From Phlebopus portentosus (lineage: Eukaryota > Basidiomycota > Agaricomycetes > Boletales > Boletinellaceae), in NCBI GenBank assembly GCA_037892935.1, contig JAYXKI010000005.1:2480001-2544000 (forward strand): a stretch of 64,000 nt of DNA, read 5' to 3'. The notes under the pieces are model-generated. The model was not told where the DNA came from and did not search any database. It was given only the letters and a program-made list of their open reading frames with translations. This document shows positions 1 through 64,000 of the stretch, piece after piece. The position numbers were made by a program, and so were the translations under genes. Numbering within the stretch: position 1 is the first letter of the stretch; every line of letters begins with the position of its first letter.

Positions 1-1236
1 GAGGACGCGGTTGACGTCGTTGAGATGTTCCCAGATGAAGCGGCGGATGTTCGGGTTCCCCGGAATGGTTTCGTAGTTTCCGGCGGCGAGCTCGTATCGG
101 GATTTAGGCCCTTTTACAGGAATATCGTCGATGTATGGGATACAGACGTGGGGTATCTCATCTTTGAGTACGAAGGTGACGTCGGCGTGCATAATTTGTT
201 GCGAGTTGGTGTATCCCATAGGAATCGACGTGAGGCGAAACGCGCCGAGAGGTGTTTGGAATGTTGTGAGGTCGCGGGATCATACGTCGAGCTTTCTCTG
301 GTCGAAGGCGACGAATAGATCGAGTGTGGTGTAGCAGGCATGGCCGCCGAAGGTCTCGGCGATGTGTTCTGTGGGGTAAGGGACGGAGGGGTCGCGTATG
401 GAGACTTTGTTGAGTGGCTGGAGGTCGTGTACAAGCCGAAGGGATTTTCCATCCTTTTTAACGACGCAGAACCATCGGGAGCGGTAAGAGGAATTGGACG
501 GCTCGTAGACGCCGGAGTTAATTTTGTCTTTGATTATGCGAACCACTTCGTTGAAGATCCCTGGCGGAATAGGGATGTTTTTCATTACCCACGGCGTATG
601 GTCGACAGTAGGAATTAGAACCGGCGCGAAGTATTGATAGTCGAGGGAGCCCTTTTCTGTTTCGTCCCAAGCTAGGCCGTCTTCATGTTGTAGAAGGGTC
701 CAGTAGGCGAGGTTCTTTTCTTCCTCACTGAGGAAGCCAGTTGGGTCGATGTCTAGGGCATCGAAGCGTTCTTGTGTAAAGCGGCGTCCTGGAATGAACT
801 CCGGCGGATCGATAGGGAGCTTCGGTAGATCCGTGAGCGGCTGCGGGTGTGATTTGCGTATGATGCGGTAGTCCTCTGGAAGGGTCGCCGATATAGGTTT
901 GGTTCGTTGGGCGACCTTTTTGTACTTGTAGGCGTGCCCGGCCGGTTGAGCGGCCTTGGTATTAAGAGTGCTGTTGGAGCGGGGTATTCGGTTGCGTACG
1001 GGGAGTGATTCATCGTCGAAAATAGAGTTAATGAAGAAGGCTGAATGTTTTTGGGCTTTGTTCTGGGCTGTGAAACCCTTTTCGGCGGATCGATCAGAAA
1101 ATGAGGTGGAGATATCTATGGTGCGGGGACTGAAGGCGATATTTACAGTCGCCGGGCCGTGGTGTAGCACATATGCGTCGGGTATGGTTGGGGGTATACG
1201 CTGCATATGTTCCGGCGGACGCCGCTGGGACATCAT
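1..1236 (-). pseudogene. Ty3/gypsy reverse transcriptase, start of pol, broken by one stop
   Basis: This frame encodes the beginning of the polymerase polyprotein of a Ty3/gypsy LTR retrotransposon, which copies element RNA into DNA in cytoplasmic particles. The frame opens at ATG 1236, four bases inside the end of the upstream gag-protease frame (ATGA overlap). Visible motifs in order are the entry segment IPPGIFNEVVRIIKDKI, the template-grip segment SRWFCVVKKDGKSLRLVHD and LDLFVAFDQR. A TGA at 280-282 then interrupts the frame, but the same frame continues with TPLGAFRLTSIPMGYTNS and the catalytic box YIDDIPVKGP. The stop sits where an arginine codon is expected, so one CGA to TGA transition explains it. 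RNase H and integrase lie beyond base 1. The YIDDIPVKGP box is, from memory, typical of basidiomycete marY1-like gypsy elements. Confidence 0.9.
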
Positions 1237-3500
1237 TGTCTAGGGGGGCACTGTTTTTCTGTCCCGGCGCCGCGCTGAATCGTCGGGATCGACATGGTTT
1301 CGTTCGTATCGGGATGAGTAAGGTACAGCGTCTGTTCGCCGTCGGCCTCGTCTATGACCTGCGCCCTAGTGTGTACGAAAAATGGCCGGCCTAATAGTAA
1401 CTGAAAGGGGGCCTTTTCGACGACCTGGACTTGGACAACAATAGAGAAGGCGCCTATGGTGAGTCTGACGCGAGGGATAAGTCCCGCCGAGCGTGAGGTT
1501 TGTCTGTCGGCAGTTTCTACTGTGATTGCTTGGCTCATTATCGTCGGGGAGCCGAGGTCCTTCCATACTTCTTTTGGCACGGCGATAAATGTCGACCCCG
1601 AGTCGAGCAAAGCCTTTACCTCGAATTTATCATCGAGCCAGACCTCGATTTCGCGGAGGGGAATGTTCGGCGGGGCGACGGATAGATCTTCGTTGCCGAA
1701 GTTAACCGGCGAGGTGGGCCTTGGGATTGAGGCGTACATTGCCATCTCGTGATCAGGATTTTCCCTAATTAGTTCTCGGCGCCCCGTGACGAATTCTTTA
1801 CACTTCTTTCTGATTTCGGGAGAGGCGGCGAGCAGGCTTCGGATCGGCAGGGTGACTTCCGAGTCCAGAATCTTGTCGAGGACGTTTGATACCGCGGCGT
1901 CATCGTATGCTGGTACGGTGGTTCGGTATTGTGGCTTCGGATCCGCCGCGTCGTCCCTGTGTGGCGCCGAGGGCGGCGGCGGCGGGGCCGGGCGTTGTCC
2001 GGGTGGTCTCCCTTTCTTGCTGTTATCTCGCCATTTCGGGTTGGGGTCTCGAGGCGGCTTTCTGGTGGGGATTTCGATTCCGTCGAAAACTTCTCTGGGG
2101 CCTGGCCGTCTTCCGGCAGTGGCGAAGGCATTCTGCGGTTGTTCGGTGGATTCTTCTTGTTCAAAAAGGAGCGCGACTCCGTCGCAGGCATCGTCGTCTG
2201 GGGGTTCTTCTGGGGTGATAGCCTCGAAGTAGTTTGATTCCTGGATTCGCGGCGGCAGGCCGTTCGGCGGATTTGTATTGTAGGCTAAGGGAGGCAGTGC
2301 CCGGTTGAGGCCCTGGTACATAGATTCCTGTGATGGAGGGTGTGACTGATACATGGATTGTTGAGTCGGTGGTTGTCCCTGATATGTAGGATCCTGTCTC
2401 GGCGGAGCGATCCTTGGCGGCGTGTCGGATACGGGCTGAATGGGGAGCTGGACGCCAACTGGTGCGTAGTTTGGATTCTCTATGAAGAGCTTATTAATCC
2501 TGTCCAGTACTGACATCCCCGGTTCTCCCTGAGGAAGTCGGCCATTAGAGGGGTACAAGTACCCTTTGGCGTCGGCGAGCATGATTCCCCTCTGGATCAG
2601 GGAGATCTTGGTGGGACAGTCGCGGGTAGAGTGCATTACACTGGCGCATACGGCGCATTTTCCGTTAAATCTGGCTTGTCGGGGCTGCAGCGGGGCTCCT
2701 GCAGTTGGCGGCGGAGCGCGGCGGTTTGACTTCTCGGTGGCTTCACGGAGGGCGCGCATTTCCTGGATTAGGAGGGACACCCACGGTTCTTCTTGCTTGA
2801 CCTGGGGTTGGTTGATGACTCCGTAGGCCGGAGCACCGGGTTGCGGCGGCGGCGTGTACGTCGTAACTTGTGTATAGGTAGGCATGGCCGCTGTCGCCGC
2901 ATACATCAGTGGTTGTGAGGCGGTTGTGAGGCGGCCGCCGGTTAGGATGCGTTCTAGTTCTCTTACAACTGTGTCGATGTCCCAGGGCACGCCGGTAGGG
3001 TGGTCGTGCTTGACAAACCGCAAATTAAGATCCAGCTCTCTGTTTAGCGTCGGGTGGAGGCCTTCTCTGAACATACGCTTCTGTTCGAACTCTGATAGCA
3101 TGCCGGCGTCGATAAGATACGAGGAGACGGTGATAAAGTTCCTATGGTATTCGCCGAGGGCGGCGGTGTTCAGCATAATTTGGTTGCAGCTTATGTTAAT
3201 AAGGTTGTGGAGGTCGCCGAGTGTGTACTGGGTCGTAGCGTTTGGGTAGTACTTTAGGATAGCGTCTTTGAATGCCATAAAGTCGTTTCCTCTCGTTTCG
3301 GGCCTTTTGCACCATAGCTGATCGTCTTTAGCGTCGGCGTAGCATCTTGCCCAAGCGATCATTTGTGCATCTGTTAGGCCGGCGCTTCGTCCAAATAGCC
3401 GGACTCTGTTAAAGAAGATGGGGATTTCCGCGGGGTCGCCAGAGGCGTTGAACTTCGGTGCGCGGCGGTCTCCCGGGTAGGGCATTGTAGCTCCTGGCAC
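1233..3500 (-). CDS. Ty3/gypsy Gag-protease polyprotein
   Basis: This 755-codon open frame encodes the capsid/nucleocapsid and aspartic protease of the same element. The N-terminal part reads as a gypsy capsid (KFNASGDPAEIPIFFNRVRL, then helices rich in charged residues). A CCHC zinc knuckle, CAVCASVMHSTRDC, lies near residue 280 and would bind packaged RNA. A long proline- and glutamine-rich linker with YQGQPPTQQS-like repeats follows. The retropepsin-type protease is at about residues 640-750, with active-site LLDSGSTFIAVP and the flap/C-terminal signature LLGRPFFV. The frame ends at TGA 1233-1235, overlapping the pol start codon. The six C residues just before the end could allow ribosomal slippage or the overlap could allow reinitiation; the sequence alone does not decide this. 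Unlike pol, this frame carries no nonsense mutation. Confidence 0.9.
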   Translation of the reverse strand: MPGATMPYPGDRRAPKFNASGDPAEIPIFFNRVRLFGRSAGLTDAQMIAWARCYADAKDDQLWCKRPETRGNDFMAFKDAILKYYPNATTQYTLGDLHNLINISCNQIMLNTAALGEYHRNFITVSSYLIDAGMLSEFEQKRMFREGLHPTLNRELDLNLRFVKHDHPTGVPWDIDTVVRELERILTGGRLTTASQPLMYAATAAMPTYTQVTTYTPPPQPGAPAYGVINQPQVKQEEPWVSLLIQEMRALREATEKSNRRAPPPTAGAPLQPRQARFNGKCAVCASVMHSTRDCPTKISLIQRGIMLADAKGYLYPSNGRLPQGEPGMSVLDRINKLFIENPNYAPVGVQLPIQPVSDTPPRIAPPRQDPTYQGQPPTQQSMYQSHPPSQESMYQGLNRALPPLAYNTNPPNGLPPRIQESNYFEAITPEEPPDDDACDGVALLFEQEESTEQPQNAFATAGRRPGPREVFDGIEIPTRKPPRDPNPKWRDNSKKGRPPGQRPAPPPPPSAPHRDDAADPKPQYRTTVPAYDDAAVSNVLDKILDSEVTLPIRSLLAASPEIRKKCKEFVTGRRELIRENPDHEMAMYASIPRPTSPVNFGNEDLSVAPPNIPLREIEVWLDDKFEVKALLDSGSTFIAVPKEVWKDLGSPTIMSQAITVETADRQTSRSAGLIPRVRLTIGAFSIVVQVQVVEKAPFQLLLGRPFFVHTRAQVIDEADGEQTLYLTHPDTNETMSIPTIQRGAGTEKQCPPRQ

Positions 3501-3537
3501 TGGTGGGTTGGGGCCACTTAATGGATGGGTATCTGGG

Positions 3538-4549
3538 TCACTGAGGTCTGGGAGAGGGGGAAAGGCGCCCGCGGGGGTGGTGCTGGTGCGGCATAGGCTG
3601 GTGCGGCGGGGGACGGCTGTTGGGGGGGGGCGGGGTCGATCCTGAGGCTGCGGGGGGCGCGGCGGGAATGCCGGTATGGGTGCTGGTCATTGTTGGTATC
3701 GAGGCCGTCTTAGGAGGTGTACTGGGGGTGGGTGGTTGGGCATTGTCAATTGGGGAGAGCCGCGGCCTCTGAGCTGGGGTCGGCGGCGTAAGAGGGGGGG
3801 GGTGGGGAGAGCCTCGCCGATCGCTCTTCTTCGACGGGGGATAGTGGAGAGTCGGGGGTGATTGCGTGGCCGTGTACGAGGGAGTCGGGGACATAAAGGT
3901 CGTCGTCCTTCTGTTCTTCTGCGGTGGGGTATAACTGTAGGCCGGTGCGGCGGTGGATATCTGGGGGGTTGTCTATGTCGGAGAAGAGGTCTGTTTCGAT
4001 AGGACCGGTGGCTGGAGGTTCCTGGAGGGATATTGACAGGTCCTCGATGCCGCCGGGGACACGAACGTGAGTACTGGGGTGAATTTCGGATTCGCGGAGG
4101 TCTTTAGGAACGTGGATGAAGCGAGGGGGAATTATAGGCGATATAGGGCGTGTGGCGGCGGTGCTTGCGCTTTCGCCAGGTGGTGGGTTGTGTGTAAAAG
4201 GAGTGATAGATGCTCTTCTGGGACGCCGGGTGGGTGGGTCGTCTGCGGCGGTGGACGCGCGTCGACGGTTCGGCGCGGACGGAGATCTGGGTGCGGTGGG
4301 ACGGGGTTCTTCTGTTCGGCCTCTTGTAAAGAGTGTGGAATAATGGTATGGTTGGCCGGTGGTTGTAGCTGAGGCTGTTTGACTGTTTTCCGCCCTTCTT
4401 TGCAGCCTTAGTGAGTATCGCGTGCCCTTGGAAGGGCCTGAGATCGGTTGGAACGACACCTTTTTACCTCCCTCGCGGTGGGCTCCAAAATGTAGACTAT
4501 CAGACTCTCCTAGACAGGGACAAAGGCGGCGGCGGCGGCGTTCAACCAC
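3538..4549 (-). pseudogene. Proline/arginine-rich N-terminal Gag region, frame-shifted
   Basis: Two overlapping minus-strand frames (4549-3746, then 3894-3538) read basic and proline-rich protein between the primer site and the gag ATG at 3500. The first includes KGTRYSLRLQRRAENSQ and runs of Ser/Pro/Arg. The second is almost pure P/S/T/R. A frame shift separates them, and a further break separates the second from the 3500 start. The nominal ATG at 4549 lies inside the LTR, and no Met follows the primer site early in the frame. The natural start has therefore been lost or is non-AUG. This may be the original gag N-terminus or a spacer that is not translated. Confidence 0.5.
4471..4487 (-). 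other. Primer binding site of the gypsy element
   Basis: Read on the minus strand, three bases after the LTR comes TGGAGCCCACCGCGAGG. It starts with the TGG that pairs with a tRNA CCA tail and continues as a plausible acceptor/T-arm complement. This is where a host tRNA would prime minus-strand DNA synthesis. The tRNA species was not identified. Confidence 0.7.
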
Positions 4550-5551
4550 AGGGAGGCGATGTCAAAGGTGTCGAGAGGAAAAAGGGGAGGTCCTACCAGA
4601 TCTACAGACTACCTACAGGCTTTCAGAAGTGACACTCAGCTCAGATGCACAGGGATCTGGCCGTTAGGCAGATCTGCCGCGCCTTCGAATAACTCGCCGC
4701 GGCGATACGGACCTCGATGGGTGTATAGGGATCACCGAGTCTGACTGAACCGGCGAAGGGGTCGCAGCGGCGGACTGGGTGCGGCGCCGGCGGAGGTTCG
4801 CACCAGTACAGTTTCGCCTGGTAGTCGGGGAGATGACGTCGGAACGACACAGAGAAGGTGCGGGAGAGAGAGAGTCGACACCACTTGAAAGGGTAGTAGT
4901 GTCGGCGGTGGAACGACGCGGAGGCGGCGGAGGCGGCGAGAAGCGGGAGACTAGATTCAGTCGAAAAGGGGTGCCGGCACCGACGGTAGCGGCAAACACA
5001 AGAAGAGTGACAGCTGCGTCGAGACGTCGAGGAAGTATGACAGATGCCTAGAAGAGTGACGGCTGCGTCGAGGTGTTGAGGAAGAATCACAAACGATCTG
5101 AACCGAGCGGCGGCGGCGAAAGACAAAAGGGGCCTTAGGCGCAGGGAGAAATCGAAGACCGCAGGATTGATTACTAGAGGAGTGACGGCTGCGTCGGGAC
5201 GTGGAGGAGGAATCCCAAATGCTCAGGACCGAGCGGCGGCGGAGGCTAGAGAGAGAGGGACGGCGATGCAGATATAAGTGGGAAGTCCTCAGAGCGATTA
5301 CTAGACGAGTGACAGCTGCGCAGAAGGGAGATGACCAGGGCGGCGAATGAGCCCAGCGGCTTCTATCCTGTGAGATTGGGGCCGACGCCGTCAGGACGGG
5401 GTCGGCGGGGGCACGTGACCGGGAGTTCGCCCGATCCGGCTGTCTGGTTCTCTGTATATACTGGTTTCTTAAAGGAGGCTTCTTTACTTGTGGTTGGTCT
5501 CTGATAACTGCGTTCTAGAGTGTATATCTCCTGCTTTTTAGGATAGATACA
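4491..5551 (-). repeat. 5' LTR of the gypsy element (about 1.06 kb)
   Basis: The block lies directly outside the primer site and starts on the plus strand with TGTAGACTATC. It can be closed at GATAGATACA (5542-5551), an imperfect inverted match, giving a TG...CA unit of about 1061 bp on the minus strand. It contains TATA-like stretches near 5453-5460 and a set of internal repeats. The other LTR lies outside the window, so the outer end rests only on the terminal inverted match. Confidence 0.6.
5007..5320 (+). repeat. Degenerate tandem repeats inside the gypsy LTR
   Basis: A unit containing GAGTGACGGCTGCGTCG recurs with small changes near 5007, 5052, 5180 and 5307. Two copies are followed by a shared ACCGAGCGGCGGCGG block. 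Spacing is irregular. These could be enhancer-like LTR repeats. Confidence 0.65.
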
Positions 5552-6330
5552 TGCTCTCTATATATACTATGAGTCCTTGATAAGAAATATCACTTAAGGC
5601 GGCGGGCGGCGAGGCGTGACAGGCGCGCCGCGACGGCAGGGGCCGCCCCCGAGATGCGCCGCCAAGCCACCAAGACCTAGGGGCGCCCCAGTCGGAATGG
5701 CGGAGTGCTGGTACGTCGTGTCGAACATCGGGGCCGTTCGGATCGGTCAGGGCGCGCTCTATATGGATCTGAAACGCCAAGGGGTCGAATAAAACTAAAA
5801 GGGGGAATATACGGACGGCCGCCGGGCGCGCTACCGCGCTCAGTGTACAATGTGGGATGATAAGAATATGAAACAATCAACAAAATGGACCTGAGATTGG
5901 TTATCGTTCACCCAGCCGGCGCAGTGGTGGGTATACACCTCCGCGATGGCGCGATATACATCCGCCGCAGCGTGTCTGGCCGCCGTGCAAGCATTTCCGA
6001 AGCCCGGAGTCACCGGATTCGGTGGAACCATTCTTGAGAGAGGCTGGAGAAGGGGAACTAGGGTCTGGTCGAAGGGGGGACAAGGTGATCATAGGATAGG
6101 AGTGGAGGCATCGCCGCCGGTTCGTATGGTCGGCGGCGGCGGCGGCGTGGGTGCTGTTCCCAGGCCGCCGAAGGTCCGGCGGCTGCTGAGCAGGCTGTAT
6201 TATGGGTAACGGCGGCGAAGGCTGGTTTGCTGACAATAGTACGCGGGGTGTCCTGGGTATGGCATAGGGGAGTACAGCCCTTACAGGCCTGTGCCGCTGG
6301 ACCGGTACAGGTTAGTGCGGCGCACTACAG
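5552..6330. other. GC-rich flank without a recognisable gene
   Basis: The stretch is GC-rich with CGG-repeat-like runs (for example near 6128-6150). It has several open frames on both strands, none with a motif I recognise or codon evidence favouring one frame. It ends abruptly at about 6330, where AT-richer repeat DNA begins. It may be host intergenic or decayed retroelement DNA. Confidence 0.5.
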
Positions 6331-7229
6331 CGTCACTGCTCCTACCTCTTTGCCGTGGTGCCTCGTCTCTTGTGATAGTCTATCCCCAGCAACTGGGGGT
6401 TCCCTCATGCCTGTGGGTGATGAGGGATTGGTGAGGATGAGGAGGGAACTGTGGACAAGTGATGAGAGCTGCTGTGTGGGGAGATACTACGTACGAAAGA
6501 CTACCGTTATATGCATACCCTCGTGTTTCTCTGAGAGATGTTTCTGCGGCCCTGGTGGGCATGCTTGGTTTGGTTTTAGCAGGAGTACATGATGGCTGAG
6601 CTGACCTTGTTCGCCCTCACCCAGATATGATTTTGGGTGACATTTCAGCAGAGGATGGTCACCAAGGTAGTTTCAAGTCTGATTGGTAGATAGTACATGT
6701 AATGTAGCCACACCCAAGTCTAACTCAGCTCAGCTACTGTCTTGGCTGAAAGCGCCTATGCTGCTGTCTTTTTAGCAGAAATAATCAGATTTTTTGGTAT
6801 ATAAATGTGTGAGTTATGATAGATGCAATGAAGTAGGGGAGAGTTCTGCAAGCAGGAGTGACAACAAACCACCCAGTTTCACTACCACAATCATGTCAGG
6901 GAGCCTCGAGGAGTTGTGTACAGGTGCCCACTGGGCTGGCCTGATTTATCAAACTTGAATCAGATTTTTCCGGATGACGTTGGGTAAGCTATGATTTTTA
7001 CACTGAACGGAGGGCATGACAAGGATTTAGTACTATGATACTATCTTTTTAGTAGTGAAGTACATACTCAACAAAACCCAGACATTTTTATAGGTACTGG
7101 AGCACATTTTTGAGCAGGTTTTTTACATAGTTATATTAGATTTTTATGTGCTGTATTCTCATCCAGAATGCACTTTGCATCAAAAATACACATGATTTTC
7201 CAAATTGTCAACAATTTTGCAATTAGCTG
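6331..7229 (+). mobile_element. Terminal arm fragment of an A-type mariner composite
   Basis: About 900 bp match the outer arm sequence at 58035-58961 and, inverted, 41930-42830. The match starts at the GTCACTGCTCCTA block. The fragment ends with CAATTTTGCAATTAGCTG at 7229, followed by TA, i.e. the A-type terminal inverted repeat and a TA target. The transposase part is missing, so this is a truncated arm. A short segment near 7152 is deleted relative to the other two copies. Confidence 0.75.
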
Positions 7230-7231
7230 TA

Positions 7232-7576
7232 ATACCAATCTCCATTTTCTTTCCTGAGTACATTCCTCCTACTGCCTTGACTTGCTAAAAAATTCAATTT
7301 ACATCACATATATGCTCATAAATAAATTGCCTGATCCCTGGATTTTCTGGCAGGGTTTGTAAGAGCTATCTGGGAGTTCATAATGTGTTTTGGGATCTAA
7401 CCTGGGCAAATCATCTGTATACAGATTAGTATAGTGCAAAATCTCAACCCATAGAATAAAGGTAACATCATTGTGTATAATCTAAAGAGAATTTGTATAT
7501 CACATTGGGAGAACCATTATTCTAAACATTCCAAAGAGTGTCTGAAAGGTTATAAGATCTTGAGAGCATTTGTCTA
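7232..7576. other. AT-rich spacer
   Basis: This 345 bp AT-rich stretch lies between the A-type arm end and the first F hairpin. I see no gene, repeat end or motif in it. Confidence 0.5.
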
Positions 7577-8660
7577 CAGCTAGTTGCAAAATTGTTGGCA
7601 ATTATGTGATTTCATCACTTTTCATGTCACAAGAGCCTCAAAATACAAATAAAATCATATCTCACCTAAAACTCAACGGTTTTACATCATCTAAGTTGTT
7701 AAATTCATCTTTTCGAAAGGACTTTTATTTAGAAACAAAGATTGAGAGAATAGGTAAACATTTGACCCCAAAATGACGAAAATATCGTTTTTTGCCTCTT
7801 CCTTGCATGTGCATTTTTTTCTGTGCTCCATGCTGGTTCAGCACCTCCCCAAAGCTGTCCAGAATGATAATATAATTATAATATGAATTTACAGACTGAG
7901 TTTGAGTTGAATTGTACACCAGAATGTACTGCTTTGAGACATGCCTGAATTACTCAAAACTCATCATTTACCCCTAGCCTCCCAAGCTCCAGGAAAAATT
8001 CTTACAGGCCAGATTGATGCATAAAAATTCATTTTGGATATAATAGACTAGGTTTGTGTGCTAGCTATGGCCTCAGCATCCACTGGTGAGCTGGGAAGAT
8101 ACTATCTAGAATAGTGCATACAACTAGAACCTTATGCTCAGCCCAGCTCACCAGTGGATGCTGAGGCTATAGCTAGCACACAAACCTAGTCTATTATATC
8201 CAAAATGAATTTTTATGCATCAATCTAGCCTGTAAGAATTTTTCCTGGAGCTTGGGAGACTAGGGGTAAATGATGAGTTTTGAGTAATTCAGGCATGTCT
8301 CAAAGCAGTACATTCTGGTGTACAATTCAACTCAAACTCAGTCTGTAAATTCATATTATAATTATATTATCATTCTGGACAGCTTTGGGGAGGTGCTGAA
8401 CCAGCATGGAGCACAGAAAAAAATGCACATGCAAGGAAGAGGCAAAAAACAATATTTTTGCCATTTTGGGGTCACATTTTTACCTATTCTCTCAATCTTT
8501 GTTTCTAAATGAAAGTCCTTTTGAAAAGATGAATTTAACAACTTAGATGATGTGAGACCGTTGAGTTTTGGGTGAGATATGATTTTATTTGTATTTTGAG
8601 GCTCTTGTGATATGAAAAGTGATGAAATCACATGATTGCCAACAATTTTGCAACTAGCTG
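7577..8660. mobile_element. F1: 1.08 kb hairpin (foldback) mariner-type non-autonomous element
   Basis: The unit starts CAGCTAGTTGCAAAATTG and ends with its complement, flanked on both sides by TA. The two halves are almost perfect inverted repeats meeting near 8118, so a single strand could fold into a hairpin of roughly 500 bp with a loop of about 50 nt. No transposase is encoded; apparent frames are mirror images of the repeat. The first 18 bases differ from the A-type terminus by one position, so the A transposase is the obvious candidate to have moved it. Confidence 0.85.
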
Positions 8661-8810
8661 TAAAACTCACTGATAAAAAGCCATATAGAAATTGAGGCTT
8701 GAATAACAACTTTGTCTACTGTAATACTTCACAATAATCTCTATATTCAGCAAAACAGCTGAATCTCAAATGGAAACACCATTCATGTCTTGCAGGTCGA
8801 GTATAAATTA

Positions 8811-9889
8811 TAGCTAGTTGCAAAATTGTTGGCAATCATGTGATTTCATCACTTTTTATGTCACAAGAGCCTCAAAATACAAATAAAATCATATCTCACC
8901 CAAACCTCAATGGTTTCACATCATCTAACTTGCTAAATTCATATTTTCAAAAGGGCTTTCATTTAGAAACAAAGATTGAGAAAATAGAGCAAAAAATGAC
9001 CCCAAAATAGTGAAAATATTGTTTTTTGCCTCTTCTTTATATGTGCATTTTTTTCTGTACTTCCTGCTGGTCCAGCACCTCCCCAAAGCTATCCAAAATG
9101 ATAACATGACTACTATGAATTTACGGTCTGAATTTGAGTTGAATTCTAGACCAGAATGTACTGCTTTGAGGCATGTCTAAATCACTCAAAACTCATCATT
9201 CCCCCCTAGCCTTCCAAGCTCCAGAAAAAATTCTTACAGGTCAGATTCATGCATGTAAATTCACTATAGATTAAATACATGAGATTTTAGCACCACCTGT
9301 TGCTGTAAAATCCACTGAGGAGCTGTGCTGAACAAGTAGTTCTGGTTGTATGCACCATTCTAGACAGCATCTTCTCAGCTCACCAGTGCAAGCTGAGGCT
9401 CTAGCTAATATATAAACCTAGTCTATTACATCTGAAATAAATTTACATGTATGAATCTGACCTGTAAGAATTTTTTCTGGTGCTTGGGAGGCTAGGAGGA
9501 AATGATAAGTTTTGAGTGATTCAGGCATGCCTCAAAGCAGTACATTCTGATACACATTTCAACTCAAATTCAGACTGTAAATTCATAGTAGTCATATTAT
9601 CATTTTAGACAGCTTTGGGGAGGTGCTGGACCAGCAGGAAGTACAGAAAAAAATGCACATGCAAAGAAGAGGCAAAAAAAATATTTTTGCCATTTTGGGG
9701 TCACATTTTTACCTATTCTCTCAATCTTTGTTTCTAAATGAAAGCCCTTTTGAAAATATGAATTTAGCAACTTAGATGATATAAAATCATTGAGGTTTAG
9801 GTGAGATATGATTTTATTTGTATTTTAAGGCACTTGTGATATAAAAAGTGGTGAAATCACATGATTGCCAACAATTTTGCAACTAGCTG
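8811..9889. mobile_element. F2: second hairpin element copy
   Basis: This copy has the same terminal sequence as F1 (left end TAGCTAG, one C to T change), TA on each side, and the same two-arm palindrome of 1079 bp. Its centre differs from F1: it holds the AGCACCACCTGTTGCTG segment that also occurs in the copy at 61175-62244. F2 and that copy therefore form one subfamily, and F1 with the copy at 28402 another. Confidence 0.85.
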
Positions 9890-10079
9890 TAAGTAGAGAG
9901 ATGAGAGTGTCAGAGACATCAATAGAATAGATAGAAAACACATTATTGAGGCTCGAGTATGAGTAATTGCCTACACCTTGCTAACATCTCAGTATCAGTT
10001 CCTTGACATCTGCTGAAAACCCTATTGTGCAATATTATATAATACATTCCAAATCCCTGTTGCAACCTTGTTATGTTAA

Positions 10080-12015
10080 ATCCTGTCATTGGGGCTGGAT
10101 AGTATTATATGCTGGTCTTCTGAGGTATAATCCTTAGTTTCACATTCTGTGACTGCAAAGAAAGGTCATCCAAGTAGTGCTTGGAATAGCACCTAATAAA
10201 TAACATGCACTTGCAGGGAAAGATTGATCTCAGCTATTGTAAATTTGGCTTTTGGGATTAGTCCAATAGTGACCAACTTTACTATATCTGTCATCTCAAT
10301 GGTCGTGCTCTGGTCTGGTAATAGGGGCACTTGAAGTTTCTCCCAAATGTCTTTTCTAATTAGACACACTGCTGCACCTTAACCAAGTATGCACTCCACT
10401 TCCATTGTGTCCTCTACAATAGTTGTAACTGTATGAAGGGGAAGAATTGCTTCTGTGGTCACTCCTGATGTTCTAATAGATATTATCAAGTCCTTAGGGT
10501 GTTGCAACATTATTTCGCACAGTTGCGCTGTATAACTTAGTGATTTAATAAGGTTCATATCGGCAGCATTATATCTTTTTGTGGTAGTGAGTTCCTTTAG
10601 TTGCTTTTGTAATTCAGGGGCAATTGATAATAGTTCTCTTTAGCTAAGCATAATGCTTGTGTCAAGTATCTAAGTGAGCACATTAGAGACAGAGTTAGAA
10701 TCTTCAATAGAGACTATATAGCAGTACTAGAGCTGGGGGTTTGAGGGTTTTCTAATATTATCCCACTGTGGTGACAAATGTGAAATTGATGGGAGCTTAG
10801 GATTAGAGGGTGGCAACTGCTGTGCCTTTGAAGCCTCTCTTCTCAGTGGTCTTACCTTAGTCAGAATAACTATCCCATTGAACTTCTGCCTTTTACCAGT
10901 CACTGCTTTCTTCTTTGCCTCATTGAGTAAGATTTCCAAATATTTCACTTCATAATTAGTTTCTTCTATCTGATCTTTGCTGACTTTTTAGAGTATAGCT
11001 GATGCTATTAGCTCAGCAGTGGTTTCTGGATGCTCAGTGATCTCTATAATGCTAACTAGGTGTGAAGAGTTTGGCATGAGGAGATTGTCAATTTATTCTA
11101 TCAGGTTTTGACCCGGGACCTTATTTGATACAAAGGCCCTATTTGGCATGACTACTTATCTATTTGAGTCATACAGACACTTTTCAGCTTGAATATACTT
11201 GATTACTTTTGTACACTACTTTATGAAGTGATCAGAATTGCTATAGAATGCATATCTAGGTGTGTGAGTCAAAGGAGTGGGTTGTAGACCTGTTGCAACT
11301 CAAGGGCCCTGGCCTCTAGTGAGCGATTCCAGTATCACCTGAAAATCTTTTAGCGTTTTCCAAACTTTACTCAAGTCCATTTCTTTCTTCTTGATAGTTA
11401 TACTATGTCCTCCCAATGATGCGCTCATTATTGCACTTGTTCTACTGCTCATCAGGTCAGATCTGATCTGATCAACTGCAGATTCTGAAAGAATGTACAT
11501 AGCTGCATTTGCTACTTTCTTGATATCATAGGGGTTGCCTCTCTCATAGTCTAGGTTCTTGATTTCAAGCCTCTGCAGAATATCTTTCCTAGTCTGGCCT
11601 AATATGCCTCGAAGAAACACAATTTTTAAATTATTCTTAGTGAGTTTGTTGCTGGCAATGAGATACCTGGCTCTGTATAAAAACTTGCGATGATAAGTGC
11701 CAAATTCATCTCTGGTATGAATACCTTTCTCAGCCTATTTAGCAATAAACTGCTCTAATTTGCTCCTAGAGTATCTTTTGCTATCTGTTAAACTTGGGTA
11801 AAGCTTTTTGATAGCTGTCTTGAAAATTTCGATGCTTGCAGGAGTGGCAGAAACTTTAGAAAGGGTTTTCCATACTTCTGCAATATCAGTCTTCACATAA
11901 TACAGATACCCACATCTGATAGTAGTTGATGCATCCCAATTAGCATCCATTGTGATTGCTTCAACATTGTTGAAGAAGTGAAATAGTTCCTTTGGATCAG
12001 AATTATCAAACATTG
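10080..12015 (-). pseudogene. Decayed Ty3/gypsy gag-protease
   Basis: Fragments of a gypsy capsid and protease are readable on the minus strand. The capsid part starts near 12015 with FDNSDPKELFHFFNNVEAI and continues through RYSRSKLEQFIAK and, after a frame break, YILSESAVDQIRSDLMSSRT. A basic linker lies near 10727-10948. The protease is at about 10110-10460: GAAVCLIRKDIWEKLQVPLL stands where the D-S/T-G active site should be (the aspartate context is damaged, LG-stop-GAA), followed by LLG-stop-PFFAVTECETKDYTS, the usual C-terminal LLGRPFF signature. At least three frames and several stops are involved, so it is dead. It is related to, but clearly diverged from, the element at 1-5551. The copia 5' LTR at 12067 abuts it. 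Confidence 0.8.
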
Positions 12016-12066
12016 GTGCTCTCTTGTCATCTTGAAGTGATAGTCTAGCTGTAGCTATCTGGTTTG

Positions 12067-12317
12067 TATTAGAAGTGTGATTCTGACACTCTTAGTATTT
12101 TGTAGTTTATTGTTCTATTTATATTCTTCCTTATGTCCACTTTCTTGATTATGTAATGCTTATGTAATCTTCTGTAAAAGCGGCACAGTCCATTGGTGAG
12201 TACTCTACATCAAATGTACTCACCACTGGACTCAGGTATGTAGTTAGACTGCTAATATATATCAAGTGTACTCACCACTAGACTCAGTAGTCCCTTGCTG
12301 GTGTGTGTGATCTAACA
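12067..12317 (+). repeat. C1 5' LTR
   Basis: The block begins TAGAAGTGTGATTCTGACAC (first bases of TGTTAGAAG altered) and ends TCTAACA, the inverted partner of TGTTAGA. It matches the 3' LTR at 18068. It contains two copies of an about 51 bp repeat built around TACTCACCACTGGACTCAG. Confidence 0.85.
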
Positions 12318-12328
12318 GGTTATGAGCC
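12318..12328 (+). other. Primer site matching the anticodon arm of initiator tRNA-Met
   Basis: Directly after the LTR lies GGTTATGAGCC. Its complement GGCTCATAACC is the anticodon stem-loop of eukaryotic initiator tRNA-Met (anticodon CAU within CTCATAA), not a tRNA 3' end. Drosophila copia is known to use such an internal half-tRNA primer. The same 11 bases adjoin the C2 LTR at 23420-23430. Confidence 0.75.
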
Positions 12329-13503
12329 TTGAGCTCTAGCTGTCTGCACTGCCACATTTTTGAGTTTTTGGGTTTGGAGAGCTAATGCTATTGTCAGAGA
12401 AGCTTTTGGTGTTCTGGACTGGCCTTTTGGTATGTTCCTAGTGTTCCTATCATCTTCTGCACCCTTCTGTGCAGTTTCCACAGTCCCAAAGCCCTCTGCC
12501 TTCTTCTTTGGCCTTTATTAGTGCTAAATCTCTCTAAAACTCTGCTGCTTGATTGCTCCACAACCATCCAGCCATTTTTGACGCCCTTTGGCAAATTTAC
12601 TCGGCCCATATAGACCTACTGTCCTGCCGAGTTTCAGTCTGATCTGTCGCGATTTGACACTGCTATAGCTCTATCACTTTTGGCTATTTTCAAAATTGCA
12701 TTGCCTATCCCAGGTGAACTGCTGATCTGTTTCTCACGAAATTTGGCATGTTTATTTAAGCTTTTTTTTCGTTTCCTGTCGCAAAGTTTCAGCCAAATTG
12801 GTCAAGAACTTGCCAACTTATTGAAGGATCTTTGTTTTATACCCTATTTTGGCAACTTTTGATTTTCTCAGCAACCGCTGATCCAATCCGAACGCCCTTT
12901 GGTGTGCATATGGCTCCCATACCTGTGCATACTTCCTTTAAGTTTCAGCTTGAGCAGCCACAGTTTAACTGCACTGTGAGCTTTTCTTGTGCTGACAAAA
13001 ACTGTTGATTGCTGCCGATCTGCTAATCTGATCTGCGTACTCTTTGCACTGTTCGATTCCGCTCATTGTCCTCTATCTGTGTGCCAATTTGTGCACTGTT
13101 CCACCTATCTGTTCCCTCTCTGCACTGCATTTTGTGTCTGGCAGCTCTGGTGTTAATTGGTGTGTGATTCCATCACTGTTGTTGGATCAGCCTAGCCTAC
13201 AGACTGTAAAGCTTGCCTGCCTGGCCTTAGTTTGCTGGTTGTAGTCACTCTTTGAGTGTCTACTTAAGCCTAGAGCCTCTCTCAGTTAGTGGTGCCTATA
13301 GGGTCTTAGCAGATCAACAGACCAGCACTGTTTTGTGACAAATCTGTGTATACTTCAGTGACTGTAGAAGACTGCACTAGTTGGCATTGATCTGTCACCT
13401 CCAGGCATAAATTTGTTAGCGCTCTCTCCCTCATTGCTCCCTCACTGCTTATTTCTTCTAAGCATCATCTGTCCACTCTCATCCATATCTCATTTCAACT
13501 ATC
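12318..13503 (+). other. C1 untranslated leader
   Basis: This 1.19 kb stretch between the 5' LTR and the gag ATG has no convincing coding frame. The same leader is present, inverted, at about 22246-23420 in C2. It presumably carries packaging signals. Confidence 0.6.
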
Positions 13504-16500
13504 ATGTCTGATCCTGTCACCTCTGAGACGCTATCCACTATCACCAAGCTCAATGACAGCAATTACTCTGTCTGGAAGCATGATATGTGTGCTGCACTTC
13601 AAGTCAAGAAGTTGTGGCGTCTGACCTCTGGTCAGGAAGCTAAGCCTAGTGCTCTAGCAGAGGCTGTCTAGCTCTGGAAAGAGAAGGCTGAGCAAGCTGC
13701 AGGCCTGATCTATCAGAGAATTGAGCATAGCATACAGGTTATGGTGCAGGACTATATAGATGATCCAGTCAAGATGTGGACTGAGCTTCAGAAGATCAAT
13801 GAGCAGGACAACCCAGCTGCGCGCTTTAATGCCTATGATGAGTTCTTCAACATCACCAAGAAGGAAGATGAGTCTCTTACCAATCTGATGAGCAGAGTTG
13901 AGCTAGCACTACACAAGATCAGAAGCACTCGTTTTAGCACCCTCAAACTTGAGGAGTTTGAGAATGAGCTTGTATGTGCATGTCTAATTCGTGCTCTTCC
14001 TGAGGACTATGCTTCCTTTTGCTCTATAGTGCTCCTTATGAAGGAATTTAAGTAGAATAACCTTAAGGAGGCATTTGCTCAAGAGCAGCACAACCATCAA
14101 GAGCACATTCAGCTTCAGCCCCAGGCCATGTTCACATCCACTAGTAGTGCTGTAAAGCCTATCTTCTCTCAAGGTGTTACTTGCACCTTCTGTGGTATTC
14201 CTAAGCATATAGAGGAGAACTGCTATATGAAGCAGGCAGCTTCTAAGGATGCACATGTCAGGGCTAAGAAGAACAGGAAAGAGAAGAGGAGGAAGGGTAG
14301 GAAGGGCTAGAAGGCCCATGTTGCTCAACAAGATGAATCTACTGAATCTGCTGAATTTGCTGGCAATGCAAGTGCTCTTGACTACACCAATCCCCATTCA
14401 CCTCTTATCCCAGATGCAGGAACTGACTGGATTGCTGACATAGGTGCCACTTGCCACATGACTCCACATCGTCATTGGTTCACCAAATACTCAACAAATT
14501 ACACCCCTATTTGTTTAGCCAACAACCAAGTTATTTATTCAGTTGGCATTGGCACAGTGCACTTTCAGCCTGTAGTTGGTGGCAAACCTGGACAGTTACT
14601 TGAATTTGAGCGTGTACTTCATGTTCCTGATCTCAGAAACAATCTCCTCTCAGTCCTATATTTGACTCGTTCTAAATCATATGTTGTCACCATTCACCAT
14701 AACAAGATGCTTTTCCATCATCATGGAACAGTTATTTTTACTACAAATATCACCTCTTACAATGCAGCAACTCTCAATGGCCACATTGTCTCTACCATTG
14801 CTTATGCTGCATTCACCAGCACCTGTCCACTTGACACTACACTTTGGCACAGGTGCTTTGCACATCTCAATCATGGTGATGTGAACAGGTTGATGACTGA
14901 GGAGCTAGTCAAGGGAATGGTTGTCAAATCTAAGAGCACTCCAGATCCTATCTGTAAACCTTGCATTGCTGGCAAGTAGCACAGGTCTAATGTCTCCAAA
15001 CTTGCATCTCACAGAGCTTCTGGTCTCCTCCAATTGGTTCACTCTGATGTTCATAGTCCATTGCCTGTCCAGTCCAGACATGGTTTCAAATACTGGATCA
15101 CCTTCATTAATGATTACAGCCACTACTGGGCTGTTCTCCCATTGAAGAAGAAGAGTGATGCATTTGCTGCCTTCAAGCAATTTAAGGCCTATGCAGAGAA
15201 CCAGTTAGGAGTGAAGATCAAAGCCACTCGTGATGATAAAGGTAGAGAGTATGTGTCTAAGGAATGGGACCAGTTCTGTATTACTGCAGATATCCACAGA
15301 CAGCACACTATCAGAGATGAACCTCATCAGAATGGTGTTGCAGAGCATACTAACAGGACACTTGCAGAGGGCATCACTACTATACTTAATAAAGCACACC
15401 TGCTCTCTAGCTTCTGGTGGGATACAGTGGCAGCATTTGTACATGTACACAACCACTCTCCCACCTCTGCTGTGTCTGCCAGTACACCCTATGAGCTCTG
15501 GTTCCAGTCAAAGCCAGATGTCTCTCACTTGCGTGTATTTGGATGCACCTCCTATGTGCTTGTGAAAAAAGATCAACACAAGCAGCTGCAGTCCCACACA
15601 CAGAAATGTGTGTTCTTAGGCTACCCCTCTAACTATAAAGGCTGGTTGTTCTGGAATCCACTTACCAGGAAGGAAGTCATTAGTGACTCTGCTCAATTTG
15701 ATGAGAGAGTCTTCCCTGGTACATCTAGAAACCCAGTTGACTTAAGGGTAAATATGCCTACACAGACAGAAGATCTGCTAGAACAGGGGGGAGTAGAGGA
15801 TGCTATTGATGTTCTGCCAGCTCCTCCTCCTCCACCTGCTCCTATACATCCAGCAGATCCTCCTATGCCTACATCTACACCTACACCTAGTCCTCCACCT
15901 AATCTATCACCTAGTTCTCCTTCACACAGTCCTCCACATCATCCTTCTTCACCAGCCACTCATCCACCAAAGCGTGAATACACTACTTTACCACTGCTAT
16001 CTGAGCAGGCCTCAAAGAAATAAAGGCCTGCTTCTCCCTAGTGGCCAGATCCAATGTGAGACCTATTAGATGTCATACCACTGGCTGGTGGGACGTGGAT
16101 GTTGGACAGCACCTTCCTAGATGTGTGCCAGGCTCCCCTATTCCACCACAGCACTTCAACTTCAACTCAGCAGAGCCAACTGTATCTGACACTGCACCTG
16201 ACACTGCTTCTGATACTGACTCTGCAGCTCAGCCAGATGTTGTAGAGCAGCCAGAGCAGGATATTGAGATGGACAGTGCCTCATCTGATGAACTGGACAT
16301 CATGTCAGAAGAGGAGTTGCAAGCTGAAGCACTGATGTTTGCTGGCCTAATAGATTTTAGTGCTAATACAGGACTAGAGGACATCTATCTGTCTTATAAA
16401 GATGCTCTGGAATATGCATTCCAGTTATCTAATTGCGCTGAGCATGTGTTCTCTACACAAGATGTGCAACACATCAGTCCTGAACCCTATCAGTAGAAGG

Positions 16501-18040
16501 ACATCAAAGGACGTTCTGATGCAGACCTCTGGGAGAAAGCAGCCATGGAGGAATTTATCAGTCTGATTGAGAATGGCACATTTGAACCAGTCAGACTACT
16601 CCTAGCAGAAAGCCCATTGGATGCAGATGGGTGTTTAAGCTCAAGCGCAAGGCAGATAGATCTGTAAACAGGTACAAGGCAAGGCTGGTAGCTAAGGGCT
16701 TCTCACAGCAATCAGGTCTTGAGTTCTCTTAGGTGTTTGTGCCTACAGCCAAGTAGGCTGCACTTAGAGCCATCCTGGCAATAGCTGCATTTGAAGACCT
16801 TGAGCTGTATAGTATTGATATCTCTACTGCTTTTCTTAATGGTAAGATAGAGCATGATGTCTACATGAACCAGCCTGAAGGATTTGAGGACTACTTTGGC
16901 CCTGGATTTGTTCTCAAGCTGATCAAGTTAATTTATAGCCTTAAGCAGGCTGGCCATCAATGGCACAAGAAGCTTGATTCAGCAATGAAGAGCATGGGCT
17001 TCAAGTTAGTGCACTGTGATTACAGCATTTGGGTGTACAGCAGAGATGAAGTGCGCATCATTATTCCAGTCTATGTTGATGACATGACCATTGCTGTAAA
17101 GTCTAAGCAGCAGTATGAGTCTGTCAGAGATGAACTGGCCAAGCACTTTAAACTGCATGAGTTGGGCCCAACCTCATTCCTGCTAGGAGTCCATATTCAG
17201 AGAGACCGCTCCAAGCACTCTATCAGTCTGTCACAGAGACAGTATATTATTGATGTGCTAGAGCGCTTCAGCATGAGCAACTGTGGCACTGTTACTACTC
17301 CTCTCCCTGAGCAGAAGCTCAGCAAGGACATGGCTCCTAAGACCCCTGCAGAAACTGAATACATGAAGCAGGTGCCCTACAAGCAATTGGTTGGTGCACT
17401 CATGTACTTAGCTATTGCTACTAGGCCAGATATTGCCTATGCAGTTGGTGTCTTGGGACGCTTCAGTTCTAATCCTGGTCCAGCTCATTGGAAGGCAGCA
17501 AAGCATCTATGTCGCTATCTACAGGGTACAAAGGATTTCAGGTTGACTTATGCACCTGATCCTAAGTCCTCTGAGCTGTTCACTACCTTCTGTGATGCTG
17601 ACCATGGAGAAAATGAGGATAACAGATGGTCCACAAGTGGGATGGTTGTCAAGATGGGAACTGGTGCTATCAGCTGGGCTAGCAAGTTGCAGCCCTTTGT
17701 GACTCTATCCACCACTGAAGCAGAATACATTGCTGCTGTTAGTGCAGGACAAGAGATTATGTGGCTGAGAAATCTCTTTACAGAGTTTGGCTACAAATTT
17801 AATGCACCCTCTTCTCTGTACATTGATAACCAGTCTGCTCTGTCTGTGGCAAACAATCCTGAGCATCATGGATGCATGAAACACCTAGATCTGCACTTCT
17901 ACTGGTTGAGAGATGTTGTAGAGGCTGGTCATATCAAAGTGCATTACTTGCCCACTCAGACCATGCCAGCAGACATTATGACCAAAGCACTAAGCAGAGT
18001 AAAGGTGCAGGAGATGTGTAAGATGCTGGGATTATGTTGA
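13504..18040 (+). pseudogene. C1 copia Gag-Pol polyprotein with nonsense mutations
   Basis: The polyprotein starts MSDPVTSETLSTITKLNDSN. In order it shows a UBN2-type copia Gag, a zinc knuckle CTFCGIPKHIEENC (about 14182), the protease site ADIGATCHMTPH (about 14430, normally D-S/T-G-A), and the integrase zinc region (LWHRCFAHLNHGD ... CKPCIAGK, 14840-14975). The catalytic integrase follows (VHSDVHSPLP, then TRDDKGREYVSKE and HQNGVAEHTNRTLAEG), a proline-rich spacer (15800-16000), reverse transcriptase (IDISTAFLNGKIEHDVYM, PVYVDDMTIA at about 17070) and RNase H (FCDADHGENE, LSTTEAEYIAA, DNQSAL). In-frame stops include TAG at 13668, 14053, 14308 and 14977, TAA at 16021, and others before 16745. 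Most are explained by C to T on one or other strand. The family's intact polyprotein is a single frame of this length. Confidence 0.9.
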
Positions 18041-18057
18041 AGGAAGAAGTGTCAGAT

Positions 18058-18067
18058 CAGGGGGGAG
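18058..18067 (+). other. C1 polypurine tract
   Basis: The purine run AGGGGGGAG directly precedes the 3' LTR. It is the expected primer for plus-strand DNA synthesis. Confidence 0.75.
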
Positions 18068-18368
18068 TGTTAGAAGTGTGATTCTGACACTCTTAGTATT
18101 TTGTAGTTTATTGTTCTGTTTATATTCTTCCTTATGTCCGCTTTCTTGATCATGTGATGCTTATGTAATCTCCTGTAAAAGCGGCACAGTCCATTAGTGA
18201 GTACTCTACATCAAGTGTACTCACCACTGGACTCAGGTATGTAATTAGACTGCTAATATACATCAAGTGTACTCACCACTGGACTCAGGTATGTAATTAG
18301 ACTGCTAATATACAAGTGTACTCACCACTGGACTCAGTGGTCCTTTGCTGGATTTGTGTGATCTAACA
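18068..18368 (+). repeat. C1 3' LTR
   Basis: The LTR runs from TGTTAGAAGTG to TCTAACA, 301 bp. It holds three copies of the about 51 bp repeat, against two in the 5' LTR and one in the C2 LTR, which accounts for the length differences. Confidence 0.9.
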
Positions 18369-21300
18369 GGATAGAGTCACAAAGGGCTGCAACTTGCTAG
18401 CCCAGCTGATAGCACCAGTTCTCATCTTGACAACCATCCCACTTGTGGACTGTCTGCTATTCTCATTTCCTCCATGGTCAGCATCACAGAAGGTAGTGAA
18501 CAGCTCAGAGGACTTAAGATCAGGTGCATAAGTCAACCTGAAATCCTTTGTACTCTGCAGATAGTGACATAGATGCTTTGCTGCCTTCCAATGAGCTGGA
18601 CCAGGATTAGAACTGAAGCATCCCAAGACACCAACTGCATAGGCAATATCTGGCCTAGTAGCAATAGCTAAATACATGAGTGCACCAACTTAGACTTTAC
18701 AGCAATGGTCATGTTATCAACATAGACTGGAATGATGATGTGCACTTCATCTCTGCTGTACACCCAAATGCTGTAATCACAGCACACTAACTTGAAGCCC
18801 ATGCTCTTCATCACTGAATCAAGCTTCTTGTGCCATTGGTGGCCAGCCTACTTAAGGCCATAAATTGACTTGATCAGCTTGAGAACAAATCCAGGGCCAA
18901 AGTAGTCCTCAAATCCTTCAGGCTGGTTCATGTAGACACCATGCTCCATCTTACCATTGAGGAAAGCAGTAGAGATATCAACACTATACAGCTCAAGGTA
19001 TTCAAATGCAGCTATTGCCAGAATGGCTCTAAGTGCAGCCTACTTGGCTGTAGGCACAAACACCTAAGAGAACTCAAGACCTGGTTGCTGTGAGAAGTCT
19101 TGGCTACCAGCCTTGCCTTGTACCTGTCTACAGATCCATCTGCCTTGCGCTTGAGCTTGAACACCTATCTGCATCCAATAGGCTTTCTACCAGGAGGGAG
19201 CCTAACTGGCTCAAAAGTGCCATTCTCAATTAGACTGACAAATTCCTCCATGGCTGCCTTTTCGCAAAGGTCTGCATCAGGGCATCCTTTAATGTCCTTC
19301 TACTGATAGGGTTCAGGACTGATGTGTTGCACATCTTGTGCAGAGAACACATGCTCAGAGCAATTAGATGACTGGAATGCATATTCCAGAGCATCTTCAT
19401 AAGACAGATAGATGTCCTCTAGTCCTGTATTAGCACTAAAATCTATTAGGCCAGCAAACATCAGTGCTTCAGCTTGCAACTCCTCTTCTGACATGATGTT
19501 CAGTTCATCAGGTGAGTCACTGTTCATTTCAACATCCTGCTCTGACTGCTCTACAACATCTGGCTGAGCTGCAGAGTCAGTATCAGAAGCAGTGTCAGGT
19601 GCAGTTGGCTCTGCTGAGTTAAAGTTGAAGTACTGTGGTGGAATAGGGGAGCCTGGCACACGTCCTCCTCTACACAGTCCTCCACATCATCCTCCTTCAC
19701 CAGCTACTAAGCAAGAATATACTACTTCACTACTACTATCTGAGCAGACCTCAAAGAAACAAAGGCCTGTCTCTCCCTGGTGGCCAGATTCAATGTAGAG
19801 ACTTATTAGACCTCACACTACTGGCTGGTGGGATGTGGACTATGTTAGACAGCACCTTCCCAGACTAGGTGATGGATTGAGAAGAGGACTAGGTGTAGGT
19901 GTAGGTGTAGGCATAGGAGGATCTGCTGGATGCACAGGAGCAGGTGGAGGAGGAGGAGCTGGCAGAACATCAATAGCATCCTCTACTCCCCCCTGTTCTA
20001 GCAGATCTTCTGTCTGTGTAGGCATATTTACCCTCAAGTCAACTAGGTTTCTAGATGTACCAGGGAAGACTCTCTCATCAAATTGAGCAGAGTCACTAAT
20101 GACTTCCTTCCTGGTAAGTGGATTCCAGAACAACTAGCCTTTATAGTTAGAGGGGTAGCCTAAGAACACACATTTCTGTGTGTGGGACTGCAGCTGCTTG
20201 TGTTGATCTTTTTTCACAAGCACATAGGAGGTGCATCCAAATACACGCAAGTGAGAGACATCTGGCTTTGACTGGAACCAGAGCTCATAGGGTGTACTGG
20301 CAGACACAGCAGAGGTGGGAGAGTGGTTGTGTACATGTACAAATGCTGCCACTGTATCCCACCAGAAGCTAGAGAGCAGGTGTGCTTTATTAAGTATAGT
20401 AGTGATGCCCTCTGCAAGTGTCCTGTTAGTATGCTCTGCAACACCATTCTGATGAGGTTCATCTCTGATAGTGTGCTGTCTGTGGATATCTGCAGTAATA
20501 CAGAACTGGTCCCATTCCTTAGACACATACTCTCTACCTTTATCATCACGAGTGGCTTTGATCTTCACTCCTAACTGGTTCTCTGCATAGGCCTTAAATT
20601 GCTTGAAGGCAGCAAATGCATCACTCTTCTTCTTCAATGGGAGAACAGCCCAGTAGTGGCTGTAATCATTAATGAAGGTGATCCAGTATTTGAAACCATG
20701 TCTGGACTGGACAGGCAATGGACTATGAACATCAGAGTGAACCAATTGGAGGAGACCAGAAGCTCTGTGAGATGCAAGTTTGGAGACATTAGACCTGTGC
20801 TACTTGCCAGCAATGCAAGGTTTACAGATAGGATCTGGAGTGCTCTTAGATTTGACAACCATTCCCTTGACTAGCTCCTCAGTCATCAACCTGTTCACAT
20901 CACCATGATTGAGATGTGCAAAGCACCTGTGCCAAAGTGTAGTGTCAAGTGGACAGGTGCTGGTGAATGCAGCATAAGCAATGGTAGAGACAATGTGGCC
21001 ATTGAGAGTTGCTGCATTGTAAGAGGTGATATTTGTAGTAAAAATAACTGTTCCATGATGATGGAAAAGCATCTTGTTATGGTGAATGGTGACAACATAT
21101 GATTTAGAACGAGTCAAATATAGGACTGAGAGGAGATTGTTTCTGAGATCAGGAACATGAAGTACACGCTCAAATTCAAGTAACTGTCCAGGTTTGCCAC
21201 CAACTACAGGCTGAAAGTGCACTGTGCCAATGCCAACTGAATAAATAACTTGGTTGTTGGCTAAACAAATAGGGGTGTAATTTGTTGAGTATTTGGTGAA

Positions 21301-22245
21301 CCAATGACGATGTGGAGTCATGTGGCAAGTGGCACCTATGTCAGCAATCCAGTCAGTTCCTGCATCTGGGATAAGAGGTGAATGGGGATTGATGTAGTCA
21401 AGAGCACTTGCATTGCCAGCAAATTCAGCAGATTCAGTAGATTCATCTTGTTGAGCAACATGGGCCTTCTGGCCCTTCCTACCCTTCCTCCTCTTCTCTT
21501 TCCTGTTCTTCTTAGCCCTGACATGTGCATCCTTAGAAGCTGCCTGCTTCATATAGCAGTTCTCCTCTATATGCTTAGGAATACCACAGAAGGTGCAAGT
21601 AACACCTTGAGAGAAGATAGGCTTTACAGCACTACTAGTGGATGTGAACATGGCCTGGGGCTGAAGCTGAATGTGCTCTTGATGGTTATGCTGCTCTTGG
21701 GCAAATGCCTCCTTAAGGTTATTCTACTTAAATTCCTTCATAAGGAGCACTATAGAGCAAAAGGAAGCATAGTCCTCAGGAAGAGCACGAATTAGACATG
21801 CACATACAAGCTCATTCTCAAACTCCTCAAGTTTGAGGGTGCTAAAATGAGTGCTTCTGATCTTGTGTAGTGCTAGCTCATCTTCCTTCTTGGTGATGTT
21901 GAAGAACTCATCATAGGCATTAAAGCGCGCAGCTGGGTTGTCCTGCTCATTGATCTTCTGAAGCTCAGTCCACATCTTGACTGGATCATCTATGTAGTCC
22001 TGCACCATAACCTGCATGCTATGCTCAATTCTCTGATAGATCAGGCCTGCAGCTTGCTCAGCCTTCTCTTCCCAGAGCTGGACAGCCTCTGCTAGAGCAC
22101 TAGGCTTAGCTTCCTGACCAGAGGTCAGGCGCCATAACTTCTTGACTTGAAGTGCAGCACAGATATCATGCTTCCAGACAGAGTAATTGCTGTCATTGAG
22201 CTTGGTGATAGTGGATAGCGTCTCAGAGGTGACAGGATCAGACAT
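18369..22245 (-). pseudogene. C2 copia Gag-Pol, deleted and partly inverted
   Basis: The frame starts with MSDPVTSETLSTITKLNDSN at 22245 and follows C1 through Gag, zinc knuckle (CTFCGIPKHIEENC), protease (ADIGATCHMT), integrase and reverse transcriptase. It shares with C1 the stop after KEFK (21724) and the TAG after CIAGK (20800), and the isoleucine in the protease site. It lacks the C1 stops at 13668 and 14308. Near 21865 a short in-frame deletion removes SLTNLMSRV. About 290 bp of reverse transcriptase after the YVDDM box are gone, and the frame ends inside RNase H at the junction with C1. Confidence 0.88.
19664..19857 (+). repeat. Micro-inversion inside C2
   Basis: This 0.2 kb segment reads in the C1 direction while both flanks read as C2 (minus). 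It corresponds to C1 positions about 15925-16122, the end of the proline-rich spacer. It preserves CAAAGG and a TGG codon where C1 has stops, so it branched from a less damaged copy or before those mutations. Confidence 0.8.
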
Positions 22246-23430
22246 GATAGTTGAAATGAGGTGTGGATGAGAGTGGACAGATGATGCTTAGAAGAAATAA
22301 GCAGTAAGAGAGCAATGAGGGAGAGAGCGCTAACAAATTTACGCCTGGAGGTGACAGATCAATGCCAACCAGTGCAGTCTTCTACAGTCACTGAAGTATA
22401 CACAGATTTGCCGCAAGACAGTGCTGGTCTGTTGATCTGCTAAGACCCTATAGGCACCACTAACTGAGAGAGGCTCTAGGCTTAAGTAGACACTCAAAGA
22501 GTGACTACAACCAGCGAACTAAGGCCAGGCAGGCAAGCTTTACAGTCTGTAGGCTAGGCTGATCCAATAACAGTGATGGAGTCACACACCAATTAATACC
22601 AGAGCTGCCAGACACAAAATGCAGTGCAGAGAGGGAACAGATAGGCGGAACGGTGCGCAAATTGGCACACAGATAGAGGACAATGAGCAAAATCAAATAG
22701 TGCAAAGAGTACGCAGATCGGATCAGCAGATCGGCAGCAATCAACAGTTTTTATCAGCACAAGAATAGCTCACAGTGCAGTTAAACCGTGGCCGATGAAG
22801 CTGAAACTTAATGGAAGTATGCACAGTATGGGAGCCATATGCACACTAAAGAGCGTCTGGATTGGATGAGCAGTTGCTGAGAAAATCAAAAGTTGCTAAA
22901 ATAAGGTACAAAACAAAGATCCTTCAATAAGTTGGCAAGTTCTTGACCAATTTGGCTGAAACTTTGCGACAGAGGATATGAAAATAGGCCAAACAGATGT
23001 GCCAAATTTTGTGAGAAACGGATCAGCAGTTACCCTAGAATAGACAATGCAACTTCAAAAATAGCTAATAGTGATAGGGCTATAGCAGTGTCAAATCGTG
23101 ACAGATCAGGCTGAAAATTGGCAGGACAGTAGAGCTATATGGGCCAAGTAAACGTGCCAAAGGGCGTTAAAAATGGCTAGACAGTTGTGGAGCAATCAAG
23201 CAGTGGAGTTTTGAGAAGATTTGGCACTGATAAAGGCCAAAGAAGAAGGCAGAGGGCTTTGGGACTGTGGAAACTGCACAGAAGGGTGCAGAAGATGATG
23301 GGAACACTAGGAACACACCAAAAGGCTAGTCCAGAACACCAAAAACTTCTCTGACAACAGCAGCAGCTCTTCAAACCTAAAAACTTAAAAATGCGGCAGT
23401 GCAGACAGCTAGAGCTCAAGGCTCATAACC

Positions 23431-23630
23431 TGTTAGATCACACAAATCCAGCAAGGGACCACTGAGTCCAGTGGTGAGTACACTTGATGTAGAGTACTCA
23501 CCAATAGACTGTGCTACTTTTATAGGAGATTACATAAGCATCACATGATCAAGAAAGCAGACATAAGGAAGAATATAAACAGAATAATAAACTATAAAAT
23601 ACTAAGAGTGTTAGAATCACACTTCTAACA
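23431..23630 (-). repeat. C2 5' LTR
   Basis: On the minus strand the block runs TGTTAGAAGTGTGATTC to TCTAACA, 200 bp, with a single copy of the about 51 bp repeat. The initiator-tRNA-type primer site follows at 23430-23420. Confidence 0.9.
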
Positions 23631-24049
23631 GAAATGTAAGCACATATAAAATGACGAGCATAAAGATCATAAGGAAATAAAACAAAATATGAATGCATAT
23701 GAAATACAAAGAGGAGAAGCCAGAGTGCATCATCTCAGATCAAAGTCTGAGAGGTGTTAGGGGTTGGTTCTAAATTCTTCAGTTTGATTCTCATGTTTGA
23801 GTTTGAAAAGATGAGCTAGCTAAGCCAGTCTTTGTAGGTTCAAACTGGGTGGCTCAAATGTCTGATTAGTCACTCTTAGTAGATTCCAAACATTATAAGT
23901 GTTCTCTATACAGCAGTTCAATACGAGAGGCTGCAGTAGTTTATTCTGCTTTAAATTGAGTTGATCTATACTGAGTTCTGCTGTTACAATGTGAATTACT
24001 GTAGAACACATGTATAATCACAGACTTAGCATGTTGATGCTTCTTACAA
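23631..24049. other. Spacer between C2 and C3
   Basis: AT-rich DNA without a recognisable gene or repeat end. C3 gag homology begins near 24050. Confidence 0.5.
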
Positions 24050-24893
24050 TGCTATCTACTATCATCAAGCTTAATGATAGCAATTACTCTGTCTAGAAGC
24101 ATAATATGCATGCTGAACTTCAAGTCAAGAAGTTGTGATGCTTGATCTCTAGTTAAAAAGCTAAGCCTAGTGCTTTAGCAGAGGCTATTCAGCTTTGCGA
24201 AGAGAAGGCTGAGCAAGCTATAGGCCTGATCTATTAGAGACTTGAGCATAGTATGCAGGTTATGGTGCAGGAGTATATAAATAATCCAGTTAAGATGTGG
24301 ACTGAGCTTTAGAAGATCAATAAGCAGGACAACCTAGTTGCATGCTTTAATATCTATAATGAGTTCTTCAATATCACCAAGAAGAAAGATGAGTCCCTTA
24401 TCAATCTAGTAAGTAGAGTTAAGCTAGTATTATATAAGATCAGAAATACTCATTCTAGCACTTTTAAACTTGAGGAGTTTGAGAATAAGTTTGCATGTGC
24501 ATATCTGATTGTACTCTTCCTGAGGACTATGTCTCATTTTGCTCTACAGTGCTTCTTATAAAGGAATTCAAGTGGAACAACCTCAAGGAGGCATTTGCTC
24601 AAGAGCAGCAGAATTGTTAAGAGCATATTTAGCTTCAGCTTCAGGCTATGTTCACATCTACTAGTAGTGCTACAAAGCCTATCTTCTCTCAAAGTGTCAC
24701 TTGCACCTTCTGTGGCATTCTTAAACACATAGAGGAGAACTGCTATATAAAGCAGGTGGCTTCTAAGAATATATATGTCAGAGCTAAAAGAAATAGGAAA
24801 GAGAAGAGGAGGAATGGCAGAAAGGGCTAGAAGGTCCATATTGCTCAATAAGATAAATTTGCTGAATCTGCTGAATTTACTAGCAATGCAAGT
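24050..24893 (+). pseudogene. C3: older copia gag, heavily mutated
   Basis: The DNA aligns to C1 from about 13535 to 14385 with many C to T and G to A differences. The readable part includes the zinc knuckle CTFCGILKHIEENC. Numerous stops make the frame dead. It is much more diverged from C1/C2 than they are from each other. Confidence 0.85.
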
Positions 24894-25926
24894 GGTGATA
24901 GGCAACGGTCATGCAACTCGCGATCGTTCCCATGATGCCGGTTATAGGAAATCCTGTTGGAGCTTCAAAAAAACTTGACAAGGATTTCAGAAGAGAATGT
25001 GTAGGCTTACACAACATCATGTAGACCATAGCAAAGCATGAAATATATGTATTTGACTACTTGGAACACTTGTCCGGAAGTAGAATTTTTTTAAATGCAA
25101 AAATCGGCAGAATTTAGCATTAAAAAGGTATAACATGTACAAAAATCAGTCTTTACAATAAACATTCTGACATTTTGTTCCCGGGCAATTGAAGGAATGC
25201 ATATGGAAGAGAAATGTATGCAGAAAAAATGGCACTATAATCTGTCTCAATCATCAAAACATTCAAAGAGAAAGAAGTCGAGCAGTACTCAGAAATAGCA
25301 AAACTTGATCATATGATGCATTAGTAGCTGATTAACCGGACCTACTGAGAGCTTGCTCAAGTGATCAAGGGAGTTTTTGTACAGTAAATGAAGCATAGAT
25401 GTATCCGAACTCTCTGAATCAACATGTATTTTGTGTATGGGCAACTTGAATTATACTATATTGCATTTTCAAGCAATATTAAAGAGGTTTACAAAGAAAT
25501 TGATACCTATGAGTTCCATACTGGGATCCCTTGAAACTTGGAATTGAAGCCTTCAGAAGCATAGAATCACACAGTATAAGTACCCCTGAGAGAAAGGAAG
25601 CCAAATCTGACAGTTTAAGAACAAGAGTAATCATGCAAAGCCTGTGACCAACAATTCAACCAGCCTGCATATGAGTTATCCAAAAACTAATTAGCTGAGC
25701 TTAGTTCTCAAGAGTCTTGACAGTAGTAATATCAGGATCAGACACTAATTGAATGCTATGGCAAGAATTCTGAATGACTGACACTGTGATTCAATTTCTG
25801 ACACAATGTGGATGAAGGAGAGACCCTTTGTAAACCACGGAGTACATGCCTTGCTAGATATGGTAAGTTTTCAAACTCCGCCCAAAATTTCTGGGATTGC
25901 GCATTACATGACCATTGCCGATCACC
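24894..25926. mobile_element. 1.03 kb non-autonomous TIR element with 9 bp target duplication
   Basis: The insertion splits copia C3. It starts GGTGATAGGCAACGGTCATG and ends with the near complement CATGACCATTGCCGATCACC, and the 9 bp AATGCAAGT occurs on both sides (24885-24893 and 25927-25935). C1 and C2 show the empty site. No protein is encoded. Both the terminal GGTGA-GGCAA pattern and a subterminal TTTCAAACTCCGCCC near the right end recur in the 4.5 kb element at 45685-50208, so this is probably a non-autonomous relative of it. A 9 bp duplication is typical of Mutator-like elements. Confidence 0.8.
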
Positions 25927-27785
25927 AATGCAAGTGTGCTCTTGACTACATCAATCTCCATTCACCTCTTATTTTAGATACAAGAACTAACTAGATTGCT
26001 GATACAGGTGCCACTTATCACATAACTTTACATTGTTATTAGTTCACCAAATACTCAACAAATTATACCTCTATTTATTTGACCAACAATTAAGTTATTC
26101 AGTTAGCATTGGCACAGTGCACTTTCAGCTTATAGTTAGTGGCAAATCTGAATAGTTACTTGAATTTAAACATATACTTCATATTCCTAAACTTAAAAAT
26201 AATCTCCTCTCAGTCCTGTATTTGACTCGTTCCAAATCATATATTGTCACCATTCATCATAACAAGATACTTTTCCATCATAATAGAACAGTCCTTTTCA
26301 TTGCAAACATCATCTTTAACAATATAGCAACTCTCAATGGCCACATTATCTCTACTATTGTTTATGCTGCATTTACCAGTATCTGTCTACTTGATATTAC
26401 ACTTTAATAAAGGCACTTTGCACACCTCAATCATGGTGATGTGAATAGGTTAATAACTGAGGAGTTAGTCAAGGGAATGGTTGTCAAGTCTAAGAGCACT
26501 CTAGATCCTATCTATAAATCTTGCATTGCTGACAAGCAGCACAGGTCTAATGTCTCTAAACTTGTATCTCACAGAGCTTCTGGTCTTCTCCAATTAGTTC
26601 ACTCTAATGTTTATGGTCTATTGCCTGTCCAGTCCAGATATAGCTTCAAATACTAGGTCATTTCATTGATAATTACAGCTGCTACTGGGCTGTTCTCTCA
26701 TTAAAGAAGAAGAGTGATACATTTGCTGCCTTCAAGCAATTTAAGGCCTATATAGAGAACCAGTTAGAAGTGAAGATCAAAGCCACTCATTATAATAAAG
26801 GTAGAGAGTATGTGTCTAAGGAATAGGACCAGTTCTGTATTACTATAGGCATCCATAGATAGTACACTATCAGAGATGAACCTTAGCAGAATAATATTAT
26901 AGAGTGTGCTAATAGGATACTTATAGAGGGCATCACTATTATGCTTAATGAAGCATATCTGCCCTCTAGCTTCTAGTGGGATGCAGTGATAATATTTGTG
27001 TATATGTACAACTACTCTCCCATCTTTGCTGTGTCTGCCAGTATACCCTATAAGCTCTAGTTCCAATCAAAGTCAGATGTCTCTCACTTGCATGTATTTG
27101 AATGCACCTTCTATGTGCTTGTGAAGAAAGATCAATATAAGCAGCTATAGTCCCATATACAGAAATGTGTGTTCTTAGGCTACCCCTCTAATTATAAAGG
27201 CTGGCTGTTCTAAAATCTACTTACCAGGAAGGAAGTCATTAGTGACTCTGCTCAATTTGATGAGAGAGTCTTCTCTGGTACATCTAGAAATTTAGTTAAC
27301 TTGAGGGTAAATATATCTGTATAGACAGAAGACCTGCCAGAACAGAGAGGAGTAGAGGATGCTATTGATGTTCTGCCAGCTTCTCCTTCTCCACATGCTC
27401 CTATGCATTCAGCAGATTCTTCTATACCTACTCCTACACCTATACCTGGTCCTCCATCTAATCTATCATCTAGTTCTCTTTTATATGGTCCTCTACATCA
27501 TCCTCCTTTACTAGCTATTTATTCATCAAAGTGTGAACATATTATATCACCACTGCTATCTGAGCAGATCTCAAAGAAATAAAGGTCTGATTCTCTCTAG
27601 TGGCCAGATCCAATGTAAAGACCTATTAGACATCACACTACTAGCTAGTGGGATGTGGACTATATTGGATAGTATCTTTCTAAACATGTGCCAGGCTCTT
27701 CTATTCTACTACAGTGCTTTAACTTTAACTCAGCAGAGCTAACTGCATCTGACACTGCATCTGATACTGCTTCTGATACTGATAC
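25927..27785 (+). pseudogene. C3 copia protease-integrase region
   Basis: The DNA continues C3 from the protease (here with the expected D-T-G-A) through integrase and the proline-rich spacer to the C1 equivalent of about 16222. At 27785 it joins antisense C3 DNA. Frames are broken by many stops. Confidence 0.85.
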
Positions 27786-28401
27786 TAGATGTACAAAAGC
27801 AGGTGGAGGAGAAGAAGCTGGCAGAATATCAATAGCATCCTCTACTTCTCCCTATTCTGACAGGTCATCTATCTGTGTAGGTACATTCACCCTCAAGTCA
27901 ATTGAGTTTCTAGATGTACCAGAGAAGACTCTCTTATCAAATTGAGCAGAGTCACTAATGACTTCCTTTCTGGTAAGTGGGTTTTAGAACAATTAGCCTT
28001 TATAATTAGAGAAGTAGTCTAAGAATATATATTTCTATATGTAGGACTGTAGCTGCTTATATTGATCTTTCTTTACAAGTATATAGAAGGTGCATTCAAA
28101 TATATGCAAGTGAGAGATATCTGGCTTTGACTGAAACCAAAGCTCATAGTATATACTGGTAGACATAATAGAGGTGGAAGAGTGAGTGTGCACATGCATA
28201 AATACTGCCACTGCATCCTACCAGAAGCTAGAGGGCAGATGTACTTCATTAAGCATAGTAGTAATGACCTTTGCAAGTGTTCTATTAGCATGCTCTGCAA
28301 CACTATTCTGATAAGATTTATCTCTGATAGTGTGCTGTCTATGGATGCCTGCAGTAATGCTAAACTAATCTCATTTCTTAGACACATACTCTCTACCTTT
28401 A
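27786..28401 (-). pseudogene. C3 antisense copia segment, part 1
   Basis: This segment reads as reverse complement of C1 from about 15850 down to 15240 (proline spacer and integrase). It is interrupted at TA 28400-28401 by hairpin F3 and continues at 29488-29581 and, beyond composite B, at 41674-41840. Confidence 0.85.
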
Positions 28402-29485
28402 TAGCTAGTTGCAAAATTGTTGACAATCATGTGATTTCATCACTTTTCATATTATAAGAGCCTCAAAATATAAATAAAATCATATCTCATCCAAAACTTA
28501 ACAGTTTCACATTATTTAAGTTGCTAAATTTATCTTTTTGAAAGGACTTTCATTAAGAAGCAAACATTGAGAAAATAGGTAAAAATATGATCCCAAAATG
28601 GCAAAAATATTATTTTTTACCTCTTCCTTACATGTGTATTTTTTTCTGTGCTCCATGCTGGTCTAGCACCTCTCTAAAGTTGTCCAGAATGATAATATAA
28701 TTATAATATAAATTTACAGACTGAGTTTGAGTTAAATTGTGTACTAGAATATACTACTTTGAGGCATGCCTGAACTACTCAAAACTCATCATTTACCCCT
28801 AGCCTCCCAAGCTTCAGGAAAAATTCTTACAGGCCAGATTGATGCATAAAAATTTATTTTAGATATAATAGACTAGGTTTGTATGCTAGCTAGGGCCTCA
28901 GCATCGACTGGTGAGCTAGGCTGAGCATAAGATTCTAGTTATATGCACTATTCTAAATAGTATCTTCCTAGCTCACCAGTCGATGCTGAGGCCCTAGCTA
29001 GTACACAAACCTAGTCTATTATATCTAAAATAAATTTTTATGCATCAATCTGGCCTGTAAGAATTTTTCCTAAAGCTTGGGAGGCTAGGGGTAAATGATG
29101 AGTTTTGAGTAATTCAGGCATGCCTCAAAGCAGTATATTCTGGTACACAATTCAACTCAAACTCAGTCTGTAAATTCATATTATAATTATATTATCATTC
29201 TGGACAGCTTTGGGGAGGTGCTGGACCAGCATGGAGCACAGAAAAAAATGTACATGCAAGGAAGAGATAAAAAATGATATTTTTGCTATGTTGAGATCAC
29301 ATTTTTACCTATTCTCTCAATCTTTGTTTTTAAATGAAAGCCCTTTTGAAAATATGAATTTAGCAACTTAGATGATGTGAAACTATTGAGTTTTGGGTGA
29401 GATATGATTTTATTTATGTTTTGAGGCTCTTATGATATGAAAAGTGATAAAATCACATGATTGTCAACAATTTTGCAACTAGCTG
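28402..29485. mobile_element. F3: hairpin element inside copia C3
   Basis: The unit starts TAGCTAGTTGC and ends GCAACTAGCTG, flanked by TA at 28400-28401 and 29486-29487. The two arms are inverted copies meeting near 28943. The uninterrupted copia copies C1 and C2 supply the empty site and show that exactly TA was duplicated. It belongs to the F1 subfamily. Confidence 0.9.
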
Positions 29486-29780
29486 TATTATCATGAGTGA
29501 CTTTGATCTTCACTCCTAACTGGTTCTCTGCATAAGCTTTAAATTGCTTAAAGATAGTAAATGCATCACTTTTCTTCTTTACTGCCTTTTTCACAAGTGT
29601 TGTCACACCTCGCGTCTCACGTGCTCTGACGCATCTGAGCCAAAACAGCAAAAACTCAAGTAAATGATGCTTTTCTCTGTCAATTCTGCATATTTCATGA
29701 CTAGTTAGTACTCAAAAAAAAGTGCTAGCTCATGCATGTAGATGTATGTAGAAATATTTATCATTTGTTGTCTGTGTGTG

Positions 29781-30161
29781 TCAGAACAAAACAAACAACT
29801 TCACCAAGCCTTGCTCTAAAGAATTATCTGGACTGCTTGCAAAATTATTCCTCCTCATACAAGCCATAATAATTTTTTCTTCTAGTCCATAAATTAAGTC
29901 TATATACATGGCACTGCTCTGACAAAGTTTTGCATTGTTTCGTCCAGTGTTTGTGTAGAAAACATCAGACAATTTCATCAACCCTTGTTCCAGTGGGTCA
30001 TCTGGACTGTTCAAAAAATTATTCCTCTTCACACAAGCCATCATAGTTTTTCTCTTGATCTGTAAATTAGGTCTATATACCTTGCAATACTCTGGTAAGC
30101 TTTCGATCTGTTCCGTATAGTATTTGTGCAACAGTGCAAGTGTCTTTTGTCTCTGCAGCAT
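29781..30161 (-). CDS. Small protein with two internal repeats, left arm copy
   Basis: This 126-residue frame is preserved almost unchanged in the other arm. It contains the same block of about 60 residues twice. First come a tyrosine-containing start, IKRKTMMACVKRNNFLNSPD and DPLEQGLMKLSDVFY; then MYIDLIYGLEEKIIMACMRR, NNFASSPDNSLEQGLVKLF. I do not recognise the family. Preservation in both arms could reflect recent duplication of the arm rather than selection. It might instead be a non-coding tandem repeat that happens to be open. Confidence 0.4.
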   Translation of the reverse strand: MLQRQKTLALLHKYYTEQIESLPEYCKVYRPNLQIKRKTMMACVKRNNFLNSPDDPLEQGLMKLSDVFYTNTGRNNAKLCQSSAMYIDLIYGLEEKIIMACMRRNNFASSPDNSLEQGLVKLFVLF

Positions 30162-31412
30162 TCTCAGAAACTGTCATTCGAAGGCAACAAATTCCAAACT
30201 TGCTTGTATCTGAAGAAATCATTATGGTATTCATTCCATATGCTCAATGTGGTGCTTCTATTTATGCAATCTACAAGAGACTGTGGCTCACTCCTACCTG
30301 CATCGATTTCCACACCTTTCTGTCACATCTGGATTATCACAATGCTTCTCTGCCACAGCCAGATAACATATCTAGTATGCATGAGCAGAACGAGGGGCAG
30401 TGAATGCTATACTGCCACAGGTGACAGTACGGGATCGACACAGTCCAGAGATGCAGTCAGACAACAAATCTGGTAGACCCATCATCAATTCCACTCACGA
30501 TCGCAGACACCTGGCTGTGTCTTGACCTACTTCTCTTTCCTTTCCCATTGCCACTACAGTGGGTCATCCCATACATCTGACCTTATCTCAGCTACGCCAC
30601 TATGAACTAAGAGGTGAGAAGCAGCAAGCCAGGTAAGTAGCACGTACCTTAGCATTTGTGACTGTATCATATCCACTCACCATTCAATGGTCAAGCAAGT
30701 GACAGTGCTAATGGTACCACTATATCTTGTGTGAACGCCATAGTTATCGCAATCAAATTTTCTCTAATAGAGCCTCCAAGTCAAATTGTCGCACATTCTA
30801 TCAGCCATAAATTGATCTTCTATTTCTACAGGCCTCTTGAGCCCTCACACATGCTCTTCTCAGAATAGAATCCATAGCAAGTGAACCATGGCCGTTATAG
30901 TCATCCGCTTTCTCCATTTGATTCACCAAGTAGGCCTTTGTCTGACAGAGATGCTCTTCTATGCTCCTGGAAAAGTCGGATGTTTTAAAGATAGGGACAG
31001 CTTACCAGCTTCACGCGTCTTCATGCGATCTCGTATACAGAGACAGGGAGTCTGCATCAGCACCTATAGCAGAGAGATGAGATAGGAGAAGAGATATACC
31101 AACACTGATAAAGTAATAGGGGGCTACAGGGACTATAGAACAGCAACAAATATGGTGCAAGCAAAGCACTTGGATTGAGCTACACAGGAGCCAGCTCATG
31201 ATTGTCGTAGATGCACTCAGCCACCTCCATCTGCAATGAACAAAAAGGTATATCTGGACCAGTCAAAGCCGCCTGAGCATATACATCATTATAACTTCAC
31301 CCAGGCTCCCACTAGCCAGAGATCATTCTGTTTTGTTTCTATTGCCGCTGGGAATCTGTTCAGACTTACGGGAATAATCTATTTAAACCACCTCCAGAGC
31401 CACCTACAGCGT

Positions 31413-32555
31413 GTTGTAAGAAGCATCGACACGCTAGGTCCAAAATTGTGCACATAATACGTGTTCCGTGGTAATCTACATCGTAGCAATGGAACTTAGT
31501 GCAGATCGACTTGATTTGAAGTGGTACAGACTACTGTAGCCTCTCGCATTTGACTGCTGTGTAGGAAGAACTTTCGATGCTCGGAATTTACCAAGAGCGG
31601 CTGGTCAGATGCTCAAGCCACCCAGTCGAAAACTTACAAAGGCTGACTTAGCTAGCCCGTCTTACTAAAACCCAGGCATGAGAGGTAAATTGAAGGATCT
31701 GTAATCGGCCCCTGACACCCCCAAGCTTCGATCCGATGTGATGTGCTCTGGCTTTTCCCTTTTGAGTCCCATATACATTCACATTTTATTTTGTCCCCTA
31801 TGATTCCTTATGCTCACCATTCTGTATGCGCTCACATTTCAGATTATGCTCTATGGTCATTATCTTACCACTTTCCAGATACGCTCACCTCGTCTTTTGT
31901 TTCCATGCATTCCCTTATATTTATCACTTCCAATTTTCTTTCGTTATGCTCCCTGATGCTCTGATGGCTTAGGTTTGGACAATATTATGAATAGGTGTGC
32001 TATTCATAGAAGGAGCCTAGTTTTGAAATGGAGGACAGTTTAGCTCAGAAGAGCTCAGTCCAAAGTTCAGTTTGGACTAGAAACCCACTCTAGCTACAGT
32101 CGAGACCAATTCGACTCTTCCTGTACCCTCCTCAACTCTCTATCTCTCACAAATACACAATAGTTCTATCTCATATGCCTAGAGTCTTCTGCTCTGCAGT
32201 TGTACCCAAGCCTAGTGTGATCAGTTCGACCCGTGTTGAAGTCTGAGACCCTCAATCACTCTTCCTTATGCCCCTCCCGCAAGGTCTCACTTGAGTCCCC
32301 TTGCATATTGCTTCATCCTGTGTTGTATTACTTCATTTCATTTTGTAACCCGTCGTAACCTGTTATAACCGTCGTAACCTGTTGTAACCCATCATAACCT
32401 GTTGTAACTCATTATATCATATCGGATCCTCAAAAGGATCATTTTCATATCATCAGTGTTTAGGGGAAGTCCTTCTCTAAGCTCCGTCTCATTGTCTTCC
32501 GCCTCCAGGGTTCAAATCTATTTGAGGGATTACCTGTGAGGACATTAATTACCTT
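31413..32555. mobile_element. About 1.1 kb insertion present only in the left B arm
   Basis: The right arm runs without a break from the CCACCTCCAGAG block to AGGAGCCAAAAGACACAC. In the left arm these are separated by about 1.1 kb that starts near TGTTGTAAGAAGC. Inside are GTAACC-type short repeats (32345-32410). It may be a solo LTR, but no clean target duplication could be defined. Confidence 0.5.
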
Positions 32556-32680
32556 CGCATCGAGGAGCCAAAAGACACACAACAGACATGGATGTAAACT
32601 AAAGAGGGGAGAAGTGGTTACAGCACGTATGTCGTGCTACTGTGAGTATGTGACACCTTTCTACTTTTGGCATAACCACC

Positions 32681-33871
32681 ATGGCCCATGGGAAGGCTCT
32701 CTCAAACGATGCCTGACAGATCATACAGAATTTGTTTGAGACCAAGAAGTTCAGCACAAATCATCTTTCTGCTCTGACGGGCATCAACCACTGGACAATA
32801 TTCCACATCAACCAGCAGGTTCAGGAGACTGGCAGTGTCAAGAGAGACATTCTGTGGACAGGAAGGCCAAGGATACTGGAATATCTGGATGTCCATGTGA
32901 GCCTCTGAGTGTATTGTCACCTGCTGAGCTGCTCATTGCACTGTCAGTATCTACTCAGTGCCATCGACTTCTGTAAGGATCTGTTTCTTGATGAACTCAA
33001 GAACATGTGAGGCGGAGCATCTGGTAAATTTGTCTCAGATTCGACAGTATGGCAGATGCTAGAGCGTGTGGGCTTCACAATGAAGAAGGTGCAGCCTTCT
33101 TTGGCATGCAGAGATGTTCATATCTATCTGACCAGGTCCAGATCACAAAGAAAGCATGGGAACGAAGTGAAACTGTACAAATCGAATACCACCTCAGGAT
33201 GGGCTCACAGTACACCCCTGAGCAACTCGTATTTGTTGATGAGAGTGCCTGTGACCATCGAACCTTCTTACAAAACAAGGCATGGGCCTTGCATGGCCAT
33301 CACGCTACTCGGAAACAGTTCTTTGCTAGGGGAAAAAGGTGCGCTGCATTACATTCCTAAAATTACACAAGCCGGAACTCAATTTGCATAGGTATTCGGT
33401 TCTTCCCGCCATCTCTCTGGATGGGATGCTTGAATGCATTATCATGGAAGGCTCATTCAATGTGGACTCCTTTGCAGCATTCATTAATACCCTCCTGGAC
33501 AGCATGCAGCCCTGGCTGGCGAGGAACTCAGTCATTATCATGGACAATTGCTCTATTCACAAGTCCGATGATGTGCGCCAACTCATTGAATCCAGGTGAG
33601 ATGGTCTTCCTGCTGGATCATTGTGTGCAGGCTATTCATCATGCCGCATCTGTCTAGGGGCATGAAGCTTGAGTTCTTGCCAGCATACTCTCCTGACTTC
33701 AATCCAATTGAGCTGGCATTTTGTTGCTCAAATCCCGACTTCAGCGTGTTCCTCTGCCAGAGGGTGGAGGTGATGCTGCAGTCTACACCAGGCTTTATGG
33801 AGAGGTTATGTCAATCAGTGTGGCCAACTGCTGCACCTTCTATGAACACTGCAGATATGGCTGGTGTGTAG
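32681..33871 (+). pseudogene. DD34E Tc1/mariner-like transposase, left B arm (B1)
   Basis: The transposase would cut and join element ends at TA. The model has five exons: 32681-32896, 32948-33088, 33136-33338, 33392-33595 and 33658 onward. The four introns (47-62 nt) are all GT-AG. The first exon holds a helix-turn-helix (LSALTGINHWTIFHINQQ) and GRPRILEY. The catalytic part shows FVDESACDHRTF, YSVLPAISLDG, IIMDNCSIHK and FLPAYSPDFNPIELAF, i.e. D, D, then E 34 residues after the second D. The copy is dead. TGA replaces an expected Arg after LSND in exon 1, another TGA follows KNM in exon 2, and one base is lost near 33721 so ELAFSLLKS shifts frame. It ends in the usual F-x-HC-(R/G)Y. Confidence 0.85.
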
Positions 33872-33981
33872 TCTTCATTCATTGGTTTCTGATTGATCGG
33901 GAGGGATAACTGATTTACATTCTATGCTATTACCGCAACTATAGGTGAATGTGGTTTATGTAGATAAGCAACTATGTTCAT

Positions 33982-35930
33982 CTATGAGCTAGATTGAATC
34001 ATAGTGCAGTCTTGTTCTGCATAGCGAAGAATCCGATTAATGAGCCCGATTGTCACGTCTAAATTGTCCGCATTGGCTATCTCCTGCAGCTCTTCTTTGG
34101 TGATGTGTTGAATATCATTGAGTCGAAGGTAGCCTCTCTTTTCAAATGATTCGCAAAATGTATGATATGGAGGACATAGTTCCTTGCCCCTTTCGATGTC
34201 ATAATGGAGAGACTCAAGCCAGTTGCCAACTAGTGGCCAATCTCTAGGTCTTCTCCTAGCTGCATTATTATGCACAGCTGGTCCCATGAATGGAAGCTGC
34301 ATAGGGGTCAGTGGCAGCATCATGAATGGGTAAATGGGTGGCATCGTGGATGGGAATTGCATTGAGGACAGTGCTTGTTGGATTATTGCCAGGTGTATGA
34401 AACCCAAGAATTATATATTTGGTGGGTGCTGTGCTGCAACTGCAGATGGCTCTGCAGGTGTTGTTTGTATACCAAGGGTGGCGGGTTGGGTTAGCAGCTG
34501 TCCTGCTTCAGATGGACTAAATGCAGGAGCAGATGATGATTTCGGGATCCTCTCGTTAGCAGCTCTGGCTGAGTATGAATCTAGAGGCTTTTGATCTAGA
34601 AGTTTAAGCACCTCAGGTGGAGCATTGTAAGTTACACCAGGGGCATTCCAGTACTAGATTGAGAAGCATATATGTGAAAAGCACACAGCATATTGGCAAC
34701 CCACTCACAAGTAGTCTTGCATGTTCTTCAATATCCCAATAGGTGTATGTAATATGGTTGCATGCACCTGGTAATCTTGCACACAAATGTCCGTGCTCAT
34801 CACATTTGAAACTTGCTTCCAATTTGGCCGCAATTTTGGCCATAGACTCCTTGTAGGTGTCCTGAGCATTATTGAGCTGTGTGGGCACTAATTTTGTTGC
34901 TATTGCCTGTTTTCCTTTCTTCTTCGTTGCATTTGTGTCCTGTAAAGATCGGTCCAGTCAAATGAGATAATTGAGATTTTATGTAGACAAACATCAAACC
35001 CAGGAAGATTTCTGACAATGATTTTGGGATCGGGTGCATTTGTCTTCTTTTTGTTCTGTTCCTTCCAGTGCTTGCATACTTTATTGAAAATTTTGTTCAA
35101 AGCTGCTTGGGTATCAAGATACTCCAGAAGATACTTGTTTGGGCCTTCTTTCTACACCATGGACCTTCAACGCCTAAGTGGGAAATGGTGCAGGAACCTT
35201 GTGTCAGATCTGTGATTTCAGATATGACCTCATGCAGGAACATGTCAGAACTTAGAAGCAGCTCCCGTCTGCCAACCCTATTGGAAACTAAGACTTTTAC
35301 AGTAATAGTGTCATGTTTGCTCTTCCGTACAGCCAGAGTTGAAGTAACAGGGTCTTTCCTCCTTGCGGGAGTCGAAGTGATAGGGTCAAGGAGACCCCGA
35401 GCCATGGCCATTCCAAATGAAATGCTGTCATTATTTGCTTTGATAGATGATAAGCCTTCCTTTCATCATTGGACGGTGGCTAACAGCCCTCACCTTCAAC
35501 ATTATTTCCTTGCTCGCATTCTAGTATGGAGAAGTCCGGTTCTTCCCTATACCTGTGTTGTTTCATCCAGGCCAGTTTCATTTGTGACTTGCACCATGTC
35601 ATTGACAGATACATCTCCATCCGGCTGGTAGTCATCATCGGAGTTATCATCATCATCCGAATCAATAGTATCATCAGAACTGCGCAACTGAGGAGAGGTG
35701 TCAGTACAATTAATTAGACACCACCCACACTAGGAATACACCTTTTTTGATGGGCCTTTCCCCTTTTTCTTGCGAGGGCTCTTCTGTGGCATTTCTGGAG
35801 TTGCTGGTGCTTTATCATTTTTGCGTGGTCGCCCAGGACCCCTCCTGACTTTTGGCTCATTCTTAAGGGCCTCAGTGTCCTGGGCTGCCTTGGCCTTTTC
35901 AGTGAGCTTTTTGCTGCGAGAAGGAGGCAT
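33982..35930 (-). CDS. Cargo gene 1 of composite B: AT-hook and SAM-like protein
   Basis: The gene starts at MPPSRSKKLTEKAKAAQD (35930). Exon 1 (35742-35930) has a GRP-type AT-hook, RRGPGRPRKND, in a lysine-rich context, suggesting DNA binding in the nucleus. A 54 nt intron leads to exon 2 (35553-35687), which is acidic (DSDDDDNSDDD). Later exons read ITVKVLVSN, a tryptophan/lysine segment, KYLLEYLDTQAALNKIFNKV, and a possible metal-binding or disulfide segment SFKCDEHGHLCARLPGAC. A low-complexity Pro/Ser stretch follows. The C-terminus is a SAM-like helical domain (WPLVGNWLESLHYD, GYLRLNDIQHITKEELQEIA). It ends just inside the B1 arm. One exon junction near 35150 needs a frame change, so the copy may be slightly damaged. 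The function is unknown; I recall similar Agaricomycete hypothetical proteins but ran no search. Confidence 0.65.
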
Positions 35931-36362
35931 TGTTGATGGTACGAAGGAAACAACCTGAGCCTGAGAAAAAAATGCAAAATGTGATTTTTGCTTTGCAGTT
36001 TAGTTCAACACTGCCCGCGATCTGCCCCCATGTATGGCAGACAAGTCTACTGGTTCATATTATAGAGCTCTGTGGTGTGCCGTTCAGGACCCACTCTTTC
36101 AAAGGCCAAAGGACCCCGTATAGAGTTCTTTTATTCGCTCAATTTTGACCGCTTGAAACTCAACTTTCCCTATTACCTTTTGATTTTTGAGCGGCATCTA
36201 AAAGAATTCTAGTAATGTTCAAGTGCCACATGAGGGAGACATCGGAGATGATACTGCTTCTCATGCACTATATATATTCTCTGAGCGGGAAGAGAAGTGC
36301 TTTCAACTACCTCCGATCGCTTCTAACTCCCACCACATTCCCATTATATGAGATAGGTGAGC

Positions 36363-38055
36363 GATGCCACCCAAAGTCCCCATCCCCATCAGTCCTCCCA
36401 CTTCCCTCTCCTCCATCCCTGAGGTTTTCGATATCTGATCTTATAATTTTTGTTAAAATGTTGCAGGAGCAATACACTCTTCACCTGCCTTCTAGGGAAA
36501 CTCAGACGTACAACATGTCAGACATTTGTTCGGATTGTATGTCGCTGTCTGCTGTATTGTTTTGACCATCACTCTGATGACTCTTTCTGCAGCGGATGAT
36601 GGACAAGAATTGTTCAATGTTGTTGACACGATAATGCGTGATGGGTCACAAATGGTTTCATTTCCCCTTACCCTGCAGTGGCGCATTGCAGGCTATGCAA
36701 ATAATATGTTTAAGGTGGCAAAAAAGAGGAAAGAGGAAACTTCTAGTCTGCGAGAGGTGATTTTGTGGTTGGAGAGCGACTTGCACGCTGGGTTTTGGGA
36801 CCAAGCAGCCAACGTGTGAGCTGTAGAAAATTGTGTCAAGGACAAATTGAAGGGTGAATTTGCACACCGAGTTGCAGGACCAAGAGGTCAAGTTTGATGC
36901 CAAGTTGGAGGCCAACCTGCGAGATTTACAGGACAATGTGCAAGTGGTGGAATATTGTGTGCATGCCGTGGAAAGATACCTGATGTACAAGGTATGAGAA
37001 TATTTTCCTTTTCGAGGAAAAATACTTATGCTATTTATAGTCTGCTCCCGATTATCATGTGATGATTCAAAGACAAATAATCGACAGGGGACAAGAATAT
37101 TTTGTGATCGGAATGTACTTCTTTTTGGAAAGTTTCTTCATCGCCTTTTGCAGTGCAGTGATGAGCCACTCTAGATGCATATTTTGAAAATGTGCTTTGG
37201 CGCTCCACTTGGTGTGATTCAAGAGTTCCAAAGGAATTGGAGACGTGCAAGGTTGCCTTCTGGAGGTACTTCCTCTGTCTCAGTGACTACATCAGCCAGA
37301 ACCAAAGGCGAGTCACAGCCCGACTCAGCGGGTGACTCAGCATTGTCGGTTGCATCACATCCCATCTCAGCATTTTTGGTTGCATCATTCCTATCTGAGT
37401 CTGAGAAACTCAGTGTGGCAGAGATGTACAGGACAAAGACTACTTCCTTCCATACATCTCTGAAAAGATGCCATATGTCCATGCTACCGACTAGACAGTC
37501 TGGTGGGGAAAAATTGTGTTCGGTGATACAATCAAGTTTTAGAGCATCGATTGGTTAGGCAATACAAAAGTAGAGGAAGTTAAGGGGTTGAAGCCGGATG
37601 CAGTCTCGTCATGGAAGTACACCATGGACCGTTTTCTTGCTATCATGCGTGGGGAGAACGGGAATGTCGAAAGCAAAGATCCCTCGCCCAACACTGTATT
37701 CGACACTAAGGTATTCCGTGATGCAGCCAGTTCTATCTGTGCTTCCCTCAAAGACCAACTGAAAGAAGAGGAGAAAACCAAGGTCTTTTTACTTCACATC
37801 CATTTTGCACACAGGATGCTTGAGGATTCGGTGGTTGCATTTGAAATCCTCACCAAGTCGAACATTCTGCAAGAGTACGGAAGTGAAGCTGTTCATTCCA
37901 TCGAACTTCCACTCAAATTAGATGAGGACAGGGACACTGCCTGGACTCAAGCTATAAGTGAAATGGCTGGAGCTGACATCATCCCAGACATTACGACAAA
38001 GCAGAAAGGATTGATGAGAATTTTCGAGCTCATGAAGGCCGAAAATTTGTGCTGA
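36363..38055 (+). pseudogene. Cargo gene 2 of composite B: coiled-coil protein
   Basis: The gene is divergent from gene 1, with about 430 bp between starts that should hold both promoters. It begins MPPKVPIPISPPTSLSSIPE, followed by a 44 nt intron, a short exon with THLPS-like sequence, and an intron ending TCTGCAG before SDDGQELFNVVDTIM. It then reads FPLTLQWRIAGYANN and a charged coiled coil (KRKEETSSLREVILWLES; ELQDQEVKFDAKLEANLRDL). After further exons come LKPDAVSSWKYTMDRFLAIM and the C-terminal ILTKSNILQEYGSEAVHSIE. Stops and frame changes near 36817-36890 and 37330-37550 indicate damage. The C-terminal motif matches gene 2 of composite A (FFIKKNLIRQFGNNAAHPLE), which defines the family. 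I do not know the function. Confidence 0.6.
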
Positions 38056-38509
38056 ATGGAGTTTGGATGCACGTGGTTGGCCTAAATGGGTTTTGTTTTA
38101 TTTGATGTTCATTCGGTTCATGCACTCACTTGCCTCCCTCATTGTGTCATGTTATATCTCTTCCATTTGTGATCCATTTCAATATGTATGGTGACTTTAC
38201 CTGTTCTTCCTTGTATCACACTATGTGACCAAAGTGATAACTTATGTGTATATGGCAATTATACTATCTGTATGAGCTCAAGAGTAGGATCAACAATACT
38301 ACAACAGCTCATTTTGCCCCATGTCTTCTCACATCTTGTATGGTTAACACTGCACTTCAGAAGTTATCAACCATTTGCTATGTGGAACAAGACTGATTCA
38401 ATCTAGCTCATAGATGAACATAGTTGCTTATCTACATAAACCACATTCATCTATAGTCGTGGTAATAGCATAGAATGTAAATCAGTTATCCCTCCCAATT
38501 AATCAGAAA

Positions 38510-39715
38510 CTAATGAATGAAGACTACACACCAGCCATATCCGCAGTGTTCATAGAAGGTGCAGCAGTCAGCCACACTGATTGACATAACCTCTCTATAA
38601 AGCCTGGCGTAGACTGCAGCATCACCCCCACCCTCTGGCAGAGGAACGTGCCAAAGTCGGGATTTGAGCAACGAAAACGCCAGCTCGATTGGATTGAAGT
38701 CAGGAGAGTATGCCAGCAAGAACTCAAGCTTCATGCCCCTAGACAGATGCAGCATTATGAATAGCCTGCACACGATGATCCAGCAGGAAGACCATCTCAC
38801 CTAGATTCAATGAGTTGGCGCACGTCATCAGACTTGTGAATAGAGCAATTGTCCATGATAATGACCAAGTTTCTCGCTGTCCAGGGCTGCATGCTGTCCA
38901 GGAGGGTATTAATGAATGCTACAAAGGAGTCTGTATTGAACGAGCCTTCCACAATAATGCATTCAAGCATCCCATCCAGAGAGATGGTGGGAAGAACTGA
39001 ATACCTATGCAAATTGAGTTCTGGCTTGTGTAATTTTAAGAATGTAATGCAGCACACCTTTTTCCCCTAGCAAAGAACTGTTTCCAAGTAGTGTGATGGC
39101 CATGCAAGGCCCACACCTTGTTTTGTAAGAAGGTTCAACAGTCACAGGCACTCTCGTCAACAAATACAAGTTGCTCAGGGGTGTACTGTGAGCCCATCCT
39201 GAGGCGGTATTCGATTTGCACAGTTTCACTTTGTTCCCACACTTTCTTTGTGATCTGGACCTGGTCAGATAGATATGAACATCTCTGCATGCCAAAGAAG
39301 GCTGCACCTTCTTCATTATGAAGCCCGTGTGCTCTAGCGTCCACCATACCATCAAATCCAAGACAAATTTACCAGATGCTCCACCTAACATGTTCTTGAG
39401 TTTGTTAAGAAACAGATCCCTATGGAAGTCAACAGCACTGAGTAGATACTGACAGTGCAATAAGCAGCTCAGCAGGTGACAATACACTCAGAGGCTCACA
39501 TGAACATCTGGATATTCCAGTATCCTTGGCCTTCCTGTCTGCAGAATGTCTCTCTCAATGCTGCCAGTCTCCTGAACCTGCTGGTTGATGTGGAATATTG
39601 TCCGGTGGTTGATGCCCATCAGAGCAGAAAGATGATTTGCACTGAACTCTTTGGTCTCAAACAGATTCTGTATGATCTGTCAGACATCGTTTAAGAGAGC
39701 CTTCCTATGGGCCAT
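38510..39715 (-). pseudogene. DD34E Tc1/mariner-like transposase, right B arm (B2)
   Basis: Five-exon gene with the same intron positions as B1. It keeps the reading frame where B1 is broken: LKNMLGGASGKF instead of a stop, and ELAFSLLKSRL unshifted up to the end HCGYGWCVVFIH. It shares with B1 the TGA after LLND in the helix-turn-helix exon and adds its own TGA after ESACDC in the first catalytic block (an expected Arg CGA). The catalytic residues are otherwise present (FVDES, IIMDNCSIHK, NPIELAFS). B1 and B2 therefore descend from one copy that already had the first stop, or were mutated in parallel. Confidence 0.85.
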
Positions 39716-41090
39716 GGTGGTTATGCCAAAAGTAGAAGGGTGTCACACACTCACATAGTACGACACACATGTCGTAACCACTTCTCCCCTCTTTGGTTTT
39801 TACATCCATGTCTGTCGTGTGTCTTTTGGCTCCTGCACGTGCTGTGGGCAGCTCTGGAGGTGGTTCAAATGGATTATTCCCATAAGTCTGAACAGATTCC
39901 CGGTGGCAATAGAAACAAAATAGAATGATCTCTGGCTAGTGGGAGCCTGGGTGAAGTTACAATGATGCATATGCTCAGGTAGCTTTGACTGGTCCAGATA
40001 CACCTTTTTGTTCATTGCAGATGGGGGCAGCTAAGTGTGTCTACAATAACCATGAGCTGGCTCCTGTGTAGCTCAATCCAAGTGCTTTACTTGCACTATA
40101 TTTGTTGCTGTTCCATAGTCTCTGTGGCCCCCTATTGCTTCATCGGTGTTAGTATGTCTCTTCTTCTATCTCATCTCTCTGCTATGGGTGCTGATGCAGA
40201 CTCCCTGTCCCTGTATATGAGATCACATGAAGATGCGTGGAGCCTGGTAAGCTGTTCCTATCCTTAAAATATCTGACTTTTCCAGGAGCATGGAAGAGCA
40301 TCTCTGTCAGACAAAGGCCTACTTGGTGAATTGAATGCAGAAAGTGGACAACCATAATGGCAATGGTTTACTTGCTGTGGATTCTATTCTGGGAAGAGCA
40401 TGTATGAGGGCCTGAGAGGCCTGTGGAAATAGAAGATCAATTTATAGCTGATGGAATGTGCAGCGATTTGACTTGGAGGCTCTATTAGAGAAAGTTTAAT
40501 TGCAATGACTATGGTGTTCGCACAGGACATAGTGGTACCGTTGGCACTATCACTTGCTTGACCATTGAATGGTGAGTGGATATGATACAGTCGCAAATGC
40601 TAAGGTATGTGCTACTTACCTGGCTTGCTGCTTCTTACCTCTTAGTTCATAGTGGCGTAGCTGAGATAAGGTCAGATGTATGGGATGACCCACTGTGGTG
40701 GCAATGGGAAAGGAAAGAGAAGTAGGTCAAAGCGCAGCCAGGTGTCTGTGATCGTGAGCGGAATTGACAATAGGTCTATCAGATTTGTTGTCTGACTGCA
40801 TCTCTGGACTGTGTCGATCCCGTACTGTCACCTGTGGCAGTATAGCATTCACTGCCCCTCGTTCTGCTTATGCATACTAGATATGTTATCTGGCTGTGGC
40901 AGAGAAGCATTGTGATAATCCAGATGTGACAGAAAGGTGTGGAAATCGATGCAGGTAGGAGTGAGCCACAGTCTCTTGTAGATTGCATAAATAGAAGCAC
41001 CACATTGAGCATATGGAATGAATACCATAATGATTTCTTCAGATACAAGCAAGTTTGAAATTTGTTGCCTTTGAATGACAGTTCCTGAGA

Positions 41091-41429
41091 ATGCTGCAGA
41101 GACAAAAGACACTTGCACTGTTGCACAAATACTATACAGAACAGATCGAAAGCTTACCAGAGTATTGCAAGGTATATAGACCTAATTTACAGATCAAGAG
41201 AAAAACTATGATGGCTTGTGTGAAGAGGAATAATTTTTTGAACAGTCCAGATGACCCGCTGGAACAAGGGTTGATGAAATTGTCTGATGTTTTCTACACA
41301 AACACTGGACGAAACGACGCAAAACTTCATCAGAGCAGTGCCATGTATATAGACTTAATTTATGGACCAGAAGAAAAAATTATTATGGCTTGTATAAGGA
41401 GGAATAATTTTGCGAGCAGTCCAGAATAA
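41091..41429 (+). CDS. Small protein with two internal repeats, right arm copy
   Basis: This is the mirror copy of the 29781-30161 frame, 112 residues here because one base change ends it at SSPE, short of the SSPDNSLEQG block. The two half-repeats are conserved (IKRKTMMACVKRNNFLNSPD). It is unrecognised and, as for the left copy, may not be a gene. Confidence 0.35.
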   Translation: MLQRQKTLALLHKYYTEQIESLPEYCKVYRPNLQIKRKTMMACVKRNNFLNSPDDPLEQGLMKLSDVFYTNTGRNDAKLHQSSAMYIDLIYGPEEKIIMACIRRNNFASSPE

Positions 41430-41673
41430 TCCTTTGGAGCAAGGCTCAGTGAAGTTGTTTATTTTGTTCTGACACACACAGACAACAAATTATAAATATT
41501 TCTACATACATCTACATGCACAAGCTAGTGCTTTTTTTCGAGTGCTAACTGGTCATGAAACATACAGAATTGACAGAGAAAAGCATCATTTACTTGAGTT
41601 TTTGCTGTTTTGGCTCAGACACATCAGAGCACGTGAGATGTGGGGTGTGATAACACTTATGAAAAAGGCAGTA

Positions 41674-41840
41674 ATGAGAGAACAGCTCAGTAGCAGCTAT
41701 AATTATTAATAAAAGTGATCTAGTATTTAAAGCTATGTTTAGACTGGATAGGCAATGGACTATAAATGTTAGAGTAAACTAATTGGAGGAGACTAGAAGC
41801 TCTATAAGATGCAAGTTTGGAGACATTAGATCTGTGCTAA
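41674..41840 (-). pseudogene. C3 antisense copia segment, last part
   Basis: After composite B the DNA resumes the antisense integrase region of copia, equivalent to C1 15140 down to about 14990, and ends at about 41840. Together with 27786-28401 and 29488-29581 it reconstitutes a continuous antisense stretch, which proves that F3 and composite B are insertions. Confidence 0.85.
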
Positions 41841-41929
41841 TGATATTTGATATTCAGATATTTTTATACATGTCCTCATTTAGGATATTTAGAGTATCAT
41901 CAAAGTAGACATCTTTAAAGTTTATCATA

Positions 41930-44027
41930 CAGCTAATTGCAAAATTGTTGGCAATTTGGAAAATCACGTGTATTTTTGACGCATAGTGCATCCTGGATGA
42001 GCAAAAAAAAAAAAAATAGCAAATATCTCAGTCAATACAGTACATAAAAATCTGATATAACCATGTAAAAAACCTGCTCAAAAATGCGCTCCAGTACATA
42101 TAAAAATGTCTGGGTTTTGTTGAGTATGTACTTCACTACTAAAAAGATAGCATCATAGTGCTAAATCCTTGTCATGCCCTCCATTCAGTGTAAAAATCAT
42201 AGCTTGCCCAATGTCATCCGGAAAAATCTGATTCAAGTTTGATAAATCAGGCCAGCCCAGTGGGCACCTGTACGCAACTCCTCGAGGCTCCCTGACATGA
42301 TTGTGGTAGTGAAACTGGGTAGTTTGTTGTCACTCCTGCTCACAGAACTCTCCCCTACTTCACTGCATCTGTCATAACTCATGCATTCGGACACTAAAAA
42401 ATCTGATTGTTTCTGCTAAAAAGACAGCAGCATAGGTGCTTTCTGCCAAGACAGTAGCTGAGCTGAGTTAGGCTTGGGTGTGGCTAATTACATGTACTAT
42501 CTACTAATCAGACTTGAAACTACTTTGGTGACTATCCTTTACTGAAATGTCACTCAAAATCATATCTGGGTGAGAGCGAACAAGGTCAGCTCAGCCATCA
42601 TGCACTCCTGCTACAACTAAACTGAGCGTACTCACCAGGGCTGCAGAAACATCTCTCAGAGAAACACGAGTGTACGCACATAATGGTAGTCTTTCGTATA
42701 CAGTATCTCCCTACACAGCAGCTCTCATCACTTGTCCACAGTTCTCTTCTCATCCTCACCAATCCCTCATCACCTACAGGCATGAGGGAGCCCCCAGTTG
42801 CTGGGGACAGACCATTACAAGAGATGAGGTACCACTGCAAAGAGATAGGAGCAGCGACACATGTGAGGATGAAGGGTTAACTCACGTGTCAAGTCGCCAC
42901 TTGATCTCGAGCTATCACCATCTTCACAGTCACCATCTCTACAGCTTATGTTGAGCATTCATTCATGCAACCCCGGTGACGTGGCAGATAGCTGTCCAAC
43001 AATTTACGGGAATGCATCATCACTATGAACAAGAAACTCAGCACCTCTCAGATTGCAGCCTTGACCGACATACCCAAGACAATAGTTTTCCAGATAATAT
43101 GAGAGTTCAAGCGTAACAGGACTGTTGCTGCACATGAACTTGGTTTTTGTAGAAGGCCTCGAGTGCTTGATTATATCCACACTGAGGTATGCACATGTTG
43201 AAACCTGTCCTGGTAGCTGTTGGTTCACACCACGTAGTTCCTTTTCGGGTCACTAAGCAATCTCAATGACCGTTACATCAATGAGTTGAGGCTACTGCTC
43301 CAGGAAAGATGGGAGAAGGAGGCTTTGGATGCAACTATATGCAGGTCCTTGCTGCGTGCTAGTTTCACACTTAAGAAGGTGGCTGTCTCTGTCACTTTGC
43401 TTCCCCACACAGTCCACGCAAACTGAAATTGTCATGGTCTAGTTATTGAAAAGGGCTCTCAAGCGGAATGAAACTCTGCGTGCACAGTACGTCACATGTA
43501 TCGCCTCTCAGTACACAGTGGAACAGCTGGTATTTGTTGATGAGAGTGCTTGCAATCAGCGGGCTTTTCTTCACAACACTGCTTGGGCCCTTGAGGGTTG
43601 CCGTGCATGTCGCAAGCAGTTTTTCAATAGGGGGAAATGGTGATTCTGCCTCTTGTGACACATTACAAGCTTCTGATTCACTCCGTTAGCTTCTCCGTCT
43701 TGCCAGCTATCAGCCTCGATGGGACAATTGACTGCACTATCATACAGGGCGCATTCAATACCAAATTGTTCACGGAATTCATTGCCAGCCTATTGGACAA
43801 AATGCATCCCTTCCTCAGTAATCAATCAGTCATCGTAATAGACAACTGCCCGATACACAAGGCTCCCAAGATTTGGGAGCTCATCGAATCTCGGTCTGTC
43901 TCACTAGCAATGCAAGTCGTAGCATGTACTGACCCCTTTGCTTAGGGGTGTCAAGCTTGAATTTCTTCCTCCTTACTCACCAGACTACAATCCTATTGAA
44001 CTTGCATTCTCTGTAATCAAGTCCAGG
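41930..44027. repeat. Composite A left inverted arm
   Basis: Reverse complement of 56860-58961. The outer 1 kb has no recognisable gene; the transposase occupies the inner half. The match ends inside the transposase just after AFSVIKS. Confidence 0.85.
42980..44027 (+). pseudogene. DD34E Tc1/mariner-like transposase, left A arm
   Basis: The exons are up to 43186, 43238-43378, 43443-43639, 43690-43893 and 43946-44027, with four GT-AG introns of 50-64 nt. The helix-turn-helix reads LSTSQIAALTDIPKTIVFQI, followed by RPRVLDYIHTE. The catalytic part shows FVDESACNQRAFLHNTAWAL, FSVLPAISLDG, VIVIDNCPIHK and FLPPYSPDYNPIELAFSVIK, i.e. D-D-34-E. TAG at 42989 and TGA after FQII disrupt the N-terminus, and the gene is cut after FSVIKSRL, losing the last 40 or so residues that the right-arm copy keeps. 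The family is related to, but distinct from, the B transposases, with the introns at the same positions. Confidence 0.85.
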
Positions 44028-44078
44028 CTTTGTGGAATCTGACGAGTTTATTTTATTTTCTCTTGCAGGCAGGGATCC

Positions 44079-44573
44079 ATGCCTAGTTCTATAAAGTACT
44101 CAACATTTGCCGTTGTCTTTGCTATAAGAACATACCGCTTTGACAAAACGACCAATGAAGATGCTGGCCAAAAGTTGATTTTAACAAAGTCAACACCAAG
44201 TGCATTTGGAATCACTTTTGGCCTTAAACGCTGGTACGTTGACCATCATAGGAGTATGGTAATGCCTCACAGTTTGATAGCCATCGCATTTGATGTACAA
44301 CTGGATAATAGATGCAACCTATCAGTTCTATCTTACATGTGCTTCATGAGAAATCTCGAATGTAAAATTAAGGGACAGCACGCTCCCAATGAAAGACGAT
44401 CAATATTTGTTGTTCTAGTTGACGAGGGGTGCACTTTGTGCAAAATGTATATTAAACTGCAACACGACATAATGATGTGCATCAGAACGCCATCTTGCCA
44501 CGGTTCAAGGAGGTTATCACAATGTTCCATCATGGTACCTCGACTCCAACGAAGGCCTGGGCGTACTTGTTAA
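44079..44573 (+). pseudogene. Fragment of a second cargo gene 1 copy
   Basis: The frame contains FVVLVDEGCTLCKMYIKLQH, which matches VVLVDDGRALCKMNVEPQH of gene 1 at 55830-55910, also at DNA level (GTTGTTCTAGTTGACGA against GTTGTTCTGGTTGACGA). It is preceded by a pyrimidine-rich TTCTCTTGCAG that looks like an intron end. Only the start of the middle domain is recognisable. It lies on the opposite strand from the full gene 1, and relative to its neighbouring transposase both have the same order and direction, so the inverted symmetry of composite A once extended beyond the arms. Confidence 0.6.
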
Positions 44574-45072
44574 AGGATATAGTGCTGATGAACACAATCG
44601 ATGAATGATAGGTGCAATTGTTTGCCTTGCCCCTTTCCTTGCATTGTGCGCTTATTTGTTCTGATAGGAAGTGTTCCAAATGCTCAGGAGACGCTTTTAC
44701 CAGTGTGGCCCATGTAGCTCCAGGGAACCTCAATGCAATGCTCACATTTCATATGTGTGAGTATAAATAGAGATTGTTGCCTGCAGAGCCAGAAACAATC
44801 AAAGAAGCTCTGATTCTCATTTATGAAGCAGCAGTCACTTTTGGTGAGTTCTTTTGAAGAGTATGCTTCTTTTTGATGAAGCATCTGTAAATATCTATTT
44901 GGTCTCACGGCATGACTTTGCTTTCCCATGAGATCAAGTCGATTGATCAATATCGATGTCTGTTCCCCTCTGACCACGACCGACATGTCTGTCGAATGCC
45001 AGGACGGAGATTTATGTGGGTCCTCATCCTCCACTCTCCTTGACATGTTCTGAAATTGTCTTAGACTTATCC
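44574..45072. other. Intergenic stretch upstream of cargo gene 2
   Basis: About 500 bp without a recognisable gene. It should contain the promoter of gene 2 (start at 45073). Confidence 0.4.
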
Positions 45073-47598
45073 ATGCCCAACAATGATCGTAAGTATCTTC
45101 TCTTATATAGAGTTCATTCTCATTGTAATATTGGGTATAAGTGATTGCGGATGATTTAAAAGACGTAATATACAAGTGGAACAAGGCTGTGCTGAAAGTT
45201 GAGGAAGCCCGGGACAGCAATGTCAGTTACATCTGGGGCTATCGGGATGCAGTTGAGCATGTAGCGCCCTGCATTCATGCACTTTTTGAGGCGAGTGTGC
45301 ATGCCTCGCAGCTCGTGGATGCCCTGTTCGACGAGGTGAAGGAGATCAGAGATTCGTCAAATGACTTGTCTCTCAGGATGACGGAGGTGAGTTTTAGCAC
45401 TTTCTTTCAAGGACTTATAGTTGCTTATATTCTCTTAGGAGATGACGGCAGATCTGGCCATCGGAGGAAGGCTTTCTTTTGATATCGGCTTAGAGATGTT
45501 TGGCCAAATTGGCTCGATACTTGCAGAGATCGGTAGAAAGGATGGAGGCATTCTCAACAACAGTGGCAATGATGCAAGGCTTAGGGCCTTTGTGACTTGT
45601 TTTGACAATTATGGCAAACTCAAGCCATCTACTTTCCTTTCGCATTTGGCTTTCTTATTAATCGGACTCGGGGATCTTACAGTGGTGACTGGCAATTCCC
45701 AACTCCAAACCGTGTGTTCCCACAATTCCTGCCGCGTCGTGCCAGTGATCGACGCATGCATAAATGTTGTTGCACTTTTGAAGATGGCCTTCACCTCAAT
45801 CTCACGTTGTGCACAATGCTATATAAATATCCAAAAAATGTTACAAAAATGTATTTAGGCTTGTAGAACATGGATATAAAATTTTTGTGCAAAAAACATC
45901 CCATTTGAATGCAAAACACGGCACTTTTATGCAGTTTCTCAGCAATAGAGGATATCCTTAAGAATTTTTTTTGAACAAAATCTTTAAAGTCATGTAAAAC
46001 TTACATCCCGTCACTAAAAATCACAAATATTGATGAATTGAGGGAGGAGATAGATTTCGAAAGTAGGGGGTTGGGACAGTGCAGATTCAGAAAATTAACG
46101 AACACGTGATGTGATAGAAATATGTTGAACTCCGGCGACACCTCTGCTTCTCGATCAAAGAAGCAAGAAAAGGCAAAATTCAATCAGTAAGCATATGTAA
46201 AGGATAGTTTGATGCATACAGAGTACTTACAGTGCGATTTGAGAAGAGAAATGCCAAAAACGAAGCAATCACGCTCTAGAGCCCAAGTTTTGGTGCTCCA
46301 GAAAGCTTGAGACGATCTCGCAACTGTCAGTTCATCGAGAAAAGAGAATATTCCTGTCAAAAACACAAGGTCGACGAGTTTGAAGATCAAACAACTTACG
46401 GTGGACTTGCAAAGGGCAGAAGGGCGGCTTAACGAAACACAAAAGCTTGCTATTTAGCAAGCTGTCGACTTTTAAACAAGGAGTTTCAGAAGCTCGAGAC
46501 TGCCAATAAATTGATGAGACATCACCTTGTGCAAATACAGGTGGCACTTACCAAAAGCGAGGACCAGCTGTCCAAGGTGTGGGCAAATACATCTGCCTCT
46601 CAAAACCAGGTCAGGTACCTGCAAGTTGCTCGCAAGCGTCTTTCCGAGACCAAAACTTTGCTGGGCAATAAAAACAAACAATTAAGAGGTCAGTTACTGG
46701 CAAAGGAGACAAAACTCACCAAACACGAAACGACGGCTGCTGCATTACATTTGCACATCGAAACCTTGAGCAATGCACCAAAAATCGCACCACCATCACT
46801 GTCCTCAATGAATGTCAGTACTTTGGTCACGAATTCATGCCAGAGAGAACTTGAGAGAAGGATCAGAATGCTGGAGAAGAAGATTTGTCAGATCGGAAGA
46901 AATTACAACAGAAAAATTGAGAACTTACGCAATTGAATTCAGACAACCCGAAGCAAATACAATGCTCTCCGAATGCAACTTTGCCAATCTCGAAAACATG
47001 TCAGCAAGCTCGATTTGTTCAAGAAGAAAGCAATGATAATGGTTTGACATACCTATAAAGGACTGTACTCGACTCGTCTTCGCTCACTCATTCGCCGAAT
47101 GTGTAGTCTTGGATGTCCTCTGACAAAATGCGGAATGGTTTTTTCTGAGTTCATGAAGTTCCTCTGTAATTTTATTGGACTCACCTCTGGAATGAAAATT
47201 CGAGTGCCGAGCATATGAACAATCAGAAGATTTGTCAAGGAAGGAGAGGTTGCATCCAGGATCCAACTTGGTGAAGAAATGAGACGAACCGTTGGTACGT
47301 TCATAATGTTGAAGAGCTTCCTGATCAATCGAGTTTAATTTTTGTCCAGGATTTACCACTGGCGGCAATGGAACTACAAACAAAAGTCAGAACTTCGATT
47401 CTTTTCATCTGAACTTCTCGATCCCAAAAAATGCCTCCTCGGAGGCATCTTCATCATCTGAAACTATTCGACATGTTCGCTTTGGGAACCTACGAATGGA
47501 GGCAAATCATAGAGCCAAAATGCAGATGAATGGAGACGTCCAGTTCATACAAAATTTCATTGATCTGTACAAAAAGAGTCCATTGGGACAAAGAAATG

Positions 47599-47651
47599 GT
47601 CAGACTATACTCAGCTAGGATCTATTGTATAGGTGCTAACTCGAGTCTCAG
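47599..47651 (+). other. Introner-like intron 1 (53 nt)
   Basis: A GT-AG intron in phase 1 between codons for QRN and DVLTL. It begins GTCAGACTATACTCAGCTAG and has branch motif GCTAAC nine bases before the AG. It is almost identical to the introns at 48312 and 48720. Confidence 0.85.
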
Positions 47652-48311
47652 ATGTTTTGACGTTGGATACATCGAATGCTCCGCTGAGCATTGAGACGGC
47701 CACTTTGAAGTACCACGGATCGCATAGTGACCACGCAGAGGACCAGAAGGCTAAGCATCGTCTTCTTGCCACCTGGAAAGAGACTGTATCATTGCGTGGA
47801 CTTGGAGCAAAGCATTTTTTTTCCTTACCTGAAGATCGACGCGAAGCTTTCATTTGTGGAGGAAGAGAAAAAATGATTGAAGAACTTGGAAGCGAATCAG
47901 CATGGTGGGCATTAACACCAGAAGAACAGGCTGAAAAAAACTTAGCTTTGACAGGGGATCTGGCTGATGAATTAGCTGGGGGGGCTCTTTTGTCACTTTC
48001 TGAAGAGGAGCAAAGATGAATCAATATATTTGTCTGGGCAGGGTGCGGAATGCACAAAGATTTAAATGCTGTGAAAGGTGGAGATTCAGTGATGCAGGAA
48101 GAATGGAAAAAATTTGATATCTCACCTATCCTGCTTGCCAATCGAGACAATTCAGTGGTTTTGGAACTCGCAGAGTGCGATGGAGAAGACCCGGGGGATG
48201 AACGAGACGAGACAGCTGCTGAGAAGCGTGCTCGTGAAGTTTTGAAAGCGGGTGGTGTCAAGTTATCATATCTGATAGGATTGCTGGTCAATGATAAAGA
48301 CGATAAGAAAG

Positions 48312-48366
48312 GTGAGACTATACTCAGCTAGGATCTATTGTATAGGTACTTACTCGAGCCTTGCAG
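48312..48366 (+). other. Introner-like intron 2 (55 nt)
   Basis: A GT-AG intron in phase 1 joining DDKKG to WHHIFRDW. It begins GTGAGACTATACTCAGCTAG and shares the following ATAGGT block and the region before the AG with intron 1. Differences are a few bases. Confidence 0.85.
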
Positions 48367-48719
48367 GTTGGCATCACATCTTTCGGGATTGGGCCTCGAA
48401 GCATATCGGCCTGACGTTCACATTTCCCAACACGTCGAATACACGATATTCGTCGTATCTCGATGCGGCCGCAGAAATTCTCATGCATTTGGATACGTAT
48501 GTCCAATTTATGGACCGAGTTCGCTATTCGAAGGTTAAACCTTCGCTCAATAACCTTGAAGAAAATATTAGCAATGCATTGAACGACCCACTGACACTCA
48601 CCGAACTTGCATGCCTTGCACTGTACCGAGAGGCCGTTTCGATTCCCTACATATCTTCGATCCGGGGGGACTCTCTTGAGGAAGTGAATGCTCTCGAGCT
48701 TGGATCTAGACTGCGGGAT

Positions 48720-48780
48720 GTGAGACTATACTCAGCTAGGATCTATTCACAGGTACTAACTTGAGTCTTACATGATAAAG
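48720..48780 (+). other. Introner-like intron 3 (61 nt)
   Basis: A phase 0 intron joining LRD to VQSHIKR. It begins GTGAGACTATACTCAGCTAG, with a perfect TACTAAC branch motif. The last part departs from the other two copies and the AG used lies a little further downstream, apparently because the original AG was lost. Its first 28 bases match the other two introns except for one base in intron 1. Confidence 0.75.
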
Positions 48781-50642
48781 GTCCAGTCGCACATAAAAAG
48801 GCTGATCGAAGCGCCGCAGACAATCTTGTCTGCCTATTCTAGGCCTCAGGAGGCAATCCTCGATGGAAATAAATCCTGGAATCGCCACAATACCATCGAA
48901 GCAATACAAGAACTTATTACCAAAGGAAGGCTACCAAAGCTGGAACAGCTTTTCGTAGCCTTTTTGAAGGGCGCCCTATCAACTTGGGAACAATTTTCAT
49001 CAGAATTTAATGAAGATGGAATTATTGCAGCACTCACCGAAGAAGAGAAAGAACTGGCTTGGATGCCAGCAACAAATGACGCAAATGAAGGAGCACTTGG
49101 CTCCTTCAGAGTATTCCATCGAGGAAGGCCAAATGGGTCTGTGGAGCTTTTTAACGCATTATTCAGATACCGAAGAAATAGAACAGAAGAATTCATCGAA
49201 CAGAAACTTATCAGCGAATAGGACCAGAAGTTTCTCAGGAGGCAGGCACAAATCGAAGACGCTGAGGGAACGGACAGAAAGCAGTGTCGTGAAATTGAGG
49301 ACGAGAGGGAGGCAGACTACACTACAAAACGTCAGAAGTGCGAAATAAGAAAAAAAAGAAGAGAAGAAACTGATGCACGAATTGACGCTGTCAAACTGCA
49401 GCTGGACTGCGATGCCCTTGAGGAAATGACCGTCGCACAAATGAAAGATCAGTTAGCCAAATTACGCAAAATGCAAAGCGACGTACCGATACCAAAGGCA
49501 AAGGATATGCCAAAGAAGGAGGATATCAAGAGAGCCTTGCTGAACCTCCTGACAATTATGAGGCCGAATCCCTCATCATGATCCATCATCTCGTGCAGCC
49601 ACTTGCTTACATCTTCCCAATCCATGCTTGTACTTCTTCAACTTTTTAGACTTGGGTTTGTCCGGTTCATCAGTAGTTGTTTTCATTATTTCACGTCACC
49701 GAATTCGAAGGATTTCTGGAGAACTTTGCTGTGCATATATGCACAGCATACTGTGACGAGTAGAAAGGGGTTGACCAGCCACCAAGATTCTTGACACGAG
49801 CTCCAAGCATTGATTTCTTGAGACTGAAGATAACACACGCAGATGGTGAGCAAAGGAAGCAGGAGACTAATTGTCGTATTCCCCTCTATCGAATGTATTA
49901 AAGATATAGTTCAATAGTAGTAAAGCTTGATGTCTGCAATTGAAGCTGAGAGGAGTTGCCGACTTAGAAATTCTGGAGGCAAAGCTAAGAAGATTAAAGT
50001 TATGCTCGATCTAAGATAAGGTTGCCGTAAATGACAGAATAAAGTTTTGCACTGTCGGGAAGGCGTGGTGTCCGGTGATAAGGCTTTAAGACATGCATGT
50101 GCGAAGTGCGACAACAAGATCGATGTAAATTACTTAAAACAGGTATATTTCAAACTCCGCCCGGGAGAAAACCTGGCACGTGTCACTCATGGGAATTGCC
50201 AGTCATCACTTACAGTGGAGGAGGGGAAGGAACTGGAAGCAATCCCTATAGTGATGGCACTTTTGAATACCGTATCAATGCAAACCAGTCCTTTGAAGGA
50301 CTCCCTCGAAACCATGGCAATGAGCCTACAGTCACGGCGCAAATACCAGGTATGGGCACTAGAGTGCTTCCTGCAGGCCTTCCCGCCTGTAGAAGGGTCC
50401 GCACGAATTGCGGTCCTTTACTTTTTCATTAAAAAGAATCTGATTCGACAATTTGGTAACAATGCAGCACATCCCTTGGAGACCGGGATGTCTTACTCTT
50501 CTATGGAATTTTTGGTGGAGCAGGTTGACATAAACGCAAAGGATAAGGAAGTTTTGTGCCAAATCTCCCACAATATGGAGAAGATTCAGGATGAGTTCAA
50601 AGGTCTCAAGTTCGGATATAGGTTGAAGGAGCCAAAGAAAGA

Positions 50643-50685
50643 GAAGGGGAAGGGGAAGGGGAAGGGGAAGGGGAAGGGGAAGGGC
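50643..50685 (+). repeat. GGGGAA hexanucleotide repeat coding Lys-Gly
   Basis: About seven GGGGAA units (AAGGGG on codon boundaries) encode alternating Lys and Gly inside cargo gene 2. This is an expandable microsatellite. Confidence 0.85.
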
Positions 50686-50848
50686 GATGTCATTTTCAGC
50701 CTATTCGGTGACTCAAAAAAATGCTCACCCATAATCCTGACGTGGACTAGCGATACGTTTGTGTCAAAGAGGCTGGTCTGCCAAGTACCTCAACCAAGTG
50801 AGCTTGAAGTGCCACTGATCAAATGGAGCGTAGGAGAGAGTGACAAAG

Positions 50849-51268
50849 TGTAGTAGAGGGGAAAGACAAAGAGAAGGCGAGGCCAAGTACAGAGGTGTCG
50901 AGTGTAGAGGAAGAGAGGGAAGCGAAGAAGAGGAGATGATTGTGTACTTTACTTTAGTCCAAGCTCTGTGTTCTCTGCTCCAAAAAGATTCAAAGAAAGC
51001 GCGCGGTACTAGGCCACACTATATAATAGAGACTAGGTCAGGTGACCTAGATGTTAGTCAGCCGAGTCTTTGTAAGATTCAGCTCATCTCCATATATAAG
51101 GGAGCCAGGGATGAATGATCCCTAGTACCCACTTTGCCTCTTCCCACCATCATTGGTAACTCCTCCCCTTTCCTACACAGATCTCCCCCCACTTAAACTC
51201 TGTCTGAGCAGTGTCATGCACTCCTCTCGAGCTACTGTTAGGGGCTGTGAGTATCAGCTGTTATTGTT
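50849..51268. mobile_element. Candidate 420 bp solo LTR in cargo gene 2
   Basis: The 420 bp are bounded by direct repeats CAAAG (50844-50848 and 51269-51273). Inside are a TATA-like TATATAATAG and CATATATAAG and polypyrimidine stretches. The start is TGTAG, but the end is not CA, so the assignment to an LTR is tentative. Removing the segment leaves an open frame across the junction. Confidence 0.45.
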
Positions 51269-51859
51269 CAAAGCACTGAAAACAACTAAATGCCTCCACC
51301 TAGACCTGAGTTCCAGAAGAATTCCCTAGCTGGAGAAAGTCAGCCTAGGTACGTTTCCTCAGTTGAATGCTGTAGTATGCACACTCTCGAACTCTTTCAA
51401 TTAGCATCTAAGATGGTAACTTCTGCAAAGTCTGTATCTCCAGATGCAGAAGCAGTAAAGAAGAAGCAGGAGGAGGAGGAGGAGAAGGTGTTTGCAGACG
51501 GCATGCGCAAATGTTTTACGTCTATGCATGAGCAAATTGAATCTGGAGTTAAGGATACCGAAGAAAAATTTGCCGCCTTATGTGAGGAATTGCAAAAACA
51601 GAGAGAGCATTTAAAGAAAGATGAGAGCTACCTCAATTCCGTAGGATTCCCCTTTTTTTCGGTATAATGGGAGGTTTGATATGTTATGTTTAATAGGTAC
51701 TCCGGACAAAAGCAGATAAGGCAAATCCAGAACTTCTCAAGAGAGTATTGACCATTGTATATGATGCAGTTGCCGCTGAAACTCCTGTGGACGTTCTGAT
51801 GCCGGACAGGGAGTGTATAGTTCGAGGGGCTGCCCTAGAATACCTTCAAACGGTCAGCA

Positions 51860-53410
51860 GAGAATTACACCCGAGCTAAGGGCACAAAGGAGTGGAGGGA
51901 AATAGGGATAGACAATGGATGGGCTTGGTGAGAACCGGGGATATGAGGGAAGCGCTCGAGGAGGAATTCCGAGGGTAGGCTTCTCCCGAGATCATTGGTG
52001 GCGGTGCAAAGGTTAAATTGACTCTCCGGCTCAGCTGCAAGCTCTGGACTAAAGCTGACTAACCCAAGGCACAAGAACTAAACTAACTAAGCTACGCTAG
52101 TCGAACCACCAACCCGAACGTGACTAATCGACTGTGCTAACACACTGGCAAGCGACTGCAGCCAATCTCACTCGTAGTCTAAAGTGTCGGAACGCGGCGT
52201 AACGATTCGAAACGCGATACGATGGATGAAGGACAATTGCTGAGTGAGTCGAAATGTGATGCGAGGGATGGAGGTGCGAAACGATGACGGAAGGGGACTG
52301 AGAGAATCGAAGGATATGTGTGGGACGATTAAACCGACCGTTTCCGATCGAAACGATGCGGAATAGCACCGGGCTGGTCTTGAGGAAGCGGAGAGTGGAA
52401 AGTCAAGAGGAAAGGGGTGATATGGTGTCCTTTCCTGACGACAATGGAGAGGAGAAGGTGTTGCGAGACCAAATGCGAGCGGTACGCAGAGTAACTGGGT
52501 TACGAGCGAAACCGGGCGAAACGGATCGAAACACGTGAGGGGATCTTGTTTCGGGTGAGAGAAGATAGAGAAACCTCTATACGATGACGGCAAACTATAC
52601 GAACGCACGAACGGCTCTACTGCGAAGAGAGATCACTGATCGACTGTACAGAACATGAAATGTCGTATATTAGACTATAGAGACGAGAGAGTCCACTACG
52701 AACAAGTAGACTAGAGGTCGAGAGGCTTTGAGACGATGTGAGAACTGCAAGCTAAGCTCCCACTCAGCTCCGACTAAGCTGTCCCCCTACTACGAGAGTC
52801 GTGCTATATTTATACTAAACGTCCAAGACTGAGCCTCCCAGCAGTCAGAGAACCTACGTCATAAAGAAAAGGGAATGCATATCGCTATCTACAAAGGAGA
52901 GGAGTGCATAGGAATGGTTTAAGGGACACATAGGTCAAAAGAAACAATACTAAGCATGTCTGGAATGAGAGCATAATGGGTTAAAGGGGACGCATATAGA
53001 AAGGCCAGAATATGTGCAAAACCTTCGGAACCGGGTCTCTTTGAGCGGAACGGAGCAGAACTCGGGGAAACGACTCGGAAGGGCTCTGGCTAGCCTGACA
53101 AAGTAAGTCTGCGATGTTTAACAAAGGAGAGGGACTGAGGACGAGGTTGCAGGGTCAAATCTCTTTGTTTGGAATGCGGATCCGAGGTCCGGAGACTTGT
53201 GATCGACATGTGCAAACTCGATGCCGTGATTCTCCCGTCTTGATGGCCGATCAAGGAACGGTGCACATGCCATCTGGACTATGGCGTTCTTGCTAAGTTC
53301 ACTCGTTCGAGCGAAACCAGTCGAAACTGAGCGAAACCAGTCAGAACACCGTGGAACTGGTCGTAACGACTCCGTACGTTCCCAAGCTTCAGACTTACTC
53401 TTCACCGCTT
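51860..53410. mobile_element. About 1.5 kb insertion in cargo gene 2, probably a solo LTR
   Basis: Gene 2 coding sequence stops near 51857 (ALEYLQT) and resumes near 53410 (SLQSANQQVSRGVNW). The DNA between has a CG-rich, repeat-like composition (several CGAAAC motifs, 52190-52530 and 53310-53370) and a TATA-like box near 52808, but no coding frame I recognise. Exact ends and a target duplication were not found, so a long decayed intron plus insertion is possible. Confidence 0.45.
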
Positions 53411-54162
53411 ATGTGGATAGTCTACAATCTGCAAACCAGCAGGTTTCTAGGGGTGTCAACTGGAGACTGGAGAAAGCAAAGACTTCCGATGGACATATTA
53501 ATGCTGAGATTCTCATGCAGAAGCTCTGGGAATTCCTCAAACTCGAGCACGATCCCATTCAGAGAACAGAATTGGCATGGTTATCACAGCATTTCTGCCG
53601 AAAGCTGGTTGATTGGGCTAAACTTGCAGAAGATCAGCTCAAAAGTACCAAGGAGTGCGGCGCCTTCAAGCCGGATATAGATCTGGCAGAGGATCAATTT
53701 CATTACCTAAAGCAGGTGCTTCAATGCTTTCCAAACAATAATGGCTTGATTAAGATCCTATCCTTTCTGGTTTTCACGCCGGAGACCTCCGGTAGTGAGA
53801 CTGAACATAAAGTGGTTGCAATGAAGGATCCACATGATTCCCATCAGTACCGAGGAGACACGCACGACTTTAAGGCGAGGTGCAACGATGAGCATGGCAA
53901 TGAACTGATTGAAGTGAAGATGCGTTTTCAGTCTTTTGGTCAATCCTCAGCGTTTGCAATTCTGCAGGATCGGGTCAGGTGGGCCAAATCCGACGACCAG
54001 ATATTAGACGACCGGAATTGTAGTTCTCTCATTCTCACTCAAGTGAACATGGATGGTGATTTGGATGATGGTTCTGATGCCAAGACTTCTGACATGTATA
54101 TGAGCGACAAGAGCGAATCCTCGACGTCACACGGTTCTTCACTGGAGGTGAGCTTTGTATAA

Positions 54163-54469
54163 ATTCTTAAGGTATTTGGGCCTCCACACCATTTTTCATG
54201 GTCGTAACTGACATGATCTAGGTTCGCTCCTTGCGTTTGGGCCTTGAGTTTGTGTAATTTTTAGAAATTGACTTGTTCTCATTTCGTTACAGCGGTTTGT
54301 TTGACATGCATACCAGTTTTTTGATAGGAATTTCTGGAAACATTATTGATTTTGGATCGTCTTCAGCCAGGAGTTTGTTCCCACTTCTTTTCTGTACCCT
54401 TATTTATTGTGCACAAGACTATATGTAACACATATCATGTTTACTATTGAACATGATTGTCTTTGTCAT
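54163..54469. other. Convergent intergenic region
   Basis: The 307 bp between the 3' ends of cargo gene 2 (plus) and cargo gene 1 (minus) are AT-rich with T-runs. They should hold both polyadenylation sites. No other feature is seen. Confidence 0.5.
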
Positions 54470-56594
54470 TCAGCCAATGTCCTCCCAGGTATAGAAAAGC
54501 ACGATGGATGCAAGCCCGCATGTGATGTGAACACCCGACTGTGACGCCATTGAAATCAATTTGTCGGTTGTCAACCCAAGTAGAATCAGGTTGATGCGCA
54601 GATATCCATTACATTTCAGAACATTGGCCAGCACTGAGTAATTCATGTTGTTGTGCCCTCGTTCCATGTGATCATCGCACATCTTCAGCCAAATCTCCAC
54701 CAAAGGATAATCACAAATTTTATTTCTCGCAGACGGGGAGCCTTGAGTTCTGTTGTGGTGACCTTTGTGATGATATCCACTACGACGCGATGCAGAGTGT
54801 CTGTTCCAATAACTGTGGCGCCTGTAGTCATCCTTGGATAATGAACTGTGATTGTGATAACCCCTTTCTGTGGAGCTTTTGGAGTCCGCCCACCCTGATG
54901 ATGACAAGGATCGATAGCGACATTTATGACCCCTCTTTCTGATGGATCGGCTCCTGCCACGATGACACTTCCCTCCACGCAATGATCCACGGTACCTTCT
55001 GTCATCCTTCGGCCTGTCTCATGCAGGCCGGGAGGTGAGCGATGGTGATGCATGGTGAGTCCTTCCAGCACTGGAATTTTCTACACCTGGTTTGGTCTGT
55101 AGATCCCCATCCGCTTGTGCTTGACCAGCGCTAGCTTAGTTTATAAGCCCCTGCTGCATGCCTATGGTGGTTGAACCTAAGGTGGTCTGCACAGTTTGCT
55201 TTGATTTGTGGTAGTCAAGCAAGTTCAGCTGCTTGGGAACCTCCGAAGCTGTCACGCCTAGAGCTTTACTTAGCTACAAAAGCTCAGAAGCCTCCAGAAT
55301 CACATAGATGAGAGTAAGACACGTACTAGGAGCCTTGCATGATCAAAATAATTCTTCATTGTATAATATATATGGGTGCTATCGGCACGAACATAACAAA
55401 ATGCTGCACTGTAGGTTCTGCTTGATCTCCTTGATATGAGGCGCGAGCATTGCATTCAGGTCACCTTTTGTTGCTTCAGCTGCACTGGTTGATTTGGTCG
55501 CATTCTAAAGTACGCTTCCTGAGCATTTAGAACCCTTCTAAATGAAACATAATTCGCGCATCAACATGTGAAAGAGAGAAAGGCAAACAATCACATTTAC
55601 CCATTCATCGTTCATGTTCATAAGCACAATTTTGCCTGCACTATCAACCTTGCACTTCTTCTTCAGCTCCTCGAGATACTTCTTGAACCCTTGCACAAGC
55701 TCATCAAGATCTACATTGGATTCGAGATACCGTGGTTGAATCTTCATCCCAATCTTTTTAAACCACAGACCGGTGTAGCCTAGTGTAACTGAGGTGGGAT
55801 AGCACTGAAGAATACTTGCCACGTTCTGACACACATCGATTATGCTGTGTTGAGGTTCAACGTTCATTTTGCACAAAGCCCGCCCATCGTCAACCAGAAC
55901 AACAAGTGTTGATCACATTTCTTTAGAAGCTTGCTGCTCCTCTTTTTCACGTTCGAGATTTTCCATGAAACGCACGTAAGATACAACTGATGAGTCGCAT
56001 CTATACTCTTGGTCCAAATTGTCAGCATAGTCTATTAAATCATTAGAGACTGACAAACTCCTATAATGGTCTATGCACCAGCTGCAAGCAACAGATTATC
56101 AAAGTCTCAAGGATCACCAGTACCGACTCTGTTGGTATCTGACTCTTGACCCGGATCGTCATTAGCCATTCGGGCAATATCAAGTTGTGATGGTTCTTCA
56201 TCATAGGGCTCTTCATATTGATATGTCAGGTCCTTGTCAGCAGCTCTCTGGCCCCTTACTTTTGTCGTGGTGGGCTCCGCTTCCATGTTTTTCTGTTATA
56301 AAGTATGAGTGTTATATCAGAAGACAAGACTATCAGTACTACCATCTCTTCAACACCGTTCTTGTTGACAGCAGGCTGCTCTGCCTTTCTTGGCCGGCAT
56401 CATTTCCATGGTCCTTCAGCAATGACATCTGCATTTTGAGAGTTTGAATGAGGGCCATTTGCTCACTGGGGCTCCAGGGCTATTGCTGCTTTTTTGGGAG
56501 AGGAGTTTCTTGTGATGGTGGATGCCTGCTTCGTCCCGGCAGTCTTATGAGCTGCAGTCTTGCGAGCTGTGAGTTTTCTAGGGGTGGGGCTCAT
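54470..56594 (-). pseudogene. Cargo gene 1 of composite A: basic, SAM-like protein
   Basis: The gene starts MSPTPRKLTARKTAAHKTAG (56594), a histone-tail-like basic segment, then an Asn/Pro-rich part and, after an intron, an acidic segment (YEEPYDEEPSQLDIA). The middle domain near 55540-55910 reads VVLVDDGRALCKMNVEPQH, VTLGYTGLWFKKIG and RYLESNVDLDELVQGFKKYL. It parallels the B copy (SHLGVEGPW, KYLLEYLDTQAALNKIFNKV). An Arg/Ser/His-rich linker (54690-55000) leads to the C-terminal SAM-like domain YPLVEIWLKMCDDHMERG, GYLRINLILLGLTTDKL. The order of parts is the same as in composite B, with low sequence identity. A stop after ALEPQ and another after GPWK show it is damaged unless spliced around. 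It lies downstream of and in the same direction as the right-arm transposase. Confidence 0.6.
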
Positions 56595-56731
56595 GATGGT
56601 AAGAGATAAAAAAAAAAGTGATGTGGCAATGAAGGTAGCTGCTTATAAACGTGTTCTCAGCTCGCTTACTAGCCCTCCGGAGATCGACAATCCAAAGTCC
56701 GCAAATATACACTATCTTCAGATTCAACAGC

Positions 56732-57905
56732 CTATACAAGCATATCATAGCGACAGTGGTGAAAGAAGGAATAACTATCCAAAGAATTAATAGAATACAC
56801 CTGCCTGCAGAGTTGCTCAACAACTGAAGCGTCATCCTGAGGACTGGGACCCTGCCGTTTTAACCTGGACTTGATTACAGAGAATGCAAGTTTAATAGGA
56901 TTGTAGTCTGGTGAGTAAGGAGGAAGAAATTCAAGCCTGACACCCCTAAGCAAAGGGGTCAGTACATGCTGTGACTTGCATTGCTAGTGAGACAGACCGA
57001 GATTCGATGAGCTCCCAAATCTCGGGAGCCTTGTGTATCAGGCAGTTGTCCATTACGATGACTGATTAATTATCGGGGAAGGGATGCATTTTGTCCAACA
57101 GGCTGGCGATGAATTCTGTGAACAATTTGGTATTGAATGTGCTCTGTACAATAGTGCAGTTGATTGTCCCATTGAGGCTGATAGCTGGCAAGATGGAGAA
57201 GCTAACGGAGTGAATCAGAAGCTTGTGATGTGTCACAAGAGGCAGAATCACTATTTCCCCCTATTGAAAAACTGCTTGCGACACGCACGGTGACCCTCAA
57301 GGGCCTAAGCAGTGTTGTGAAGAAAAGCCCGCCGATCGCAAGCACTCTCATTGACAAATACCAGCTGTTCCACTGTGTACTGAGAGGCGATACGTGTGAA
57401 GTACTGTGCACACAGAGTTTCATTCCGCTCGAGAGCCCTTTTCAATAACTAGACCACAACAATTTCAGTTCGCGTGGACTGTATAGGGAAGCAAAGCGAC
57501 AGAGACAGCCACCTTCTTAAGTGTGAAACCGGCGCACAGCAAGGACCTGCGTATAGTCACATCCAAAGCCTTCTTCTCCCATCTTTCCTGGAGCAGTAGC
57601 CTCAACTCGTCAATGTAATGGTCATTGAGATTGCTTAGTGACCCGAAAAGGAACTACATAGTGTGAACCAACAGCTACCAGGACAGGTTTCAATATGTGC
57701 ATACCGTGGTGTGGATATAATCAAGCACTCGAGGCCTTCCACAAAAACCAAGTTCATGTGCAGCAACAGTCCCATTGTGCTTGAACTCTCATATTATCTG
57801 GAAAACTGTTGTCTTGGGTATGTCGGTCAAGGCTGTGATCTGAGAGGCGCTGAGTTTCTTGTTCATAGTGATGATGCATTCCCGTAAATTGTTGGACAGC
57901 CATCT
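56732..57905 (-). pseudogene. DD34E Tc1/mariner-like transposase, right A arm
   Basis: Exons on the minus strand are 57905-57705, 57653-57512, 57448-57252, 57201-56998 and 56945-56732, with introns of 50-63 nt at the same places as the left copy. The C-terminus is complete (RLKRQGPSPQDDASVVEQLC, then FFHHCRYDMLV). Damage includes the TGA after FQII shared with the left arm, a TAG replacing Trp in HNTAWAL, and replacement of the first catalytic Asp by Asn (FVNES for FVDES). The latter two are G to A changes. The second Asp (VMDNC) and the Glu (NPIKLAFS) region are readable, although the Glu codon itself reads Lys here, so two of three catalytic residues are lost. Confidence 0.85.
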
Positions 57906-58961
57906 GCCACGTCACCAGGGTTGCATGAATGAATGCTCAACATAAGCTGTAGAGATGGTGACTGTGAAGATGGTGATGGCTCGAGATCAAGTGGCAACTT
58001 GACACGTGAGTTGACCCTTCATCCTCACATGTGTCACTGCTCCTATCTCTTTGCAGTGGTGCCTCGTCTCTCATGATGGTCTGTCCCCAGCAACTGGGGG
58101 TTTCCTCATGCCTGTGGGTGATGAGGGATTGATGAGGATGAGAAGGGAACTGTGGACAAGTGATGAGAGCTGCTGTGTATGGAGATACTGCATACAAAAG
58201 ACTACCATTGTGTGTATACACTCGTGTTTCTCTGAGAGATGTTTCTGCGGCCCTGGTGAGTACGCTCAGTTTAGTTGTAGCGGGAGTGCATGATGGCTGA
58301 GCTGACCTTGTTCGCTCTCACCCAGATATGATTTTGGGTGACATCTCAGCAAAGGATAGTCACTGAGGTAGTTTCAAGTCTGATTGGTAGATAGTACATG
58401 TAATGTAGCCACACCCAAGCCTAACTCAGCTCAGCTACTGTCTTGACAGAAAGCACCTATGCTGCTGTCTTTTTAGCAGAAACAATCAGATTTTTTGGTG
58501 TCCGAATGCGTGAGTTATGACAGATGCAATGAAGTAGGGGAGAGTTCTGCGAGCAGGAGTGACAACAAACTACCCAGTTTCACTACCACAATCATGTCAG
58601 GGAGCCTTGAGGAGTTGTGTACAGGTGCCCACTGGGCTGGCCTGATTTATCAAACTTGAATCAGATTTTTTCGGATGACATTGGGCAAGCTATAATTTTT
58701 ACACTGAATGGAGGGCATGACAAGGATTTAGCACTATGATGCTATCTTTTTAGTAGTGAAGTACATACTCAACAAAACCCAGACATTTTTATATGTACTG
58801 GAGCACATTTTTGAGCAGGTTTTTTACATGGTTATATCAGATTTTTATGTGCTGTATTGACTGAGATATTTGCTGTTTTGTTTTTTTTTGCTCATCCAGG
58901 ATGCACTATGCGTCAAAAATACACGTGATTTTCCAAATTACCAACAATTTTGCAATTAGCT
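56860..58961. repeat. Composite A right inverted arm
   Basis: Inverted copy of 41930-44027. The outer kilobase (57906-58961) is the segment also found at 6331-7229. The end CAATTTTGCAATTAGCT meets the F fragment without a TA. Confidence 0.85.
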
Positions 58962-59014
58962 CAGCTAGTTGCAAAATTGTTGGCAATCATGTGATTTCAC
59001 CACTTTTTACCAAG
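58962..59014. mobile_element. F5: 50 bp fragment of a hairpin element
   Basis: Starts with the F terminus (CAGCTAGTTGCAAAATTG) and stops after about 50 bp at the TIR element carrying the RPB1 piece. Confidence 0.75.
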
Positions 59015-61171
59015 CACAGCGGGCAATGATGCATCTCGAAGGCACCGAGATAACTCCTGAGATGTATGTGAAAATTTAAAATCTCGTGATGTGTCTCGCT
59101 GCGTGAGAGATTTTAAATTTCCATGCTGGAGAGATTCTAGAATCTCCCTAGCATCAAGATCCTTTCTAAGATATTAAATCTTGGCCTCGTGGAGACTTAA
59201 AATTTAGCTAAGCATTTCGTCAGGAGTAAGATTTAAAATCTCTTTGTTAGGATCTCGATATGTCCGAAATCCTCCGCGAGATGCTAAATCTCGTTGGATC
59301 CGAGATGTAAAATTTAATTGACACATCTTGTAAACACCGAGATTTTGACACACTCATTGCATGATCAACGCGTGATCAGAGCGTGATCGATGCATGATCG
59401 GAGCGCGATCGATGCACGATCAGAGTGCGACCATCGCGCACTGGTCGCACGATGAATGATTTTTTTTATTGCTTCTCTCATCCTCAGTTTCCTACTTTTA
59501 ACATTGACCTCCTTACTTGTATGTGATTTACAGTCTGTGATTGACTTACTCTTCGTTCTTTATGTGCCTTTCAATGATCCATCCATACTGAAGAAATGCA
59601 TCCACACACTTATTGTACCAAAGATCTACACTCCCCGGTATCTTGAATCACATATCGTGCTCCAGGATATTCTCTCGGTCCATTCCGAACAAGCTCTTGT
59701 AAGAACGCGATATTGTACGGAGTCACTGTCAATCAGTATTAAATAGCACGTCAATCAAGACATTCTTCCTACTATCCTCTTTCATGGTACACAAGAGTTG
59801 TGGCGATACTCTTCGGCATGCCAACTTCGTCAAGTTCCAGGTTTGGGTCTCCAGCGATGACAATATGTGCCAAAAAATGGACACTTTTCCCATCAAGTTA
59901 CCACATAGATAACCCTCCTTGCCCTTTACTGTGAATGAGCGCGAATAGCTTTGACAGGTCGACCAGACTTTTACAGAGCTTGAGGTGTCCCAGTCCAGCA
60001 ATGTCGTTGTCCATGTATGTGGAGACACGGAACTGGACATAGTGCTTGGAGCAATTGCTCAAACTCAGATATAACATGGGCCTGAGCTTCACATCCAAAC
60101 ATGTTTGTGGATGCTTTCATGATGTTGCCCAATTTGTATGTCAAATTGTCCTCACTGCGTAAGGCTTCACCATCGGTGGAAATGCATGGACACGCTGGAG
60201 GAGGTAGAACAGGTAGAACCGTAAGAATCATCCAGAGTGGATGCGCATATTCTTCTGATAGCTTGAGTAAAGCAAGATCATCGTCGGAGATTTTTTCTCA
60301 AAATGTTACAGACCTCGGCGGGCCATCCATCCAGTTGTGCTACCTTGAAAACATCATCCTCATCACTCTTCGACCTTTTGTATTGTGGGACCAGCTTTAG
60401 ATGCTCCTTCCGATATGTGGTTGAACGTGCCCATAATTACCATGACCCCGGTTTGGGACCTCGGGTCGCTCTGAACTACCAGCTCTATCAGGTTAGGAAT
60501 CAGCCTCGGATACTGTTAAGGAAAAGATTGCCACCATGGGGTGCTTTGGATTGCGAGCCAGTCATATTCTATCTGTGAACGCAGGCCCGGGGTTTGACTG
60601 ATAGTTGAAGAGACAACGTACGAGTGAAATATCATGACGGATTGATACAGCATAACCTAGAATAAACGCTAGCATTTGTCTCTTGGTTACTGATTTGTGG
60701 GGACCGAATATTAATGACATAAATATAATATCTCATCTCTGACTCCACTCATTGCGTGCGCGACCAGCACGCGATGGTCGTGCTCTGATCGCACTCTGAT
60801 CGCACGTTGATCACGCGTTGATCACGTGATGAGTGTGTCAAAATCTTGGTGTGTACGAGATGCAGCAATTAAATTTTACATCTCGTATCCAATGAGATTT
60901 AGCATCTTGCGGAGGATTTTGGACACATTGAGATCCTGACAAAGAGATTTCAAATTTCATCCCTAATGAGATGCTTAGCTAAATTTTAAGTCTCCAAGAG
61001 GCCGAGATTTAATATCTTGGAAAGGATCTTGATGCTAGAGAGATTCTAGAATCTCTCCAGCATGGAAATTTAAAATCTCTCATGCGGCAAGACACATCAC
61101 GAGATTTTAAATTTTCACATACATCTCGGGAGTTATCTCGGTGCCATTGAGATGCATCATTGCCCGCTGTG
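59015..61171. mobile_element. 2.16 kb TIR element that captured a piece of RPB1
   Basis: The left end CACAGCGGGCAATGATGCAT is matched by the complement at 61171. The inverted repeats extend over about 440 bp on the left (to 59458) and 425 bp on the right (from 60747), with many GATC-centred short repeats at their inner ends. AAG occurs on both sides, which could be a 3 bp target duplication. A CACAG start with 3 bp duplication recalls CACTA elements; very long TIRs plus a captured gene recall Pack-MULEs. No transposase is encoded, so it depended on another element. Confidence 0.8.
59540..60460 (-). pseudogene. RPB1: Captured fragment of RNA polymerase II largest subunit
   Basis: RPB1 is the catalytic subunit of the nuclear enzyme that makes mRNA. 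Reading minus-strand frames in order gives GHGNYGHVQPHI, YKRSKSDEDD, SEEYAHPLWMILTVLPVLPP, ISTDGEALRSEDNLTYKLG, AHVISEFEQLLQ, TYMDNDIAG, KGQGG...[23 protein letters not shown] and [20 protein letters not shown]. This is the clamp/active-site-proximal order of conserved RPB1 blocks. Many indels change frame, so no protein is made. A short intron-like segment interrupts between YHER and VTPYN (ending TTGACAG), which indicates capture of genomic DNA and not cDNA. The fragment lacks the DFDGD metal site and the C-terminal repeats. The fragment lies wholly between the long inverted repeats. Confidence 0.88.
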
Positions 61172-61174
61172 AAG

Positions 61175-62244
61175 ATTGTTGGCAATCATGTGATTTTGTC
61201 ACTTTTCATGTCACAAGAGCCTCAAAACACAAATAAAATCATATCTCACCCAAAACTCAACGGTTTCACATCATCTAAGTTGCTAAATTCATCTTTTCGA
61301 AAGGACTTTCATTTAGAAACAAATATTGAGAGAATAGGTAAAAAGGTGACCACAAAATGGTGAAAATATTGTTTTTTGCCTCTTCTTTGCATATACATTT
61401 TTTTCTGTGATCCCTGCTGGTCCAGCACCTCCCCAAAGCTGTTCAAAATGATATCATGATTATACTATGAATTTACAGTCTGAATTTGAGTTGAATTGTG
61501 TACCAGAATATACTGCTTTGAGGCATGCCTGAATCACTCAAAACTTATCATTTCCTCCTAGCCTTCCAAGCACCAGAAAAAATTCTTACAGGTCAGATTC
61601 ATATATGTAAATTCATTTCAGATGTAATAGACTAGTTTTATATATTAGCTAGGGCCTCAGCTTGCACTGGTGAGCTGAGAAGATACTGTCTCGAATGGTG
61701 CATACAACCAGAACCACTTGTTCAGCACAGCTCCCCAGTGGATCCTACAGCAACAGGTGGTGCTCAAAGCTCATGTATTTAATCTATAGTGAGTTTACAT
61801 GCATGAATCTGACCTGTAAGAATTTTTTCTGGAGCTTGGGAGGCTAGGGGGGAATAATGAGTTTTGAGTGATTCAGGCATGCCTCAAAGCAGTACATTCT
61901 GGTACACAATTCAACTCAAATTCAGACTGTAAATTCATAGTATAATCATGTTATCATTTTGGACAGCTTTGGGGAGGTGCTGGACCAGCAGAGATCACAG
62001 AAAAAAATATATATGCAAAGAAGAGGTAAAAAACAATATTTTCACTATTTTGGGGTCATTTTTTGCTCTATTTTCTCAATCTTTGTTTCTTAAAGAAAGC
62101 CCTTTTGAAAATATGAATTTAGAAACTTAGATGATGTGAAACCATTGAGTTTTGGGTGAGATATGATTTTATCTGTGTTTTGAAGCACTTGTGACATGAA
62201 AAGTGGTGAAATCACATGATTGCCAACAATTTTGCAACTAGCTG
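61175..62244. mobile_element. F4: hairpin element, left tip missing
   Basis: Same palindromic structure as F2, about 1.07 kb, ending GCAACTAGCTG before TA (62245). The first dozen bases of the left end are missing where it touches the RPB1-carrying element. Confidence 0.85.
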
Positions 62245-62271
62245 TAAACCAAATGCACTTTATTACAGTAA

Positions 62272-62292
62272 GATGCATCATTGCCCGTTATG
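62272..62292 (-). mobile_element. Remnant end of a second CACAG-type TIR element
   Basis: The 21 bases GATGCATCATTGCCCG... match the right terminus of the 59015-61171 element at about 19 of 21 positions. It looks like the footprint or truncated end of another copy. Confidence 0.5.
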
Positions 62293-62489
62293 TCCTGTAT
62301 CTTATGAAAAGACTGGTAAATGCTTGTAGCTTCTCATTTTTCTCTGGATTGTCTCGCAACTCAAACAACAATGTAGGGAGAAGCCATGCAACACAATCTA
62401 TTGTAAGTATAAAAAGCTCAGCACGGAATGCATTCAGAGCCTGAGAGAAAATGATTTATCTGATTTGATCGACATGACGCAGCGCATTA
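62293..62489. other. 3' flank of the monooxygenase gene
   Basis: Short AT-rich stretch between the TIR remnant and the stop codon. It probably holds the transcript end of the monooxygenase. No other feature is seen. Confidence 0.4.
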
Positions 62490-64000
62490 TTATAGTCTTG
62501 CGAAGACCTCTGAGCCCCTGGCCTGCCCCTCTGCTTGCCTTCGAACATGTTGACAGAGTCGCGACCCTGTATCTCGCCACCAACGTTCCGCCTCTGCATC
62601 GGCATCATAGCTAAACTGCTCTCGGTTTTTGCGCGGATCTGCCCACTGATTGCTGCTTCCCTCTCCATTGAATTCTATCAGCGCTGGAGGACCAAGACCC
62701 CATTTAGCGCACTCGACGCGCATCGCGGATCTCATGTTGGCATCACGTTCCTCCTGTTCTGGACCATCCGGAAGATGAAAGATGTGTTGATTAAGTCGAG
62801 AGCTTGCTTGAGTTTCAGCCGTCCGTGAATGCCGAAGTAGCTCGTACGCGTATAACATCGGGACGAGCTCCGCTGCGTGGCTGAGGCGTGACAGGATGTT
62901 GCCAAGCACGGCTGCGTCCTCAATGGCCATTGCTGCACCTTGCGCACGATACGGCTGTGATAGCTTGTATCATGGGCTACTTCAACTGGGAAAAGAGTTA
63001 CTCACCAGCATAGGGTGACAGGCGTCTCCAAGTAGAATGACATGTCCTTCTCGATGAATCCAGGTTGGAAGCGGTTCACGATCCATGAGTTTCCAATTGA
63101 GCGTTGAAGGTACCATAGACAACAATTTCTCAATTCTAGGCCAGACATGTCAATCACGGAATATTGTCATGTCATTTGTGGTCGCTAACCTCCGATCCCA
63201 GCCAGCAAACTCGGCACGCATTTTGTCGGCGCTTCCTTCCGCAGTCCACGATTCGTCAGAACCATCGTCAGGGTGTATCATCACAAGATTGTATTCTCGT
63301 TTCGCGCGCTTTATAAGGCGTTAGCGCGGTATATCGACACCACACATGGAGATTACTCACGATACAATATGCCATAACATGTCTTTAAGTGTCACACATC
63401 CGGGTATTAGCAACGAACCCGCGTTATCGGAAATCTGCGCACCTGCTCGGACCCATCCAGCCCGTCATCTCAGGGTTCTCCACGAAAGGTCGTAGCTCAG
63501 GATCTGCAAGCATCCTTTCTGTCGGTATTACCGCCCGATATGCCGCATCACCGGTCGCAGTTGCTTTGGTCGGTGCTCCGAGAACAATTTCTCGGACCAT
63601 GCTCTTCACACCGTCGGCTCCAACAATGAGGTCGGCCAAAATCACCTCTCCAGTAGTAGTTGTGACCGAAGGACGCGGGGCAGAAGGATTAATAGAGGCA
63701 ACGGTACAGTCCAGCCGAAGTGTGCTGACTGAGGCCGCAAGATCCAGAAGGAGCCTATGGAAGTCCGCGCGATGAATGTGGTAGTAGGGAGAGCCATAAT
63801 CGCTCTCCATAACATCTCCCCATTTTGTCCAGCCAACAAGTTCACCTGTGTTATCTGTGAAAGATGTTTGTTTAATATGGTCCTGTTTCGAGAACGAACT
63901 GTACTGCGCTCCTTACATCGTCGCAATGCAATCGCTTCCGGTCTGACGCCGACTTTCTTCAACTGTTCTCCCAGACCCCATCGAATCAGCAACCTGCTCA
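62490..64000 (-). CDS. FAD-dependent monooxygenase (salicylate hydroxylase-like), partial
   Basis: A host-type gene whose product would use NADPH and FAD to hydroxylate an aromatic or related substrate. The 5' end lies outside the window. Minus-strand exons: 64000-63917, 63854-63443, 63382-63361, 63308-63190, 63135-63006, 62954-62490. The introns are 51-62 nt and GT-AG. Visible motifs are the substrate/flavin strand YYHIHRADFHRLLLDLA, the DG motif LIVGADGVKSMVREI, and the FAD-ribityl motif LLGDACHPMLPYRAQGAAMA, followed by IEDAAVLGNILSRL. The tail ends NQWADPRKNREQFSYDADAE, RWW and stop TAA at 62490. The N-terminal GxGxxG is out of view. All introns keep frame, so the gene appears intact, unlike nearly everything else here. 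The substrate cannot be told. Confidence 0.9.

Follow-up and report, generated by a model that had tools for sequence, protein, structure and literature searches.

Human U3 pseudogenes were reportedly ascribed by Bernstein, Mount and Weiner (1983) to self-primed reverse transcription, and are said to be 3'-truncated copies of about 70 nt that begin at the U3 5' end. U3 itself is an RNA required by every cell for ribosome building. LINE-1 chimeras with truncated U3 have also been described (PMC13174262). The 5' half of the U3 hairpin M1 pairs with the 5' end of 18S rRNA (Canzler et al. 2017, PMC5832005), and M1 is a frequent location of the introns within fungal U3 genes (PMC5832005). In the accessible text on introners, Pezizomycotina is the fungal group named as having them, and neither target duplications nor inverted repeats are reported for ascomycete introner families (Gozashti et al. 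2022, PMC9860276). Fungal introner-like elements are described as degenerating fast (PMC4457414), and the symmetrical introns of Hypoxylon are said to function only on the coding strand (PMC8469720).

We analyzed three near-identical introns of a transposase gene in a window of 64,000 nucleotides from Phlebopus portentosus (contig JAYXKI010000005.1, referred to as C5), together with all copies of the same unit in that genome. Like the human U3 retro-pseudogenes, which reportedly extend over about 70 nt, the units are 3'-truncated and start from the U3 5' end (nt 0-69 here); unlike them, they are conserved introns inside DNA transposons, with no flanking repeats visible by eye. They resemble ascomycete introner-like elements and (stw)introns in being near-identical introns that arose at coding sites, with no target duplication standing out by eye here and none in those, but the latter number tens to hundreds of copies, are spread over unrelated host genes, and are described as fast degenerating (PMC4457414, PMC8469720), whereas the present units have a basidiomycete host, are found in transposase genes only, keep a conserved core, include one reversed lineage, and carry U3-like sequence. 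As in the introns within fungal U3 genes, the U3 hairpin M1 meets the spliceosome, but in the converse arrangement, the U3-like sequence being the intron here and the exon there (PMC5832005). As with the mirusvirus candidate introners, similar introns were multiplied in the own genes of a mobile or viral genome; however, the accessible part of that report gives no snoRNA origin, and the carrier here is a cut-and-paste transposon (PMC12768974). As far as the accessible parts of these sources go, the case is set apart from known introners by its host, its carriers, its conservation, its orientation, and its likely origin. A literature search covering titles and the beginnings of abstracts, mostly without subscription papers, returned neither snoRNA-derived introns nor introners in the genus, which is weak evidence. 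The origin of new introns is a long-standing question, and a donor can here be proposed by name, an essential housekeeping RNA.

The features of the window are as follows (positions of the window).

45676..45682, no strand: left target-site duplication CTTACAG, 7 bp, by eye
45683..45701, + strand: left terminal inverted repeat TGGTGACTGGCAATTCCCA of the transposon
47325..47598, + strand: coding segment before intron 1, frame open since the last stop, gene start further upstream
47599..47651, + strand: intron 1, phase 1, aligned to U3 snoRNA nt 0-49 (49/50 identical)
47605..47623, + strand: 19-base core CTATACTCAGCTAGGATCT of intron 1, invariant, box A'/A strand of U3
47652..48311, + strand: coding segment 2, hAT-like transposase, with an in-frame stop in the window copy
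48312..48366, + strand: intron 2, phase 1, aligned to U3 nt 2-52 (46/51 identical)
48318..48336, + strand: 19-base core of intron 2, invariant
48367..48719, + strand: coding segment 3, hAT-like transposase
48720..48780, + strand: intron 3, phase 0, aligned to U3 nt 2-54 (46/52 identical; the allele of two sister copies was aligned, not the window allele)
48726..48744, + strand: 19-base core of intron 3, invariant
48781..49581, + strand: coding segment 4, hAT-like transposase, with an in-frame stop in the window copy
50190..50208, - strand: right terminal inverted repeat of the transposon
50209..50215, no strand: right target-site duplication CTTACAG, 7 bp, by eye

The original prediction had described three near-identical introns with GT-AG borders sharing a 28-base block. 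Their coordinates and borders were exact, the block was common to all three with a single difference in intron 1, and removal of the introns in silico yielded the protein junctions that had been given (QRN/DVLTL, DDKKG/WHHIF, and LRD/VQSHI). From the frame and these junctions, the three units are predicted to be GT-AG spliceosomal introns. A common reading frame running through all three is excluded by their phases (1, 1, and 0). The bases ATG at both ends of intron 1 had been taken as a possible target duplication; they are absent by eye from subfamilies A2-A4 of the element, and this part was not confirmed. The 24-base core had three matches in the window and none in 100 dinucleotide shuffles.

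The carrier, element A, encodes a protein with the hAT transposase fold. hAT transposons have an 8-bp target duplication, whereas that of element A was 7 bp in 3/3 copies examined by eye, the two other copies being flanked by CTATAAA and TCCATAC.

The genome (38.4 Mb, 23 contigs) was searched for further copies. The 24-base core gave 54 matches at zero to two mismatches and none at three, with no match for the reversed control. With up to three mismatches allowed, the 19-base core matched exactly at 50 places and with one mismatch at four; another three matches were more distant, compared with five for the control. By their flanks, the 54 matches comprised 42 introns of hAT-like transposases (9, 9, 6, 3, 2, 1, 9, and 3 in subfamilies A1-A8), 10 introns of Tnp2-type transposases (3, 3, 1, 1, and 2 in lineages B1-B5), and two copies of a duplicated U3-like locus. 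The possibility that all hits would be copies of one transposon, raised with the original prediction, therefore held largely (42/54) but not wholly. All 52 intronic copies lay within transposase genes or their fragments; none of the 54 matches was in a host protein gene, and viral contigs contained no exact match to a 22-mer. With one representative intron taken for each site and lineage (22 of the 52), the units occupied five sites in two unrelated transposase families, with alike introns between dissimilar flanking exons.

A genome search with the 327 bp of the U3-like locus as the query found 45 places, every one among the 54, and missed nine known A7 copies, so that other distant copies could escape as well. 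Because copies were found through the core, those with a decayed core are under-counted, and only the site-by-site comparison within the A family is free of this bias. The nine A7 copies (L041, L042, L043, L044, L047, L049, L051, L052, and L057) are fragments within longer near-identical repeats. Six of them have about 10 kb in common (99.9% identity); for the other three the common stretch is 5.9 kb (99.1%), or 2.9 kb (98.3%) where the fetched sequence spanned only 4 kb. As they lie inside these repeats, the nine copies probably represent one event. Some are near contig ends and perhaps subtelomeric, and A7 fragments with stops still retain the core.

The two matches outside transposases have the following positions.

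C5:2436470-2436706, + strand: U3-like locus, copy 1, in the 327-bp stretch C5:2436388-2436714
C5:2551675-2551911, - strand: U3-like locus, copy 2, in the 327-bp stretch C5:2551667-2551993

These loci (L038 and L053) are identical over 327 bp, lie in opposite orientation, and flank the window on either side of the same contig. The Plant_U3 model aligned with the locus end to end (local E 3.5e-7). Genome-wide, with 29 of 779 candidates scored, both copies were its top two matches (E 9.2e-6, positions 1-221), and the next three were A2 intron 2 copies (18 bits, E 0.22). When the 65 bases shared with the introns were left out, Plant_U3 was still the first match of the locus (E 0.048). A TATA-like TATATAAGG is located about 35 nt upstream. 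Two hairpins lead the predicted fold, in which a stem also links the 3' end with nt 77-82. The score of the locus was 32.6 bits versus the Rfam curated cut-off of 80 for Plant_U3, and the locus was absent from the genome-wide matches of the Fungi_U3 and general U3 models. By eye, boxes A' and D fit the fungal box consensus of PMC5832005, boxes A and C' are one letter off, and boxes B and C fit poorly. The duplicated locus is very probably a U3 snoRNA and was used as the candidate U3 of this genome.

All 22 representative introns aligned with this U3 from nt 0-6 to nt 48-69, with 83 to 100% identity of the aligned letters. The region covered is the 5' domain, that is, hairpin M1 with boxes A'/A, plus M2 in the longer introns. 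None of the sequence upstream of U3 is included, the matches starting at the U3 5' end; in the B4 intron, the match starts at nt 0 despite ten preceding intron bases, and the reversed B5 unit spans nt 3-59. A U3 5' start, 3' truncation, and lack of a promoter, as in U3 retro-pseudogenes, were found for 22/22. The first core base is C in all 52 intronic copies versus T in the U3 of the P. portentosus genome. An Rfam scan of window positions 47550-48830 returned neither a tRNA nor a U3 match, and the A2 intron with its flanks matched Plant_U3 only at E 0.2. Around the units, no target duplication stood out by eye; the sole shared context at their ends was the splice context AG|G(T).

The intron body is likely the 5' domain of U3 snoRNA. 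As the match runs from the U3 5' end and does not include what lies upstream, the units are like 3'-truncated reverse-transcribed copies, and their origin was probably RNA-mediated. Reverse transcription of the U3 5' end would have yielded a fragment that was inserted into transposase genes, where the branch-site-like GCTAAC from U3 and the GT/AG ends may have let the insert be spliced. The units would afterwards have traveled inside the transposons, and purifying selection may keep the strand of M1 that pairs with 18S rRNA. That the units are U3-derived spliceosomal introns, gained and carried by transposons, with a core under purifying selection, is the reading we find fairly probable, judged from sequence comparison.

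Related copies with and without the introns were compared, as had been proposed. Relatives of the hAT-like transposase that lack the core in the same genome (eight fetched out of about 14 such places) were uninterrupted at site 1 in 7/7, at site 2 in 8/8, and at site 3 in 7/7 covering loci. As these relatives read through the three sites, the introns were gained. Core carriers formed one clade separate from the intron-free loci (FastTree support of 0.98) in a 40-sequence tree (15 loci and 25 of 85 public relatives), which was built from exons 3 and 4 only, with one short locus dropped, and rooted with six distant fungal proteins chosen by hand. By sequence, the three introns were gained at coding sites in one clade of the hAT-like transposase, and the units were inherited with the transposons. 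Among the A subfamilies covering each site, the core was present in 4/6 at site 1, 6/6 at site 2, and 7/8 at site 3. Intron 1 is absent from A5 and A8. A8 retained the core at site 2, and the core is gone from its site-3 intron; that intron nevertheless aligned with four of the units better than expected by chance (0, 1, 2, and 0 of 500 shuffles as good).

The 25 public relatives aligned at the junctions mostly had no extra residues where they covered them. In P0009 (S. baumii), intron 3 is kept in the translation and residues are missing at site 2; P0008 contains a fragment of intron 2, and P0006-P0008 have additional residues at site 1. The full retained-intron peptide was found among the 85 relatives only in P0009, and a search with this stretch (2 candidates) returned only P0009. 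The 85 relatives (P0001-P0085) come from many mushroom-forming fungi (Mycena, Coprinopsis, Fomitiporia, Suillus, and others); none has a precomputed Pfam domain, and those that carry a name are annotated as hypothetical or uncharacterized. Intron-free relatives in the P. portentosus genome itself, which together with a nameable donor make origin, splicing, and function each testable, include C8:1821931-1823637 and others, some with long open frames.

In the Tnp2-type (Tnp2/CACTA) transposases of element B, the unit occupies two sites, at which relatives bear other introns by eye. In the two B5 copies, the unit runs opposite to the gene; its removal as a GT-AG intron restored the frame, and the joined protein matched Transposase_21 (PF02992, E 1.3e-7, 31.5 bits versus the cut-off of 28.6), while the other B pieces, scanned separately, were below the cut-off or had no match. 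At the same site, the B4 unit is forward and B1-B3 have other intron-like stretches by eye. As B5 is reversed and B4 forward at one site, the unit either came to B more than once or was inverted. The reversed B5 copy keeps the core though its RNA strand is unlike U3.

The proportion of synonymous differences (pS) of A1 was 0.74, 0.76, and 0.77 to A2, A5, and A8, respectively, and 0.60-0.78 in 24 of the 28 A subfamily pairs, with lower values for A3-A4, A3-A7, A4-A7, and A5-A6. It was 0.69-0.86 among the B lineages and 0.34 for B2a-B2b. Synonymous sites between most carriers are saturated, which disfavors a recent introner burst, and near-identical introns need not imply recent introner activity. 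In the 22 representative introns, only 2/418 letters of the 19-base core were off the majority, a count biased by the introns having been found via the core. Outside it, the changed letters amounted to 29/132 at the 5' splice site, 30/229 in the middle, 26/308 around the branch site, and 75/279 in the tail. Core versus middle plus branch region (56/537) gave a Fisher p of 1.7e-12 with letters taken as independent. M1 pairs were kept in 298/329 cells and M2 pairs in 39/61. Introns were more alike within than between sites when tails were included (3/5000 permutations as good), but not when tails were left out (1184/5000); grouping by element was matched by 4675/5000 permutations. The 5' splice-site bases and tails beside the core vary among sites and subfamilies. 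Such a fixed core suggests either purifying selection or homogenization, and we favor selection because the bases neighboring the core and the tails differ.

Homogenization of the core in U3-derived introns, by ectopic gene conversion or repeated re-seeding in place of selection, is an explanation that we consider unlikely. It agrees with the many copies present together in the genome and with the fact that not even the A7 fragments or the reversed B5 copy have lost the core. Yet the 5' splice-site bases and tails directly beside the core differ between sites and subfamilies, and the introns cluster by site and not by element, though only with the tails counted. The difference at the first core base sets all 52 intronic copies apart from the present U3, which makes re-seeding from it unlikely. 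The intactness of the core in the reversed B5 unit would also suit a DNA element, such as a transposase-binding site or enhancer, that lies in the introns by happenstance, its U3 likeness being secondary or due to chance. We hold this to be highly improbable: neither the A1 element nor the scanned 4.5 kb of A2 and 5.5 kb of B1 (ends unmapped) had a further core-like site above the shuffle level, relatives of A are without the core at several loci, and the matches begin at the U3 5' end without the U3 upstream sequence.

The original prediction proposed introner-like elements. In their ordinary form these would be mobile introns of recent spread, multiplied through reverse splicing or in the manner of tiny DNA transposons. 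The part concerning intron gain at coding sites stood in one gene family (7/7, 8/8, and 7/7 uninterrupted relatives), near-identical introns do occur at five sites in two gene families, and the accessible text on fungal introner-like elements describes insertion without target duplications as well (PMC9860276, PMC8469720). The part concerning recent genome-wide spread was not borne out: 0/54 copies are in host genes, synonymous sites are saturated between most carriers, and the sequence is likely the 5' domain of U3. The core is fixed, with a single decayed copy (A8 site 3), whereas fungal elements are described as degenerating fast (PMC4457414); inspection by eye revealed no target duplication, and in one lineage the unit is reversed and its removal restores the frame. 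As a whole, this reading is very unlikely.

It is possible, though doubtful, that two unrelated cut-and-paste families keep the 18S-pairing hairpin of the host U3 as introns under selection, and that their pre-mRNAs or excised introns are U3 mimics. Such mimicry could serve, for example, nucleolar routing, or protection, since silencing the transposon would silence U3 too. If the core is under selection, the transposons would have adopted a host ribosome-assembly signal in their introns, a previously unknown host-parasite link. As a guess, and a rather unlikely one, the M1 strand would be kept because the intron RNA acts in trans by base pairing like U3. A universal 18S 5' end was not found in the assembly at up to three mismatches, and rDNA may be missing there; pairing was therefore computed only against this universal sequence. 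With it, the 22-base core paired better than 993/1000 shuffles. The shuffles as good numbered 0 to 90 of 1000 for single introns, 79 for the genome's own U3, 31 for the decayed A8 intron, and 864 for the reversed B5 strand. Given the counts for single introns, U3, and A8, pairing in trans is only a lead.

Several other identities were rejected. A tRNA or Pol III origin had been suspected from A-box-like letters; ARAGORN found no tRNA, and neither did Rfam in 47550-48830. A mirtron-like hairpin was not supported by folding z-scores of -1.9 to +0.7 in six stretches (three offset from the exact intron borders), -1.5 to +0.7 in seven introns, and -2.7 in a hand-typed consensus. In a test for inverted symmetry, seven introns were equaled by 28 to 415 of 500 shuffles, and the consensus by 75. 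Transposase-binding repeats did not exceed the shuffle level. A weak intron-model match at window positions 8735-8779 (E 0.052), in which the core is not visible, is probably due to chance. A single core-like 19-mer with two mismatches, outside the 54 matches, is located at C2:188383-188401.
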